From Bdellovibrio sp. (GTDB lineage: Bacteria; Myxococcota; SpSt-1050): 59,512 bases of DNA. This document shows, in pieces, positions 1-59,512 of this stretch (positions are counted from its first letter, which is position 1; each line of letters opens with the position of its first letter). The position numbers and the translations under genes are program-made. The notes beneath the pieces were generated by a model that was given only the letters and a program-made list of their open reading frames with translations, ran no database searches and was not told the origin of the DNA. The stretch lies in assembly GCA_020725805.1 (NCBI GenBank), contig DYEF01000055.1, forward strand, positions 1-59,512, in the 5' to 3' direction.

Positions 1-112
1 GGCATTTTGTTTACATAGTCCTTGCAAACATAAGGAAACAAGAGGCTTAGAGAGACAGATTGCTTTTAGATAGTAGTAAAATCAATAATCCCTGCTCTCA
101 TACACTCTAAAA

Positions 113-132
113 ATACCAAAATTTTGGGGTAT
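113..132. promoter_or_regulatory. near-palindrome upstream of the XRE gene, possible operator
   Basis: ATACCAAAA is followed directly by its near-perfect complement TTTTGGGGTAT, with one extra G. It lies about 35 bp upstream of the -35 box of the XRE regulator. Autoregulatory operators of XRE proteins are often such inverted repeats, but nothing here shows binding. Confidence 0.3.
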
Positions 133-166
133 ATTCAGATGTTTTTCTTGAAAGACGTATTCTCCT

Positions 167-195
167 TTGACATATAGGATTTGTGGTGTTATAAA
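167..195 (+). promoter_or_regulatory. sigma-70-type promoter of the XRE gene
   Basis: TTGACA (167-172) and TATAAA (190-195) are separated by exactly 17 bp. Transcription would be expected to begin about 202-204, which is at the ATG itself, so the message is probably leaderless. Confidence 0.65.
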
Positions 196-203
196 AAAAT
201 GTC

Positions 204-578
204 ATGAAAGGGATGAAAGGAAGCAGAATAAAAAACATAAGAGAGAAGTTAGGACTCACACAGGGAGAGTTTGCCAAAATCCTTGGTGTTCATTTTACGA
301 CCATCAACAGATGGGAGAAAGAACGGTTTGACGCAGAGGAGAAGTATCTGCGGATTCTCGAATTTCTGGAGAAGATATTAAAGGAGGCCGGAAAGAAGAA
401 TACAAAAATCAGACTTGAAGAAATAAGGGAGATGGTAAAAGGAATCAAGAAGGGAAATATGGCAGATTTGTTCTCTTCGTTTCTCCCTGTCGGTATATCA
501 AATGCTCTGTCTGTATCTCCGCTTATAAGTCTGGTGACAGGAATAGGCTTTCTGGTTTTCAAGAACAGAAATAAATAG
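204..578 (+). CDS. XRE-family helix-turn-helix regulator with hydrophobic C-terminus
   Basis: A 124-residue protein. Residues 7-55 form a Cro/C1-type helix-turn-helix: GLTQGEFAKILGV (17-29) and the recognition helix TTINRWEKE (32-40). Residues 56-88 are highly charged. Residues 94-119 are hydrophobic and could be a membrane segment or an oligomerisation helix, which is unusual for a small XRE protein. The promoter at 167-195 places the transcription start at or next to ATG 204, and there is no Shine-Dalgarno sequence. A second in-frame ATG at 213 is an alternative start. The gene converges on the TOPRIM/ATPase pair with a 5-bp gap and shares their A+T-rich composition, so it may be part of the same acquired island. 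Its DNA target is unknown. Confidence 0.85.
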   Translation: MKGMKGSRIKNIREKLGLTQGEFAKILGVHFTTINRWEKERFDAEEKYLRILEFLEKILKEAGKKNTKIRLEEIREMVKGIKKGNMADLFSSFLPVGISNALSVSPLISLVTGIGFLVFKNRNK

Positions 579-583
579 CCGAG

Positions 584-1270
584 TTAAATCATATTAACTA
601 TATTTTTTAACGGGTCTATGATGTTTCTGAATGTGTCTTTAAGCAAGTCTGGTTTGTCTTTCATGTTTTTTAAAAACTTTTCTGCGAGTGTTGCCGGAGA
701 CGCATAAAACCCAACAATTGCCCTGAACACATCAAAGACTTTTTTCGAGGATATTGTTATATTTTGCTCTTTCAAGTGCTTAATAAACGGAATTAGTTTA
801 TTATTTAAGCAGTCGTTGTATTTAATATTTCTCTCCTGAAATATTCTCTTTCTGGTTAGATGCTCGTATGCTTTTTCATCACTTAAAATCACCTTTATAA
901 AATAGTCTTCCATCATAAACTTTTCAATAGCTAGATGTTTTTTTAAAAACTCATCACCAACAAGTCCTGCAATAATTAATCTTTTATCAATTTCTGCTTT
1001 TTGAATATCGTTGAAGTCGGATAATCTATATATCTCCCCGAGGATTTGGCTTCTATCGTAATTATCAGCATCAACGATAATGGCGTTTTTCTCTCCGCGA
1101 TTAAAAGATTCTATAAACACTTTTATAGCATTATCTTTCCCGGAGACATCTTCTATTTCCTTTCGTGGGTAAACCTCTGCGCAGTCTTTCTTTCCAAGAA
1201 TATCGGACAATAAAAATTCTATGGTTTCTCTATCAAAGTCTCCTTCGGTATAAATTCTAATTTTATTCAT
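584..1270 (-). CDS. TOPRIM-like (DUF3226/DUF4435-type) putative nuclease partner of the ATPase
   Basis: A 228-residue protein. The N-terminus carries the acidic pattern of a TOPRIM fold: a Glu in the first strand-loop (IYTEGDFDRE, E9) and a DxD after the third strand (AIIVDADN, D67 and D69). The remainder is helical and charged with no further recognised domain. The gene overlaps the upstream ATPase gene by 4 bp (ATGA at 1267-1270), so the two are translationally coupled. Paired AAA ATPase + small TOPRIM protein is the architecture of PARIS (AriA/AriB), and OLD nucleases carry the same two domains fused. By analogy this would be the effector nuclease. The family assignment is from motif reading only; a non-defence TOPRIM protein is possible. 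Confidence 0.65.
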   Translation of the reverse strand: MNKIRIYTEGDFDRETIEFLLSDILGKKDCAEVYPRKEIEDVSGKDNAIKVFIESFNRGEKNAIIVDADNYDRSQILGEIYRLSDFNDIQKAEIDKRLIIAGLVGDEFLKKHLAIEKFMMEDYFIKVILSDEKAYEHLTRKRIFQERNIKYNDCLNNKLIPFIKHLKEQNITISSKKVFDVFRAIVGFYASPATLAEKFLKNMKDKPDLLKDTFRNIIDPLKNIVNMI

Positions 1271-2229
1271 ATATAGCGAATATCTCTTCCGTTTTTAATT
1301 AATAATTCGGCTCCTTTTAGTCCACTGTGGCTCACATCCAAAACACCAGTTTCATTATCCAGAGCAAGTGTATAGAAATTTATTGAGTTTAGTTTTTCTT
1401 CTAACCCACAATCTAATAATATTTGTGCTGTCTCGAGACTATGCGTTGTTAAAAACATCTGGATATCTTTCTCATTTGATATACGAATTAAAGCCCTCAT
1501 TATTTTTTTAAGAGATTCTGGATACTGAAAAGCATCAAATTCTTCAACTAACAGCACAGAAGGCTTTAATGAATAGATCAAGACGAGAATGACAAATAAC
1601 ATCCTTATCCCAGAACCTAGAGAGTCTATAACTATACTATATTTATCGAACGCTACCCATATGGAATTATTTATAATGTTTATACCTTCGATTTTCAAAT
1701 TATAAACTGAATTTATCATCTCAATAAGAGATTTCTCTTCCCTTCTTATAATCATATCCTGATAAAACTCCTGAAGTTTTATCTCCTTTTGAAATCTAAT
1801 AGAGAAGTATTGTATGCGATCAGAAATATTTTTAAATTCATCCGGATCAAACACCCTGGAAATTGAATTAATGTTTGAGGATATGCCTGCTTTGTCAAGT
1901 CTTATTGTAAGTCCCCATTTCTGTCGTGCTCTTTCTATAATTCTATCAAACAAAATCTCTACTTCAATATCATTTTCTGTATTTGCTTTATACCACCATG
2001 TTTCATTAATATTAGCTCTGTTTTTATCTCTCTCATAAGCTACTACGGATTCCGGTTGTTGATTAAGATAAAATTTATCAGGGGTTTTTCGAAACAAATA
2101 AATAGATTCAAGAATGGTTGATTTCCCACAACCGTTTGGTCCAACAAGTAGATTTATCTGAGCAAGGTCTTTTATCTTTCCATTTGCAATTCCTCTAAAA
2201 TTCTTAATACTTATCTCTTTTATCTTCAT
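1267..2229 (-). CDS. AAA/ABC-type ATPase of a putative two-gene defence module
   Basis: A 320-residue SMC/ABC-like ATPase. It starts with the SIKNFRGI strand typical of RecF/OLD/AAA_15 proteins. Walker A is GPNGCGKS (30-37), an ABC-like signature SLGSG lies at 203-207, Walker B is VLLVEEFDAF with the catalytic Glu pair (225-233), and the H-loop is LTTHS (260-264). No coiled-coil arm of RecF or SMC length is present, so it is a compact AriA/AAA_21-type ATPase. A TATAAT hexamer (2244-2249, minus strand) lies only about 15 nt from the ATG, suggesting a very short leader; no good -35 box was seen. The downstream TOPRIM gene overlaps by 4 bp. Base composition is visibly richer in A+T than tgt next door, consistent with horizontal transfer. 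Confidence 0.8.
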   Translation of the reverse strand: MKIKEISIKNFRGIANGKIKDLAQINLLVGPNGCGKSTILESIYLFRKTPDKFYLNQQPESVVAYERDKNRANINETWWYKANTENDIEVEILFDRIIERARQKWGLTIRLDKAGISSNINSISRVFDPDEFKNISDRIQYFSIRFQKEIKLQEFYQDMIIRREEKSLIEMINSVYNLKIEGINIINNSIWVAFDKYSIVIDSLGSGIRMLFVILVLIYSLKPSVLLVEEFDAFQYPESLKKIMRALIRISNEKDIQMFLTTHSLETAQILLDCGLEEKLNSINFYTLALDNETGVLDVSHSGLKGAELLIKNGRDIRYI

Positions 2230-2350
2230 ATCGGCAAACTTATATTATATAAAACAGGATAATGCAACATATTTGTAATTCTCAATTATTGATGATAGAT
2301 GAGAATATCACTAATCCTCCTTCAATGATTTTTTAAGTTTCTAGAAAAGT

Positions 2351-3634
2351 TCAGGTCTTTATATACAGAAATCCTTCTGTGTCTATCTCGCCTCTGTCGT
2401 CGGTCTTTAGCCAGCCGTCGGGAGTCACAGATGGCTTTCTTGTGCCGTTGAGGTACCCCTTGAGAAGGTTTGGTCCCCTGAGATAAATAGTCCCGTCTTC
2501 ATCGATCCTCGTCTCGATCCCGTTTAAGGGAAGCCCGACAGAGCCGATCTTTCTCTTTTCGAGTGTATTCAGGTGTGTGGCGCCGGATGTCTCTGCCATA
2601 CCATAGCCCGTAAGAACCGGTATCTTGAGGTTTTCGAAAAACTCTATAATCGATTTGTCCAGATTTCCTCCGCCACAGATAAAAAACCTGAGATTCTTGC
2701 CGATGTGTGTCTTGATGGTATTCTTGATAAGCTCCTTGAACTTTTTTGCAAGCTTGTTGTTCTCGAGTTTCAGGTGTGCAAGGGCCTCGAAGCCGACTTT
2801 CTTATAAAGAGGTGCGGTCTCGAATATCTGCTCGAAGGCATTCTTGAGATAAATAAAATAATCAGGATATGCCACCATAACGGTTGGCTGGACTTCCTTC
2901 ATATCAGAGGCAAGTTTCTGGGCATCTACGAGATTGACTATCGCTGTCGGAAACCCGTAGGCAACCGGCAGAATCTCAGCAAGTCTCCCGAGCGTCTGCG
3001 AAAACGGCATAAAAATCATCTGTTCATCTGTAGACGAATCATAAATCATCATATTTTTTAAGGCGTTCATCTCAAAGGCCAGTCCACCCTGTGAGACAAG
3101 GGAACCTGCGCAACTTCCGCTGTTTCCGGAAGTGAACAGTACTGTTGTGACCTCGTCATCCCTGATTTCCCGTTCGTACTTTTCTATAAAATCATCTTTC
3201 GGCACCTGACACAGCACTTCGTCAAGAAATCTGTAGTCTTCAACCTTTCTGTCAAGTGTAACAATCTTATCGTCCGGAAATTCTCCTTTTACAAACGGCA
3301 GAAACCCGCTGTCGATAAACAAAAGTGAAACAAAAGAGAGGTGGTGCAGAAGACTCTCCCTGTCCATCCAGATATGAAACGGAACCGATACCCTGTCCGA
3401 GAGAAGGCAGGAGTAATCCGTAATAATCCAGTTCAGTGAATTCTTCCCCAGAATCCCGATATATGAGCCGCTTTTGACAGTACCATTGAGAAAACATATC
3501 AGCCTGTTACAGCGGTCATATATGTCTCCCCACGTATAGGATATCCATTCATTGTCAACCTTGTTTCTGAATGCCGGCTGTGAGGCGCTTGCCCTCTTGC
3601 GCTCAAGAAAATGATGTATAAAATAATCGCCCAT
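2351..3634 (-). CDS. C-terminally truncated AMP-binding (acyl-CoA synthetase-like) protein
   Basis: The sequence follows the large N-terminal domain of long-chain acyl-CoA synthetases: a DNEWISYTWGDIYDR entry region, a P-loop-like region near residue 170, GYGMAETSG (A5 motif, about 343-351) and DGWLKTDDRGEID (A7 motif, about 406-418). It stops at GFLYIKT, just before the hinge, so the C-terminal lid that supplies the adenylation Lys is absent; no continuation is found in any frame before the ATPase gene. The P-loop reads FTSGNSGSCAGSL instead of the usual TSGTTGxPKG pattern and lacks its Lys. Both changes argue against normal acyl-CoA synthesis; it is a decaying gene or a repurposed fold. ATG 3634 is preferred to TTG 3640, though neither has a good ribosome site. 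It lies 36 bp downstream of tgt on the same strand. Confidence 0.75.
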   Translation of the reverse strand: MGDYFIHHFLERKRASASQPAFRNKVDNEWISYTWGDIYDRCNRLICFLNGTVKSGSYIGILGKNSLNWIITDYSCLLSDRVSVPFHIWMDRESLLHHLSFVSLLFIDSGFLPFVKGEFPDDKIVTLDRKVEDYRFLDEVLCQVPKDDFIEKYEREIRDDEVTTVLFTSGNSGSCAGSLVSQGGLAFEMNALKNMMIYDSSTDEQMIFMPFSQTLGRLAEILPVAYGFPTAIVNLVDAQKLASDMKEVQPTVMVAYPDYFIYLKNAFEQIFETAPLYKKVGFEALAHLKLENNKLAKKFKELIKNTIKTHIGKNLRFFICGGGNLDKSIIEFFENLKIPVLTGYGMAETSGATHLNTLEKRKIGSVGLPLNGIETRIDEDGTIYLRGPNLLKGYLNGTRKPSVTPDGWLKTDDRGEIDTEGFLYIKT

Positions 3635-3670
3635 CAGCAAATATCCATTTTAATTAAAGTTTTACTTTTG

Positions 3671-5076
<1,406 letters not shown>

Positions 5077-5347
5077 AATTACAAGACCTCTCATAGGAAC
5101 CTTCATTGTATTCAATAAATTTACCTCTGTCAAATCTAATCTGACACAACGTTACACATCGGTAACCGGCTCTCTTTGCCCCGAAATCCGCAAATCTTAG
5201 GATGAGAGACCAAGGACCAGATATAACATTCACCTTTCAGGTGACCGACATTATTGTCCTGTGTCTTTTATCTTTTTTTACAAGACCTTACTTTTTTGCG
5301 CGTGCTGAAATAAAATAGTAGGGTGGATTCAAGTACAGGAGGAAAAA

Positions 5348-6031
5348 ATGAAAAAGGAAATAATGTTTTTGACAGTATTTGTCACCGTAGTTTTCCAGTT
5401 CTGCATTGACGGGACAAAAGAGATTCAGGAGAGTAGTAATAACAACTCTGAATACTTTAGTGTACTCAGCTCGGATATGTCGGATTGCATTGCATCAACA
5501 ATTCAGAAGGAGCCATACGGCAGTCCTGAGTGCCTTATGTGGGAGCTGTCCGGAGAGAGACTAAAAATCAGCATTACAAACTTTTCGAATTACTGCTTTA
5601 AAAATGATTCTTTTGGCGGGTTCGAATACAGAACCGACCAGAACAGGTTAATACTTAATCTGATTATAACCGACAACTATGTTGGCCCTAAGGGTGTTGG
5701 GGGATTCGAGTGCGGAATTGCCTCCTGCAGCTGCTATTACAATTTTGACGTGGTAATACCAGTGCCGGATACAGGTCTTCAGATAGATGAAATTGTAATC
5801 AATAATCTGTACTGCTATCCGGCAAATGTGCCAATCTCTGTTACCAGATATAAAAACTTTTCGGTATCCGGTAAAAACCCGAAAGGTGCGGTTTGCAGAT
5901 ATGTCTGCAATGATTGTTATATGGGTTGCTCAAAGGATGAAGACTGCAAACCCCAAGAGGCATTTGGCGGGTGCAGGGAAGAGAAGTGTGTTATAGAAAA
6001 TCCGCTTGAGGAGGAGAAAACATATAACTGA
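5348..6031 (+). CDS. exported Cys-rich hypothetical protein, possible lipoprotein
   Basis: A 227-residue protein starting at an ATG behind a strong Shine-Dalgarno (AGGAGGAAAAA). Residues 1-19 are a signal sequence; Cys-19 in VFQFC could be a weak lipobox. The middle is beta-rich and polar, with scattered cysteines. The C-terminal 45 residues contain a compact Cys cluster (CRYVCNDCYMGC, then DEDCKP and GCREEKC), similar in style to the Cys modules of the other exported proteins here. It converges on the response-regulator gene with a 5-bp gap and no visible terminator. Function unknown. Confidence 0.7.
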   Translation: MKKEIMFLTVFVTVVFQFCIDGTKEIQESSNNNSEYFSVLSSDMSDCIASTIQKEPYGSPECLMWELSGERLKISITNFSNYCFKNDSFGGFEYRTDQNRLILNLIITDNYVGPKGVGGFECGIASCSCYYNFDVVIPVPDTGLQIDEIVINNLYCYPANVPISVTRYKNFSVSGKNPKGAVCRYVCNDCYMGCSKDEDCKPQEAFGGCREEKCVIENPLEEEKTYN

Positions 6032-6036
6032 GGTAA

Positions 6037-7458
6037 TTACTTTTCGACCTCTTCCTTTATGCGGATTCCGTATTTGCGCATAAGGGCGTGGAAGTTTGGT
6101 CTGAGCATTCCGACCAGCTCTGCCGCCTTTGTAACATTCCAGCCGGCCCTGTTTAAGGCATCGAGGATAAAATCCTTTTCGACCTGCGAATATACCGCCT
6201 CCCTGAGCCTCCTCTTTACCTCCTGAAGTTCATCGACTGTCTTCGGAACGACATTTGCCGAGGGTGTCCCCTCCGGTTTTGTCTCTCTTATCTCCTCCGG
6301 AAGGTCGGTAAGTCTTACAATCTCTGAATCTGCCGTTGCGGCAATCCTGTCCACAATATTTCTGAGCTCCCTGATATTGCCGGGGAATTTGTACGAGAGC
6401 AGTCTCGCCATCGCCTCGTTAGAAAAAGCCCTGACTTTGGTCTTGAGTTCCTCCTGTGCAACCGAGAGAAAATACATGGCCAGAATCGGGATGTCCTCTG
6501 TCCGTTCCCTTAAGGGCGGAAGGTTTACAGGAATGACATTCAGTCTGTAAAAGAGGTCTTCCCTGAATTGTCCCTTCTCTATCATTACCGACAAGTCTTT
6601 ATTTGTTGCGGCAATTATTCTTACATCTACCTCGACCTCCTTCTCGCTTCCGACCGGCCTTATCCGCCTCGTCTCGATTGCCCGCAGAAGTTTCCCCTGA
6701 AGTTCGAGCGATGTATTGGAGATTTCATCCAGAAAGAGGGTCCCGCCGTTTGCCATTACAAAATACCCGGGCCGGTCATACGTCGCACCCGTAAACGCAC
6801 CTTTGACGTGCCCGAACAACTCTGATTCTATGAGTGACGGGGCGAGGGAAGAGAGGTCCACTCCTACAAAAGGCTTATCCTTTCTGAGGCTGTTCTGGTG
6901 AATCGCCTGAGCAATCAGTTCCTTACCTGTGCCTGACTCGCCGTAGATAGTTACAGTGAAATCCGTCGGGGCGATCTTCAGTATCTGGTTTATCACATCT
7001 TCCATTATCTTCGAACGGTAGATTATCCTTGTGGATTTTTTCATCTGCTCTATCTCGGCCTTCAGCCTCTCGTTCTCTTTTCTGAGATTCCTGTCTTCGA
7101 TTGCCTTATTAACCGAGACCAGCAGTTCATCGGGTGAAAACGGCTTCGGAACATAGTCAAATGCACCCTTTTTTATTGCCTCGATACTCGTCTGAATCGT
7201 TGCATAGCCGGTTATTATAATAATTGAGATATCTGTCCTCTTGCTTCTGATTCTCTCGAGCACATCGAGACCAGAGGTGTCTTTCAGTTTCAAATCGAGC
7301 AGTACGAGGTCATAATCGCCGTTTATTGCCTTCTCGGCGCCTTCATTTCCGGACTGAATCATATCTACGAAGTGACCTGCCTCTTCGAGAATCTTCTTGC
7401 AACTGATACATATTGCCTTTTCATCGTCTATCACAAGAACCCTGATATTATCTGCCAT
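6037..7458 (-). CDS. sigma-54-dependent response regulator, NtrC family
   Basis: From ATG 7458 (GGAGG upstream) the protein has 473 residues. A receiver domain comes first: acidic pair D11/D12, phospho-acceptor Asp-55 in LVLLDLK, and Lys-105 in VPKPF. Next is a central AAA+ domain with Walker A GESGTGKE (173-180), the sigma-54 contact loop GAFTGA (220-225) and Walker B GTLFLDE (239-245). A C-terminal Fis-type helix-turn-helix ([10 protein letters not shown] followed by [10 protein letters not shown]) ends the protein. It should activate RNA polymerase-sigma-54 at enhancers when phosphorylated by the kinase encoded 13 bp upstream. Its target genes are unknown; a weak sigma-54-like site lies at 10072-10086. 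Confidence 0.95.
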
Positions 7459-7471
7459 ACTTGCCTCCTTA

Positions 7472-9346
7472 TTATGGCTCCTGTGTTGGAAGCACAACCG
7501 TTACTTTCGTTCCTTTTCCCTCTGTGCTCTCTATCTCTATAGTCCCCTCGTGTTTACGGATGATGCCGAGTGACACAGAAAGCCCGAGGCCTGTCCCTTT
7601 ACCGCTGCCCTTGGTGGTAAAAAACGGTTCAAATACCCTGTTGATGTGTTCTTTGGGTATTCCCTTCCCGTTGTCGCTGACCACCACGTGGGCAAAACCG
7701 GAAGACGAATCTTCTTCCGTAATGATTTCTATCCTGCCGTTCTTCTCACACGCCTCGGCGGCGTTCAGAATCAGGTTTACAAGTACCTGCTGAATCTGTT
7801 TGGGGTCCACATACACATAAAGAGGATTTTCACACAACTTCAGTTCCGTTAAGATATTCCCCATAGACTCGTATTTTTCCGTCAGATGAAGAGAATTTCT
7901 GACAATCTCATTCAAATCGACAATCTCCTTCTCCATCGGGCGCTCACGGGCAAAGTCGAGAAGCGATTTCACGATATTCTTGCACCTCGTAGTCTCTTCG
8001 ACGACTATCTTCAGGTCTTCTGCCCTCGGGTCGTCCGGAGGAAGATGCTTCAGCATAAGGCTTGAGAGAGAGAGAATCGCCGTAAGCGGGTTGTTAATTT
8101 CGTGAGCAACGCCGGCGGCCAGTCTTCCGATCGAGACCTGCTTTTCGACTCTGGAGAGTCTCTCTTCTGTCATCTCCTGTAATTTCAGGTCTCTCTCCTT
8201 GATTGCCTTTAACATTGTGTTGAAGGATTTTGAGAGTCTTACAATCTCGTTGACCGACTCTATCCTTACCTTGTAGCTGTAGTCTCCCTGTGCAACCCTG
8301 TCCATTGCGTCCGCAAGACGTTCGACGGGTTTTACAAGCCACATCGAAAAGAGAAAGGTCATCAGAAAACCGAAGAGCATACCGGCCACAATCAGTCCCG
8401 CAAAGAGAGTCGAGGTCCTTTTACGCACATCACCGTAAACCTCCTCGGGCGTGCCTATACCAAGCATTCCTATTACATCTCCCTTAAAATCCAGAAGCGG
8501 AGAATATGCGGCAAAGAATGTAGTATTGAGGACCTTCGGCCTTCCGACAAAACTCTTCTTCTTTTTAAGCACAACTGCCGAGACAGAATCGTCAGCCCTT
8601 GAGTCCACCGCATCTGTACCGATTGTGGTCAAAATCCTTCTGTCACCAAGAAATATGGAAATCTGATAATTCTGCTTGCCGAGATTAGAAGCAAGTATTT
8701 TTAATCTGTCTGCAAGTTCGCTCTTGTGATTTATCTCGATACCGGCAATTATTGTATCACCGAATCTGTTTTTGATTCCGGAAACCACGGATAACAGATC
8801 TCTCCCAAAACCGAACAGAACAGAGCCTGCCTTTGAAGGAATAACGATATTCGAAGAGACGGCACCGGTATTGTTTTTTACATAATCAAGAAAACCGGAA
8901 ATATGCGTACCGGAAATAACAGACGAATCGAGTTTTCCAAACGATAAATCGTCCTGCTTTGAACTCTTTTTCTTCATAAAGTAAACATCACCGTCACGGT
9001 AACCGACAATCAGAAAGTCCACAGGAATATCAGAGACAAAATCGTTCTGGAACACCTCTCTGATTCCGTCCAGATCTTCCTTCTCAGCCATAATTCTGCT
9101 CAGAAGACGCAATTTGTCGACTATGGAACTATACGTATGCTCAACCAGTTTCAGGTCAACCGCCATTTTTGAATAAGCCAGCTCCTCCACTTTCGTTGTA
9201 AAGACCGTAATACCGATAAAAATCGTCGCTGACGCAGAAGAGATAATCAGAATTACAAAAGCCAGAAAGAGCCTGGTGCGAAGAGACATCCTGTTAAACA
9301 AAATCCTGAGTTCGAAGAAAATTCTTTTTAGTCTGTTGTTGTTCAA
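7472..9346 (-). CDS. membrane sensor histidine kinase
   Basis: About 625 residues. A first membrane helix (about 26-50) is followed by a ~260-residue extracytoplasmic region that looks like a Cache-type sensor, and a second membrane helix (about 312-338). Then come HAMP (about 336-388), HisKA with the phosphorylatable His in GVAHEINNPL, and HATPase_c with the N box (LVNLILNAAEAC), DNGKGIP and GSGKGTGLGLSV. It is the partner of the adjacent NtrC-type regulator. GTG 9352 is also in frame, but GGAGGTG is better placed for TTG 9346. The ligand is unknown. A direct repeat lies 60-90 bp upstream. Confidence 0.93.
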   Translation of the reverse strand: MNNNRLKRIFFELRILFNRMSLRTRLFLAFVILIISSASATIFIGITVFTTKVEELAYSKMAVDLKLVEHTYSSIVDKLRLLSRIMAEKEDLDGIREVFQNDFVSDIPVDFLIVGYRDGDVYFMKKKSSKQDDLSFGKLDSSVISGTHISGFLDYVKNNTGAVSSNIVIPSKAGSVLFGFGRDLLSVVSGIKNRFGDTIIAGIEINHKSELADRLKILASNLGKQNYQISIFLGDRRILTTIGTDAVDSRADDSVSAVVLKKKKSFVGRPKVLNTTFFAAYSPLLDFKGDVIGMLGIGTPEEVYGDVRKRTSTLFAGLIVAGMLFGFLMTFLFSMWLVKPVERLADAMDRVAQGDYSYKVRIESVNEIVRLSKSFNTMLKAIKERDLKLQEMTEERLSRVEKQVSIGRLAAGVAHEINNPLTAILSLSSLMLKHLPPDDPRAEDLKIVVEETTRCKNIVKSLLDFARERPMEKEIVDLNEIVRNSLHLTEKYESMGNILTELKLCENPLYVYVDPKQIQQVLVNLILNAAEACEKNGRIEIITEEDSSSGFAHVVVSDNGKGIPKEHINRVFEPFFTTKGSGKGTGLGLSVSLGIIRKHEGTIEIESTEGKGTKVTVVLPTQEP

Positions 9347-9403
9347 TAACACCTCCGGGACTCCTGTTTAATATACAATTTTATCCCCAAGAAGTCAAAA
9401 CAA

Positions 9404-9433
9404 ATGTATAAAAAGCTGATACATGTATAAAAA
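9404..9433. promoter_or_regulatory. direct repeat ATGTATAAAAA x2 upstream of the kinase operon
   Basis: ATGTATAAAAA occurs at 9404-9414 and 9423-9433, a 19-bp period, i.e. nearly two helical turns. The second copy lies in the palindrome ATACATGTAT (9419-9428). The position, 55-85 bp upstream of the kinase start, fits an activator or repressor site, but no regulator can be named. Confidence 0.35.
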
Positions 9434-10120
9434 ACACAAACACCTCTCTTTACCCAGAAATAGCCATATGAGCTACCGTCTATTACCATCTATAACTGGC
9501 ACCAACCAAAAAGTTTCCGTTAATGTGATGGGTGTAATACTGTTATTACTGGTCTTATATTGTCCTTAATATATATTAGCGCAAATTCCTAAATCCGGCA
9601 AACAAATCTACTGTTTCTAAATTAATGTTATCTTTTCCTGTATATGCTGTACCTGGCACCGGATGAAAAGCAGATTAGTCGCGAAAACATAGCGTTATAT
9701 CAATAAGTTAAAGGGGTGGCCCACCTGTTACAAATTTCTTCGGAATTTTTCTACCCGGGAAATCTTTCTACCCGGCACTACTTATAATACACCCCTACAT
9801 TCTTACTTACTAAAGGAGTGTAATTTATCCATAATACCGCTATGAACATATAAACGTAAAGACCGGCAGGTAAACAACATAAACCAAAACACTACTCTTA
9901 ACTGGCATTTTTTGGAAAACCGGGCACTTCTCGGTCAAATTCGCCTGTATTACAAAATTATACACTTTTAAAATAAACCTCTCCATTCAAAAGCTCTTCA
10001 AAGCTACCCGGCACCACAAAAACCAAACAATATCAATCAGTTAGCATTTGCGGGCATACTTCTCAAAAAACTGGCACGGGAATTGAGTGTATTAAAACCG
10101 AACACCTTAAGGAGGTAGTT
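9434..10120. repeat. non-coding stretch with clustered GGCAC-type motifs
   Basis: No credible gene is present. Seven variants of one short motif lie in the same orientation: TAACTGGCACC (9493-9503), ACCTGGCACC (9651-9660), TACCCGGCACT (9769-9779), TTAACTGGCATT (9898-9909), AACCGGGCACTT (9918-9929), TACCCGGCACC (10005-10015) and AACTGGCACGG (10069-10079). TTTCTACCCGG is also directly repeated (9748-9758 and 9765-9775). The same TAACTGGCACC core recurs at 38.5, 41.1-41.2 and 50.1 kb. The purpose is unknown; REP-like or signal-type dispersed elements are possible. Confidence 0.6.
10072..10086 (+). promoter_or_regulatory. imperfect sigma-54-like -24/-12 element
   Basis: TGGCAC, five bases, then TTGA: spacing matches the sigma-54 consensus TGGCAC-N5-TTGC, but the nearly invariant C of the -12 GC is A. 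It lies 35 bp upstream of the recombinase-like gene. It may be only one of the many GGCAC motifs in this stretch. Confidence 0.2.
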
Positions 10121-10612
10121 ATGAGTAAGAAAGCTATCGCATATGTAAGTGACATCATCCTTGGCAGAACGGGCGAGGTAATCTCAAAGGCCTACCAGAA
10201 ACAGGAGATCGAAAACTACGCAAAGGAAAAAGGGATTGAGATAATCAAGTGGTTCGAAGATGATATTTACAATGAAGATGTGATTTCCCGTCCGGCCGTT
10301 CAGGACATTCTCTCCTTCGACCAGGAATATGACATTATCCTTGTTGAAAGGATATGGTCTTTCTCGAGGAGATGGCAGACCCTTGCATCACTCTTCGCCG
10401 AACTCGACAGAAGAGGAGTCAAGGTAGAGTGTGCAACGCTGATGTGGGACTGTGTATCCCAGATGGCAAGGAGGAGATACTCCGACAGTTCCTGCAAGAA
10501 CATCAAACCCAGAGAACTGGTAACAAGAGATGAAGTACCTGCTGTAAAGATAAGAAAGCCCGAAAAGATCCACTTTGCCAATCTTGTCACCAAAGATGCC
10601 GGCAACAAATAG
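10121..10612 (+). CDS. serine-recombinase-like protein lacking the catalytic signature
   Basis: A 163-residue protein behind a perfect AAGGAGGT Shine-Dalgarno. The core follows a resolvase N-terminal domain: AIAYVSDII start strand, YQKQEIENYAKEKGIEII helix, WFEDDIYNEDVISRPAVQ and DIILVERIWSFSRRW. However, the usual YxRVSTxxQ strand that carries the nucleophilic Ser is replaced by AYVSDIILGRTG, and the DRLSR motif reads WSFSR. There is no DNA-binding zinc-ribbon/recombinase domain, only a ~50-residue polar tail. Recombination activity is unlikely; a structural or regulatory use of the fold is more plausible. It precedes the Fe-S oxidoreductase gene by 68 bp on the same strand, so the two are probably cotranscribed. 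Confidence 0.75.
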   Translation: MSKKAIAYVSDIILGRTGEVISKAYQKQEIENYAKEKGIEIIKWFEDDIYNEDVISRPAVQDILSFDQEYDIILVERIWSFSRRWQTLASLFAELDRRGVKVECATLMWDCVSQMARRRYSDSSCKNIKPRELVTRDEVPAVKIRKPEKIHFANLVTKDAGNK

Positions 10613-10680
10613 CCGACTTCTTCCAAATCCGGAATACGACAACCGCCCCCGTGGCGGTGTCGATATGAAAGGAGAAAAAA

Positions 10681-12795
10681 ATGAGCGATTTACACCTTGC
10701 ACAGCGAGAGATAATGTGGAACATCACCTCGCCGATAGTGATGTATATTTTGTTCATTCTCGCTCTTGCCGTATTTTCCTACGGGGTCTATAAAAGGGTA
10801 AAATTTTACCTCGGTGGACAGCCCGACAACGAGAGACTGCAGAATCTGCCTCTAAGGCTCTTCATTATGTCGAAGGAGATGCTGAAGAGGCTTTTTATAA
10901 TGGCCAAAGAGACTCTGATGCAAAACAGGGTCAGAAACTCGATCTTCCCGGGAATCTTCCACAGCTTTATTTTCTACTCATTTGCCATCCTGATCATCAC
11001 AACTGCAATTGTGGCGCTTGATTATGACTTCGGGACGAGCTTCTTCAACGGATACATATACGTATTTTTCACCGTCCTCTCCGAACTCGCCGGGCTTCTT
11101 GTACTCGTCGGAGTTCTGATGGCAGCATACAGAAGATATATCAGAAAGCCGGAGACAATCGATACAAAGGCAGGAGATACCGTTGCCCTCCTGCTGCTCG
11201 CATTCATCATTATAACCGGTTTTCTCGTGGAGGGACTCAGAATCGCCACCGCCGGGGACAAATGGGCGTTTCTATCCTTTGCCGGTCTTGCCACATCCAA
11301 ACTCTTCACAGGCATCACGGAAGAGTCAGGCAGAATGCTCCATAAGGCCTTCTGGTGGATTCACGCCGCACTGGCAATGGGCTGGATTGCCACTATACCG
11401 TTTACAAAATTCTTTCACATATTAACACTGCCCGCAAATATATTCTTTGCAAAACTCAAACCCCGGGGAGAACTCAAAAGAGTCGACATCGAAGCCCTGA
11501 TGACCTCCGAAGACTTCAATGAAGAGACCTTCAAAATAGGTATCGACAAGGCAACCGACTTTACGTGGAAGCAGAGACTCGATTTCGACGCCTGCATATC
11601 CTGCGGCAGATGTGAAGAGGTCTGCCCGGCATATCTTGCCAAACAGCCATTCTCTCCGAAGCAGATGATTGCACACTTCAAGAATGCTGTTATAAAGGCC
11701 GAAGAAATTATAAAACAGGCAAATCCGACAGCAGCAAGAAGCCTTGGTGCCGCAGCAGCCGAGACAGCCGAGGCCGCAAAACCCGAGATCCCCGAAATAA
11801 TCCCGTCCGAGATAAACGAGGAATTCATCTGGTTGTGCAGAACCTGTACTGCCTGTATGGAGGTCTGCCCGGCATTCGTCGAACACGTAGATGATATGAT
11901 AGAGCTACGAAGGAACGAGGTGATAATGAAAGGGCGGATGCCTTCCGAAGCGGCGCGTACACTCAAGCGTCTCGAGAGCATCGGAAATCCGTTTGCACCG
12001 CAGAGTGACAGAGTAAACTGGATCGAACAGCTGAACGTCAGAGTTGTCAACGCCGGCGAGGAAGTGGATGTGCTTTACTGGATAGGCTGCTGTACGACAT
12101 TTGACCCCACCAAACAGAAGATTGCAACCGACCTGTCAAAAATATTAAAAAAGTGCGGAATAGACTTTGGTGTACTCGGAGAAGATGAGAAGTGCTGCGG
12201 AGACCCCGCACGCCTTATGGGACAGGAACAGCTCTTTCAGGACCTCGCAAAGCAGCAGATCGAACTCATCAGGTCCCGCAAATTCAAGATTCTTCTCACA
12301 AACTGCCCTCACTGCTATAATGTCCTGAAACATGAATACAGACAGTTTGGTGCAGACTTCAACGTCGTTCACCACAGCGAATTTCTCCACGAAATGATCT
12401 GGGCAAAGAAACTCATACCTCAGATCGGTGAGAAGGGAAAGTATGCCTACCACGACCCCTGCTACCTCGGCAGATACCAGAAGATATACGATTCTCCCCG
12501 CGAAGTTATCAAATCCGTTCCCGGCGCAGAACTCGTCGAGATGAAGAATCACAGGGAAAAATCACTCTGCTGCGGAGGAGGAGGAGGCCATTTCTGGATG
12601 GATATCAAAAAGGGAGAAAGGATAAACAACCTCAGGGTCACTCAGGCGAAAGACGCAGGAGCCGACACAATTATTACATCCTGTGCATTCTGTCAGCAGA
12701 TGCTCGATGACTCTGTAAAGGTTCTGAATATGGACGAAGACATCAGGGTTGTGGATATTTCGACCCTCGTTTTAAGAAGTCTGGGTGAAAATTAA
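10681..12795 (+). CDS. membrane Fe-S oxidoreductase (NarI-like + HdrD-like), probable ETF:quinone-type oxidoreductase
   Basis: A 704-residue fusion. Residues 1-255 hold five to six membrane helices of NarI/HdrE type with candidate haem-b histidines (H94, H221, H228, H246). Two [4Fe-4S] ferredoxin motifs follow: CISCGRCEEVCP (305-316) and CRTCTACMEVCP (386-397), joined by an Ala/Glu-rich linker. The C-terminus has two CCG domains typical of HdrD/GlpC (WIGCC, KCCGDPARL, TNCPHC; then DPCYLGR and LCCGGGGGHFW). Proteins of this layout pass electrons from an electron-transfer flavoprotein or similar donor to membrane quinone. No etfAB genes are in the window, so the donor is inferred. A ribosome site GGAGAAAAAA precedes ATG 10681, and a strong terminator follows. 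Confidence 0.9.
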   Translation: MSDLHLAQREIMWNITSPIVMYILFILALAVFSYGVYKRVKFYLGGQPDNERLQNLPLRLFIMSKEMLKRLFIMAKETLMQNRVRNSIFPGIFHSFIFYSFAILIITTAIVALDYDFGTSFFNGYIYVFFTVLSELAGLLVLVGVLMAAYRRYIRKPETIDTKAGDTVALLLLAFIIITGFLVEGLRIATAGDKWAFLSFAGLATSKLFTGITEESGRMLHKAFWWIHAALAMGWIATIPFTKFFHILTLPANIFFAKLKPRGELKRVDIEALMTSEDFNEETFKIGIDKATDFTWKQRLDFDACISCGRCEEVCPAYLAKQPFSPKQMIAHFKNAVIKAEEIIKQANPTAARSLGAAAAETAEAAKPEIPEIIPSEINEEFIWLCRTCTACMEVCPAFVEHVDDMIELRRNEVIMKGRMPSEAARTLKRLESIGNPFAPQSDRVNWIEQLNVRVVNAGEEVDVLYWIGCCTTFDPTKQKIATDLSKILKKCGIDFGVLGEDEKCCGDPARLMGQEQLFQDLAKQQIELIRSRKFKILLTNCPHCYNVLKHEYRQFGADFNVVHHSEFLHEMIWAKKLIPQIGEKGKYAYHDPCYLGRYQKIYDSPREVIKSVPGAELVEMKNHREKSLCCGGGGGHFWMDIKKGERINNLRVTQAKDAGADTIITSCAFCQQMLDDSVKVLNMDEDIRVVDISTLVLRSLGEN

Positions 12796-12818
12796 GCTGG
12801 TGCGTCAACACCGCATAA

Positions 12819-12862
12819 GGGTGCCATACCTTATCTGGGTTCAGTATGGCATCCTTTTTTTA
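12819..12862 (+). terminator. rho-independent terminator
   Basis: An 11-bp stem (GGGTGCCATAC at 12819-12829 with GTATGGCATCC at 12844-12854, one G-T pair), a 14-nt loop and a T run from 12855. It ends the recombinase-like/Fe-S transcript. Confidence 0.9.
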
Positions 12863-12919
12863 TTTAAATAATTTTCAAGAAATGCGATGAATGTCTGCTG
12901 TTTTGTTCAGGAGAAACAT

Positions 12920-13939
12920 ATGAAGGCAGAACTTTTAACCAGATATAAAGACCATACAATAATCGATATGCACTCACACTTTCTTATCAACGCATTCCTT
13001 CTTAACAAAAGCTTCTTTGTTAGAGGGAAGACCCCGTTCTTCTGGAACCCACTCAGGAATTTCTATGACTACAAACGGGCCGTTGAGGGCGGTGTAAAAG
13101 GTATAACTTTTAATATTTATGTGCCATATTTCCCGAAAATTCTCGGCGGCAGAATGGGTGGCGTGGAAAGGTTCGTAAAAATCTTCAACAATATAATTTC
13201 CGCATCTGAAGGAAAAATAATACATTGCAGGACAGCAGAAGAGGTCTTAGGGTGCGTTGCAACCCATAAAATGGCTGCTATCCTTGCCATAGAGGGTGGC
13301 AATATCGTGGGAGAGAACCTGAACAATCTCTACAAACTCAGGGAATACGGGGTAAGAATGATCACGCTCGTTCATTTCATTACAACCCATATCGGTGACG
13401 CCGTATTCGGAAGGGAGATACACGGCGGTCTGTCGGGATTCGGAAAAGAGATGGTAAGAATGATGCAAAAGCTCGGCATAATTGTCGACCTCGCACACGC
13501 AACAGATAAAGCCTTCTTCGATGCAATAAGAATAACGGAAGCACCGGTTGTCTCCTCACACACAGGAGTAAGGGCTCTCAAACCCGATGACCAGCGCGGT
13601 CTTTCAGACGAGCAGTTGTTAGCCATAAGAGAGAACAACGGGCTTGCGGGCGTGATATTCTTTCCGTGGTATCTGAAAAAGATGAAGATATTCTGCAAAC
13701 TTGACCTTGTAATAGACCACATCTGCTACATTGCCGACAAAATCGGAGTTGACTATGTAGGTATAGGTTCGGATATGGATTCGAACATCTGGCTCCCGCT
13801 CGATTTTAAGGATGCCTCATACTTCCCGCTCATTCCTTACAAGCTCGAACAGCGCGGATTCAGAAGGGAAGAGATTGAGAAGATAATGGGGTTAAATTAC
13901 CTGAGAGTCTTAAGGGATTGCGGGAAAGACACGAAATAA
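12920..13939 (+). CDS. membrane dipeptidase (peptidase M19) family protein
   Basis: From ATG 12920 (AGGAG 8 nt upstream; an in-frame ATG at 12887 is less likely) it has 339 residues. It follows the renal dipeptidase TIM barrel: metal-binding IIDMHSH near the N-terminus (H18, H20), the bridging Glu in ILAIEGGN, metal His in IVDLAHA and VVSSHTGVR, and the late GVDYVGIGSDMD segment. The family hydrolyses dipeptides with a di-zinc centre; some members act on D-amino-acid or cell-wall peptides. No signal peptide is visible, so it should be cytoplasmic. The preceding terminator makes it an independent unit. Confidence 0.9.
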   Translation: MKAELLTRYKDHTIIDMHSHFLINAFLLNKSFFVRGKTPFFWNPLRNFYDYKRAVEGGVKGITFNIYVPYFPKILGGRMGGVERFVKIFNNIISASEGKIIHCRTAEEVLGCVATHKMAAILAIEGGNIVGENLNNLYKLREYGVRMITLVHFITTHIGDAVFGREIHGGLSGFGKEMVRMMQKLGIIVDLAHATDKAFFDAIRITEAPVVSSHTGVRALKPDDQRGLSDEQLLAIRENNGLAGVIFFPWYLKKMKIFCKLDLVIDHICYIADKIGVDYVGIGSDMDSNIWLPLDFKDASYFPLIPYKLEQRGFRREEIEKIMGLNYLRVLRDCGKDTK

Positions 13940-13997
13940 CTTGCAAAACAATTTAGCATATGATAATATGGGGTCTGTCTCTAACAAAGGAGATAAT

Positions 13998-14939
13998 ATG
14001 TCGTGGATGAATGTATTGGGTAAGATTTTTCATTGCACAGAGTGCCCGTACAATTTAAAAATCGATTATGAGCCGTTATACACAGAGAAAGGGCCGACAC
14101 ATATGACACAAATCGGGGATGACAATATCAATCTGTGGTTTAGGTTACACGAAAAATATAATGACTCGGAAGACGTATTCGTCTGCGGAGAAGCCCCCGA
14201 GGAAGATTACTTTGTTTACCTGCATGAGGAACTTTTGTGCGAAAAATGTGCTATCACTTTAATGAAAAAGGACCCGAAACTTGCGAAACAATGTGAGAAA
14301 TATAATGAACTCATGAATAATGTAATATCGATATTTATGCTGCTCGAAAATTACAAAGAGACAGTAGAGAACATAAAGTCATCAGAGATTGATAATTTTA
14401 TTGACAATATCTTTATCGACCGTTTTCACGACATAAATCCGGAATTATTTTCCAAAACAATCGGCAGTAAAACATTTAAGCTCAGAGGTAAAAGAGAAGA
14501 ATTAATACTAAAATATATACAGGGAGCCAAAGATGACATAATAAATCATCTGAAAAGCATATTCAGACAAAACAAAAACATTCAGTATTTTTACGACAAC
14601 TTCAGAAAATATTCGAAGGAGCATTTTTCCAGAGTCAACGAGCTCTCCCGGCAAAAATATGACAAGGTTTACTACAAGACAGATATATCCGAACCGGAAA
14701 ATCTGAATAACCACATCTCTTATTACTTTTCAAACAGAACTCCTGTTAAGACAACTCCGCAGATATTCTTCTATCAACCGATTACGGTAGATAATGATGA
14801 GTTAATATCTATGGCCAGCAGCCTGACCCCAGAAATGATGTTTAACATAGACGAAGAAGCGACAATCGAAAGAATAAAAGACAGACTTTACGAAATAGCC
14901 GATATAAAAGACCTATCGAGACCTAAACAGCGGATTTAG
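13998..14939 (+). CDS. hypothetical protein with N-terminal CxxC motifs
   Basis: From ATG 13998, behind AAAGGAG, the protein has 313 residues; an upstream in-frame start at 13941 has no ribosome site. Near the N-terminus, HCTECPY and LLCEKCA (about 65 residues apart) form two CxxC pairs that could bind one zinc. The rest is charged and mostly helical, with no signal peptide or membrane segment and no recognised family. The 3' end overlaps the convergent lipoprotein gene by 27 bp. A DNA/RNA-binding or adaptor role would be a guess. Confidence 0.7.
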   Translation: MSWMNVLGKIFHCTECPYNLKIDYEPLYTEKGPTHMTQIGDDNINLWFRLHEKYNDSEDVFVCGEAPEEDYFVYLHEELLCEKCAITLMKKDPKLAKQCEKYNELMNNVISIFMLLENYKETVENIKSSEIDNFIDNIFIDRFHDINPELFSKTIGSKTFKLRGKREELILKYIQGAKDDIINHLKSIFRQNKNIQYFYDNFRKYSKEHFSRVNELSRQKYDKVYYKTDISEPENLNNHISYYFSNRTPVKTTPQIFFYQPITVDNDELISMASSLTPEMMFNIDEEATIERIKDRLYEIADIKDLSRPKQRI

Positions 14940-16466
14940 TTTTATTATTACGCCGTCGTCGCGGGGGATGGTGTATGTAATTTTCTTGTTTTCAATCTTA
15001 ATATCTGTTGTCTCGAAGAACTCTGCCCTATCCCAGTCATACAAATATGACTTGTCAATCGTAAAAGGAAATTCTAAAGAGAACTCTGTTGCCCTTGCAC
15101 CGGGATTCGAGCCGATTATATAGATTGTCTTTGTTTTGCTATACCACTTCACCAGTATATGTGCCCTGCCCTTTCCGTCATACCCGGGCTCACCCATAAA
15201 CTTTGTGTCATACCCGAGGTCCATCTCGGGTGATATCAGAGCCCCTTCATAGACTTCTGGATTTGAAAGTGCCTTAAAGAAAGACCTTACTATGTCTGCC
15301 TCTGGTTTTCTGCAATAAAAGTACCCGAAGAAGATTACACCTGTACCACCGGCGGCAATTGTTGATGTTATCTCCTTTCTCAGATATGCCCTTGTAGGAA
15401 ACTTCCCTGCCGCCCAGAGGTCACTCGCGCCGTTAAAACAGACACTTCTGCCGATGTCGTCATTGAATGCGTGACCCTGCATCCACGCCCAAACCACCGT
15501 GCCGAATTTCGGGTCTGCGCCCTTTTCTCCGAGAGAACGGCTCCTTGCGGAATGAATCATATCCCACGCTGCGGAGAAATAACTCCTGTGGTCCGGGTCA
15601 TCAATTGATAGCCAGTAATCGTAGTCTTCCCCCTTCTTACCCTTCTGCCCTGTTATGGGATTCAGCTCCTCGTCGAACCTGTTCTCCACATAGGTATAAC
15701 TGTCACCTATCATCATTGTAGTAGATTGAGCAAAGGCATCTGCCTGTTCACCTGAAGTCATATCTCCCTTTCCGTCTCCGGTCCCCTTAATCCTCCAGGT
15801 CGGGTGCCAGGCAAACCACGGCATCTCCTCATAAGGAGGCATAAGCGGCTGGGACTCCTTCGAATACTCCCCTTCTCTCAGTCTGAATTTTGCAAACTTA
15901 TCCCTGAGACTGGAGATAGCCTTCTCTCTGTCAGAATCCATATCTGCCTCTCCGCCTCCGTTATAAATAATCGGTATCGACTTCCACTCCTTTGGGTCGG
16001 CACCGTTGTACTGCTCGAGCCACCTCCCATAGAGTTTCGGAGTCGTGCTGAGTTTATTCTCCCCGCTCCACGCATACACGAAATTCGCCCCTGATTCTGC
16101 TGCCAGAAGATTCAGTTCCTCAGCATTATCATAATATCCGTATGCTTTACCGGTTGAATCCTTATAACACTGGTTCTTACCGGAGACACCATCCCACGGG
16201 CCATTAGAGTGTGAATCATATCCTATGGCAAAGAAGTTCTTCGTCTCCCCCGTTGACCTGTCCTTTACCTTCACAAAGACGAGTTCGTCCTTTAACCTGA
16301 GCAGTCTTTCGGAAAAATATACAGGTTCATAGGTATCTGCCGGCGAGACATCCCCGACAAGGATATCCGAAGAAGCATCTGTAGAGAAAGAATCAGACCC
16401 CTCAAAATCCCTCCCTGCGCAATTTGCCAGCAGTATTGCAGATAGAAGAAGAAACAGCATCCTCAT
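14913..16466 (-). CDS. glycoside-hydrolase-like lipoprotein with short Asp/Ser stalk
   Basis: A 517-residue lipoprotein: signal peptide with lipobox LLANC (Cys-16), then a short D/S/T-rich stalk (about 18-46). The main body looks like a TIM-barrel glycosidase: FFAIGYDSHSNGPW, a NAEELNLLAAESGANFVYAW segment, EEMPWFAWHPTWR and the late strand GTGVIFFGYFYCR. A beta-sandwich-like C-terminus (ILVKWYSKTKTIYIIGSN) follows. This layout is common in surface enzymes acting on polysaccharide, but the specific GH family and catalytic acids cannot be fixed by eye. It faces a PilT-like gene across a short divergent region. Confidence 0.75.
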   Translation of the reverse strand: MRMLFLLLSAILLANCAGRDFEGSDSFSTDASSDILVGDVSPADTYEPVYFSERLLRLKDELVFVKVKDRSTGETKNFFAIGYDSHSNGPWDGVSGKNQCYKDSTGKAYGYYDNAEELNLLAAESGANFVYAWSGENKLSTTPKLYGRWLEQYNGADPKEWKSIPIIYNGGGEADMDSDREKAISSLRDKFAKFRLREGEYSKESQPLMPPYEEMPWFAWHPTWRIKGTGDGKGDMTSGEQADAFAQSTTMMIGDSYTYVENRFDEELNPITGQKGKKGEDYDYWLSIDDPDHRSYFSAAWDMIHSARSRSLGEKGADPKFGTVVWAWMQGHAFNDDIGRSVCFNGASDLWAAGKFPTRAYLRKEITSTIAAGGTGVIFFGYFYCRKPEADIVRSFFKALSNPEVYEGALISPEMDLGYDTKFMGEPGYDGKGRAHILVKWYSKTKTIYIIGSNPGARATEFSLEFPFTIDKSYLYDWDRAEFFETTDIKIENKKITYTIPRDDGVIIKLNPLFRSR

Positions 16467-16673
16467 AAAAGCCTCCTGTCACCGCCAATGTATATACCAG
16501 CATAACCTGCAATGTCAACAGTAAGTGAGACTTGGTCTCTCTTTGCGGCCAGAAGTTCTGGGGTAAAAAGACCAAATGTGACAGAAAGAGAAAAAACGAG
16601 TAGGTGTTTTACCTTATTGAATTTTTACGTTTGCTGTAATATTAGGGAATATTGTCTTTCAGGGGAGAGAGCC

Positions 16674-17732
16674 TTGGCCAAAATAGACATGTTCCTGAAA
16701 AAAGCCATAGAACTCGGGGCGTCCGATTTTCACATTACAACAAACTCTCCTCCTGTCTACAGAATTCTGGGTGAAGTAAAACGTCTGCCTTATCAAAGCC
16801 TGACTATCGATATAACAAAGGCCCTTATCTCCGAGATAATACCCGAGCAACACAGAGAAGGATTTCTGCGTAACGGTCACATAGACTTTGCCTACGAAAT
16901 TCAGGGAGTAGGAAGATTCAGGACTAATGTATTCCGCTCCCACAACGGCATAGATGCGTCGTTCAGGGTCATTCCGAACAGGATACCGACACTCGAAGAA
17001 CTAAATCTCCCGCAGACATTAAGCCGTATAACACAGTACCATCAGGGGATTGTCCTTATAACCGGTCCGACCGGTCACGGGAAGACTACGACAATGTCCT
17101 CCCTCATCAATATGATAAACGCCACAAGACCTCATCACATAATAACAATTGAACAGCCTGTGGAATATCTCTTTGTTTCGGAGAAGGCAGTCGTAAACCA
17201 GAGGGAGGTCGGTATCCACACAAGGTCCTTCAGTAATGCGCTCAGGGCGGCCCTCAGGGAAGACCCCGATATTATCGTTGTCAGTGAGATGAGAGACCTC
17301 GAGACCATATCACTTGCCCTCACAGCGGCCGAGACCGGCCATCTGGTCTTCGGAACAATGATGACATCTAACGCCATTAAGACCATCGACAGAATAATCG
17401 ACGCCTTCCCGGCAGACCAGCAGCCTCAGATCAGAACCTCTTTTTCGGACGCACTCAAGTGCATAATCTCACAGCGGCTGATTCCGAGAATTGATGCAAA
17501 AGGCCGGGTTCCGGCAGTCGAGCTTCTGATAAATACCATTCCGGTAGCAAACCTGATAAGAGAAGGCAAAACGTTCCAGATAGGCTCGATGATGATAACA
17601 GGTAAGTCTGCCGGTATGATAAGACTTGACGATTCACTTGCAATGCTCGTAAAGAACAAGGTAATATCTCAGGATTCTGCGTTCCAGTACTCGCAGGATA
17701 TACAGGTCTTAAAACAGTTAATTGGTCAGTAA
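16674..17732 (+). CDS. PilT-like ATPase paralogue with altered catalytic boxes
   Basis: A PilT/VirB11-family ATPase (352 aa from TTG 16674, chosen because AGGGGAGAG lies just upstream; the frame is open back to ATG 16512, and ATG 16689 is another option). It keeps the N-terminal ASDFHI motif and hexamer core. Walker A is GPTGHGKT (131-138). Three conserved boxes differ from retraction motors: the Asp box reads ITIEQPVEY (Gln for Asp), Walker B reads VVSEMRD (Ser for Gly), and the His box reads GTMMTSNA instead of GTLHTNSA. It may be a regulatory subunit or partner of the canonical PilT encoded 12 bp downstream, comparable in role to PilU but not in sequence. Confidence 0.88.
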   Translation: MAKIDMFLKKAIELGASDFHITTNSPPVYRILGEVKRLPYQSLTIDITKALISEIIPEQHREGFLRNGHIDFAYEIQGVGRFRTNVFRSHNGIDASFRVIPNRIPTLEELNLPQTLSRITQYHQGIVLITGPTGHGKTTTMSSLINMINATRPHHIITIEQPVEYLFVSEKAVVNQREVGIHTRSFSNALRAALREDPDIIVVSEMRDLETISLALTAAETGHLVFGTMMTSNAIKTIDRIIDAFPADQQPQIRTSFSDALKCIISQRLIPRIDAKGRVPAVELLINTIPVANLIREGKTFQIGSMMITGKSAGMIRLDDSLAMLVKNKVISQDSAFQYSQDIQVLKQLIGQ

Positions 17733-17744
17733 GGGGTTTTTCAG

Positions 17745-18830
17745 GTGAGAGAATTAGACAGACTTCTTAAGAAGATGGTCGAAATGAAGGCCTCGGACCT
17801 TCACATAGTAGTCGGGCTCAAACCGGTCATCAGGCTGCACGGCGACCTTGTCCAGATGCAGGACGAAAATATTATTACTCCGGAAATCAGCAAAGCCATT
17901 ATCTACGAAGTAATGAACGAGAATCAGAAGAAGATATTCGAATCGAATCTGGACTTTGATTTTGCCCACGAGATACCCGGTCTCTCGAGATTCAGGTGTA
18001 ACGTACTGAATACTACAAGAGGGGTACAGGGTGTCTTCCGTATAATACCGACCCGCATAAAGAGCGTACAGGAGCTGGGTCTGCCGGAGACTCTGTTGAA
18101 ACTTGCCGAACTGAAACAGGGACTTGTACTTGTAACAGGCCCGACAGGTTCAGGTAAGTCCACCACACTTGCCGCCATTATTGACCACATCAACCAGAAC
18201 CGCGAGGCACATATAATAACAATTGAGGACCCTATCGAATTCGTCCACCAGAACAAGAAATCCGTTGTAACACACCGCGAGGTGGGAACACACGTATCCT
18301 CTTTTGTTGAGGCAATTAAGGCGGCCGGAAGGGAAGACCCCGATATCATTCTCGTCGGCGAGATGCGGGATACCGAGACGATATCGATTGCTATCTCCAC
18401 CGCCTCTTTCGGAATACTCGTATTCGGGACACTCCACACAAATTCGGCAGCGGCCACGATCGACAGAATAATCGACAGTTATTCACCCGAAGAACAGCCT
18501 CAGGTCAGGAATATGCTCTCTGATTCACTAAAGGGTGTCGTCTCCCAGCAATTACTCAAGACCGCCGACGGCAACGGAAGAATCGCAGCCGTTGAGATTC
18601 TCTTTGCCACACCAGCCCTCTCAAACCTCATAAGAGAGGGAAAGACGTTTCAGGTTCCATCCCTCATCCAGACAGGACAACAGCTGGGGATGCAGAGTAT
18701 GGACCAGTGTTTGTACAACTATGTTAAGAAGGGAGTTATTACTCCGGAGGCGGCATTCGAAAAGGCTCTTGATAAACCGCAGTTTATAAAAACTCTTGAA
18801 AAAGAAGGAATTAAGGTTAATATTTTCTGA
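17745..18830 (+). CDS. pilT: type IV pilus retraction ATPase PilT
   Basis: A 361-residue PilT with all family boxes intact: N-terminal KASDLHIVVG, Walker A GPTGSGKS (132-139), Asp box ITIEDPIEF, Walker B LVGEMRD and His box GTLHTNSA (228-235). It powers pilus retraction at the inner membrane. The start is GTG 17745 with AGGGG upstream. It follows the divergent paralogue by 12 bp and precedes a small unknown gene by 11 bp, so the three form one operon. No pilin or PilB/PilC gene is in the window. Confidence 0.95.
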   Translation: MRELDRLLKKMVEMKASDLHIVVGLKPVIRLHGDLVQMQDENIITPEISKAIIYEVMNENQKKIFESNLDFDFAHEIPGLSRFRCNVLNTTRGVQGVFRIIPTRIKSVQELGLPETLLKLAELKQGLVLVTGPTGSGKSTTLAAIIDHINQNREAHIITIEDPIEFVHQNKKSVVTHREVGTHVSSFVEAIKAAGREDPDIILVGEMRDTETISIAISTASFGILVFGTLHTNSAAATIDRIIDSYSPEEQPQVRNMLSDSLKGVVSQQLLKTADGNGRIAAVEILFATPALSNLIREGKTFQVPSLIQTGQQLGMQSMDQCLYNYVKKGVITPEAAFEKALDKPQFIKTLEKEGIKVNIF

Positions 18831-18841
18831 CAGAGGTCCAG

Positions 18842-19297
18842 ATGACACACACCGGATATACCATTCAGATGAAAATAAAAAATATTAAAGTTCATTTGCT
18901 AAACGGAGCCCAGACAGAAGGACAGGTATTTGTCTCGGAGTATTCGCCGCTCCATGCCGGAGACGAAAAGATCTCCGAATACTTCGAACAGAATTCATCA
19001 TTTTTACCATTCAAAACAGGGACAGACCTCATTCTCCTGTCGAAAAACTTCATTGTATTTGCTGAATACCAGAGCGAGGAAGATTATTCGATTTACAACA
19101 AAGTCGAGACCGAAATAACACTCTTCGGAGGAAAAACATTCTCGGTCTTTATCCCCATATTCGTTCCGAATCCGGGCGCCCGTCTCTCCGACCAGATCAA
19201 CCAGACAGAAAAATTTCTGTTATGCAGTGATGAATCCGGCGGTGTAACATACCTCTTCAATAAAAACCATATTGTATCGCTGAAAGAAAAGAGATAA
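18842..19297 (+). CDS. hypothetical protein in the pilT operon
   Basis: A 151-residue beta-rich protein without signal peptide or membrane segment; ATG 18869 is an alternative start. It reads like a small barrel with paired strands (VHLLNGAQTEGQVFV, LILLSKNFIVFAEY, VTYLFNKNHIVSL). Its tight spacing to pilT suggests a pilus- or motility-related regulatory role, but no family was recognised. A GC-rich inverted repeat follows in the 39-bp gap to the convergent lipoprotein gene, without a clean T run. Confidence 0.75.
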   Translation: MTHTGYTIQMKIKNIKVHLLNGAQTEGQVFVSEYSPLHAGDEKISEYFEQNSSFLPFKTGTDLILLSKNFIVFAEYQSEEDYSIYNKVETEITLFGGKTFSVFIPIFVPNPGARLSDQINQTEKFLLCSDESGGVTYLFNKNHIVSLKEKR

Positions 19298-19336
19298 GCC
19301 GGGCCTCTCCCCGGACAGCACAGACCGGAAAATTCT

Positions 19337-20002
19337 TCACAAATCAATCTTTACTGAACTTCCTTTTATCTCCTGCGATGGCTTCAGAAGTTTCCTGCTG
19401 TTATTTTCATCGGTCGAGTAAATATCGTATTTTCCCTCGGGAAGTCGCAGATAAAACATACCGGTCTCCGCAGTCCTGCCGATAGTCATCAGATAGAGCC
19501 CTTTCAGCGGGTCGAGGAATATAACCGATTTCACAGACTTGTCCTGAATATTCAGTGTTACCTCACAGACAGGAACATCCTTCGACTCTATCGCAACATC
19601 TGACACGACACCTTCCCTGACATCTAACTGATATTCGCCGTCAGAGACAAAACCACCGACAGAGGTCTGGTCAATTTTGTAATATCCTCCGAAAGATATG
19701 CTGAGTCTGTCTCCGACCACCGCCTCAACAACAGTATCAAACCAGTAATTTCCGAGTTTTGCATCGGCATACCTGATAAACAGCGACAATTCCTGACTCT
19801 CTGTCTTTTCACCTCTTACAAGAACTTTTGCAACTGCAAAGTACGAATCTATAGATAGTTCACTGCTCTCTGTATCGGAGCCAATTTCAGTTTGCAGCTG
19901 CCGGCTTAAAGGAATCCTGACACCTATTTTCACCACACCTTCATCCGAACCAAAACAGGAGAACAGAAGAATTGGAATCAGAATTAAGGCTGTTTTCTTC
20001 AT
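19337..20002 (-). CDS. hypothetical lipoprotein
   Basis: A 221-residue protein with a classic signal peptide and lipobox LLFSC (Cys-16). The mature part is beta-rich. The segment VSDVAIESKDVPVCEVTLNI and the repeated strand-turn pattern suggest one or two Ig-like or carboxypeptidase-regulatory-like domains. It is the last gene of the run gyrB-TPR/barrel-FecR-lipoprotein and starts 3 bp after the FecR gene ends, so it is cotranscribed with it. Function unknown; it is probably an envelope partner of the FecR-domain protein. Confidence 0.75.
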   Translation of the reverse strand: MKKTALILIPILLFSCFGSDEGVVKIGVRIPLSRQLQTEIGSDTESSELSIDSYFAVAKVLVRGEKTESQELSLFIRYADAKLGNYWFDTVVEAVVGDRLSISFGGYYKIDQTSVGGFVSDGEYQLDVREGVVSDVAIESKDVPVCEVTLNIQDKSVKSVIFLDPLKGLYLMTIGRTAETGMFYLRLPEGKYDIYSTDENNSRKLLKPSQEIKGSSVKIDL

Positions 20003-20005
20003 CTT

Positions 20006-20914
20006 TTACCTCCTGACCTTTGCAAACGGGAGGAGAATTTTGATTCTCAAAAGTGATTTGCTACCTGAAATCACGTCGGTTATATCCGAGCCACCGTTTT
20101 TACTCTTACTATCAGTTGTTTCTCCAAGACTGTCCCAGTAATCTCCGCCCTCCCTTATACCGGTACCGGCCTCCGCCTTCTTCTCTCCGCCGACTCTCTC
20201 TCCAACCTCCTTTGTTAAAACCCTTTCGAGAGCCCCGTTCTTAATGCTGCTTTCGAGCAGGGCCTCTCCTGTCAGCCCCGTTCCTCTCTCGAGCATTGCC
20301 ACCTGTGTCTTACCCTTTTTAATCTGAAAGCTCTCTGTGTAATCCTGAAGGGCCTGCTGGTCTATATCGGCGAGTTCGAAACCCTTCGAAGAGTCTGCAC
20401 ACTTTCCGCCAGAAAGCGTTAACTCCTTATCCGTGGTTTTGAGCAGAACCTCTCCGCTAATAACGCCGATAAATTCCTTCTCCCCGCTCTCGACTATGAA
20501 TTTTGTCCCTCTCACACCTGCGATTGATGACTTCGTCTTCACCTCGAATCTGCTGTCGCTCTTCGAAAATGCCTTGTTGACATAAAAAAGTACCTTCCCC
20601 CTTATGACTCCCAGAAGGGATTTGCGGCTCTTCTTTTCCATATCGACGACATAATCATCAATCAGAAACTCCGAATTCGGCGCAATTACGAGGAGTGAAT
20701 CATCCATCATCATAATCTTGACTCTGGACACCTTCCCCGTAACTATTTTGGAGCCCTTTTCCACGAACATACCTATGCTTATCTTCTTTTCCTTCCCCTG
20801 AGAAATAATCTGAGCCTCGTTCTCCACATCGGAGACCACCCCGACAGAGAGCTGGTCGGCAAATACCGAAAGAGGCACAATAAGAAAAATTAAGGATATA
20901 ATCAATTTCTTCAT
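20006..20914 (-). CDS. exported FecR-domain protein
   Basis: A 302-residue protein with signal peptide (1-19, cleavage near VFA|DQ). Residues about 45-165 form a FecR domain: GMFVEKGSKIVTGKVSRVK, DDSLLVIAPNSEF, VIRGKVLFYV and SSIAGVRGTKFIVES, the last being the family hallmark. The C-terminal ~110 residues are low-complexity and Lys/Glu/Gly-rich. Non-TonB FecR proteins of this kind occur in the periplasm next to TPR and barrel proteins; a cell-surface or peptidoglycan-related function is inferred. It lies between the TPR/barrel and lipoprotein genes on the same strand. Confidence 0.88.
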   Translation of the reverse strand: MKKLIISLIFLIVPLSVFADQLSVGVVSDVENEAQIISQGKEKKISIGMFVEKGSKIVTGKVSRVKIMMMDDSLLVIAPNSEFLIDDYVVDMEKKSRKSLLGVIRGKVLFYVNKAFSKSDSRFEVKTKSSIAGVRGTKFIVESGEKEFIGVISGEVLLKTTDKELTLSGGKCADSSKGFELADIDQQALQDYTESFQIKKGKTQVAMLERGTGLTGEALLESSIKNGALERVLTKEVGERVGGEKKAEAGTGIREGGDYWDSLGETTDSKSKNGGSDITDVISGSKSLLRIKILLPFAKVRR

Positions 20915-21128
20915 AACCCTGAACCTCCGGCACTAAAAAGAACCTTCAAAAACCATTCCAGAATTGTACACAAAAAACCACATAAAATCAATCCGTTACA
21001 AAAAAGCTCTGAACTCTTCGGGGCTCATCATATTACACTGTCGAAAAGTTTCACAATACATTTATCCTTCATTATCCCTATCTTTATACCGGACTGCCTT
21101 ATAAAAAAGCAGTTTTCCTCAGACATTC

Positions 21129-26183
<5,055 letters not shown>

Positions 26184-26448
26184 ATTGTAGTCCTCCTTAA
26201 ATTCAGTCTGTTTAATATATAATAAAGATTAGTATAAGTAAAGTATGTTTGTTTGTTTAAATTGATTTTAAGTGCTTGAAAATGCTGTATAATTTTTGGT
26301 ACAGGTCTGTTTAAATGACTTTTGCAGGATAATGGCTTTTTGTATGTTTTTTCACCTGATATAAAGTGATACAGAAAAGCAGTAAAACATAAAACATTTT
26401 TAACACAAGAAAAAAACAGGATATAAACATTTTTCAGACAATATTTAT
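26184..26448. other. dnaA-dnaN intergenic region, candidate replication origin
   Basis: 265 bp of very A+T-rich DNA between dnaA and dnaN, a common place for oriC. No TTATNCACA box was found. Instead GTYTGTTTAA occurs three times in one orientation: 26206-26215, 26251-26260 and 26305-26314 (TTAAACARAC on the minus strand). This could be a lineage-specific initiator site. The 90-residue open frame spanning the gap is a poor gene candidate. Confidence 0.4.
26214..26242 (-). promoter_or_regulatory. promoter of dnaN
   Basis: On the minus strand, TTTACT (26242-26237), a 17-bp spacer and TATATT (26219-26214), about 30 bp before the dnaN ATG. The -10 box overlaps one copy of the repeated GTYTGTTTAA element. 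Confidence 0.5.
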
Positions 26449-27783
26449 TCATATTGAGAGAATACTCTGTTCGATAGATTTTATTGTATCGGAGAAACTA
26501 TCATCCTCACCAATCATCTTTTCGACCTTGTTTACTGAGAAAATTATAACACTGTGGTTGCTCTTTCCGAAGATAGAGCTGATTTCACTGAGAGAGAGAT
26601 TCAGGAGTTTTCTGATGAGATATACCGATACCTGTCTTGCCAGCACAATATTCCTGCTCTTTCTGCCTGATGTGATACTGCTTCTGTCTATGTTGTAGAA
26701 TTTTGCAACCGTATCTATAATGAGTTCGTGTGTTATCCTGTTCTTTTCGACCCTGAAGAAATCCCTGAGAGATTCCTTAACAAGGGCCATATCTATTTTG
26801 TGTTTTGTGAGATTCGAGAATGCCTCGATGTGGTTGAGGGCGCTCTCGAGCTCCCTTACGTTTGACTTTATATTGGATGCAACGTATTCGATGATTTCGT
26901 CATTCAGACTGAGACCGAGCAGTTTTGATTTGAATCTTAGTATCTCCTTTCTGACCTGAAGTTCGGGCGGTTTTATCTCACAGGTGAGACCCCAAGTTAT
27001 TCTCGAGATGAGTTTTTCATCCAGATTCTCGATTTTTGAGGGGTGAATATTGGAGACTATGACGATCTGTTTCTTCTTCTCGAGCAGATAATTTATTATG
27101 TTGAAAAGTTCTTCCTGTGTCGCCTCCTTTTTACCGCCGATGAAATGAATATCATCGAGCAGCAGTAACTCGCAGTTCTTTCTGTATTTATCCCTGAACC
27201 GGGGCATATCGTCGTTCTTTGCAGAATAGACGAATTCGTTCATAAGCTGTTCGGATGAAATATGCACGAGATTCCCCTTGAACTTTGCAAACCAGAGGTG
27301 TCCTATGGCGTTTAAGAGATGTGTCTTTCCGAGGCCAGACTTCCCGTATATAACAAGGGGATTGTACTTTAGAGCCGGTTTCTCGGCGACACTTCTTGCG
27401 GCATAATATGCGAGTTCATTCGATTTTCCCACCACGAATCTTTCGAAGGTATATTTCGGATTTAAAAGCGGGTGAGATGTCTTGACGGGTTCCGCAGATT
27501 TTTCAGGACGGATACTTTCGGACGCCTTCTCCTCCTTCTCCTTTATTACTATTGACGGTATCGATGAACTGCCGGTGATCTTTGCTATCTCCTCGAGAAG
27601 AACCTTTGAGTAATTGTTTATGAAGAATTCCTTGAAAAACTTGTTTGGTACGGAGATTTCGACTGTATTTTCCCTCATTGAGACGAACTCGAGGCTGTTG
27701 AACCAGACCTGGAATGTGGTCGGATTGATTCTCTCCTTGAGATTATTTATTGCCTTCTCAAAAATGTGTATACCGGTATTCAT
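26449..27783 (-). CDS. dnaA: chromosomal replication initiator DnaA with atypical DNA-recognition signature
   Basis: A 444-residue DnaA: domain I (1-85), a short linker, and an AAA+ domain with Walker A GKSGLGKT (147-154) and Walker B LLLLDDIHFI (206-215). Domain IV includes LARQVSVYLI with the conserved Arg-Gln (R383). The signature helix normally reads GGRDHTTVLHA; here it is FGKSNHSVIIFS (405-416). The His is kept (H410), but Asp is Asn, Thr-Thr is Ser-Val and the final His is Phe. These positions contact the DnaA box in E. coli, so altered site specificity is likely. A strong promoter lies 40-70 bp upstream. Domains I-III look functional. Confidence 0.97.
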   Translation of the reverse strand: MNTGIHIFEKAINNLKERINPTTFQVWFNSLEFVSMRENTVEISVPNKFFKEFFINNYSKVLLEEIAKITGSSSIPSIVIKEKEEKASESIRPEKSAEPVKTSHPLLNPKYTFERFVVGKSNELAYYAARSVAEKPALKYNPLVIYGKSGLGKTHLLNAIGHLWFAKFKGNLVHISSEQLMNEFVYSAKNDDMPRFRDKYRKNCELLLLDDIHFIGGKKEATQEELFNIINYLLEKKKQIVIVSNIHPSKIENLDEKLISRITWGLTCEIKPPELQVRKEILRFKSKLLGLSLNDEIIEYVASNIKSNVRELESALNHIEAFSNLTKHKIDMALVKESLRDFFRVEKNRITHELIIDTVAKFYNIDRSSITSGRKSRNIVLARQVSVYLIRKLLNLSLSEISSIFGKSNHSVIIFSVNKVEKMIGEDDSFSDTIKSIEQSILSI

Positions 27784-27824
27784 TTTCTTCTACCGCAAAC
27801 CAGAAATTTTATTGCGGGAATAAA

Positions 27825-27853
27825 CTTATATGTATATGAAAAGAATAAGTCAA
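27825..27853 (-). promoter_or_regulatory. promoter of dnaA
   Basis: On the minus strand, TTGACT (27853-27848), a 17-bp spacer and TATAAG (27830-27825), 42 bp before the dnaA ATG. No DnaA boxes are visible around it. Confidence 0.65.
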
Positions 27854-27931
27854 ACATTTTTTAATACTGCAAAAACCATAGAATCTGAAATTACTTGAAT
27901 TTTCAAAAGAATGATATATTCTAACAACGCT

Positions 27932-28564
27932 ATGATGAGACTGCTATTTATATCCGTATTCTTTTTTGCAGGCATTGCAGGTTCGCTGTATGCCGACGAC
28001 CCGCTCGACCACATCACCGGCACAGAGGAGTGGGACAGGGAAGAGGAATTGAAAAAGCAGGCTCTCATTCTTGCACAGCAGAAGAAGATGGCATCTGATG
28101 AATTTTATAGAACCAAGTCCAGAGTATCGTCGATGCTTTCGGAATGGCAGAAAGATCTCTCCAGGTTTCAGGAGACGAAAAGGAGTATTGCTGATATCCT
28201 CTTTCAGGAGGAGGCAAAGAGTTATCAGCAGGTAAATGTAAAGGAGAAACTCCCGGCAAAGGAGATAAAGAGGATACCGGCGAAGAGCGACGGTTTCAGT
28301 ATCGAGACCGGAGGCCCGATAATAGAGAAGACACCGCCTGCAGGCCCGCCTGTTGTGAGCCAGCCTCCGGCACAGGTCACTCCGCAGGTCGTTACGCCCG
28401 TCGCACCACCGAAGAAGGAGGAACCTCCCGAGCCCACACCGGAGGAGATATTGAAGAAGCAGGGAAAATTTGATGAAAAGGGACAGTTTGTTGACGAAGA
28501 GCTCAAGAACGAATCCGGCTCCAAGGGGAAGAAAGAGAAAGATATAGACTACGACAGCCCGTAA
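27932..28564 (+). CDS. exported coiled-coil, Pro-rich hypothetical protein
   Basis: About 210 residues from ATG 27932, which opens a clean signal peptide (MMRLLFISVFFFAGIAG, cleavage near LYA|DD); an in-frame ATG at 27911 is possible and neither has a good ribosome site. Residues about 30-100 are Glu/Lys/Gln-rich and helical (EEELKKQALILAQQKKM and onward), a likely coiled coil. A Pro/Val-rich stretch (PPAQVTPQVVTPVAPPKKEE) and a charged tail follow. It is divergent from dnaA. A periplasm-spanning or scaffold role is a guess; no family was recognised. Confidence 0.7.
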   Translation: MMRLLFISVFFFAGIAGSLYADDPLDHITGTEEWDREEELKKQALILAQQKKMASDEFYRTKSRVSSMLSEWQKDLSRFQETKRSIADILFQEEAKSYQQVNVKEKLPAKEIKRIPAKSDGFSIETGGPIIEKTPPAGPPVVSQPPAQVTPQVVTPVAPPKKEEPPEPTPEEILKKQGKFDEKGQFVDEELKNESGSKGKKEKDIDYDSP

Positions 28565-29281
28565 GGATAGTCCACGGTCCACGGACAAGTCAGAGCTGAA
28601 GAGCCGAAGGCTGAAGAACAATAGTGGTCCACAGATATTCCGCAGAGAATTAAAAAGCGCTGGTTATAAATTATTGCTAGGGTGGCTGGGTAGCGAAGTA
28701 TCGAAGCCTCCGCCAAAACAGGGACATTTCAATACAGCTTATCCTACTCAATGTCCTTTTAATATTAAGGTCGCTGAGTAAAAGAGTATATCGAAGCGAC
28801 AGACGACAGTTCACAAACAGGATAGAGCTGAAGGAAAAAGTGCTGAAGTTTTGATGGGAGAACTTATAAGGATTTTTTGAAAACTTATGGAAATCTGAGT
28901 TAGATATCAGAGCCGTATCACTTTTATCCGTCTGATGGGTTTATGTCAAAGTATTGCGCAAATCAGAATGACAGAGGAGTTGGAGCGGACACAAAGAGTA
29001 ATATCAATGTGTCCAGTGATTCCGGCGGATGTAGTATATTGGAATTGAGGTAAAGCGGGTTTGGAAAGGGATAAATCCGTGAATTGAGGTTTTCCGGCAG
29101 GAATTTCTGCCCGGGCGGCTGCCAGACTGTTGTTTTTGAGAAGAGAGAGACCAGATAAATTTGGAAAGATGGCGGGACACAGGTTAACAGGTTATTCTGT
29201 GGTCTCTTTGTCTGTGGTTTTTATGTTGATGATACCTCTGGTTTTGTGTTATCCTTGCCTACAGACAAAAGGAGAAATCTT
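28565..29281. repeat. non-coding stretch with short tandem and hairpin repeats
   Basis: No convincing gene. Seen are a tandem 7-mer TCCACGG x2 (28571-28584, with GTCCAC again near 28627), 8-mer-like units AGCTGAAG/AGCCGAAG/GCTGAAG (28594-28616) with relatives near 28825-28847, and two related hairpins built on CTGGGTA..TCGAAGCC (28684-28708) and GTCGCTGAGTA..TCGAAGCGAC (28770-28800). Such oligomer families are dispersed in many genomes. The last ~350 bp before the next gene show no structure I can name. Confidence 0.5.
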
Positions 29282-32200
29282 ATGAGAAGAAGTATATATG
29301 TTTTTATCTCTCTTTTATTAATTGCATATTCCTGTTCGGATGACACAGATAGAATTTCGAGTGATACATCAGACAGAGATGCCCTTCTATATGATTCTGT
29401 TTCTGATGGAGTCGAAGTAGCTGATAAAATTGGCGGTGATTACTATTTGCCCGATGAGTTATCAGATAATGACATAGAATCTGATGACGGATTCGTTCCT
29501 GATGCAGATACAGAACTACCTGACGGGGGAATTGATGTTGTGAGCAAGGATATCACCAAACCAAGGGTGGTTTACAGGGCTGCAGACGACTCACTGCCAA
29601 TGGGTGAGAATCTGTTGAAGAATCCTGATTTTGAGAAGATTGAATCAAACGTCTTTGCTGACTGGAAGCCTTACAGAGGTGGTTATTCTGTCTCCGAAGG
29701 AAGAAGTGGTTACGGAGTCCTCCTTCAAAGGAACGAGGGTGATACTGAACAGTACGGAATATATCAGACGGTTACATTAAACCAGAAGGTCAAAAAGGCA
29801 CTCTTCTTTGCAGGCTGGAGCAAGACCGAGAATCTTTCGGGTGTTTCTGATGCGGCGGCTTCAATCTATCTGGATATCAAGTATATAACAAAGGACGAAG
29901 ACCCTATAAACGGGTGTGACCCGAATATTGTGCCAAACTGCGCTCTTTACGGTCAGATCCCAAATCCCAAGTTCGATACAGGGACTCACGATTATCAGAA
30001 GAGATACGGCTATGCAGTGCCGCTTTACCCTGTAAAGACCGTCTCTTTTTACCTCCTTCTGAGAGGTGAACACTACGGTAAGATGTGGTTCGATGATGTG
30101 GAGTTGCGCGAGGTCGAGTATGAGATTGCAGGTTTTGTTTCTGCAAAGATAGCAGTAGTTCCGCCGCCAGCCGGATACAAGTCAGCCGAAGAGGTTTTAG
30201 TTGAGACAGGCGACTCGCTGATACTCCGTTTTTCTGAAAACGGGGGAGTTATAAATGGTCTGTATGCGGGTGGAAAAGACTTAAAAGGTTCTTCCAGAGA
30301 TTATCTGAGCGGGATAATAATCCACGAAATAGGGAAGAGTGAGTGGGTACACACAGGAGGTCTGTTTGAAAAGACGGGTAATAATTACACATTAAAGACC
30401 GATATGAAAGATTACGATATTCAACTTACTGCAAGTTTTGATATCGGCAAAGATACCATTGGCGTACACATTGAACTGGAAGGGGTGGACTCTAAAAACA
30501 AATCTTTTACGGTTTATTTCTCTTTGCCCGTTGATATTACGGATTCGTTCTGGGGAAGAGATATCAGACGGGAGCTCCCCACAAATTCGGCGGATGAATT
30601 CTCCGATACAGTTACATTCTGGTATGACAGGCTTGGTTATACAGGGAGGTTTTCGAGTTATCCCATAGGAAGTGTATACAACAAGGAAGGCGGGATTGTC
30701 CTCGGACTACCTCCTGAATCATATAGGATACACAGGGTCTTTTATAACAGATCATTAAAACAGCTGGTAATAGCAGTTGATATGGCTATCGCTCCAAAGA
30801 CAAAGAAGTTTCCGGATAAGGCCTTTGCAGACTTTATTTTATACAGGACGGAGAATATCGGCTCTGAAAACGGATTCAGGGTTGCATTTGACGGATTTTA
30901 TAAGAGGTTCCCACAAGCATTTGAGAGAAGAATCCCTCCAGAAAAGGAGGGTATTTGGGTCGCCTTTGCAGACCTCTCAAAGGTCATCAACGGAGAGGGC
31001 GAAAGCATCAGGGACTTTAACATAGGAATACACGAAACAGGGAATCTCAAGCATATTGAATTTGACGAAGCAAACGATATTTTAACGTTCAGATACATAA
31101 TAGAGCCGGGCTCAACGTGGCTCAGGATTCCGGATGAAAGCGTGGATGTGGAGAATTATGAAAGCGTAATCGATTACCTGAGTAAACTTTACACATCCGG
31201 TTCGGACAGGGAGAAGAAGACCGCAGAGAAGACCTTCTCATCAGGGATTTTCGATGAGAATCAGAGATTCGTATACACACCGTATCAGAGCGGACCAACG
31301 TGGTGTTCGGGTAAATGTGCGCTCTTCTATCTGAGTGCTGACCCTGATATAAGTATTCCGCCCTACACGCTTAATCAGGCGACATACTCAGTAAATGAGG
31401 TTACACTCGGTGTTTATAAAAATTATCCCGGACTCGACGGAGAGTATATAGATAGTTTTCTGATGTGGGCGACATACCTGAATCAGAGAGAGGCACACTT
31501 TGAGGTAACCGACACCCCGCTTGTATTCAAGACCGAAAAGCCAAACCAGGTTGGAATACCTCTGATATTCTCCACGATAAAATTTACCGAGTGGCTCAAA
31601 AGACAGCTTCCTTTGGGAAAGAATCTGATAGCAAACGGGGTACTTGCCGGAAAGGTTATGTGGGGGTATAACCTCTTCGATTTTATGGGACAGGAGATAA
31701 AGTGGGTAAAGGAAAGTACAAACGGATACGAGCTTGTGCCCGAATCTGATGAGTATCTCTCTTATAGACGCTCTCTTTCGTATCAAAGACCTTACGGATT
31801 CCTTATGAATGTGGATTTCAATAATATGAGTTATGAGATGGTGGAGAAGTACATAAGGGTATGCCTCTTTTACGGAATCTATCCCTCGATGTTCAGTCGT
31901 AACGCCTCCGAGGATAATTATTTCACTTTGCCGCAGTTTTATCAGAGGGACAGGGGACTCTTCAAAAAGTATATACCGCTGATTAAAGAGATGAATAAGG
32001 CTGGCTGGGAAGCTCTTACACAGGCATACACATACGATAAGGATGTCTATATAGAGAGATTCGGGGATATCAAAAAAGGGTTGTACTACACAATAAGAAA
32101 TGTAAGTGATACACAGAAATATGTAATTATTACACTGGTCAGAAATGCTCTGGGGATAAATGGAGATTTTACTGTCAAAGAGATACTCGATTCGGGAGAA

Positions 32201-32296
32201 ATTAAGCAGATTAAGTCAAATGAGAGCAGTTTTGATTTCACAATTCAACCACAGAGTATAAAACTTGTTAAGATAGAGAGTATATCCGGTCAGTAA
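29282..32296 (+). CDS. large stalked surface lipoprotein, carbohydrate-active-like
   Basis: About 1004 residues from ATG 29282 (AGGAG upstream; an in-frame start at 29246 is rejected because it precedes the signal peptide). The lipobox is IAYSC (Cys-18). Residues 19-92 are an Asp-rich stalk. Residues about 108-285 resemble a jelly-roll carbohydrate-binding module: MGENLLKNPDFEK at the start, KKALFFAGWSK, and WFDDVELREVEYE at the end. The long remainder alternates beta-sandwich-like and helical regions; the C-terminal third (FMGQEIKWV, LMNVDFNNMSYEM, YGIYPSMFSR) looks like part of a TIM barrel with a trailing beta domain. It is probably a surface glycan-binding or -degrading protein, GH family unknown. 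A weak TCCGG/CCGGA hairpin follows the stop. Confidence 0.75.
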   Translation: MRRSIYVFISLLLIAYSCSDDTDRISSDTSDRDALLYDSVSDGVEVADKIGGDYYLPDELSDNDIESDDGFVPDADTELPDGGIDVVSKDITKPRVVYRAADDSLPMGENLLKNPDFEKIESNVFADWKPYRGGYSVSEGRSGYGVLLQRNEGDTEQYGIYQTVTLNQKVKKALFFAGWSKTENLSGVSDAAASIYLDIKYITKDEDPINGCDPNIVPNCALYGQIPNPKFDTGTHDYQKRYGYAVPLYPVKTVSFYLLLRGEHYGKMWFDDVELREVEYEIAGFVSAKIAVVPPPAGYKSAEEVLVETGDSLILRFSENGGVINGLYAGGKDLKGSSRDYLSGIIIHEIGKSEWVHTGGLFEKTGNNYTLKTDMKDYDIQLTASFDIGKDTIGVHIELEGVDSKNKSFTVYFSLPVDITDSFWGRDIRRELPTNSADEFSDTVTFWYDRLGYTGRFSSYPIGSVYNKEGGIVLGLPPESYRIHRVFYNRSLKQLVIAVDMAIAPKTKKFPDKAFADFILYRTENIGSENGFRVAFDGFYKRFPQAFERRIPPEKEGIWVAFADLSKVINGEGESIRDFNIGIHETGNLKHIEFDEANDILTFRYIIEPGSTWLRIPDESVDVENYESVIDYLSKLYTSGSDREKKTAEKTFSSGIFDENQRFVYTPYQSGPTWCSGKCALFYLSADPDISIPPYTLNQATYSVNEVTLGVYKNYPGLDGEYIDSFLMWATYLNQREAHFEVTDTPLVFKTEKPNQVGIPLIFSTIKFTEWLKRQLPLGKNLIANGVLAGKVMWGYNLFDFMGQEIKWVKESTNGYELVPESDEYLSYRRSLSYQRPYGFLMNVDFNNMSYEMVEKYIRVCLFYGIYPSMFSRNASEDNYFTLPQFYQRDRGLFKKYIPLIKEMNKAGWEALTQAYTYDKDVYIERFGDIKKGLYYTIRNVSDTQKYVIITLVRNALGINGDFTVKEILDSGEIKQIKSNESSFDFTIQPQSIKLVKIESISGQ

Positions 32297-32362
32297 CAAT
32301 CGATTTCCGGAGGATTATTTTTCAGAAAGAAAAGAACGACTGCAACAGGGATTGAAAAATCA

Positions 32363-32746
32363 TTACTTCTTTAATACCCTGACTCTGCTTATCTTATACC
32401 ATCTGTCCGGATCCGATGGGTTCTTTATTGCGGGTTTAATATATTTAGGGTTTGGGTGCTGATACTCTTTGCCATTGCTCTGGACAGAGAGGAGTATGTC
32501 ATACTCGCCCTCGGGGAGTTCGGGCGGAACTGCAACTTCTACCACAATCTCCTTCTCTCCGGGTAAAAAGCCTTTCATAGAAATAATCGGCTCGGATGTC
32601 CATTTGATAACAATATTCGAGACGACTCTTTCGAATTTTATCTGAACAGAATAATCCCAATACAGCGGTGCAACGCCTTTATTCTCCCAGAGCATAGTGA
32701 GACTGAATCTCTCTCCTGCTTTTATCTCCTCTCCGTGTTCTACTCC
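32363..32746 (-). pseudogene. 3' fragment of a DUF4832-type glycosidase gene
   Basis: The reading frame resembles the C-terminal beta domain of DUF4832 proteins (LWENKGVAPLYWDY, then PPELPEGEYDILLSVQS). The homology-like reading runs upstream of the first Met (EIKAGERFSLT, typical of such domains) to an in-frame TAG at 32747-32749. There is no signal peptide, catalytic domain or ribosome site, so the 5' part of the gene has been lost. The DNA immediately upstream carries a 9-bp tandem repeat, a possible trace of the rearrangement. Confidence 0.65.
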
Positions 32747-32805
32747 CTATATGAACATTCGGATTTCGATTTTACTTTTATGTTCTCAAAAAATCAACTC
32801 ACACA

Positions 32806-32841
32806 GTTTAAACCGTTCAAACTATTCAAACCGTTTAAATC
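32806..32841. repeat. four tandem 9-bp units (GTTTAAACC type)
   Basis: Units read GTTTAAACC, GTTCAAACT, ATTCAAACC and GTTTAAATC, directly adjacent. They lie between the DUF4832 fragment and the WG-repeat gene. Function unknown. Confidence 0.75.
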
Positions 32842-32907
32842 GCTCTCTAACATTGGTTGCGTTTTATGAATTCTGTTGGTAGGATAAGGCAGGAAAGGAG
32901 GTACTTC

Positions 32908-34284
32908 GTGAGCAGGTATTTTATTCTATCTATCCTTGTTCTTTTTCTCTTCTGTCACTGTGATTGTATGAATGGTGAGTGGGGATTTATTGATAAAAAC
33001 GGGAATGTAGTTGTAGATTTCAGGTATGACGAGGTAAAGTCGTATTCCGGAGGAGTTGCCGTAGTTTACAAGGATGGGAAGGCAGGACTTGTAGATTACA
33101 ATGGCAAAGAGATACTGAAACCCGCATTCTCCGATATATATGATTTCGTCGGAAAATATGGTTACTTCGTTATAAGAAAAGAAGTAGATGGGAGAATTGA
33201 TGAGTCTTATGGGTTCCTTGAGAATAGCGGAAAGGTTGTAGTTGAGCCGGTCTACGGATATGTAAAGTTTATCTACTCCGATATAGCTGCTGTAAGAAAT
33301 AAAAATGGTTCAAAGTACTTTCTTCTCAAAATCGGAGAGAACAAGAAGATTACGGACGAAATCTTTGACGATATAAATAATTTCTCTGAAGACAGGGCAG
33401 CGTTTAAGTCTAATGAGAAGTACGGCGTAGTAGATGTGTCAGGAAGAATCATAGTTGAGCCGAAGTATAATGACATCCGTGATTACAAAGACGGATATGC
33501 TATTGCGAGAACAAACAAAAAAGATGGGGTATTGGACAAAGAAGGGAATGTCTTACTGGATTTTATATATGATGAGATTGTGGGAATTGAAAAGGATTAC
33601 ATAACGTTTAAGAGCGATGTAAAATACGGAATAATGAATATCAGAGACAAGAGTGTATTTATCGAGCCAAAATACAATATGCTCTCTGTGGTAAAAGACT
33701 CATTTGCGGTATTCTGTAACGGGAGTTGCACGAAATGCGACGAACAGATATGCAGTATCGACAGCAGATTTACCGATTTTGGGAGGGAGATTTACATAGG
33801 AGACGAGGTCGGATATGTCAGTTTGAAGGGAGAAATAACCGTATTCAATGATATCAACATTGCTTCTGTGTTCAGTCAGAAGCGGGCTGTTGTATGTAAC
33901 TGGAAGGACAGATACAGTTCTGCGAGTTGCTATCTTATAGACGAAAATCTCAAGAGAGTCGGTTCTGATAATTACGAGGTGATAAAGGATTTTTATAATG
34001 AAAGGGCAGTGGTATGCAATGACTGCAGATATGGCTATGGAGATTTCTATTTTATTGATTTATCTGGCTCGAGGATCAATAATGAACCATTTATACAGGC
34101 AAAGAACTTTTCAGAGGGGCTTGCTGCGGTCGTCAGGGATCAGCCGGGGCTTACAGACTGGAATTTTATAGATACGAATGGAAGAATTGTGATAGATGAC
34201 GAATATAACATAGCCTTTTCATTTAAGGAAGGAAGGGCTGCCGTCTGCAAAGGCTTATGCGAGAGGCTCGGAGGCGGACATTAA
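32908..34284 (+). CDS. exported WG-repeat protein
   Basis: From GTG 32908, seven bases after a strong AAAGGAGGT, the protein has 458 residues. This start directly opens the signal peptide (SRYFILSILVLFLF); an in-frame TTG at 32857 is less likely. Cys-16 may be a lipobox Cys. The rest is a tandem array of WG (KWG-type) repeats of about 45-55 residues: GEWGFIDKNGNVVV, KAGLVDYNGKEIL, KYGVVDVSGRIIV, KDGVLDKEGNVLL, KYGIMNIRDK and later GYVSLKGEITV. Each gives a small beta module. WG proteins are widespread with unknown biochemistry; surface exposure is likely. The stop lies 62 bp before the next lipoprotein start. Confidence 0.88.
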   Translation: MSRYFILSILVLFLFCHCDCMNGEWGFIDKNGNVVVDFRYDEVKSYSGGVAVVYKDGKAGLVDYNGKEILKPAFSDIYDFVGKYGYFVIRKEVDGRIDESYGFLENSGKVVVEPVYGYVKFIYSDIAAVRNKNGSKYFLLKIGENKKITDEIFDDINNFSEDRAAFKSNEKYGVVDVSGRIIVEPKYNDIRDYKDGYAIARTNKKDGVLDKEGNVLLDFIYDEIVGIEKDYITFKSDVKYGIMNIRDKSVFIEPKYNMLSVVKDSFAVFCNGSCTKCDEQICSIDSRFTDFGREIYIGDEVGYVSLKGEITVFNDINIASVFSQKRAVVCNWKDRYSSASCYLIDENLKRVGSDNYEVIKDFYNERAVVCNDCRYGYGDFYFIDLSGSRINNEPFIQAKNFSEGLAAVVRDQPGLTDWNFIDTNGRIVIDDEYNIAFSFKEGRAAVCKGLCERLGGGH

Positions 34285-34346
34285 TAGTTTTATATTGTCT
34301 GTTTATAAAAGGTAGTGTAAAATATGTTTTCGACCGGAGGTACAAT

Positions 34347-36137
34347 ATGCGCAAGATTATTTTTGCAATTATTCTGTCTTTTCTCTTTGGTGCCTGTGGC
34401 AGTTCGGTTACTGATATCTCAAAGGATATACTGTTAGGGGATATTTCTTTTTTGGATACCGGAACCGTTAAGGATTACAGTGAGCCGGCCGATACAATAA
34501 CGGACTGTATCGTTTGTGACTTTGGTCAGAATACGGATGTAGGAATAACCGACGAATCGGCAAATGATGTTCTTTTGACTGATAGCGAGACAGAGGATGC
34601 AGAGACAGACGCTCCTGTTCTGCCCGATGCAATATCAGAGGACATTACCGGGGATTTCTTATCGTTTGATGGCGGAACAGATGATATAATCGTTGATGCC
34701 TCAGAAGATGTGGTAAATACGGATGCCGGGACGGACGGAGGAGCAGATGTCTATGAGGATGCGGGCTCCGGTTATTGTACTCTGGGAGATAAGAGGGATT
34801 ATAAATGCCCGGACGGAGAGTTGATCGACTATTGTGTATGTGAGAACAGGGGATGCAAACCGCGATGCGACAAGATTGGAACCGAGAGTGAAGGCTGGTA
34901 TGACTGCAGCGGACAACTTATAAAATGGGATTTTTGTGCAAAGTGCAGTGCCTACTGCGGGGCCCTCGGCTCGAAATCAGAGGGGTGGTATTCTGACTGC
35001 TCAGGTCTGATTAAATGGGATCAGTGTGCACCTGACTGGTTCTGCCTTGAATCCCCGGAATCGAGATGCGGCCTCCCCTGTACGGATTCCTGCGACTGCC
35101 CGAAGGAGAAACCATTCTGTATAAACGGGCATTGTGATAATTCAGCGGTTATCAGCTGCAGCAGCGATAATATGTGCCCCTGCGGATCTTACTGTATGAA
35201 GTCTTTCTGTGTGGAGGGGACGGAGAAGTGCTATACCAGCTGTGATTGCAAGCAGGGATATATATGCGTCAACAATGTCTGCAAGGAAAAACTAAGCAGC
35301 GACTGTTCGAACGAACCCTGTCCCTGCAACTCTTACTGCGCGAAGAATCCGTTTGGTGTGGATACCTGTCAGAAGGGCTGTCTTGATAACTGTGATTGTC
35401 CTTCTGCGGCACCGATATGTTCGGGCGGAATGTGTATATCTGAACTGATCTTCGATTGTAAGGGAGACGACAGAAATTGTCCCTGCAATCAGATTTGTAT
35501 ATACGGGAAATGTGTAAAGTCAGACGAGCTTTGTGGCAACTCCTGTGAGTGTCTGAATCCTTTAAGACAGGTTTGTATTAATAATGTTTGCACAGACGGG
35601 ATAAGCGGCTGCAGCAACGACTCAGAGTGTCCCTGCGGTATGACCTGTATAAAAGGAAATTGTTACTCTGCTGATGCCTGCAGAAACTCGTGTGACTGTA
35701 AAGAAAAAGAGATATGCAGGAGCGGCAAATGTGAACCTTACGATTCGAATGCCGGGTGTAAGACCGATACAGATTGTCCCTGTAATCAGGTCTGTGCCTC
35801 AGGTGTCTGTATAATCAGTGAACCCCTCCCCTGCAAATACTCTTGTGATTGCCCGAAGAATATGATATGTAAGAGCGGAACCTGTGAGCAGTATGTCGTC
35901 TATAAATGCCTGAATGATAATGACTGCCTATGCGGTAATTACTGTGATCTGTCGTCGGGAAATGTAGGTTATTGCACCTCCGGCTGTAATGACCCGTGTG
36001 ACTGTCCGGCCGAGAAACCATATTGTGTCAAAGGACAGTGCCAGACAGGCGGTATAATACCTGTTGCCTGCAAGACAGACAGCGATTGCAGATGCAGAGA
36101 GGTCTGTAAGGGTGGAGAATGCCTGCCGATCAAGTAG
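34347..36137 (+). CDS. stalked lipoprotein with tandem Cys-rich repeats
   Basis: From ATG 34347 (GGAGGT upstream) it has 596 residues; the frame is open back to 34257, overlapping the WG gene, but that part is not a signal peptide. The lipobox is LFGAC (Cys-17). Residues 18-150 are a long Asp/Thr/Glu-rich stalk. Residues about 155-235 hold a duplicated motif (TESEGWYDCSGQLIKWDFC and KSEGWYSDCSGLIKWDQC). From about 250 to the end runs a disulfide-type array with the pattern C-x-D-x-(D/E)CPC-x3-C-x2-G-x-C, around eight to ten times. It resembles eukaryote-like Cys modules seen in Myxococcota surface proteins. Function unknown; adhesion or scaffold is plausible. Confidence 0.8.
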   Translation: MRKIIFAIILSFLFGACGSSVTDISKDILLGDISFLDTGTVKDYSEPADTITDCIVCDFGQNTDVGITDESANDVLLTDSETEDAETDAPVLPDAISEDITGDFLSFDGGTDDIIVDASEDVVNTDAGTDGGADVYEDAGSGYCTLGDKRDYKCPDGELIDYCVCENRGCKPRCDKIGTESEGWYDCSGQLIKWDFCAKCSAYCGALGSKSEGWYSDCSGLIKWDQCAPDWFCLESPESRCGLPCTDSCDCPKEKPFCINGHCDNSAVISCSSDNMCPCGSYCMKSFCVEGTEKCYTSCDCKQGYICVNNVCKEKLSSDCSNEPCPCNSYCAKNPFGVDTCQKGCLDNCDCPSAAPICSGGMCISELIFDCKGDDRNCPCNQICIYGKCVKSDELCGNSCECLNPLRQVCINNVCTDGISGCSNDSECPCGMTCIKGNCYSADACRNSCDCKEKEICRSGKCEPYDSNAGCKTDTDCPCNQVCASGVCIISEPLPCKYSCDCPKNMICKSGTCEQYVVYKCLNDNDCLCGNYCDLSSGNVGYCTSGCNDPCDCPAEKPYCVKGQCQTGGIIPVACKTDSDCRCREVCKGGECLPIK

Positions 36138-36175
36138 GCTTTGATGTTGTATAGGGCCTTTTTGGTTGCTGTGAT

Positions 36176-37375
36176 TTACTTGCCCGCTTTAAGGCTGCCT
36201 ATCTCCACGCTGTCCGTATACATATAATAGCCGAACCCGCCGATGACGTAGATTGTACCACCAACGTTTACAACGCTGTGTGAAGCTCTTGGATTTTTGA
36301 TGGAGTCGTAATATGTCCACATATTTGTCGTCTGGTCATAGGCCATTGTTTTATCCAGATATAAATCTGCTCCGTCTTTGCCGCCGATTATTACGAACTT
36401 GCCGTCGAATTCTATGCCTGCATTTCCGATTTCATAGGCGGCAACCGGCATAGGTTCTGCGTCTCTCCATTCATTCTTCTCTGTGTCATAGATTTCGTGA
36501 GAAGCGAGCGGTTTTTTACTCTCCTGATATCCGCCGGCCACGTGAAATTTTCCGTTTACAAAGGCGCAGGCAAAGTCAGCTCTGGGCTGTTTCATCGGAG
36601 CAAGCTCGGTCCATTCTCCCGTTGCCGGGTCGTATCTGTAAAACCTGCTGACAGCTGTATTGCTGTTAATAGCCTTTTCTCCTCCGGCAACATAGAGTTT
36701 GCCGTCATATATTGCTGCACAGCTCTTCCCTACAGCGTCTCCCGGATACGGTTCCTTCTTGCTCCACTCCTGCGTTTCTGTATTGAACACATAGTGATCA
36801 GTATATGGCGTAAACCAGTAGTGCCCGTTTACAATGTGTATTGACTTTCCTATTACACCGCCGGCTCTCATACTCATATCATTATTAAAACCTTCCGGCA
36901 GATCTGCGAGCGGATTCCATTTACCTTCGGATATATCAAGAACCTCTCTTTTGTATTTGCTTGTTCCGAAGATCGCAAGAAGATATATCTTACCGCCTGC
37001 AAATGCAGCAATACCTTCGGCGTGTTTGTCGAGTGTCGAGGGACCGTCCTGCCATTCAATTCTGGATTCGAAACCGACATCTGCAGTACTGCCGGTATCA
37101 TTGTTTGCTCCCGCATCGCCACCGGTATCCTCAGTGCCTGTATCTGTAACCGAAGAGGTGTCTCCGCCTGTATCTCCCGTATTTACATCATCTGATGCAT
37201 CGGGACTGATCGGGGAATCACTACCAGTAATATCTGAAGCAGCGGTGTCATTCGGGATCGCGTCGCCAGATAAGGTGTCTTTTGTCTTATCTTCATCCGA
37301 TTGACAGGATACGGCATAGAAAAGTAGTGCAAAAGAGATCAAAGTTGACAGGAAAATAAATGCTTTTCTCCTCAT
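36176..37375 (-). CDS. stalked Kelch-repeat lipoprotein
   Basis: A 399-residue lipoprotein from the Met at 37375, preceded by GGAGG. Lipobox AVSC (Cys-24) is followed by an Asp/Thr/Gly/Ser-rich stalk to about residue 95 (DTGGDTSSVTDTGTEDTGGD). The rest is a six-bladed Kelch propeller: repeats with KLYVAGGEKAI, KFHVAGGYQES, KFVIIGGKDG and TIYVIGGFGYYM, each followed by a Y..T..W segment (TGEWTELAPM, KNEWRDAEPM). It is surface or periplasmic and probably a binding platform. It converges on the Cys-repeat lipoprotein gene with a 38-bp gap. Confidence 0.88.
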   Translation of the reverse strand: MRRKAFIFLSTLISFALLFYAVSCQSDEDKTKDTLSGDAIPNDTAASDITGSDSPISPDASDDVNTGDTGGDTSSVTDTGTEDTGGDAGANNDTGSTADVGFESRIEWQDGPSTLDKHAEGIAAFAGGKIYLLAIFGTSKYKREVLDISEGKWNPLADLPEGFNNDMSMRAGGVIGKSIHIVNGHYWFTPYTDHYVFNTETQEWSKKEPYPGDAVGKSCAAIYDGKLYVAGGEKAINSNTAVSRFYRYDPATGEWTELAPMKQPRADFACAFVNGKFHVAGGYQESKKPLASHEIYDTEKNEWRDAEPMPVAAYEIGNAGIEFDGKFVIIGGKDGADLYLDKTMAYDQTTNMWTYYDSIKNPRASHSVVNVGGTIYVIGGFGYYMYTDSVEIGSLKAGK

Positions 37376-37533
37376 AAAACCTCCTTTTGATACAGGGTAA
37401 AATACCCACACAGTATCTGGAAAATAGCACGGATATCTTTTTTGTCAACGGAAAACATAACGCAGAGCGTCATTTTGCAGACTCTCTCTGACCGTTCTCC
37501 TGAATATTCTGTTTAATCCGGCAGATTCTGATG

Positions 37534-38238
37534 TTAAATATTCTGTTTTGTCTCACCGGCAGGTTTGACGGACAACCTGTTTAGGATATTGATATTTTCA
37601 GAAATATTCAGAATGTCGAAGAAGAGACATTTGTATACTCTCTTTAGTTGGGAGATTCTCTCTCTGATTTCACTTAATGATTTTATGTTTTCTGTGAGTT
37701 TCAGCAATTCATCTGATTCAGAGATAAAATCACCGGTAAGCGTCTTAAGCGCCGTTACGGAGAGCTTCATCTGGTCGAAAATTGATTTCGGGTCTTTAAG
37801 AGTGGAGCAGGAATCCTCTGTTGACCTGTTCAGAGAGGAAGAGATGAGTCCGTCAGAGGCTAACCACAATAGTTCGTTTAATCTGCTTATATGATACGAA
37901 TCGCTGAAATTGTGCTCAATCGCCAAGGAAACTTTATTGAATAATTCGCCTATCTTTCTGAATCTCAGTATTTCCTCTTCACTTGTTTTATATGAGAAAT
38001 TTTTCTGGTATAAATCGGATTCGACCCTTGCTATTTCGGAATCATTCAGCAGAGAAGAGATCTCCCTGATTCTCTCTCTTATTGCTTCAATCTCTTCCCT
38101 GATTATTATCAGGTAGACCTCAAATTCATAATCAGAATCCGAATAGTTGTCGCCGAAAATCGAAAGCAGTCCGGAATCCTCCATAATATCGATGGTAATG
38201 GCATTAACTGTTGTTGTGTAAGGAATTTTCGTTTTCAT
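37534..38238 (-). CDS. coiled-coil hypothetical protein
   Basis: A 234-residue protein behind GAGGAGG. After a short beta-like start (YTTTVNAITIDIMEDSGLL) it is almost entirely helical, with long Glu/Arg/Lys/Leu runs (REEIEAIRERIREISSLL, LTENIKSLSEIRERI) indicating coiled coils. There is no signal peptide, membrane helix or cysteine cluster. No family recognised; the gene stands alone. The role is unknown. Confidence 0.7.
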   Translation of the reverse strand: MKTKIPYTTTVNAITIDIMEDSGLLSIFGDNYSDSDYEFEVYLIIIREEIEAIRERIREISSLLNDSEIARVESDLYQKNFSYKTSEEEILRFRKIGELFNKVSLAIEHNFSDSYHISRLNELLWLASDGLISSSLNRSTEDSCSTLKDPKSIFDQMKLSVTALKTLTGDFISESDELLKLTENIKSLSEIRERISQLKRVYKCLFFDILNISENINILNRLSVKPAGETKQNI

Positions 38239-38588
38239 TGTAAACCTCCTCTGGTTTTACGGGGACCACATATCAGTCTCCCGCTGTACATCTATTATAA
38301 GGATTGAAAGAACATAAATTGCGTATAGTTTTTATTTTTTGATCTTTTCATAAATGCAGATTCAACACAGACAGAGTTTCGGAATTTTCGAAAATACTCA
38401 GCAGGATTTCATAAAGAATAATACCCTGTCTTTTCCCGTGTAAAATGCCAGGTTTATACCCGGCACCGAAAAACACAATAAATTCAAGGTGTTATAACTC
38501 TAACTGGCACCGCAAGAGGTAGCTGTCAGGCGGCAACCAAGCCATACATATATAATATTGTATAGTAATGTATTTGTTTAGTTCGGGT
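38239..38588. repeat. intergenic region with two GGCAC motifs
   Basis: No gene seen. TACCCGGCACC (38457-38467) and TAACTGGCACC (38501-38511) repeat the motif family of the 9.4-10.1 kb stretch in the same orientation. A candidate -10 TATAAT for the coiled-coil gene lies near 38300 without a convincing -35 box. Confidence 0.5.
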
Positions 38589-38604
38589 TGTTTCATATGA
38601 AACA
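38589..38604. other. parS-like palindrome, copy A
   Basis: TGTTTCATATGAAACA is a perfect 16-bp palindrome. It matches the bacterial parS consensus TGTTTCACGTGAAACA at 14 of 16 positions; only the two central bases differ. It lies directly after the stop of the Cys-rich lipoprotein gene and about 11 kb from dnaA. No parA or parB gene is in the window. Confidence 0.45.
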
Positions 38605-38606
38605 TT

Positions 38607-39977
38607 TCAGGGTCTTTTTTCGGGGTTGTATAGTTTTTCGTACTTTAACCAGCCGTTTTTGGATAATTCGATTACATCCTTACAGGACGATGTATTGCTC
38701 ATCTTGGCCGCCCTGAAGTAGCTTCTGTTGGGATTGCTGTATTTTTCTATGTAAGGTTTGTAGTAGAGTATTTCCGGTTTAGTGTCGATGATCGAGAGTT
38801 CATTACTGAAGTCTATCAGTCCCTGAAGGTGCCGGGAGTCGGTTACGTTCACGTTGAGTGTTGTCCAGAAGCGCTGAACACTGTAGATCTCTCCGCTAAT
38901 CAGCCCTGTTAAAAAGACTGTTACTCCGGGTTTGTTGTCTCTGTCGTCGTCTGACTGGTTATCCGGATGTTCCCTGTCCGGCAGCGGGTCATTATAAATA
39001 TCCCTCAGTTTTGCCCCAAAGAGGATATGAACTTTATCCGTATAAAAGGAATTACCCGGTTTTAGTTCAGGCGGCCTTTTGACATATACACTAGCCACAG
39101 GCATATTGATTATATAATTGTCTGGAATTATCATTCTGGCTATATCTTCGTAGTCGGGATTGTTGTCATCAAAATTCTCGAATTGTAACTGGCACCAGCG
39201 TTTGTGGATTTCGATATCCTCATTTTTCTGTACTATTTTTACCAGCAGAAGGCTTTTGAGGACCGTGTTCTGAACATTGATAAACGGCACATTCTTGATT
39301 GTCATCGCTGCATTAATTGCAAACCCCCATACGCCTTCATACTGGTGTGCCGGATATGCCGGATTATTCTCTTTCCCCCAGTCGATACCGCCTATTTGTG
39401 GTGTACATTCGCCCAAGCCGGCTTCCTGAGAATCTTCATTCTGAATACTTTTTTCCGGTTCTGATAACTGGCACTCATACTGCCATCCGTGTATGTAGCA
39501 GTCGCTACTTGAATTGCATTTCCGGAAGCATACACCCTCAGACTTATTGCAGGCATATCCCATACCAAGCCTCTTACAGGAGCTGTCATCAGTGCAGTTC
39601 AGGGTGCAGAAGTTTTTGTGACAGGAGAAATTATTTGAATTGAAGAAGTTTATGCATTCTGTATCCGTCTGGCATACCCTGTCGCTCGTCTCTACGCAGT
39701 TTCTGTCCTTGTCTCCTTCGGGGACGCATCTCCCGCAGGGGGAACATTCGTAGTTCATCCCCGTTTCGGAATATCTGGCATTACAGTCTTTTGAGGTCGA
39801 GCATTCTACAGAACAAACCTTCTTTTCATCACAGAATCTTCCGGTCCCGCAGTCAAAATCGGTCTCACACTTCTGGTACCCGAGCAGTTCCTCGCTTATA
39901 ATGTTTCCGTCCTTTGTTTCACATGAAACAGATAACAGGGCGATAAAGAAGAAAAGTATAGTAAATCTCAATCCCAT
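38607..39977 (-). CDS. Cys-rich lipoprotein
   Basis: A 456-residue lipoprotein with lipobox LLSVSC (Cys-19). Residues about 35-190 contain roughly two dozen cysteines in small modules (KCETDFDCGTGRFC, CNARYSETGMNYEC, CSPCGRC, CTDDSSCKRLG, CNSSSDCYIHG), like the Cys-rich proteins elsewhere in the window. The C-terminal ~250 residues are Cys-poor and probably beta-rich. Two copies of the dispersed motif TAACTGGCAC(C/T) lie inside the gene (39186-39196 and 39465-39475), both read as Cys-Gln-Leu. A parS-like site covers the lipobox codons. Function unknown. Confidence 0.75.
   Translation of the reverse strand: MGLRFTILFFFIALLSVSCETKDGNIISEELLGYQKCETDFDCGTGRFCDEKKVCSVECSTSKDCNARYSETGMNYECSPCGRCVPEGDKDRNCVETSDRVCQTDTECINFFNSNNFSCHKNFCTLNCTDDSSCKRLGMGYACNKSEGVCFRKCNSSSDCYIHGWQYECQLSEPEKSIQNEDSQEAGLGECTPQIGGIDWGKENNPAYPAHQYEGVWGFAINAAMTIKNVPFINVQNTVLKSLLLVKIVQKNEDIEIHKRWCQLQFENFDDNNPDYEDIARMIIPDNYIINMPVASVYVKRPPELKPGNSFYTDKVHILFGAKLRDIYNDPLPDREHPDNQSDDDRDNKPGVTVFLTGLISGEIYSVQRFWTTLNVNVTDSRHLQGLIDFSNELSIIDTKPEILYYKPYIEKYSNPNRSYFRAAKMSNTSSCKDVIELSKNGWLKYEKLYNPEKRP
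39915..39930. other. parS-like palindrome, copy B
   Basis: TGTTTCACATGAAACA matches the parS consensus TGTTTCACGTGAAACA at 15 of 16 positions. It lies in coding sequence, over the lipobox codons (Ser-Val-Ser-Cys-Glu-Thr) of the Cys-rich lipoprotein, 1.3 kb from copy A. Confidence 0.5.
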
Positions 39978-40209
39978 ATTGATTCCTCAAAGGTAATGGG
40001 TTTATATCCTATATGTTAAGATTACATATCAGCAAAAAGGATTCCTATCCGTTTTTTAATGCCGGATCTTTTCGGTCTTAGCAAAGTGTCGAATTTTGTA
40101 ATTATTATAAACAGATTTTTGCCAAAGAAATTTTTACGGCAAGTTTTTTCCGGCCTAAAGAATCTTTTTTCAGAAAAATCAAATCAAAAAGGGTACGCGG
40201 AGGTATTTT

Positions 40210-40806
40210 ATGAATATAAAATTCATTTTTGGATTGTTCTTGCTTTTTTCAGCTTCCTTAACCGCATATGCTGCCGAATGGGAGCTCGATAAATCTCATT
40301 CGGGCGTATATTTTTCGGTAAAGCACCTTGGAATTTCGAACGTAAAAGGGGAGTTTACCAACTTTGAAGTGAAGGTTACCGGAGAGAAGGAGACGGTTGA
40401 GAAGTCCGAAGTATTTGCCAGAATCTATGTCGATAGCATTAATACGCGCGAGCCCAAAAGGGACGAGCATCTGAAATCTGCCGATTTCTTTGATGTGATG
40501 AAGTATCCGTACATAGAATTCAGGTCTAAAAAGATAACGAAGGTATCTGAAACAAAGCTCAGACTGACCGGCGACCTTACAATGCACGGGGTAACCAAGG
40601 AGATTTCGATGGATGTCGAGAGCCCGGGATATGAGATAGTCGATCCGTGGGGAAAGACAAGGGCGGGCTTTAATGCAAAGACCACAATAAACAGGAAGGA
40701 TTTCGGAATCAACTGGAACAAGACACTTGATAAGGGTGGTCTTGTAGTCGGAAATGAGGTCGATATTATCATTGAGCTGGAACTTATCAGGAAGACGAAT
40801 AAATAG
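40210..40806 (+). CDS. yceI: YceI-family periplasmic protein
   Basis: A 198-residue protein with signal peptide (cleavage near AYA|AEW) and the complete YceI lipocalin-like barrel: WELDKSHSGVYFSVKHLG, the IYVDSINTREPKRDEHLKS region, DFFDVMKYPYIEFRS, LTGDLTMHGVTKEISM and GFNAKTTINRKDFGINWN. YceI proteins bind polyisoprenoid chains. The start has only a weak GGAGG-like site (GCGGAGG). It stands alone between two long non-coding stretches. Confidence 0.95.
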   Translation: MNIKFIFGLFLLFSASLTAYAAEWELDKSHSGVYFSVKHLGISNVKGEFTNFEVKVTGEKETVEKSEVFARIYVDSINTREPKRDEHLKSADFFDVMKYPYIEFRSKKITKVSETKLRLTGDLTMHGVTKEISMDVESPGYEIVDPWGKTRAGFNAKTTINRKDFGINWNKTLDKGGLVVGNEVDIIIELELIRKTNK

Positions 40807-41681
40807 TGCACAAAATACAAAATAGTATTCGGAATATAAAATCAGCGGTTCACCGGTGCCAGGCATTGTTGCAACTCTTTGATATCGTTGTGTTTTTGGT
40901 GTAAGCACAGAAAGAAGCAGACTAATAAACAGGTTTATCAGGGTGCAGGATTGATATCTATAAAGCAATAATTGAGGGTTAAATCTGTAAGGCTGCTTCT
41001 GAAACACTAAAGTTCGCTCTAATCCAAACATATTGACCGGAACATGGGCTTGGGATCCGCATTACGTTTGTTGAAAGCTCTGTCGCGCAAGGAGTTCCGG
41101 AAAGGAAAGTATTGTTGAATTCACAAGTGCCAGGTATGGTTCTAATGTGTTGATTTTATTTGGTTTTTACTCTGCTTGCATTGAGCCCGATAAGCTTAAT
41201 CTTTAACTGGCACCGGAACAAGCTGGCCCTAACATACTGTTACGAGAACCACAACGCAACACCTGTATTGTATGTGACATCTGTTGCTTATGGCTTTTTT
41301 GGTATCATCCTGAAATCTTTAATCTTTTTAATAGGTTAGGATCTATAGTTAATATGTTGGCGTACAATATTATTACGCTATATTTTACTCGAATTGCTAT
41401 AACATACTTAGATATTTAGACATTTTGCGTTGCAGAAACCCTCAATAACATAAGTAATATAATATAACTATAATAAATAGACGATTGGGCGCATAATTCA
41501 TTATCCAAAATATCAAAATATATTATATTCTGCTTTTCCAAATTTTATTTATTAATTATACGCTTCGGGCGGCCATGCTACGGTAACCGGAAAAATTACG
41601 AAGAATCTGCAGTCTCATATAACGTTTTGCTCCTGCATAGGGATGAAACCTTATTACCGTTTCGGGATGAAATTTTTTTAT
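40807..41681. repeat. long non-coding stretch with GGCAC/GTGCC motifs
   Basis: No credible gene. The dispersed motif occurs as ACCGGTGCCAGGCA (40852-40865, reverse orientation), AAGTGCCAGGTA (41125-41136, reverse) and TAACTGGCACC (41204-41214, forward). 41340-41560 is extremely A+T-rich. GGGATGAAA is directly repeated near 41640 and 41664, around a short GAAAC/GTTTC hairpin. Nothing else recognised. Confidence 0.5.
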
Positions 41682-41710
41682 TTGACATATCAGGCTTTTG
41701 GTAGCATTTA
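41682..41710 (+). promoter_or_regulatory. possible promoter of the 39-aa ORF
   Basis: TTGACA (41682-41687), 17-bp spacer, CATTTA (41705-41710). The -35 box is perfect and the -10 box poor. TTTGACATAT is shared with the XRE promoter at 166-175. Confidence 0.35.
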
Positions 41711-41736
41711 AGGGGCACTTTCGGAGGTCTTCTTTA

Positions 41737-41856
41737 ATGAAGAAGGTCATTCTCTTTATCATCATTTCTGCCTTTGCGATACTGGCTCTCAACTTTTATG
41801 CAAATACCGAAGAGTCCGATTTAAGAGATAGAATTTCCGTTTCTAATCAGAAATAG
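41737..41856 (+). CDS. small 39-residue exported or membrane peptide
   Basis: ATG 41737 follows GGAGG by 9 nt. The peptide starts MKKVILFIIISAFAILALNF, a perfect signal peptide or single membrane helix, and ends in a polar tail (ANTEESDLRDRISVSNQK). A promoter-like sequence lies about 30 bp upstream. It could be a small membrane protein or the remnant 5' end of a secreted-protein gene. The region after it is non-coding up to the YjbQ gene. Confidence 0.5.
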   Translation: MKKVILFIIISAFAILALNFYANTEESDLRDRISVSNQK

Positions 41857-41992
41857 CCATAAAACCTGCAATCAGTTTATTGATACCGTTGTTTGGAGTC
41901 TTTTAAAAGGTAGCTGGTGAATCGTTGTTGTAATATTTTACCAGAGAAATGCCCAGTACATTTTCATGTTTGCAAAACAAAAGATTTTGTCT

Positions 41993-42412
41993 TTATTCTC
42001 CAATGATTTTTATCAGCACGCGTTTTCTTCTTCTCCCGTCGAACTCTCCGTAAAAGATCTGCTCCCACGGGCCAAAATCGAGCCTTCCGTTTGTTACTGC
42101 AACTACAACTTCTCTTCCCATAATCTGCCTCTTCAGGTGGGCATCTCCGTTATCCTCGCCGGTTCTGTTGTGTAAATAATTACTTGTGGGCTCGTGAGGA
42201 GCGATCTTCTCAAGCCATTTTTTGTAATCCTGATGAAGGCCGGATTCGTCATCATTTATAAAGACCGAAGCAGTTATATGCATTGCATTTACCAGACATA
42301 AACCTTCTTTTATTCCGCTCTCAAAAAGTGCCTTTTCGACCTCGCCTGTTATATTAATAAATTCCATTCTCTCCTTAGTGTTGAACCAGAGCTCCTTTCT
42401 GAAAGATTTCAT
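41993..42412 (-). CDS. yjbQ: YjbQ/UPF0047 family protein (secondary thiamine-phosphate synthase-like)
   Basis: A 139-residue single-domain protein covering the whole UPF0047 family. Conserved blocks are [14 protein letters not shown], a Tyr-Leu-His-Asn segment, [15 protein letters not shown] and [16 protein letters not shown]. The E. coli homologue was reported to have weak thiamine-phosphate synthase activity; the physiological role remains open. GGAGG precedes the ATG. It is a single gene divergent from the DUF523/DUF1722 gene. Confidence 0.93.
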
Positions 42413-42559
42413 ATTAAACCTCCTTAACCGGAATAGTAATTAGCATATACGGCGGGACTCTTCAATTGGTATATTTTCATAATCAATCGCCTTTTTATTT
42501 TTTGAAAAATTTTGATAAAACCCTTGTAGTCTCAGTAATTTTGTATTATCCCGATTTTT

Positions 42560-43480
42560 ATGTCTGATTTTGCAAGACCAAAGATACTTCTGAGCAGATG
42601 TCTCGGCGTAAGTCCGGTTCGTTTTAACGGCGGAATCATAAACGATGAGTTTGTGGAGCGAATAAAACGCTTTGCTGACTATACCGATATATGCGCTGAG
42701 GTGGATATCGGACTCGTGGTTCCGCGGCCCAGAATGATAATCCGCAAAACCGGTTCAGAGTTCAGGTTTGTGGAATACGAGAGCGGGAAGGATTTTACAG
42801 AGAGCATCATCAGGTATTGTAACAGAATTTCCGGGCTTTCGGAAGAATACGACGGGGCGATTCTCAAGGCAAAACCCCCTTCCTGCGGAATTGACAATGC
42901 AAATTTTTATAACGAGCGGAACAACAAAGGCAAGACCGACGGATTTCTGGGACGTTCTCTTAAGGCTCTGCCGAACTTTCCTCTCTCTGACGAGGGAAGG
43001 CTCAGGGACGAAGGGCTCAGATACAGATTTCTTGTCTCTGTCTTCTCTCTCGCAGATCTGAGGTTTTCCCGAATAAAGAGTAGTGGTGACCTTGTGGATT
43101 TTCACACCAGATATAAGTATCTGCTTATGACCTTCTCTCCGAAAAATCTGAAAATTCTGGGTAATATCGTCGCAGGCGGTGATATTCCGGTAAGAGAGAA
43201 GGTTCTTCAGTACAAAGTATATTTCTCTGAGGCATTTTCGAAGACAGCTTCTGTTAAAAGACACTACAATACTATTCTGCACATATTCGGATATTTCTCC
43301 AAAAGACTGAGACCATCGGAGAGAACGAATTTTATTCGTCTGACAGAAAACTATCTGAAAGGCAAGAAACCCCTTTCTGTAGTGGTCGAACTTCTGCGGG
43401 GATATGCCTTAAGATTCGAGAATGATTATCTTCTGCGTCAGAGATATCTGAACCCGTATCCGGAAGAACTCGATAATTGA
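42560..43480 (+). CDS. DUF523-DUF1722 fusion protein
   Basis: A 306-residue protein with two domains. Residues 1-150 follow DUF523: ILLSRCLGVSPVRFNGG, CAEVDIGLVVPRPRM and LKAKPPSCGI. Residues about 165-300 follow DUF1722 (YbgA-like): FHTRYKYLLMTFSP at the start and LRQRYLNPYPEEL at the end. The conserved Cys residues in the first domain (C14, C45 and C114 by position) may hold a metal or Fe-S cluster. Homologous fusions occur in many bacteria, often near DNA photolyase or stress genes, with no settled function. Confidence 0.9.
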   Translation: MSDFARPKILLSRCLGVSPVRFNGGIINDEFVERIKRFADYTDICAEVDIGLVVPRPRMIIRKTGSEFRFVEYESGKDFTESIIRYCNRISGLSEEYDGAILKAKPPSCGIDNANFYNERNNKGKTDGFLGRSLKALPNFPLSDEGRLRDEGLRYRFLVSVFSLADLRFSRIKSSGDLVDFHTRYKYLLMTFSPKNLKILGNIVAGGDIPVREKVLQYKVYFSEAFSKTASVKRHYNTILHIFGYFSKRLRPSERTNFIRLTENYLKGKKPLSVVVELLRGYALRFENDYLLRQRYLNPYPEELDN

Positions 43481-43536
43481 ATTTTCTGTTATAGTTAATA
43501 ATTGAAAAATATTTTATTGGTGATAATCTCGCTTCT

Positions 43537-45204
43537 ATGAGAACCGCAATATTGATTTTTGTACTGCCGTTTATTTTGTGTACGTCGAGATTTACGTATG
43601 AAGATGCGGCCAAAAGAGGTACTATAGATGCATATTACCGCTTTGTCTCCGAAAATCCTGATGCGCCGGAGACCGAACAGGCGATATCCAATATAAGGGA
43701 TATTCTCTTTACGGCGGCGCTCCAGAAGAAGGACATTGTCCTTATCAAACGGTTTCTGTCGGATTTTCCCAATGACCCGCGTGCAAAGACCCTCCTCGAT
43801 CTTCTCGACGAGATAAGGTTTGAGGAGGCAAGAAAGAAGAACACAAAAGCCGCGTACGAAATTTTTATCCGTACTGCCGCAAACGGTAAACTCAGAGACG
43901 AGGCAAGAAATCTAATACAGGATATCGAATACAGCGAGATAAAAGATTCGGATGATATACCGAAACTTGAGGCCTTTCTGAAAAGAAACAAATCGGGGAT
44001 TCGCTTTCAGGAGGTAAAAAGCCGGCTTGAGAAGATACTCTTCGAAAAGATAAAAAAGGGCGATGTCTATTTTGCAGAGCCTTTTCTAAGACGTTTTCCG
44101 GACAGCGAAAAAGAGGCCGAAATAACAGAGATTCTTCTGGCCGATATTACAGATAGACTTGATAATCTGTGTCTGTTCGAATGGGCTGAAAAATTGGCCG
44201 GACAGACAGGTGCTAAAATTAAGAATCCGGCATATTTGAATGCGGTCAAGGAAAAGAGCGAGGTCTGCACAAAAAATTATGCCGTTTTTTCTTCTCTTGC
44301 TTCTCAAAGTCTGAAGAAGGGAGAAGAGAAGAGAATATTTTTTGAAAACTATCCGTCAGATTACAGGGCAAACGCACTGACTCTGCTGAAAAACTACCAT
44401 AAAAATCTGGAACATATCATAAAGATTCAGGACGATATTGCATCTGAAGACGCAGAGAAGAGGAGAATGGCATATCTCGAACTGAAGTATTATCCCTTCT
44501 CTCTGAAGACCGCATCCCTCTTTGCCGGTAATATAATAAACGGCACAATTCTCGAAAAGCTGGAGCTTGCAGATATCTTAAGGGAAAGGCTGAGAGATGA
44601 AAATGACAGGCGGATATTCAACTTTCTCTTCTTTGTCAACAGAGATAAGCCCGTATATCCGATATACCGTACCTTCTTCTTCGAATATCCGGAGGATTTT
44701 GAATCCGATAATCTCTTTTTGAACAAGACCTTTTCCGATGCGAAGGAAGATATCTTTCTTCAGTTTATGCTCATCGACTATGCCTATCAGAGGGGGTATA
44801 ATTCATTTATAAGGTCGGTAATGAACGACCACCTCAAACAGCTCTTTACTCTCACCTCAGAATATCAGTCCCTCTGCCAGCAGGAGTGCTCAAAGAAGAT
44901 ACTCTTCGAACTAAAGGGCGTAAGCCAGATGCTCTTACGGGAGGAAGAGATGGCAAAGGTTCTGTTCGGGGAGAACTCGGATGTCTTTGGCATAATAAAG
45001 GAGAAGAGATCAGAACTCTCCAAAACACTCGACAAACACAAATTCATACTCGAACAGCCTTTTATACAAAATCCGTCCGAGAAGTTGTCGTTTGTCAGTC
45101 TCGTTTCTGTAAGGGAGAAGACTTTACTGAAATTCGTCTGTCAGGCAGAGCCAAACAGGGAGAAGAGAGATAAAATAAGAGAGCTGATTAAGAAAAAGGA
45201 TTAG
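43537..45204 (+). CDS. alpha-solenoid lipoprotein
   Basis: A 555-residue protein with signal peptide and lipobox PFILC (Cys-15). Repeated helical hairpins of TPR/Sel1-like type with F(L)xxFPxD patterns appear: YYRFVSENPDAPETEQA, IKRFLSDFPNDPRAKTLL, FLRRFPDSEKEAEI, FFENYPSDYRANAL and FFFEYPEDFESDNL. It is highly charged and very Lys/Glu-rich. A periplasm-facing scaffold protein is likely, with no named family. It follows the DUF523 gene by 56 bp and converges on nikO with a 24-bp gap. Confidence 0.8.
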   Translation: MRTAILIFVLPFILCTSRFTYEDAAKRGTIDAYYRFVSENPDAPETEQAISNIRDILFTAALQKKDIVLIKRFLSDFPNDPRAKTLLDLLDEIRFEEARKKNTKAAYEIFIRTAANGKLRDEARNLIQDIEYSEIKDSDDIPKLEAFLKRNKSGIRFQEVKSRLEKILFEKIKKGDVYFAEPFLRRFPDSEKEAEITEILLADITDRLDNLCLFEWAEKLAGQTGAKIKNPAYLNAVKEKSEVCTKNYAVFSSLASQSLKKGEEKRIFFENYPSDYRANALTLLKNYHKNLEHIIKIQDDIASEDAEKRRMAYLELKYYPFSLKTASLFAGNIINGTILEKLELADILRERLRDENDRRIFNFLFFVNRDKPVYPIYRTFFFEYPEDFESDNLFLNKTFSDAKEDIFLQFMLIDYAYQRGYNSFIRSVMNDHLKQLFTLTSEYQSLCQQECSKKILFELKGVSQMLLREEEMAKVLFGENSDVFGIIKEKRSELSKTLDKHKFILEQPFIQNPSEKLSFVSLVSVREKTLLKFVCQAEPNREKRDKIRELIKKKD

Positions 45205-45228
45205 AAAAGACCCTGTTTTTACGAATTA

Positions 45229-45999
45229 TCAGTGCTTGTGGTAGTGTGTGTGGTCTATCTCTTTATGTCTGTGTCTGTGTCTGTGGACGAGGTTTGCCTT
45301 TATCAGCAGCTCTTCGTTATTGAGGAGGGAATTAATCTCGCCGTCATATAGAATTTCGTGGCTCTCCGAAAGAAGGATGGTCCTCTCTCCCAACTCCGGC
45401 GCCATCGAGAGATTGTGTGTGCTTATAACCGTTGTAATATCAAGTTCGTATAAGAGGTCTATTACCTCGCCCTGACTCTTCGGGTCGAGGTTTGCCATTG
45501 GTTCATCAAGCAGCACGAGATTAGGTCTGATTGCCAGAATTGCGGCAAGGGCGAGTTTCTGTTTCTCTCCGCCGGAGAGTTCGAAGGGCGGAGACTCCCT
45601 GTATTTTGTTAGTCCGAAAGTATTCAGAAGCTCTTCAACCCTCTCTTTTATCTCCTTTTCATCCTTTTTCATCTGCCTCATTCCGAATGCGACCTCGTCA
45701 TATACAGTCGGATTGAAGAGCATTACATCGGGCGACTGAAAGAGCATCACCACACTACTTCTAAAACTTCTTCTGTTTTCGGGATTTTTGAAATAATCAC
45801 TGTTGATCAGTAAACCCCTGAAAAAAAACTCTCCGCTCTCAGCAAATATAAGCCCGTTCATAATCTTGAGCAATGTGCTCTTGCCACACCCGTTGACTCC
45901 AAGAAGAACTACTCTCTCCCGCTCAGAAATCTTCAGGTTGATATTCCTGAGTATCGTTTTTCCGTTGTAACCAAAGGATAGATTCTTTATTTCAACCAT
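45229..45999 (-). CDS. nikO: nickel ECF transporter ATPase NikO with His-rich tail
   Basis: From ATG 45999 (an upstream in-frame start at 46044 lies inside nikQ) it has 256 residues. It is an ABC ATPase of CbiO/NikO type: Walker A GVNGCGKS (34-41), Q-loop LFQSPD, signature LSGGEKQKLALA, Walker B LVLLDEPMANLDP and H-loop STHN. The last 18 residues hold eight histidines (HRHRHRHK and HTHYHKH), a metal-binding tail that fits nickel handling. It overlaps nikQ by 8 bp and is the last gene of the operon. With NikM and NikQ it forms a group-I energy-coupling-factor importer. Confidence 0.92.
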   Translation of the reverse strand: MVEIKNLSFGYNGKTILRNINLKISERERVVLLGVNGCGKSTLLKIMNGLIFAESGEFFFRGLLINSDYFKNPENRRSFRSSVVMLFQSPDVMLFNPTVYDEVAFGMRQMKKDEKEIKERVEELLNTFGLTKYRESPPFELSGGEKQKLALAAILAIRPNLVLLDEPMANLDPKSQGEVIDLLYELDITTVISTHNLSMAPELGERTILLSESHEILYDGEINSLLNNEELLIKANLVHRHRHRHKEIDHTHYHKH

Positions 46000-46558
46000 C
46001 AAGAAAGCCTCTCGAACGCATCGCAAGAGAGGTCTCTTTAGCATTGTACAGCGATTTAGTAAAGAAGAGATTTATTACCCGCTCGATGAGAATTTTTATA
46101 TGTGTCTTCTCTCTGACAATTATCCTGCTTGCGTGTGCCTCTTTAAGGTCTGAATATGTCCTGATATAATTCTGAATCTGGCTGTATGAGAGTGTAAACA
46201 GATACGAAAATGTCTCCGAAAAAGATAGTGCGAGGGGAAGATTGGTGTGAGATGCAAAAAAGAATGTGAGACAGGTTATTGTGAGGACACGGAGGTTGAT
46301 GAGCAGGATATAGCCGGTGTCAATATCCGACCTGAAAAATGTGAATAGCAGGTAGGATAGCGATATTACTACATTGAAGACGATAAAACTGAAAAGAATC
46401 CTTTTGAAGGACCTTCTGAAAAACGAAAGGTCACTGATAATAAGTATTAGAAGAAGTGCCAGATAGAAAATTTCCGAATGAATTATCGTAAGCAGCAGGA
46501 CGGCTGACAGATATAATAATAGTTTAATTCTTTCCTTCAAAGAGTTTCTCCCTGTCAA
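45992..46558 (-). CDS. nikQ: nickel ECF transporter transmembrane protein NikQ
   Basis: A 188-residue membrane protein, short for the family (usually 220-260). It has four or so helices in the first 110 residues, starting after KERIKLLLYL. The C-terminal coupling region contains SLAMRSRGFLDG, the Ala-Arg-Gly motif that contacts the ATPase in CbiQ/EcfT proteins. It overlaps nikM by 35 bp and nikO by 8 bp, so assembly is probably co-translational. Confidence 0.88.
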   Translation of the reverse strand: MTGRNSLKERIKLLLYLSAVLLLTIIHSEIFYLALLLILIISDLSFFRRSFKRILFSFIVFNVVISLSYLLFTFFRSDIDTGYILLINLRVLTITCLTFFFASHTNLPLALSFSETFSYLFTLSYSQIQNYIRTYSDLKEAHASRIIVREKTHIKILIERVINLFFTKSLYNAKETSLAMRSRGFLDG

Positions 46559-47180
46559 ACCTTCTGACGACCTTTAAGGCAATAAGGGTAAGCATTCCTT
46601 CCGCAATACCTACAAATATATGCGGGATAATCATTGCTGGGAGTGTGACCGTAAGACCAAAGGGGAAGAAGAGAGGTTTGCCGCTCGTATCTGTTGCAAT
46701 GAGTGGCTGTATCCCTAATATTACTGCCAGAACAGTTGCCGAAAGGATAATTGCAAAAAATGAAGATAGAAATATTCCAATGTTCTTATGTCTGCTGAAA
46801 GGTTTGAGTATGAAACAGATTGTATAACTTCCTATAAAACCGATTGCGAGAACATTTACTGGTAGAGTGGTTATTCCACCGTTTCCGAAGAGAAGTGCCT
46901 GAATCAGCAATACAAGACTTGTGCACAGAAAGGATATCTCTGGTCCGAAGAGGACGGTGAGTGTGCCGATTCCGAGGGCGTGGGCGGTCGTTCCTCCGGG
47001 AAGCGGGACTACCACCATCATCAGGACAAATGAGAAGGCAGTCGCGGCGCTCAGAAACGGGAGGGTCTCTGAACTCAGAAAATTCTTCATTTTTCTGACA
47101 GAGTACGCCCACAAGCCCACAGATACGGCATATGCAGGGATATATACCTTTGGAGAGATGAACCCGTCAGGTATGTGCAT
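46524..47180 (-). CDS. nikM: nickel ECF transporter substrate-binding protein NikM
   Basis: A 218-residue CbiM/NikM protein of normal length. It starts MHIPDGFIS, the invariant N-terminus whose Met-1/His-2 bind the metal; the third ligand is visible as His-67 in GGTTAHALG. Seven membrane helices are predicted by hydrophobicity. The family imports Ni or Co. The neighbours nikK/nikL (DUF4198 and a NikL-type protein instead of CbiN) favour nickel. Confidence 0.93.
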   Translation of the reverse strand: MHIPDGFISPKVYIPAYAVSVGLWAYSVRKMKNFLSSETLPFLSAATAFSFVLMMVVVPLPGGTTAHALGIGTLTVLFGPEISFLCTSLVLLIQALLFGNGGITTLPVNVLAIGFIGSYTICFILKPFSRHKNIGIFLSSFFAIILSATVLAVILGIQPLIATDTSGKPLFFPFGLTVTLPAMIIPHIFVGIAEGMLTLIALKVVRRFDREKLFEGKN

Positions 47181-47229
47181 AGATAATCCTTCTTTCAGGT
47201 TGCCCGTGTATTCTTTTCATTCTCTTTTC

Positions 47230-48219
47230 TCACAGAAGGGCCGAGAACGTAAAAACAATTCTTACATTCTCCTTCCCCTCGGCCCCCTGCTGGTCGTCTG
47301 ATTCGTTGAGTATTGTGTAGACCGGAAACTTGGTACCGAGTCCGATGCTCACATTATTGACATAAGCCCTCAGTCCCGGAAGAATATAAAAGATGTGTCC
47401 ACCAGTTGCCTCAGCCCCTTTGCCGTTCTCGATATCTCTTCCCAGATTCAGATATGTCCCCTCGAGATTTGCATCGAGCCTGAATTTCTTCTCTGTGACA
47501 GTGAAAAGTCTGTAATTGAGGGCTGTATTTATTCTGAATTCCGGACCGAATTCGAGTCTTGTCCCATCTCTGTATTCATTCTCGAAAAACTTGATATAAC
47601 TGATATCAAACACGTAGGTAAACCTCTCTGCAAAACCCTTATTGGTAGCAAAGCCGAAAGATGCCGATGGTTTACCGAATCCAAGAGCCATTCCGGGGTC
47701 GATATTCCCCTCCGCATCAGCAATATTTGCAAATCCGGTCGGAATTGTTACACCGCCGTAAAGGGCGAAATGCCAGTCCATCATATCATCCAGACTCTCG
47801 TTAGGAGGAGTGAGCCTGAGTCCTTCGTCATACTTGAAACCGAAAGTGGCAAATATGGACGGGTCGGCGAATCCGGCGGTATTGTAGGAATTGTTCTCCA
47901 CAACCTTTACATTGAACGGTGCAAAGACATAGAGCGAGAGATAAGATGTCAATCCATAACCCAGTCCATACATCATAAATGCACTGTAATCGCCCTCGTC
48001 GTCTCTCTCTTTCGTAAGTTTTTTGAAGTTTGCATAGTCCAGTTTGTAATACATAAGGACGGACTTTGCAGGCAGAGACTGTGATGTAGATGTCTCGAGC
48101 GGTGCACCGGGACCTTCGAGTCCGACGGCACCGACCGCCGCAACACCGTGGTGTGCATTCGCAGACACCGAAACGAATACAAAAAGAATCAGACAGAAGC
48201 TAATTACTACCTTTTTCAC
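47230..48219 (-). CDS. outer-membrane beta-barrel protein of the nickel operon
   Basis: From GTG 48219, which follows AGGAGGAAGGAAC, it has 329 residues; an in-frame TTG at 48237 lies before the ribosome site. The signal peptide ends ...VSANAHHG, so the mature N-terminus is His-rich. The body is a run of amphipathic beta strands with short turns (FMMYGLGYGLTSYLSLYVFAPF and FTYVFDISYIKFF are examples), typical of an outer-membrane porin-like barrel. Its first 20 bp overlap the end of nikL. A role in moving metal across the outer membrane is inferred from the operon only. Confidence 0.85.
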   Translation of the reverse strand: MKKVVISFCLILFVFVSVSANAHHGVAAVGAVGLEGPGAPLETSTSQSLPAKSVLMYYKLDYANFKKLTKERDDEGDYSAFMMYGLGYGLTSYLSLYVFAPFNVKVVENNSYNTAGFADPSIFATFGFKYDEGLRLTPPNESLDDMMDWHFALYGGVTIPTGFANIADAEGNIDPGMALGFGKPSASFGFATNKGFAERFTYVFDISYIKFFENEYRDGTRLEFGPEFRINTALNYRLFTVTEKKFRLDANLEGTYLNLGRDIENGKGAEATGGHIFYILPGLRAYVNNVSIGLGTKFPVYTILNESDDQQGAEGKENVRIVFTFSALL

Positions 48220-48646
48220 GTTCCTTCCTCCTGACAAAGATGTTAAGGACCGAAAAAATTATTAATATCAGTCCGGCTCCGAATACAGGTTTTGCAAATC
48301 TTTCAAAAAACCCTATTTTCTTTTCTTTGAGAATAAGCCCTTCCTTTACATCTATCCCGAATGTTGTGCCGTGCCCGTCATCCGAGAAGGCCTTTATCTG
48401 CCATTTCCCGGGGCTGTCCGGTACGAAGGCAATTCTTCCCGATTCGTTTGTCCTTCCTACCTGATATGCGGCTTTCTCGTTGCCCGGTTTGTAGATCTCA
48501 TAGGATTCATAGGCAAACTTCGTCCCGTCTGCGTAATATATATCAACTATGTATGCGCTCCCCTGTTCGACCGAGTAGTGTACATCGTGGGCATAAAGCG
48601 AAAACGGAACAAGAAACAAACCCAGAAATAGAAAGATCCTTTTCAT
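48200..48646 (-). CDS. nikL: NikL-type nickel-uptake accessory protein
   Basis: A 148-residue protein: signal peptide ending LYA|HDVHYS, a periplasmic beta domain (GRTNESGRIAFVPDSPGKW, IKAFSDDGHGTTFGIDV) and a C-terminal membrane helix (about 118-140) followed by a basic tail. This layout is that of NikL, the two-part accessory component that replaces CbiN in NikKLMQO systems. The His at the mature N-terminus and HGTTFG motif are likely metal contacts. It starts 4 bp after nikK ends. Confidence 0.8.
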   Translation of the reverse strand: MKRIFLFLGLFLVPFSLYAHDVHYSVEQGSAYIVDIYYADGTKFAYESYEIYKPGNEKAAYQVGRTNESGRIAFVPDSPGKWQIKAFSDDGHGTTFGIDVKEGLILKEKKIGFFERFAKPVFGAGLILIIFSVLNIFVRRKEREKGSN

Positions 48647-48650
48647 ATCA

Positions 48651-49343
48651 TTATTCCTTTACTATAAAGTTGAGGTTAGTTGTAATTATCCGCTCGTCAG
48701 TCTTTACCCCGTCCTCTTTTTCGGTAACTGATGCGGAAATCACCTGAAAACCCGGTTTTTTGACTGTAATATTTATATTTCCGTCCGGATCCGTTGTCCC
48801 TCGAGGCTTATCATCATAGGCTACAACCACATCCTTTGCAGGCTTGCCTTTATAGAAAAGCCTGAGTCTCAGTTTGTCTCCTGTTTTTATCTTCGAGAGA
48901 TCCGATGTGGGGACGATTTCGAGGTCGTCCGATAAAGGTTGCTGAGCCTTTAGAGTGAGATTTTTGACATACTTTACCGACTCGAAGGAGAGCCAGCTCT
49001 TTACCACCTGTTTTTCGTTTTCCTTTGATACATTTTTTGTCCCATATACCGTCTTTGTCCAGTAACCAGAGCTAAACATTACGAACACAGCATCACAGTC
49101 TTTTGAAAAGGTTATCGGGTATTTATTCTCAGTTGAGATATCTTCTACCTTATGACCCTTCTGACATTTTATATATTTTACATACTCTGGTTTATACTCA
49201 ATAACTGATTCCCCACTATGAGAGGAGTGTTTATGTCCATAGAGTAGTTTATAAGTTCCATTTTCCTCCTCAATCCAGAGGTCGTGTGCGAAGACATTAT
49301 TAAGACATAGAAACAGAGACAGACCCAGAATCAGCCTTTTCAT
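48651..49343 (-). CDS. nikK: NikK-type (DUF4198) nickel-uptake accessory protein
   Basis: A 230-residue protein with signal peptide ending FA|HDLWIE, a DUF4198 hallmark. A His-containing strand (YKLLYGHKHSSHSGE) probably handles metal. The C-terminal Ig-like domain carries the KPAKDVVVAYDD and TTDPDGNINITVKKPG motifs of DUF4198. DUF4198 proteins are the NikK components of nickel ECF systems. It is the first gene of the operon, with GGAGG upstream and a strong promoter. Confidence 0.85.
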   Translation of the reverse strand: MKRLILGLSLFLCLNNVFAHDLWIEEENGTYKLLYGHKHSSHSGESVIEYKPEYVKYIKCQKGHKVEDISTENKYPITFSKDCDAVFVMFSSGYWTKTVYGTKNVSKENEKQVVKSWLSFESVKYVKNLTLKAQQPLSDDLEIVPTSDLSKIKTGDKLRLRLFYKGKPAKDVVVAYDDKPRGTTDPDGNINITVKKPGFQVISASVTEKEDGVKTDERIITTNLNFIVKE

Positions 49344-49379
49344 AGCACCTCCTGTTTGTGTGTGCCACCAGATGGGAGC

Positions 49380-49408
49380 AAAATATATAAATTCGTGCTA
49401 CCTGTCAA
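49380..49408 (-). promoter_or_regulatory. promoter of the nickel operon
   Basis: On the minus strand, TTGACA (49408-49403), a 17-bp spacer and TATTTT (49385-49380); TATATT (49387-49382) is an alternative -10. The expected leader is about 30 nt. The repeated element at 49388-49401 fills most of the spacer. Confidence 0.65.
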
Positions 49409-49456
49409 GAGGAAAATTCAAATATTATATGGCATATTTTAGCTAAATCGTGCTAC
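49388..49456. promoter_or_regulatory. duplicated TCGTGCTAC element, candidate metal-regulator operator
   Basis: TAAATTCGTGCTAC (49388-49401) and TAAATCGTGCTAC (49444-49456) are direct repeats sharing TCGTGCTAC, 55 bp apart. The first sits between the -35 and -10 boxes, where a repressor would block transcription. It does not look like the NikR GTATGA inverted repeat. Confidence 0.5.
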
Positions 49457-49794
49457 GGCTGACGGACACCAATGCGACAATCTTTTCCTTTTGCATCGTT
49501 TATTCCTGTGCCGTGTCTTTTGTTGTTCGCTGTCTCAGGGGGACAGGTAATATCTTATGCTACAGATATTTACAATACAGTGTTCGTTGGTTAAAGAGAG
49601 AAAAGCAAAACATCCTGTTATGTCAGAAGAGATAAGCAAGAAGCATCAGGGAGCCATTGCTGTTTTTAAAGATAAATCCGCAAGAATATGCATAAAATAT
49701 TAATAAGAAAAAAATCAGGAGAAAAAAGTGCATATTTACAACAACCTCTTTTTGTGCTTCTAATGGAATCCGTTTTGTTTCAGGGAGGTCAGAA
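49457..49794. other. non-coding region before a small lipoprotein
   Basis: About 340 bp without a credible gene; short overlapping frames on both strands lack ribosome sites. No repeat or clear promoter was seen. Confidence 0.4.
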
Positions 49795-50037
49795 ATGTTC
49801 AGAAATTTTATGGCTCTGTTGATTTCGCTACTTCTTTTCTCTTCCTGTCTTGATATATTGCCGGAGGACGAGGGTAAGAACTGTCCGGACGGCTCAAGGT
49901 GCTGCAAGACCGAAAACGGCATTATGGTCGTAGGTATAACCGTACCGGTCGACTGCGAGTGCCCGAAGAATACCACTTATATACTGACCGATAAGAAGTT
50001 TAATGTAAAACAGTGCGACTGCAACGAATGTGATTAA
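49795..50037 (+). CDS. small Cys-rich lipoprotein
   Basis: An 80-residue lipoprotein: ATG behind GGGAGGTC, signal peptide, lipobox LFSSC (Cys-18). The mature part has nine more cysteines in the pattern NCPDGSRCCKTENG, DCECPKN and QCDCNECD, so it is probably a compact disulfide-bonded module like those repeated in the larger Cys-rich lipoprotein at 34.3-36.1 kb. Single gene; function unknown. Confidence 0.75.
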   Translation: MFRNFMALLISLLLFSSCLDILPEDEGKNCPDGSRCCKTENGIMVVGITVPVDCECPKNTTYILTDKKFNVKQCDCNECD

Positions 50038-50073
50038 AATCAGGTTAGTTTACTGATATTATTGGTTTTATTT

Positions 50074-50084
50074 GGTGCCAGTTA
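50074..50084. repeat. dispersed motif copy GGTGCCAGTTA
   Basis: Reverse-orientation copy of TAACTGGCACC, exact over 11 bp, in the gap between two convergent lipoprotein genes. Confidence 0.6.
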
Positions 50085-50129
50085 CTAGTCTTTTTAATAA
50101 TTATAGACAAGTAGAATTCTGATAATATT

Positions 50130-50657
50130 TCAATATACTTTTTCTATATAATCATTGTATAAATTTATAGTCTCTTTTGCATCATATATATAAAGTTCTT
50201 TAAAAGTATCTTTTGTCGATTCATTTAACTCAGTAAACATATATATTAATACCTCAGCATAAGGTTTATTAAAAGAGTATGTCTCTCCACCGGTCTGAAC
50301 TTCATAATATTTGTAATTCCCCGTATAATCTCTTTTTATCTCCCCTTGTCTAATAATGGGTGTCTTATAAGAATATGTTGAATAATTACTACTTAATGAT
50401 AAAACAACAAAGTACTTTTTGTTATTTTCCAATGTCAATTCTGCACATCTGTAAATAAGATAAGTTTGAACAGTATCCATTGATGTGAAAGCATTAGCGG
50501 AGAAAAATACTTTCCATATATCCCTTTTTACCTGTAATTCAGAATACCCTCCACTAAAACCTGCTCTTTGATATGGGGTTGCACAAGAGATGAAAAATAA
50601 TATAAAATTAATTAAGATAAAGAAAAGTTGAGCAGAATATCTGTTTTGATTTTTCAT
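50130..50657 (-). CDS. CC0125/CC1285-like lipoprotein
   Basis: From ATG 50657 (an in-frame start at 50666 is also possible) it has 175 residues. Lipobox FFISC (Cys-25) is followed by ATPYQRAGFSGGYSE, a conserved pattern of CC0125/CC1285-family lipoproteins, as is the later TVQTYLIYRCAELTL. Their function is unknown; conserved Arg/Cys/Glu in YRCAEL suggest a defined pocket. The gene is clearly more A+T-rich than its neighbours, so it may be acquired. Confidence 0.85.
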   Translation of the reverse strand: MKNQNRYSAQLFFILINFILFFISCATPYQRAGFSGGYSELQVKRDIWKVFFSANAFTSMDTVQTYLIYRCAELTLENNKKYFVVLSLSSNYSTYSYKTPIIRQGEIKRDYTGNYKYYEVQTGGETYSFNKPYAEVLIYMFTELNESTKDTFKELYIYDAKETINLYNDYIEKVY

Positions 50658-50797
50658 GTAAACCACGTTTATTGGGGATATTAGAAATTGTCAAGAATTA
50701 AAAAATAGCGCATATTGGTGTGAAAAAAGTAGATATTTAAAAAAATTCTGATAAAAATAGTGTCAGTGTATAACATTAACTAACTTAATAAAATTTT

Positions 50798-51904
50798 ATG
50801 CCCAGAGTATATATAATCGACGCAGGATATGAAAATGTAAAAGAGAAATTAAAACCGGTTCTGTGTAATTATTTACATAGTGCGGGGCCGAAATCTGTCC
50901 TGCTCAAGCCGAATCTTTTAGCCGGCGCTCCGCCCGGTAAGGCGGTCTGTACCCATCCTCTCTTTGTTAAGGCTGTTGCAGATATTGCCGAGGAGATGGG
51001 CATAAAGGTGGCGGTCTCCGATAATCCGGGAGTGAGCGGATACGGTTCATCTTTAAAGGCTGCTAAAGATTCGGGTCTTTTTGAACTGGTGGGAGAAAAA
51101 TTTGAAAATCCTGCACAATCTCCCGAAAGAGCAGGTGTCAAATCCGGATATACAGACTCGTTTGTTGTCAGCGGTAATATATTACACGCAGAATATGTAA
51201 TAAATTTACCAAAGTTCAAGACGCACTCCCTGACCCTTTTTTCAGGTGCGGTAAAGAATATGTTCGGGATTTTAGTTGGGGGAGAGAAGGCGAGGGCCCA
51301 TTCGATTGGAAAGAGCAGGGACGAGTTTGCGGAGCTTCTGGTAGATATCTATAATATCCGCGTTCCGGAACTGACGGTTATGGATGCAATCTGGGGAATG
51401 GAGGGCTCCGGTCCCTCAAACGGAAGCATGAGAGAGATCAACAAGATTCTTGCATCGGATAATGGTTTTGCCGTCGATGCCGTCTGTGCAAATATGATGG
51501 GACTTAAGCCGGAGGAGATTCCGTATCTGAGAGTGGCCAAAGAGAGAAATCTGATTGATTACGAAGAAATAGAGATAATCGGAAATCCGGAGGTGCTTAA
51601 AGATTTCAGGATTCCTCCTACATTTATGAAGAGAAATTTTGCGGGGAGCGCCTTTATCGGCTTTGTTAATTCCTTTATATTCGAGCATTTTATAAAAGGT
51701 CCGGCAAGGCTGAAACTGAAGAGGAAGAGGTGTACGAAGTGTTATGTGTGCCTGAGGCAGTGTCCGGTCAAGGCAATCAGTAAGGATAAAGAGGAATTTC
51801 CGCTTATCGATAAAAAGAAATGCATCGGTTGCTATTGCTGTGATGAACTCTGTCCGGAGAATGCGTGGAGACATACGGGGATAATGAGAATACTGGCAAA
51901 ATAG
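50798..51904 (+). CDS. DUF362 protein with C-terminal two-cluster ferredoxin domain
   Basis: A 368-residue protein. Residues 1-285 follow DUF362: VLLKPNLLAGAPPGKAVCTH, INLPKFKTHSLTLFSGAVKNMFG and VMDAIWGMEGSGPSNG. Residues about 310-360 hold two [4Fe-4S] motifs, CTKCYVCLRQCP and CIGCYCCDELCP. Such proteins are soluble redox proteins of unsettled function; the combination is common in anaerobes. No good ribosome site precedes ATG 50798. It ends before a short non-coding gap carrying the string TAGTCCACGG (51932-51941), which is also found at 28568. Confidence 0.93.
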   Translation: MPRVYIIDAGYENVKEKLKPVLCNYLHSAGPKSVLLKPNLLAGAPPGKAVCTHPLFVKAVADIAEEMGIKVAVSDNPGVSGYGSSLKAAKDSGLFELVGEKFENPAQSPERAGVKSGYTDSFVVSGNILHAEYVINLPKFKTHSLTLFSGAVKNMFGILVGGEKARAHSIGKSRDEFAELLVDIYNIRVPELTVMDAIWGMEGSGPSNGSMREINKILASDNGFAVDAVCANMMGLKPEEIPYLRVAKERNLIDYEEIEIIGNPEVLKDFRIPPTFMKRNFAGSAFIGFVNSFIFEHFIKGPARLKLKRKRCTKCYVCLRQCPVKAISKDKEEFPLIDKKKCIGCYCCDELCPENAWRHTGIMRILAK

Positions 51905-52069
51905 GTTAAAATTAAAATAGTCTGCTGTCCATAGTCCACGGAAAGATAGGCTCTGGAGGATTAAAGGCTGTTAATTTTTTTATGTAGTAAACAGCGCATA
52001 GTTTGTTCCGACATTAAACCGAATTTATTCTCTGTGATGCCTGAAAAATGATATTATAGGAATGAATGA

Positions 52070-52288
52070 TTAATCATCTAATGTGCGGTAACCGAAGTGC
52101 AAACAGGTTTTGATACATCTGTTCTTTGAGATGTGATTTCTGAGCACTTCTTCAAATTTCTTATCCGGCGGGTATATTTTGAGATTTAGAATTGCCCCCC
52201 GTGTATCGTCGAATATACATTCTTCAATAACGAAAAATCTGCCGTCAAATTTTATTGGAATTTTTGAATCGATAACGACTGTTTTCAC
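52070..52288 (-). CDS. small hypothetical protein
   Basis: A 72-residue protein starting at GTG 52288, five bases after GGAGG. It reads as a small alpha/beta domain (VVIDSKIPIKFDGRFFVIEE, LNLKIYPPDKKFEEVL, NRCIKTCLHFGYRTL) without signal peptide. It lies 47 bp downstream of the propeller lipoprotein on the same strand. No family recognised. Confidence 0.6.
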   Translation of the reverse strand: MKTVVIDSKIPIKFDGRFFVIEECIFDDTRGAILNLKIYPPDKKFEEVLRNHISKNRCIKTCLHFGYRTLDD

Positions 52289-52335
52289 AGAAGCCTCCTG
52301 TCAGGCACCTGTAAGCCGGCATCGTCAGACCTTTA

Positions 52336-53586
52336 TTACGGCAGGTGGAGGATTACGCTGTAAATGTTTGTCGGATTCGCCTGACCTTCTATCCATTTAT
52401 ATTCCGGTCCGTCGGGAGGGGATGAGTAATTGAATATCCAGTAATCGTTTTCGGACAGCTTAACATAAGAGGCAAAACAGGTATCTCCCTTCGAGGGCAG
52501 GTCTATCAGGAATTTTACCGTAAGTTCGGATGGGTTTACCTCCCAGACAGAACACCTCTTCGGGGCAAATGAATATTCTATCTCGTATTTGTTTCTCTGC
52601 TCAACAAAACTGAGCTCTCGTAGTCCGAGGTCGTAATTTCCGCTCTCTGTAAGATTCCTCCTCCCTACGAGAATTATTTTATCCTTGTGGTTAAAAAGTA
52701 GCGGCGAGTCGTATTTTTTGGGGTCGCTCTTGCAGATAGTTTTCGGATTATCTCCGGAGTTTATTCTGCATATCTTAGAGCCCCAGCCGTCCTCGTCTCC
52801 GAGTTCGTTTCGTGTAACGGCGATGTATTCGTTTTCGCCGTATTTTACAATGTCTGTCTCCGAGACTCCTCCCTTGAGGAGCTCGGGAAACTCCTTGAGA
52901 TATGGTTCGAAATTCTTTCCGTCATTGGTTCTGTACCAGAAGACCTTGATAGAATCAGTCGGCTCGGAGTAGATGTTCTCTCCTCCGGTGTAACCGATTA
53001 ATGTTGGAGTGCCGTCGAAAGTCTTTCCGCGCCACGGGATGAATGTGTCTTTAAAGACCCATTCGGGTCTGCTCCACTTTCCATCTTCTCCCCTTTTGAT
53101 TACCATTGCACCTTCGGGCTCGAATTTTACAGGGTTAGTGCCAAGGACGGCAAAATACATATATAGTTCATTGTTTACTATAAGAAATCTCGGTTCCCTT
53201 ACATCTCTCTTGAGCGATATCTTCTTCTCGAACTCAAATTTTACAAAGTCGCTGGTCGAGACGACAAACATCTCTGTCTCTGTGCTCGCAAAGTGAGAAG
53301 GGGCGGTCCTGAATGAAAGAAAGAGTCTGCAGTTGTATTCGATCACGTCCAGATTATTGTTTGAAAACTGAGTATAGACCTGTTCGGGTATCATATCAGA
53401 GGGGACCACCTGCCTTAAATCATAAAGTGTTATTGTATCTGATTTCTGAAGACTGAGACTGAACTTTTCTGCAAGGTTGCATCTGTTCTCTGCCCCACCC
53501 GTATCTGCAGGATTTTCTGTTGTGATATCTCTCTGCCCGCACGCCAAAAGCAGAAGAAGGCACAGGCTTGCGCAGGTAATCTTCAT
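52336..53586 (-). CDS. beta-propeller-like lipoprotein
   Basis: A 416-residue lipoprotein with lipobox LLLAC (Cys-16). The body has the repeat rhythm of a five-bladed propeller of GH43/sialidase type: LFLSFRTAPSHF, VREPRFLIVNNELYMYFAV, GTPTLIGYTGGENIY, GVSETDIVKYGENEYIAVTRNE and YDSPLLFNHKDKIILVGRR. These glycosidase folds place catalytic acids in the centre, but the specific residues cannot be assigned here. Glycan processing or binding at the cell surface is plausible. An AGAGG ribosome site precedes the start. Confidence 0.78.
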   Translation of the reverse strand: MKITCASLCLLLLLACGQRDITTENPADTGGAENRCNLAEKFSLSLQKSDTITLYDLRQVVPSDMIPEQVYTQFSNNNLDVIEYNCRLFLSFRTAPSHFASTETEMFVVSTSDFVKFEFEKKISLKRDVREPRFLIVNNELYMYFAVLGTNPVKFEPEGAMVIKRGEDGKWSRPEWVFKDTFIPWRGKTFDGTPTLIGYTGGENIYSEPTDSIKVFWYRTNDGKNFEPYLKEFPELLKGGVSETDIVKYGENEYIAVTRNELGDEDGWGSKICRINSGDNPKTICKSDPKKYDSPLLFNHKDKIILVGRRNLTESGNYDLGLRELSFVEQRNKYEIEYSFAPKRCSVWEVNPSELTVKFLIDLPSKGDTCFASYVKLSENDYWIFNYSSPPDGPEYKWIEGQANPTNIYSVILHLP

Positions 53587-53663
53587 AATATACCTCTCTT
53601 CAGAAGATTGACAGAACTCTGTTTATATTTACCATCTTTTTTTATGTCTTACAATATCCGTCA

Positions 53664-53702
53664 TAAAAATAGAGTCCTTACTCTCCCCCTGGAATAAGGA
53701 CT
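53664..53702 (-). terminator. rho-independent terminator after the GHL10/Cys lipoprotein operon
   Basis: AGTCCTTA (53673-53680) pairs perfectly with TAAGGACT (53695-53702), loop 14 nt. On the minus strand the stem is followed by CTATTTTTA. It lies 19 bp after the stop of the gene at 53721. Confidence 0.75.
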
Positions 53703-53720
53703 ATCTGCTACTGAGATATG

Positions 53721-54236
53721 TTATTTTACTTTAGCACAGATTTTGAATCTATATCCTAAAGCGGCAATACACCCTTCACCATCTGCCGTTTTGCATTCGG
53801 AGTCATCGTGGCATTCTCTGAAACATTCATTGTATCCGTTTCCGGGGGCACACACCAGCCCGCATTTACAGTCTGTCTGATATTTGCAGGATTCACCCTC
53901 ATTCTGGTTCCCGCAGGGCATACAGAGAAATTTATCGAGATCCCTTTCTTCAGCATAGTAGTAATAACAACTGTATCCGTCTCCGCATTCACTTCTCTTA
54001 GTACACTCCTTGAAACATCCGGTTTTTTCGTTGTATTTTGCACAGAAGAAACCTTCTTTGCACTGGTCGAGCAGAACTTTGTTTTTGCACAGGTCTTCCT
54101 GAATCACATCACCATTTAGTCCTCCGTCCTGACTCTGTGAAGCGTCTTGCTTGTTCTTGTTTGAGTCTTCATCTGATGAACAGGAAAAGACTGTTAATAA
54201 GACTAATGAAAATACAATTGCCAAGATACTCCTCAT
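53721..54236 (-). CDS. Cys-rich lipoprotein downstream of the GHL10 gene
   Basis: A 171-residue lipoprotein with lipobox TVFSC (Cys-19), a short Asp/Gln/Asn-rich linker, then about 16 cysteines in modules CKEGFFCAKYNEKTGC, CTKRSECGDGYSCYYYY, CKYQTDCKCGLVC and CFRECHDDSECK. The same module style is used by the other Cys-rich proteins here. GGAGG precedes the ATG, and the gene lies 16 bp downstream of the GHL10 lipoprotein, so they form an operon closed by the terminator at 53664-53702. Confidence 0.78.
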   Translation of the reverse strand: MRSILAIVFSLVLLTVFSCSSDEDSNKNKQDASQSQDGGLNGDVIQEDLCKNKVLLDQCKEGFFCAKYNEKTGCFKECTKRSECGDGYSCYYYYAEERDLDKFLCMPCGNQNEGESCKYQTDCKCGLVCAPGNGYNECFRECHDDSECKTADGEGCIAALGYRFKICAKVK

Positions 54237-54252
54237 TTCTTACCTCCTTTAA

Positions 54253-56982
54253 TCAGGGATTGTTGGCTTTGCTGAACCACCCGCGCCTGTTGAACGGATA
54301 CGTGGGCGGAACCTTTGGTTTTAGGAAGTTGCTTATTGTGTCATAGACATAAGAAGGGGATGTTCTGATAAGGAATGCGTCGAAGATTGTCTGGTGTATT
54401 ATTCCGATATTGCGACTGTAACTCATTTGTGATGTTATGTCGTTCGGGTTAGAAGATGTCCAGTATTTGGTTGCTTTGTTGTATATGGTCTGTCTGTAGA
54501 GTCCGTTTGTGTATCTGAGGAAATCCATATTAATTGAAATTTTATTAGCTTCGTTTGCAGGACCCTGCAAATAAATCATCGATAAAATATTTTCCACTCC
54601 TGCTTCATTTGCCCAGACTGTCGGGTCCTGACCAATGGATCTGTTAACCATAGGCCAGGTAGAGGTAGAGATTACTATATCGGGATCTACGGCCTTAACG
54701 GCAACTACAACCTCTTTCAAAAAGCTTGTCAGTGCATCAACCTCCCACTGATTGATCATCCAGTTAGAGGCCCCTGTAATGTCGACTCCGTATATTTGCT
54801 TGAATTTGTTTTTGCAGTAGTTGCAGTAGCAGTGATTCAATTTGTTGTCAGATGTCTCAATGAGTCTTATATAATCAAATATTATGCCGTCTAACTCCCC
54901 TTTGTATTTGTTTGCCATTTCCAAAACTATGCTTTTTATAAAATCCAGATATGAGTTCGGTTTATGGTAGCATGCTGTTCCTTCGGCCTCTCCGCTTGAT
55001 GAATCATATGGCTTTCCGTCAGGGGCAATCGCAAGCCAGTCTGATGGTATATTGCCCTGAGGTCTTCCTACGATAAACCAGGCGTGAACTTCTATTCCTT
55101 TGCTATGAGCCTTCTCCAAAAGATATTTGAGCGTATCAAACGACTTGTTTAATACACGATCAGGATACTTGTCTGAATGATACCACAAAAATGCACCATC
55201 ATCGTATATGAGAGGATAAATAACGTTGAAATTTGCATCTGCAATATAGTTAATAAGATTTTCGATCTCGGTCTTGCTTCTGAACCAGCTGTCGTCAAGT
55301 GTGGTAATAAATATGCCTCTCGTCTCGTGAGTTAAGCTACTTCCTCCCTGGTTTACGGTAATTCTCACTGATTCGACAGTCTGTTTGTCTCCGTCATCTG
55401 CTTTCAGGGTCAACAAATAAGTGCCGTTACCCGGAAAACTAACTATGGGATTTGGTATTGTGTCAGAACTAAATGTAGCTCCTCCCTGAGCAGCCCATTT
55501 CAGTGAGAGTGGGGCTGTTCCGAGTCCGTCATCAGCTACCTGTGTGTTGAGTTTGAGGCTGTTTACGGGAATGGTCAGGTCCGGTCCTATATATATCTTT
55601 GGGGACTGGTTGACCAGAATGTTGGAGTGCATCAGTTCAAGAAGTTGCGGACGGCTTACTTCACGCGAATAATATCTGAATTCATCTATATATCCTTTGA
55701 AACCCTCACCGATTCTCGCTTTGCTGATATTTATCCCGCCTGTCCAAGTTGACTCTTCCCCTACAATCCACTCAATCCCGTCGATGTATGCCCTCAGCAC
55801 CTTACCGTCGCTTGCCATTGCAACAAATACCCAGTGTCCGGGTTTTGCATCTCCTATACTGCCCAGTCGGTTTTGCGGTGGCCAGCCTGAAGGATCCTCA
55901 GGTACGACGTCCTGACCGTTTTTCGAGAGATATACAAATATTGCCTCCTTTGAAGAACTCCAGATAATCTTCAGGGAGTTATTATCGCTGCTGTCGCTCA
56001 GTTCAAAGAGCATTCCGTCTCCGCTGCCGCTCTCTGCCAGCGCCCAGAACATTACAGTACCAGAATTGCCGGAAAAGATACTGCTGCCACCGGTCAGTTC
56101 CAGATAACTGCCTCCGTTGAAGTGAGCTGCTCCGCTCCCATGTCTTGAATTCGAAGTATAAGTTACATTATGCAATATAGCGTTGTTCCCCTTGCCTGAA
56201 TCATCCCTTCCGAGGTTCGATGAGTCATTGAAGGAGAAGTATACTGAGGCATCATCTTTGATATTTGGTGCAATTACCGTAACACCATCAGAGCTGACTG
56301 TATTTCCTGTAAGGCCGGCCATATTGACAGCTCTGACGTTTGCATAATAGGTCTTTCCCACAATCAGTGAGAGTGAGCAGGCAGTGTAGTCAAGAACATT
56401 TCCAGCGTTTGTGAATTTTACTATATCATCTTTGCCGGCAGCAGTGCCGAACGCAACTTCGTAATGGTCGATGCCACTCTCGGGATCTGTTGCAGCATCC
56501 CAGCTGGCAGAGAGACAGTATGTTCCTGTCTGAGTATCGATATCAGACCCTGTCGAATCTCTGACCGTTGCAGGTCCGACAGGAGGTGTGTTGTCAACTA
56601 CCTGACCGTTGTCTTCCCCTCCTGAATCGTAACCCGTGTCTGTTATGCTCTCTGCAGCATCAGCATCCTTCGGTATTTCAATATCCTGTCCTTCATCACC
56701 GCTATCTTTAACTGTTGCAGGTGTATCTGTCATATCGTCCGGTAAGAGAATAGCATCGTCACTGAATCCGGCATCATCTTCAGCCTGAATGTCGCCGGGG
56801 TTCTCCGAATCTTCCACGGTTGCATCTTCTCCGGGAATGTTAATAATGTCGTTATTCTTCCCTGTATCCTTTGTGGTAACCTCTTTTACACTGGAAGAAC
56901 AGCCTGTGTAACTTACCAGTAATGCAAGAGATAGAGATATCAGGATAAATATTCTTCCTGTTTTGGAAAACATTCTTTTCAT
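54253..56982 (-). CDS. multidomain GHL10 glycosidase-like surface lipoprotein
   Basis: From ATG 56982 (GGAGG upstream; the frame is open further back but without a signal peptide) it has 909 residues. Order: signal peptide with lipobox SYTGC (Cys-28); Asp-rich stalk 29-130; fibronectin-III-like domain 132-238 (ASWDAATDPESGIDHYEVAF); LamG/concanavalin-like domain 243-450 (GHWVFVAMASDGKVLRAYID); PKD-like domain 458-545 (FPGNGTYLLTLKADDGD); then a family-10-like hydrolase (GHL10/DUF4015) from 552 to the end (ETRGIFITTLDDSWF, EVHAWFIVGR, LDGIIFDYIRLIE). The family is linked to cell-wall or polysaccharide cleavage. It follows the AraC-type gene by 118 bp, and cotranscribed Cys-rich lipoprotein follows. 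Confidence 0.9.
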   Translation of the reverse strand: MKRMFSKTGRIFILISLSLALLVSYTGCSSSVKEVTTKDTGKNNDIINIPGEDATVEDSENPGDIQAEDDAGFSDDAILLPDDMTDTPATVKDSGDEGQDIEIPKDADAAESITDTGYDSGGEDNGQVVDNTPPVGPATVRDSTGSDIDTQTGTYCLSASWDAATDPESGIDHYEVAFGTAAGKDDIVKFTNAGNVLDYTACSLSLIVGKTYYANVRAVNMAGLTGNTVSSDGVTVIAPNIKDDASVYFSFNDSSNLGRDDSGKGNNAILHNVTYTSNSRHGSGAAHFNGGSYLELTGGSSIFSGNSGTVMFWALAESGSGDGMLFELSDSSDNNSLKIIWSSSKEAIFVYLSKNGQDVVPEDPSGWPPQNRLGSIGDAKPGHWVFVAMASDGKVLRAYIDGIEWIVGEESTWTGGINISKARIGEGFKGYIDEFRYYSREVSRPQLLELMHSNILVNQSPKIYIGPDLTIPVNSLKLNTQVADDGLGTAPLSLKWAAQGGATFSSDTIPNPIVSFPGNGTYLLTLKADDGDKQTVESVRITVNQGGSSLTHETRGIFITTLDDSWFRSKTEIENLINYIADANFNVIYPLIYDDGAFLWYHSDKYPDRVLNKSFDTLKYLLEKAHSKGIEVHAWFIVGRPQGNIPSDWLAIAPDGKPYDSSSGEAEGTACYHKPNSYLDFIKSIVLEMANKYKGELDGIIFDYIRLIETSDNKLNHCYCNYCKNKFKQIYGVDITGASNWMINQWEVDALTSFLKEVVVAVKAVDPDIVISTSTWPMVNRSIGQDPTVWANEAGVENILSMIYLQGPANEANKISINMDFLRYTNGLYRQTIYNKATKYWTSSNPNDITSQMSYSRNIGIIHQTIFDAFLIRTSPSYVYDTISNFLKPKVPPTYPFNRRGWFSKANNP

Positions 56983-57100
56983 ACTGTAACCTCCATAAAA
57001 AATTAACGGTACATAATGTATTCTGCCCGCCAATCCGGTTTTAGACAAGGCTGTTACGCTTTTCGAAAAGGACAATAAATTAATTTTTTGGGAAATATTA

Positions 57101-58060
57101 TTATTTTGACTTCTGTTTTGTGCTCTTTTCTCTGAATATCTTAGGAGATACACCTTCCCATTTTCTAAAGGCGGAGATGAAAGAAGGTGTACTGGAATAA
57201 CCTAGAAGATATGCAATCTCTTTGATACCCTTGTTTGTAGTCTTTAATAACCTTATTGACTCGTTTTTTCTGACCTCGTTAAGAATTTCCCTGAATGTGG
57301 TTTTATTTTTGTGCAGTAATCTTCTTATAGTTCGTGTCGAGAGACCTATCTCTCTTGCAATATCCTTCTCCTTTATGTTAAGACGCTCGCCTGTGATAAT
57401 TCGCCTTTTTATAAGACCTGATATTGTGTCGTTTGCAGCAACTTCCCTGGAAATTGTTTCACATTGCTTTTCACACAATATCTTTAATCTTTCGTCATAT
57501 GTAAGAACTCTTGTGTTTAGTACTGAGGGACCCAGTGTAAAAGTGATTTTATCCTTAATCTCTACTATCTTTACGGCAGAAAATATGCTGTTGTTGCCGG
57601 TGAGGTCTTCGGTTATTATTGAGAGACATCCAAGAATAATATCACGTAGTTCCTTCCAGAGTGAGCCGATATCGGTAACCGGTTCGACAACGACAACAGC
57701 CTCTTCTCTCTTCTGTTTTAGTGTTACCAAAAGAAAATTCATTCTCGAACTGAAATATAACGCATCATATTTTAATACCTCATAGACATCTTTACAGCTT
57801 CTTGCCAGATATCCGAAAAATCCGTGTTTTGTTATATCGAGTGTCCTTCCGAATTCGAAGAAAAATCCTTCGTCCCGGACAATCTTTTTGATATCATTTA
57901 ATAAATTAAAGAATCTCTCGGCAGCAATCCACTGATTGTTATCTGACAATTCACCATCAAGGATATGTCTTCTGAAGATCTTTTCGGTATTGGTCAGTTT
58001 TTTCCTTATGCAAAACCTGTAAAGCTCTATCACATATTCTGAAACAATAACACTCTGCAT
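57101..58060 (-). CDS. AraC-family transcriptional regulator, OruR type
   Basis: A 319-residue protein. Residues about 20-190 match the arabinose-binding-like (OruR/ArgR-type) N-terminal domain: NQWIAAERFFNLLNDI, FGRTLDITKHGFFGYLARS and YEVLKYDALYFSSRMNF. Residues about 228-312 form the double helix-turn-helix: IAREIGLSTRTIRRLLH and IKEIAYLLGYSSTPSFISAF, ending KWEGVSPKIFRE. It probably controls the GHL10/Cys lipoprotein operon just downstream. Between them a perfect palindrome CTTTTCGAAAAG (57059-57070) may be a site. The ligand is unknown. Confidence 0.92.
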   Translation of the reverse strand: MQSVIVSEYVIELYRFCIRKKLTNTEKIFRRHILDGELSDNNQWIAAERFFNLLNDIKKIVRDEGFFFEFGRTLDITKHGFFGYLARSCKDVYEVLKYDALYFSSRMNFLLVTLKQKREEAVVVVEPVTDIGSLWKELRDIILGCLSIITEDLTGNNSIFSAVKIVEIKDKITFTLGPSVLNTRVLTYDERLKILCEKQCETISREVAANDTISGLIKRRIITGERLNIKEKDIAREIGLSTRTIRRLLHKNKTTFREILNEVRKNESIRLLKTTNKGIKEIAYLLGYSSTPSFISAFRKWEGVSPKIFREKSTKQKSK

Positions 58061-58224
58061 ATATCTAAACTAACATCGGATCAGTGACATCGCAAGAATA
58101 AATTGAATTTTCTGCTCCCTAATCAGTTTTTAATGAAACATAAACTGTTTTAAGTTATATTATGTTCCGGTATAACGATTTCGTTCCTTTTTATCTATAT
58201 TTTTCTTCGATAGCGAGGAGAGTT

Positions 58225-59512
58225 ATGTATATACGGTTGTTTTTTAGTGTTTTTTACATCTTTTTTCTATTTGGGTCCGTGCAGGTGTTCGAGATAAAGA
58301 TTCAGGTAACCGGTGACGAGATTACATATATCTTTCAGACAACGACAGGGACCTTAAATGACCTGAATGTTGTTAATAAATCCGGCTTAAAGTTCAAACC
58401 TGATAATTTCGGCGGGATAAAGGTATTCGTCCTCGCCGGAGAAGAGCTGAGGGTCTGGTAGGGGAAACATACTGTATCGATTCTGGAGCAGAGGTTCGAA
58501 AACGGTATTTATGATGCAAAAATCAGATACTTCTACAAGGGAGGTAATCTGGATTTTTCCCTAAGAATCTATCAGCGGGAAAAGAGTCTGGTCTTTGAAT
58601 ATACCGAACTCTCTTCTCCGGGCAAGGTCAGATTATTTGGTTTTGACAGGAGTGAGCAGACACCGTATCCGAAGATTGTCACCCTCCCTTACGGACATAA
58701 TGTCCTCTATTCGAATGGACTCTTTGTCTCAGGCGTTCTGGACCATTCTTTTTCAAATGCCTCTAAGATAAACTCCTTTTACTCCCTCTGTGAGCAGAAT
58801 GATTACCTCTTTGCCCTTCATACGAACTATGTGGATTTCTATGAAAACTCCGACGACTGGAATAAGACTGAATTCGATAAAGTGAGGAAGACCCTAAGAG
58901 ATAATCTGACCCGTCTGAGAATCAGGTACAAAAGCGGTCTGACTCTTTATTTAAATTATACAAATACTGACTGGAATATTACGAGTGATAGTGATTTTTA
59001 CAGGCTTCCGCCCAGTGGCTTTCTGGCTTCGGTTCCCGGCGAGTTTCTGGCATATTATGCGGCAAAAGACGGTGAAGATGTAAAATATTACATATGCCCG
59101 GCAGAGTATCTCTGTTCTACCTGCATCGAATCACCGGATGCCGGGGTTGACGTATTGCCCTTGGATGTTCAGGAGGATGCCGGCACTGACGCCGATGATA
59201 AGGATACCGGAACCTATACGGACATAACGACGGATATTCCGGAAGAGATAAATGACATACAAAACGGCGACGTCGGTAGTGCAGATGTAATGTATGACAT
59301 TACATACACTGATACTGGTTATACTGATACATATCTTACGGATTTTACAGGCTTTGATGCTGTTATAACGGATGCTGATAAATTACCTGATTATATCCAA
59401 ACCGATACACAAAGCGAAGACCGTGTTGCAGAAGATTCGGCAGTTGCGGATATTTTACCTGTATTTATGAAAGGTGGGTTGTCCTCCATATTTTTTTGTG
59501 GTCAAATGCCAC
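58225..59512 (+). pseudogene. stalked exported protein interrupted by in-frame TAG; runs off the window
   Basis: From ATG 58225 (AGGAG 4 nt upstream) a signal-peptide-led frame (RLFFSVFYIFFLFGSVQVF) reads to TAG 58459-58461. The same frame then stays open for about 350 codons to the window end and keeps coding character: LSSPGKVRLFGFDRSE, a Cys pair CSTCIESPD, then a long Asp/Thr-rich stalk (DAGTDADDKDTGTYTD) and the hydrophobic segment GGLSSIFFCGQM at the edge. So one gene has a premature stop, probably CAG to TAG, or is read through. TAG is a normal stop elsewhere here (genes ending 578, 10612, 36137). The N-terminal part before the stalk is beta-rich, like a GHL or LamG accessory domain; no family recognised. 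The 3' end lies outside the window. Confidence 0.65.

Follow-up and report, generated by a model that had tools for sequence, protein, structure and literature searches.

An outer-membrane barrel with an invariant His-His-Gly start, linked to nikK-nikL nickel operons: a candidate TonB-independent nickel channel

Introduction

The crossing of the outer membrane by nickel is generally ascribed to TonB-dependent receptors or unspecific porins. Several TonB receptors, FrpB4, FecA3 and CntO among others, are presumed to let nickel pass over the outer membrane (PMC11247825). For the import that follows, one of the described systems is the NikKMLQO (NikKLMQO) ECF transporter, in which nikK and nikL take the place of nikN (PMC2667541, PMC545781); in the published descriptions of NikKMLQO operons that were accessible, nothing is said of an outer-membrane protein encoded between nikL and nikM.

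Two further families bear on the present locus. IsDUF4198 (9GCB), a solved relative of NikK, binds Ni2+ through His1 and His18, with a Kd of 18 nM and a facial site geometry, and prefers nickel to copper (PMC12537917). The scope of that paper includes DUF4198 and other families (DUF6702, anglerases), and its main text does not mention NikL, a barrel, the outer membrane or a porin (PMC12537917). The known members of the COG4313/PF13557 family of 12-stranded outer-membrane channels, in turn, have been linked to hydrophobic compounds (PMC4493636). Herein, we analysed a DNA window (the whole stretch examined, 59,512 nt) in which a barrel of the latter type lies inside a NikKLMQO operon. As far as the literature could be searched, no link between such a barrel and a nickel operon was found.

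Results

A six-gene nickel operon

The initial annotation had described a tight six-gene nickel operon, and all six genes were indeed found, in the order nikK-nikL-barrel-nikM-nikQ-nikO, as a single operon on the minus strand (45229-49343; Table 1) whose genes overlap or are separated by gaps of no more than 49 bp. The start of the barrel gene was refined to a GTG at 48219 that is preceded by AGGAGG, and nikO probably starts at the ATG at 45999 rather than at the mechanical ORF start at 46044.

Table 1. Positions of the nickel operon, its residues of interest and its upstream elements in the window
Feature	Coordinates	Strand	Description
nikK	48651..49343	-	exported DUF4198 nickel-binding protein, 230 aa; PF10670 68.7 bits
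nikL	48200..48646	-	exported beta-sandwich domain and one C-terminal membrane helix; NCBIfam NikL 33.7 bits
outer-membrane barrel gene	47230..48219	-	329 aa; COG4313/PF13557-type 12-stranded channel; PF13557 38.6 bits
nikM	46524..47180	-	ECF S component; PF01891 (CbiM) 187.8 bits
nikQ	45992..46558	-	ECF T component; weak CbiQ match, homologues in 81 loci
nikO	45229..45999	-	ECF ATPase; PF00005 104 bits
nikK mature His1 codon (residue 20)	49284..49286	-	invariant column; -1 residue A/G/S
nikK mature His18 codon	49233..49235	-	invariant column; Ni ligand in 9GCB (PMC12537917)
barrel mature N-terminus, His-His-Gly codons	48145..48153	-	invariant in all complete copies
barrel ESLDD..DWHF segment	47767..47799	-	mature 119-129; turn between strands 4 and 5 (model)
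nikO C-terminal tail, eight His	45232..45288	-	tail conserved in barrel and other nikMQO operons
promoter-like TTGACA-17-TATTTT	49380..49408	-	upstream of nikK; best of scan, 10/12
candidate NikR half-site GTAGCACGAATT	49390..49401	-	within promoter spacer; second copy 49445-49456

In the window, nikQ and nikO adjoin nikM in the company of nikK and nikL and without nikN; public models match NikQ and NikL only weakly. NikQ on its own scored under the Pfam CbiQ cut-off (16.6 of 25 bits), with family members in 81 loci when 82 nikM loci were compared; the NikL-family match was weak (33.7 bits vs an NCBIfam cut-off of 100), and NikO reached 184-189 bits against ECF ATPase models, under the cut-offs of those models. 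NikM qualifies as the S component of a NikKLMQO system by its N-terminal Met-His and His67, and the attention drawn earlier to these residues proved justified, since H2 and H67 are kept in 82/82 sequences; E194 is also present in 82/82 and H187 in 81/82. The eight-histidine tail noted for NikO was confirmed, its eight histidines being interspersed and forming no contiguous run. At least four histidines within the last 30 residues were found in 34/36 barrel operons and in 28/37 other nikMQO operons. In possessing NikK, NikL, NikM, NikQ and NikO with conserved residues, the window resembles the NikKMLQO ECF nickel transporter.

Predicted N-terminal histidines of the exported proteins

NikK aligned with 9GCB across its whole mature length (E=4.9e-26) and retains both Ni ligands. 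The invariant positions of the NikK family are, in mature numbering, H1, G17, H18, T79, G82, P149 and G169, leaving His1 and His18 as the only invariant histidines. Being exported, and having a mature N-terminal His together with His18, NikK fits the description of a DUF4198 nickel histidine brace. The earlier hunch of a copper His-brace was right about the kind of site and wrong about the metal, which in the NikK relative 9GCB is nickel; for NikK itself, by analogy with that relative, the published nickel brace is preferred to a canonical copper brace of the T-shaped LPMO type (PMC12537917). The nickel site of NikK is, in that respect, already known from publication.

In NikL, the predicted mature protein starts with His at residue 20, and mature H1 and H73 are invariant in 41 sequences. 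Its AF2 model (pLDDT 87.7) consists of strands in residues 3-81 and a helix at 94-127, and gave only weak matches (TM 0.4-0.5) to beta-sandwich folds, those of Zcp/DUF4198 type among them.

Mature starts with or near His had been proposed for all three exported proteins, and the predicted sites, A↓HD (NikK), A↓HD (NikL) and A↓HHG (barrel), hold family-wide in the alignments. Residue +1 was His in every complete homologue aligned of the three families, and residue -1 was A, G or S in 31/31 barrels, 31/31 NikK and 43/45 NikL sequences. Cleavage that removes the histidines would have refuted the proposal; this was checked, and the predicted cleavage leaves the invariant His exposed. For background, a crude signal-peptide rule gave +1 His in 4/147 of the remaining exported ORFs at these loci. 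Since this rule misplaces the cleavage in many known cases, the +1 His claim rests on the family alignments, and the exposed N-terminal histidines of the barrel, NikK and NikL remain a prediction.

A predicted 12-stranded barrel without a plug domain

The barrel exceeds the curated PF13557 cut-off of 22 bits with 38.6 bits, and no relative in the PDB was found by sequence. In its AF2 model (pLDDT 83, pTM 0.82) the 307 mature residues form 12 strands, and Foldseek aligned the model to 4RL8 (TM 0.77) and to FapF, 5O68 (TM 0.76). It shares with Pput2725 (4RL8), of the COG4313/PF13557 family, the 12 strands and a segment ahead of strand 1, but the structural alignment gave only 14% identity, and the HHG, the invariant charges and the fixed nickel-operon context distinguish the window barrel. 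With FapF it shares the class of barrel fold, whereas FapF serves amyloid secretion and nothing amyloid-related was seen at the window. The claim of a non-TonB barrel was well founded: a TonB-dependent receptor could be excluded, as no plug or TonB-dependent barrel domain was found with Pfam and the model has 12 strands, not 22. In strand number, in its 307 mature residues and in the absence of a plug domain, the barrel thus differs from the TonB nickel receptors.

All complete copies in the first set of loci (36/36) and all high-scoring copies of the broad draw described below (40/40) start with HHG; none of the other PF13557 proteins that were looked at has this start. The family alignment also has invariant columns at E119, S120, L121, D123, W127, H128 and F129, in the ESLDD..DWHF turn, which may face the periplasm if the strand order of the AF2 model is followed. 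Charged residues or His make up 19/48 of the invariant mature columns, which suits a polar cargo. The model places 31 residues before strand 1, of which residues 1-15 have pLDDT <50, and the position of the N-terminus is therefore inferred from the COG4313 structure.

Linkage of the barrel to nik operons

In the first set, 82 nikM loci fetched by nikM, a close relative of the barrel occurred in 38/82, almost always with nikL on one side and nikM on the other. Among the loci with sufficient upstream DNA, the barrel was present in 32/35 with nikK and in 0/34 without it. A barrel found mostly away from metal genes would have spoken against the nickel connection, and the initial annotation had asked for a survey of other genomes; nik genes adjoin the barrel in 38/38 cases of the first set. 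Since that set was fetched by nikM, the unbiased part is the draw with the barrel profile, in which 42/43 strong matches in whole genomes lay within nik operons, the exception being a fragment at a contig edge. The survey found the barrel nik-linked in about nine phyla, and the operon order, conserved among the 38 loci, recurs in matches obtained only with the barrel profile from Pseudomonadota, Campylobacterota and Aquificota, with a variant order nikK-barrel-nikL-nikM in one match (L122). Barrel distances track those of NikK, NikL and NikM (Mantel r 0.84-0.87, p=0.001). Many of the barrel-bearing phyla are hydrogen- or sulfur-oxidising lineages. Spread of the barrel on plasmids was also considered, and no match was found in plasmids.

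The linkage has exceptions. No barrel is present in three nikKL operons, and among the copies that do exist some are broken or shortened (L025/L130, L132), so the barrel is dispensable in places. A TonB receptor often adjoins nikK where the barrel is missing, as in L038 and in 6/14 of the Pseudomonadota draw loci in which no barrel was detected; the surroundings of the 38 barrel loci yielded no such receptor. In 30 sampled Pseudomonadota PF13557 loci and in weak matches, the reading frames examined contained no HH, and nik genes were absent; the HH count is approximate, because the longest ORF was sometimes not the barrel frame. A generic porin hitch-hiker was rejected as the main reading, as, among the PF13557 proteins sampled, the HHG subfamily alone was found in nik operons.

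Regulatory elements and genome context

The promoter-like element upstream of nikK is to be read with caution, as the number of sites found in the scan equals the chance expectation. The half-site GTAGCACG occurs twice in the window as an imperfect palindrome, and two of the three exact genome-wide matches of the candidate half-site GTAGCACGAATT lie upstream of nikK. Palindromic versions are found upstream of nikK in two other loci (L002 and L008) and correspond to the NikR signal of PMC545781 when that signal is reversed. In the window itself no full NikR palindrome was found, only half-sites with an imperfect remainder. A NikR regulon was not called, given too few exact matches (three genome-wide), and riboswitch control was rejected for want of an Rfam match in the window.

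By family searches, the genome itself has NikR, two [NiFe]-hydrogenase large subunits, a single barrel of this kind and four TonB-receptor plug domains; any of these four plug-domain proteins could also serve nickel. Nickel rather than cobalt as the cargo remains an inference from NikR, the NiFe-hydrogenase, the NikR-like half-sites and the lack of a riboswitch match, without a measurement.

Discussion

We consider it probable that the barrel is a dedicated TonB-independent channel for nickel, or for a small nickel chelate, which feeds NikK/NikL and then the ECF importer. There are no transport or metal-binding data on the barrel, and the passage of nickel through it is inferred. Ni2+ or a small chelate would enter the periplasm through the 12-stranded barrel of COG4313/PF13557 fold, and the HHG would form the first metal site, at the periplasmic mouth or in the lumen, near the invariant His128 and the acidic turn. 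NikK, by its His1 and His18, and NikL, a membrane-anchored protein with His1 and His73, may pick up the metal next and deliver it to NikM (Met1-His2, His67), from where NikQ/NikO would pump it inward. That HHG and NikL bind metal, and that the hand-over is direct, is likewise inferred. We regard it as an even question whether the pathway combines a non-TonB nickel channel with a relay of metal sites, from the outer membrane to the Met-His of NikM, in which all three exported proteins, the barrel, NikK and NikL, use the imidazole and the free amino group of their N-terminal His.

Against a nickel channel counts the judgement that Pput2725, the one COG4313 channel studied, is unlikely to carry hydrophilic solutes (PMC4493636). 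The barrel might instead admit nickel bound to an organic ligand, such as a metallophore, His or citrate, in a complex that is possibly moderately hydrophobic, by a lateral route of the sort suggested for COG4313 channels, with HHG stripping off the metal in the periplasm. We think this unlikely, while noting that the COG4313 family is tied to hydrophobic molecules and has its N-terminus folded into the lumen (PMC4493636), and that NikK sometimes adjoins TonB receptors, whose usual cargo is a metal complex; many of the invariant columns of the barrel are, however, charged, and no ligand-biosynthesis gene was seen beside the operon in the window, the flanks of other loci being outside the survey. 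Even harder to sustain is an outward pore with a metal-related task, in export or in secretion, by which excess nickel or a metallophore would leave the cell or NikK would reach the cell surface: the structural match to FapF is as good as that to COG4313, but the barrel sits between two import components of an import operon and follows nikK, and no efflux-system gene was seen nearby. We give least credence to an HHG that is structural or serves signal-peptidase processing, in a general small-solute porin travelling with the operon, because, although N-terminal residues stabilise the lumen plug of COG4313 (Glu2 and Gly6 in Pput2725; PMC4493636), the other PF13557 proteins examined lack HH and are not beside nik genes, the +1 His recurs in two exported partners, for one of which the Ni site is proven in a relative, and the presence of the barrel follows nikK.

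If the barrel is indeed a dedicated nickel channel, a small TonB-independent channel would be a new route of nickel entry, tied to the importer by gene order and co-evolution in about nine phyla. The invariant HHG reduces the functional test to two codons, and the N-terminal His shared by the three exported partners opens metal hand-over to direct testing. A barrel family that is usually annotated as phenol degradation would thereby gain a concrete meaning.

Organization of the nik operon

The initial annotation described a nickel operon with an outer-membrane barrel of its own, and all six genes were found in the expected order on the minus strand, either overlapping or separated by gaps of no more than 49 bp. 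The source genome (3.29 Mb, 115 contigs) contains a single barrel of the nik type, two [NiFe]-hydrogenase large subunits and one NikR. NikK and NikL are known accessory parts in place of NikN (PMC2667541, PMC545781).

Features of the nik region, operon genes in transcription order
Feature	Position	Strand	Size	Assignment
nik operon	45229-49343	minus		nikK, nikL, barrel, nikM, nikQ, nikO
nikK		minus	230 aa	DUF4198 (family scan)
nikL		minus	148 aa	weak NikL-family match (family scan)
barrel gene	GTG start at 48219	minus	329 aa	PF13557; AGGAGG before start
nikM		minus	218 aa	CbiM (family scan)
nikQ		minus		below CbiQ threshold; relatives at same place in 81 loci
nikO		minus		ECF ATPase (family scan)
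NikO C-terminal tail	45232-45288	minus		ANLVHxHRHRHGxxEHRHxHxHDW
Divergent gene	50798-51904	plus		DUF362 protein with 4Fe-4S ferredoxin domain; no nickel link shown
Nearby gene	42560-43480	plus		2-thiouracil desulfurase fused to DUF1722 domain

Linkage and distribution of the barrel

A NikM-based scan with one genome per species yielded 80 loci, which together with the window and the locus of one relative made 82. The barrel profile matched 38 of these, and the gene order was K-L-barrel-M-Q-O, with only slight overlaps and artefacts of ORF starts as exceptions. Among loci whose sequence reaches 2.5 kb or more beyond the nikM start on the upstream side, 32 carried nikK, nikL and the barrel and three carried nikK and nikL without it; the barrel was absent from all 14 loci with nikL only and all 20 with neither gene. 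The barrel therefore goes with NikK.

Since the 82 loci had been selected by NikM, whole genomes were searched with the barrel profile alone. Strong matches were found in 2/299 Pseudomonadota genomes (one being the seed genome), 11/298 Campylobacterota genomes and about 30 of 136 Aquificota genomes, broken copies counted. A barrel lying mostly away from metal genes would have refuted the initial annotation; instead, all 38 barrel copies of the nikM-based set adjoined nik genes, as did 42 of the 43 strong loci (within 1.5 kb), the remaining one being a contig-edge fragment. Seven weak matches (<50 bits) began with AGPITFNS or lacked their start, and no nik genes were found near them.

Carriage among relatives of the window is patchy (2/58, its own genome included). 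Going by submitter labels, nine phyla are represented among the 32 complete copies; of these labels, the Acidobacteria one of locus L032 is doubtful because the same genome also turned up in the Aquificota draw. In the barrel tree, the Pseudomonadota copies form one clade and the Campylobacterota copies another. Locus L122 has the changed order nikK-barrel-nikL-nikM. In some Aquificota nik operons the barrel gene is split over two reading frames (L025, L130) or shortened (L132), and the other nik genes look intact. Among nikMQO loci without a barrel, L012 adjoins NiFe-hydrogenase genes, and L040 and L056 adjoin hypF genes.

Pairwise identities of the barrel correlated with those of NikK, NikL and NikM (Mantel r 0.86, 0.87 and 0.84; p=0.001; 31 loci), and the set therefore appears to be inherited as a unit. 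GTAGCACGAWTT occurs twice upstream of nikK, one copy within the -35/-10 spacer of a promoter-like site, and two of its three exact genome-wide matches fall upstream of nikK. A relative's locus, L002, carries GTAGCACG-N11-CGTGTTAC, and L008 carries GTAACACG-N11-CGTATTAC; both are the reversed NikR signal of PMC545781. NikR control of the window operon is likely but not proven.

Exposed histidines

Cleavage was predicted to expose rather than remove the histidines noted at the outset: position +1 was His in all 36 complete barrel homologues, which start HHG, and in all complete aligned rows of NikK and NikL. The preceding residue was Ala in 31/31 barrels and Ala, Gly or Ser in 31/31 NikK and 43/45 NikL sequences. 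The only invariant His columns of the mature proteins were 1 and 18 in NikK, 1 and 73 in NikL, and 1, 2 and 128 in the barrel. In NikM, H2 and H67 were present in 82/82 sequences and H187 in 81/82.

For NikK, the N-terminal-His reading was right and already published. In its relative IsDUF4198 (9GCB), with which the window NikK family aligns from His1 onwards (E=4.9e-26), the N-terminal His forms together with His18 a facial histidine brace of non-canonical type, which binds Ni2+ with a Kd of 18 nM and prefers it to Cu (PMC12537917, 2025). The eight-His tail of NikO is present, but barrel operons share it with nikMQO operons more widely. The tail is strongly conserved with and without the barrel, distant lineages included, and its cytoplasmic role is unexplained.

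Predicted fold of the barrel

The mature barrel was modelled with 12 strands (pLDDT 83, pTM 0.82) behind a 31-residue N-terminal segment, of which the first 15 residues were not placed. The closest folds, far ahead of other barrels, were FapF (5O68) and the COG4313 channel Pput2725 (4RL8). In Pput2725 the first 14 residues enter from the periplasmic side and lie folded within the lumen (PMC4493636). Under the usual topology, with the N-terminus and short turns periplasmic, the modelled turns 67-72, 174-178, 219-224 and 265-268 are periplasmic, and therefore so is turn 108-127, which leads into strand 5 and bears the invariant ESLDD..DWHF. It is inferred from this topology, and by analogy with Pput2725, that H1/H2 would share one mouth of the channel with H128 and the acids near it. 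Known COG4313 channels take hydrophobic cargo, whereas 19 of the 48 invariant mature columns of the nik barrel are charged or His, a composition that would suit polar cargo better.

TonB-dependent receptors and the proposed role of the barrel

In L038, a nikK operon without the barrel, a TonB-dependent receptor lies directly upstream of nikK. In a Pseudomonadota NikK search (at least 50 bits), loci with no barrel seen had such a receptor directly beside nikK in 6/14 or 6/15 cases, depending on whether contig-limited L175 is counted; with a single-receptor query, six is a lower bound. TonB receptors have also been seen beside DUF4198 (PMC12537917). None was detected around the 38 barrel loci with this query, whose sensitivity is limited. 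Within that limit, we read the barrel and the TonB receptor as two alternative outer-membrane gates that serve a shared periplasmic carrier, a reading in favour of the barrel's proposed role. Candidate nickel receptors beside nikK in operons without a barrel are those of L176, L177, L181, L184, L185, L188 and L038.

Of the pathway, the ECF importer was already known, and so was the nickel site of NikK. No description of an outer-membrane partner of nikKLMQO was found in the searchable literature, subscription journals being largely outside reach; the barrel, conserved in the operon and bearing an N-terminal HHG, is new, as is the recurrence of the exposed N-terminal His, by predicted cleavage, in NikL. 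The proposed interpretation withstood examination of both barrel location and the fate of the histidines. The best explanation, which we hold to be probable, is that the barrel would serve as a dedicated TonB-independent channel for nickel or a nickel-chelate, feeding NikK, NikL and NikMQO; in this scheme the transport step, the binding of metal by both barrel and NikL, and hand-over are all inferred.
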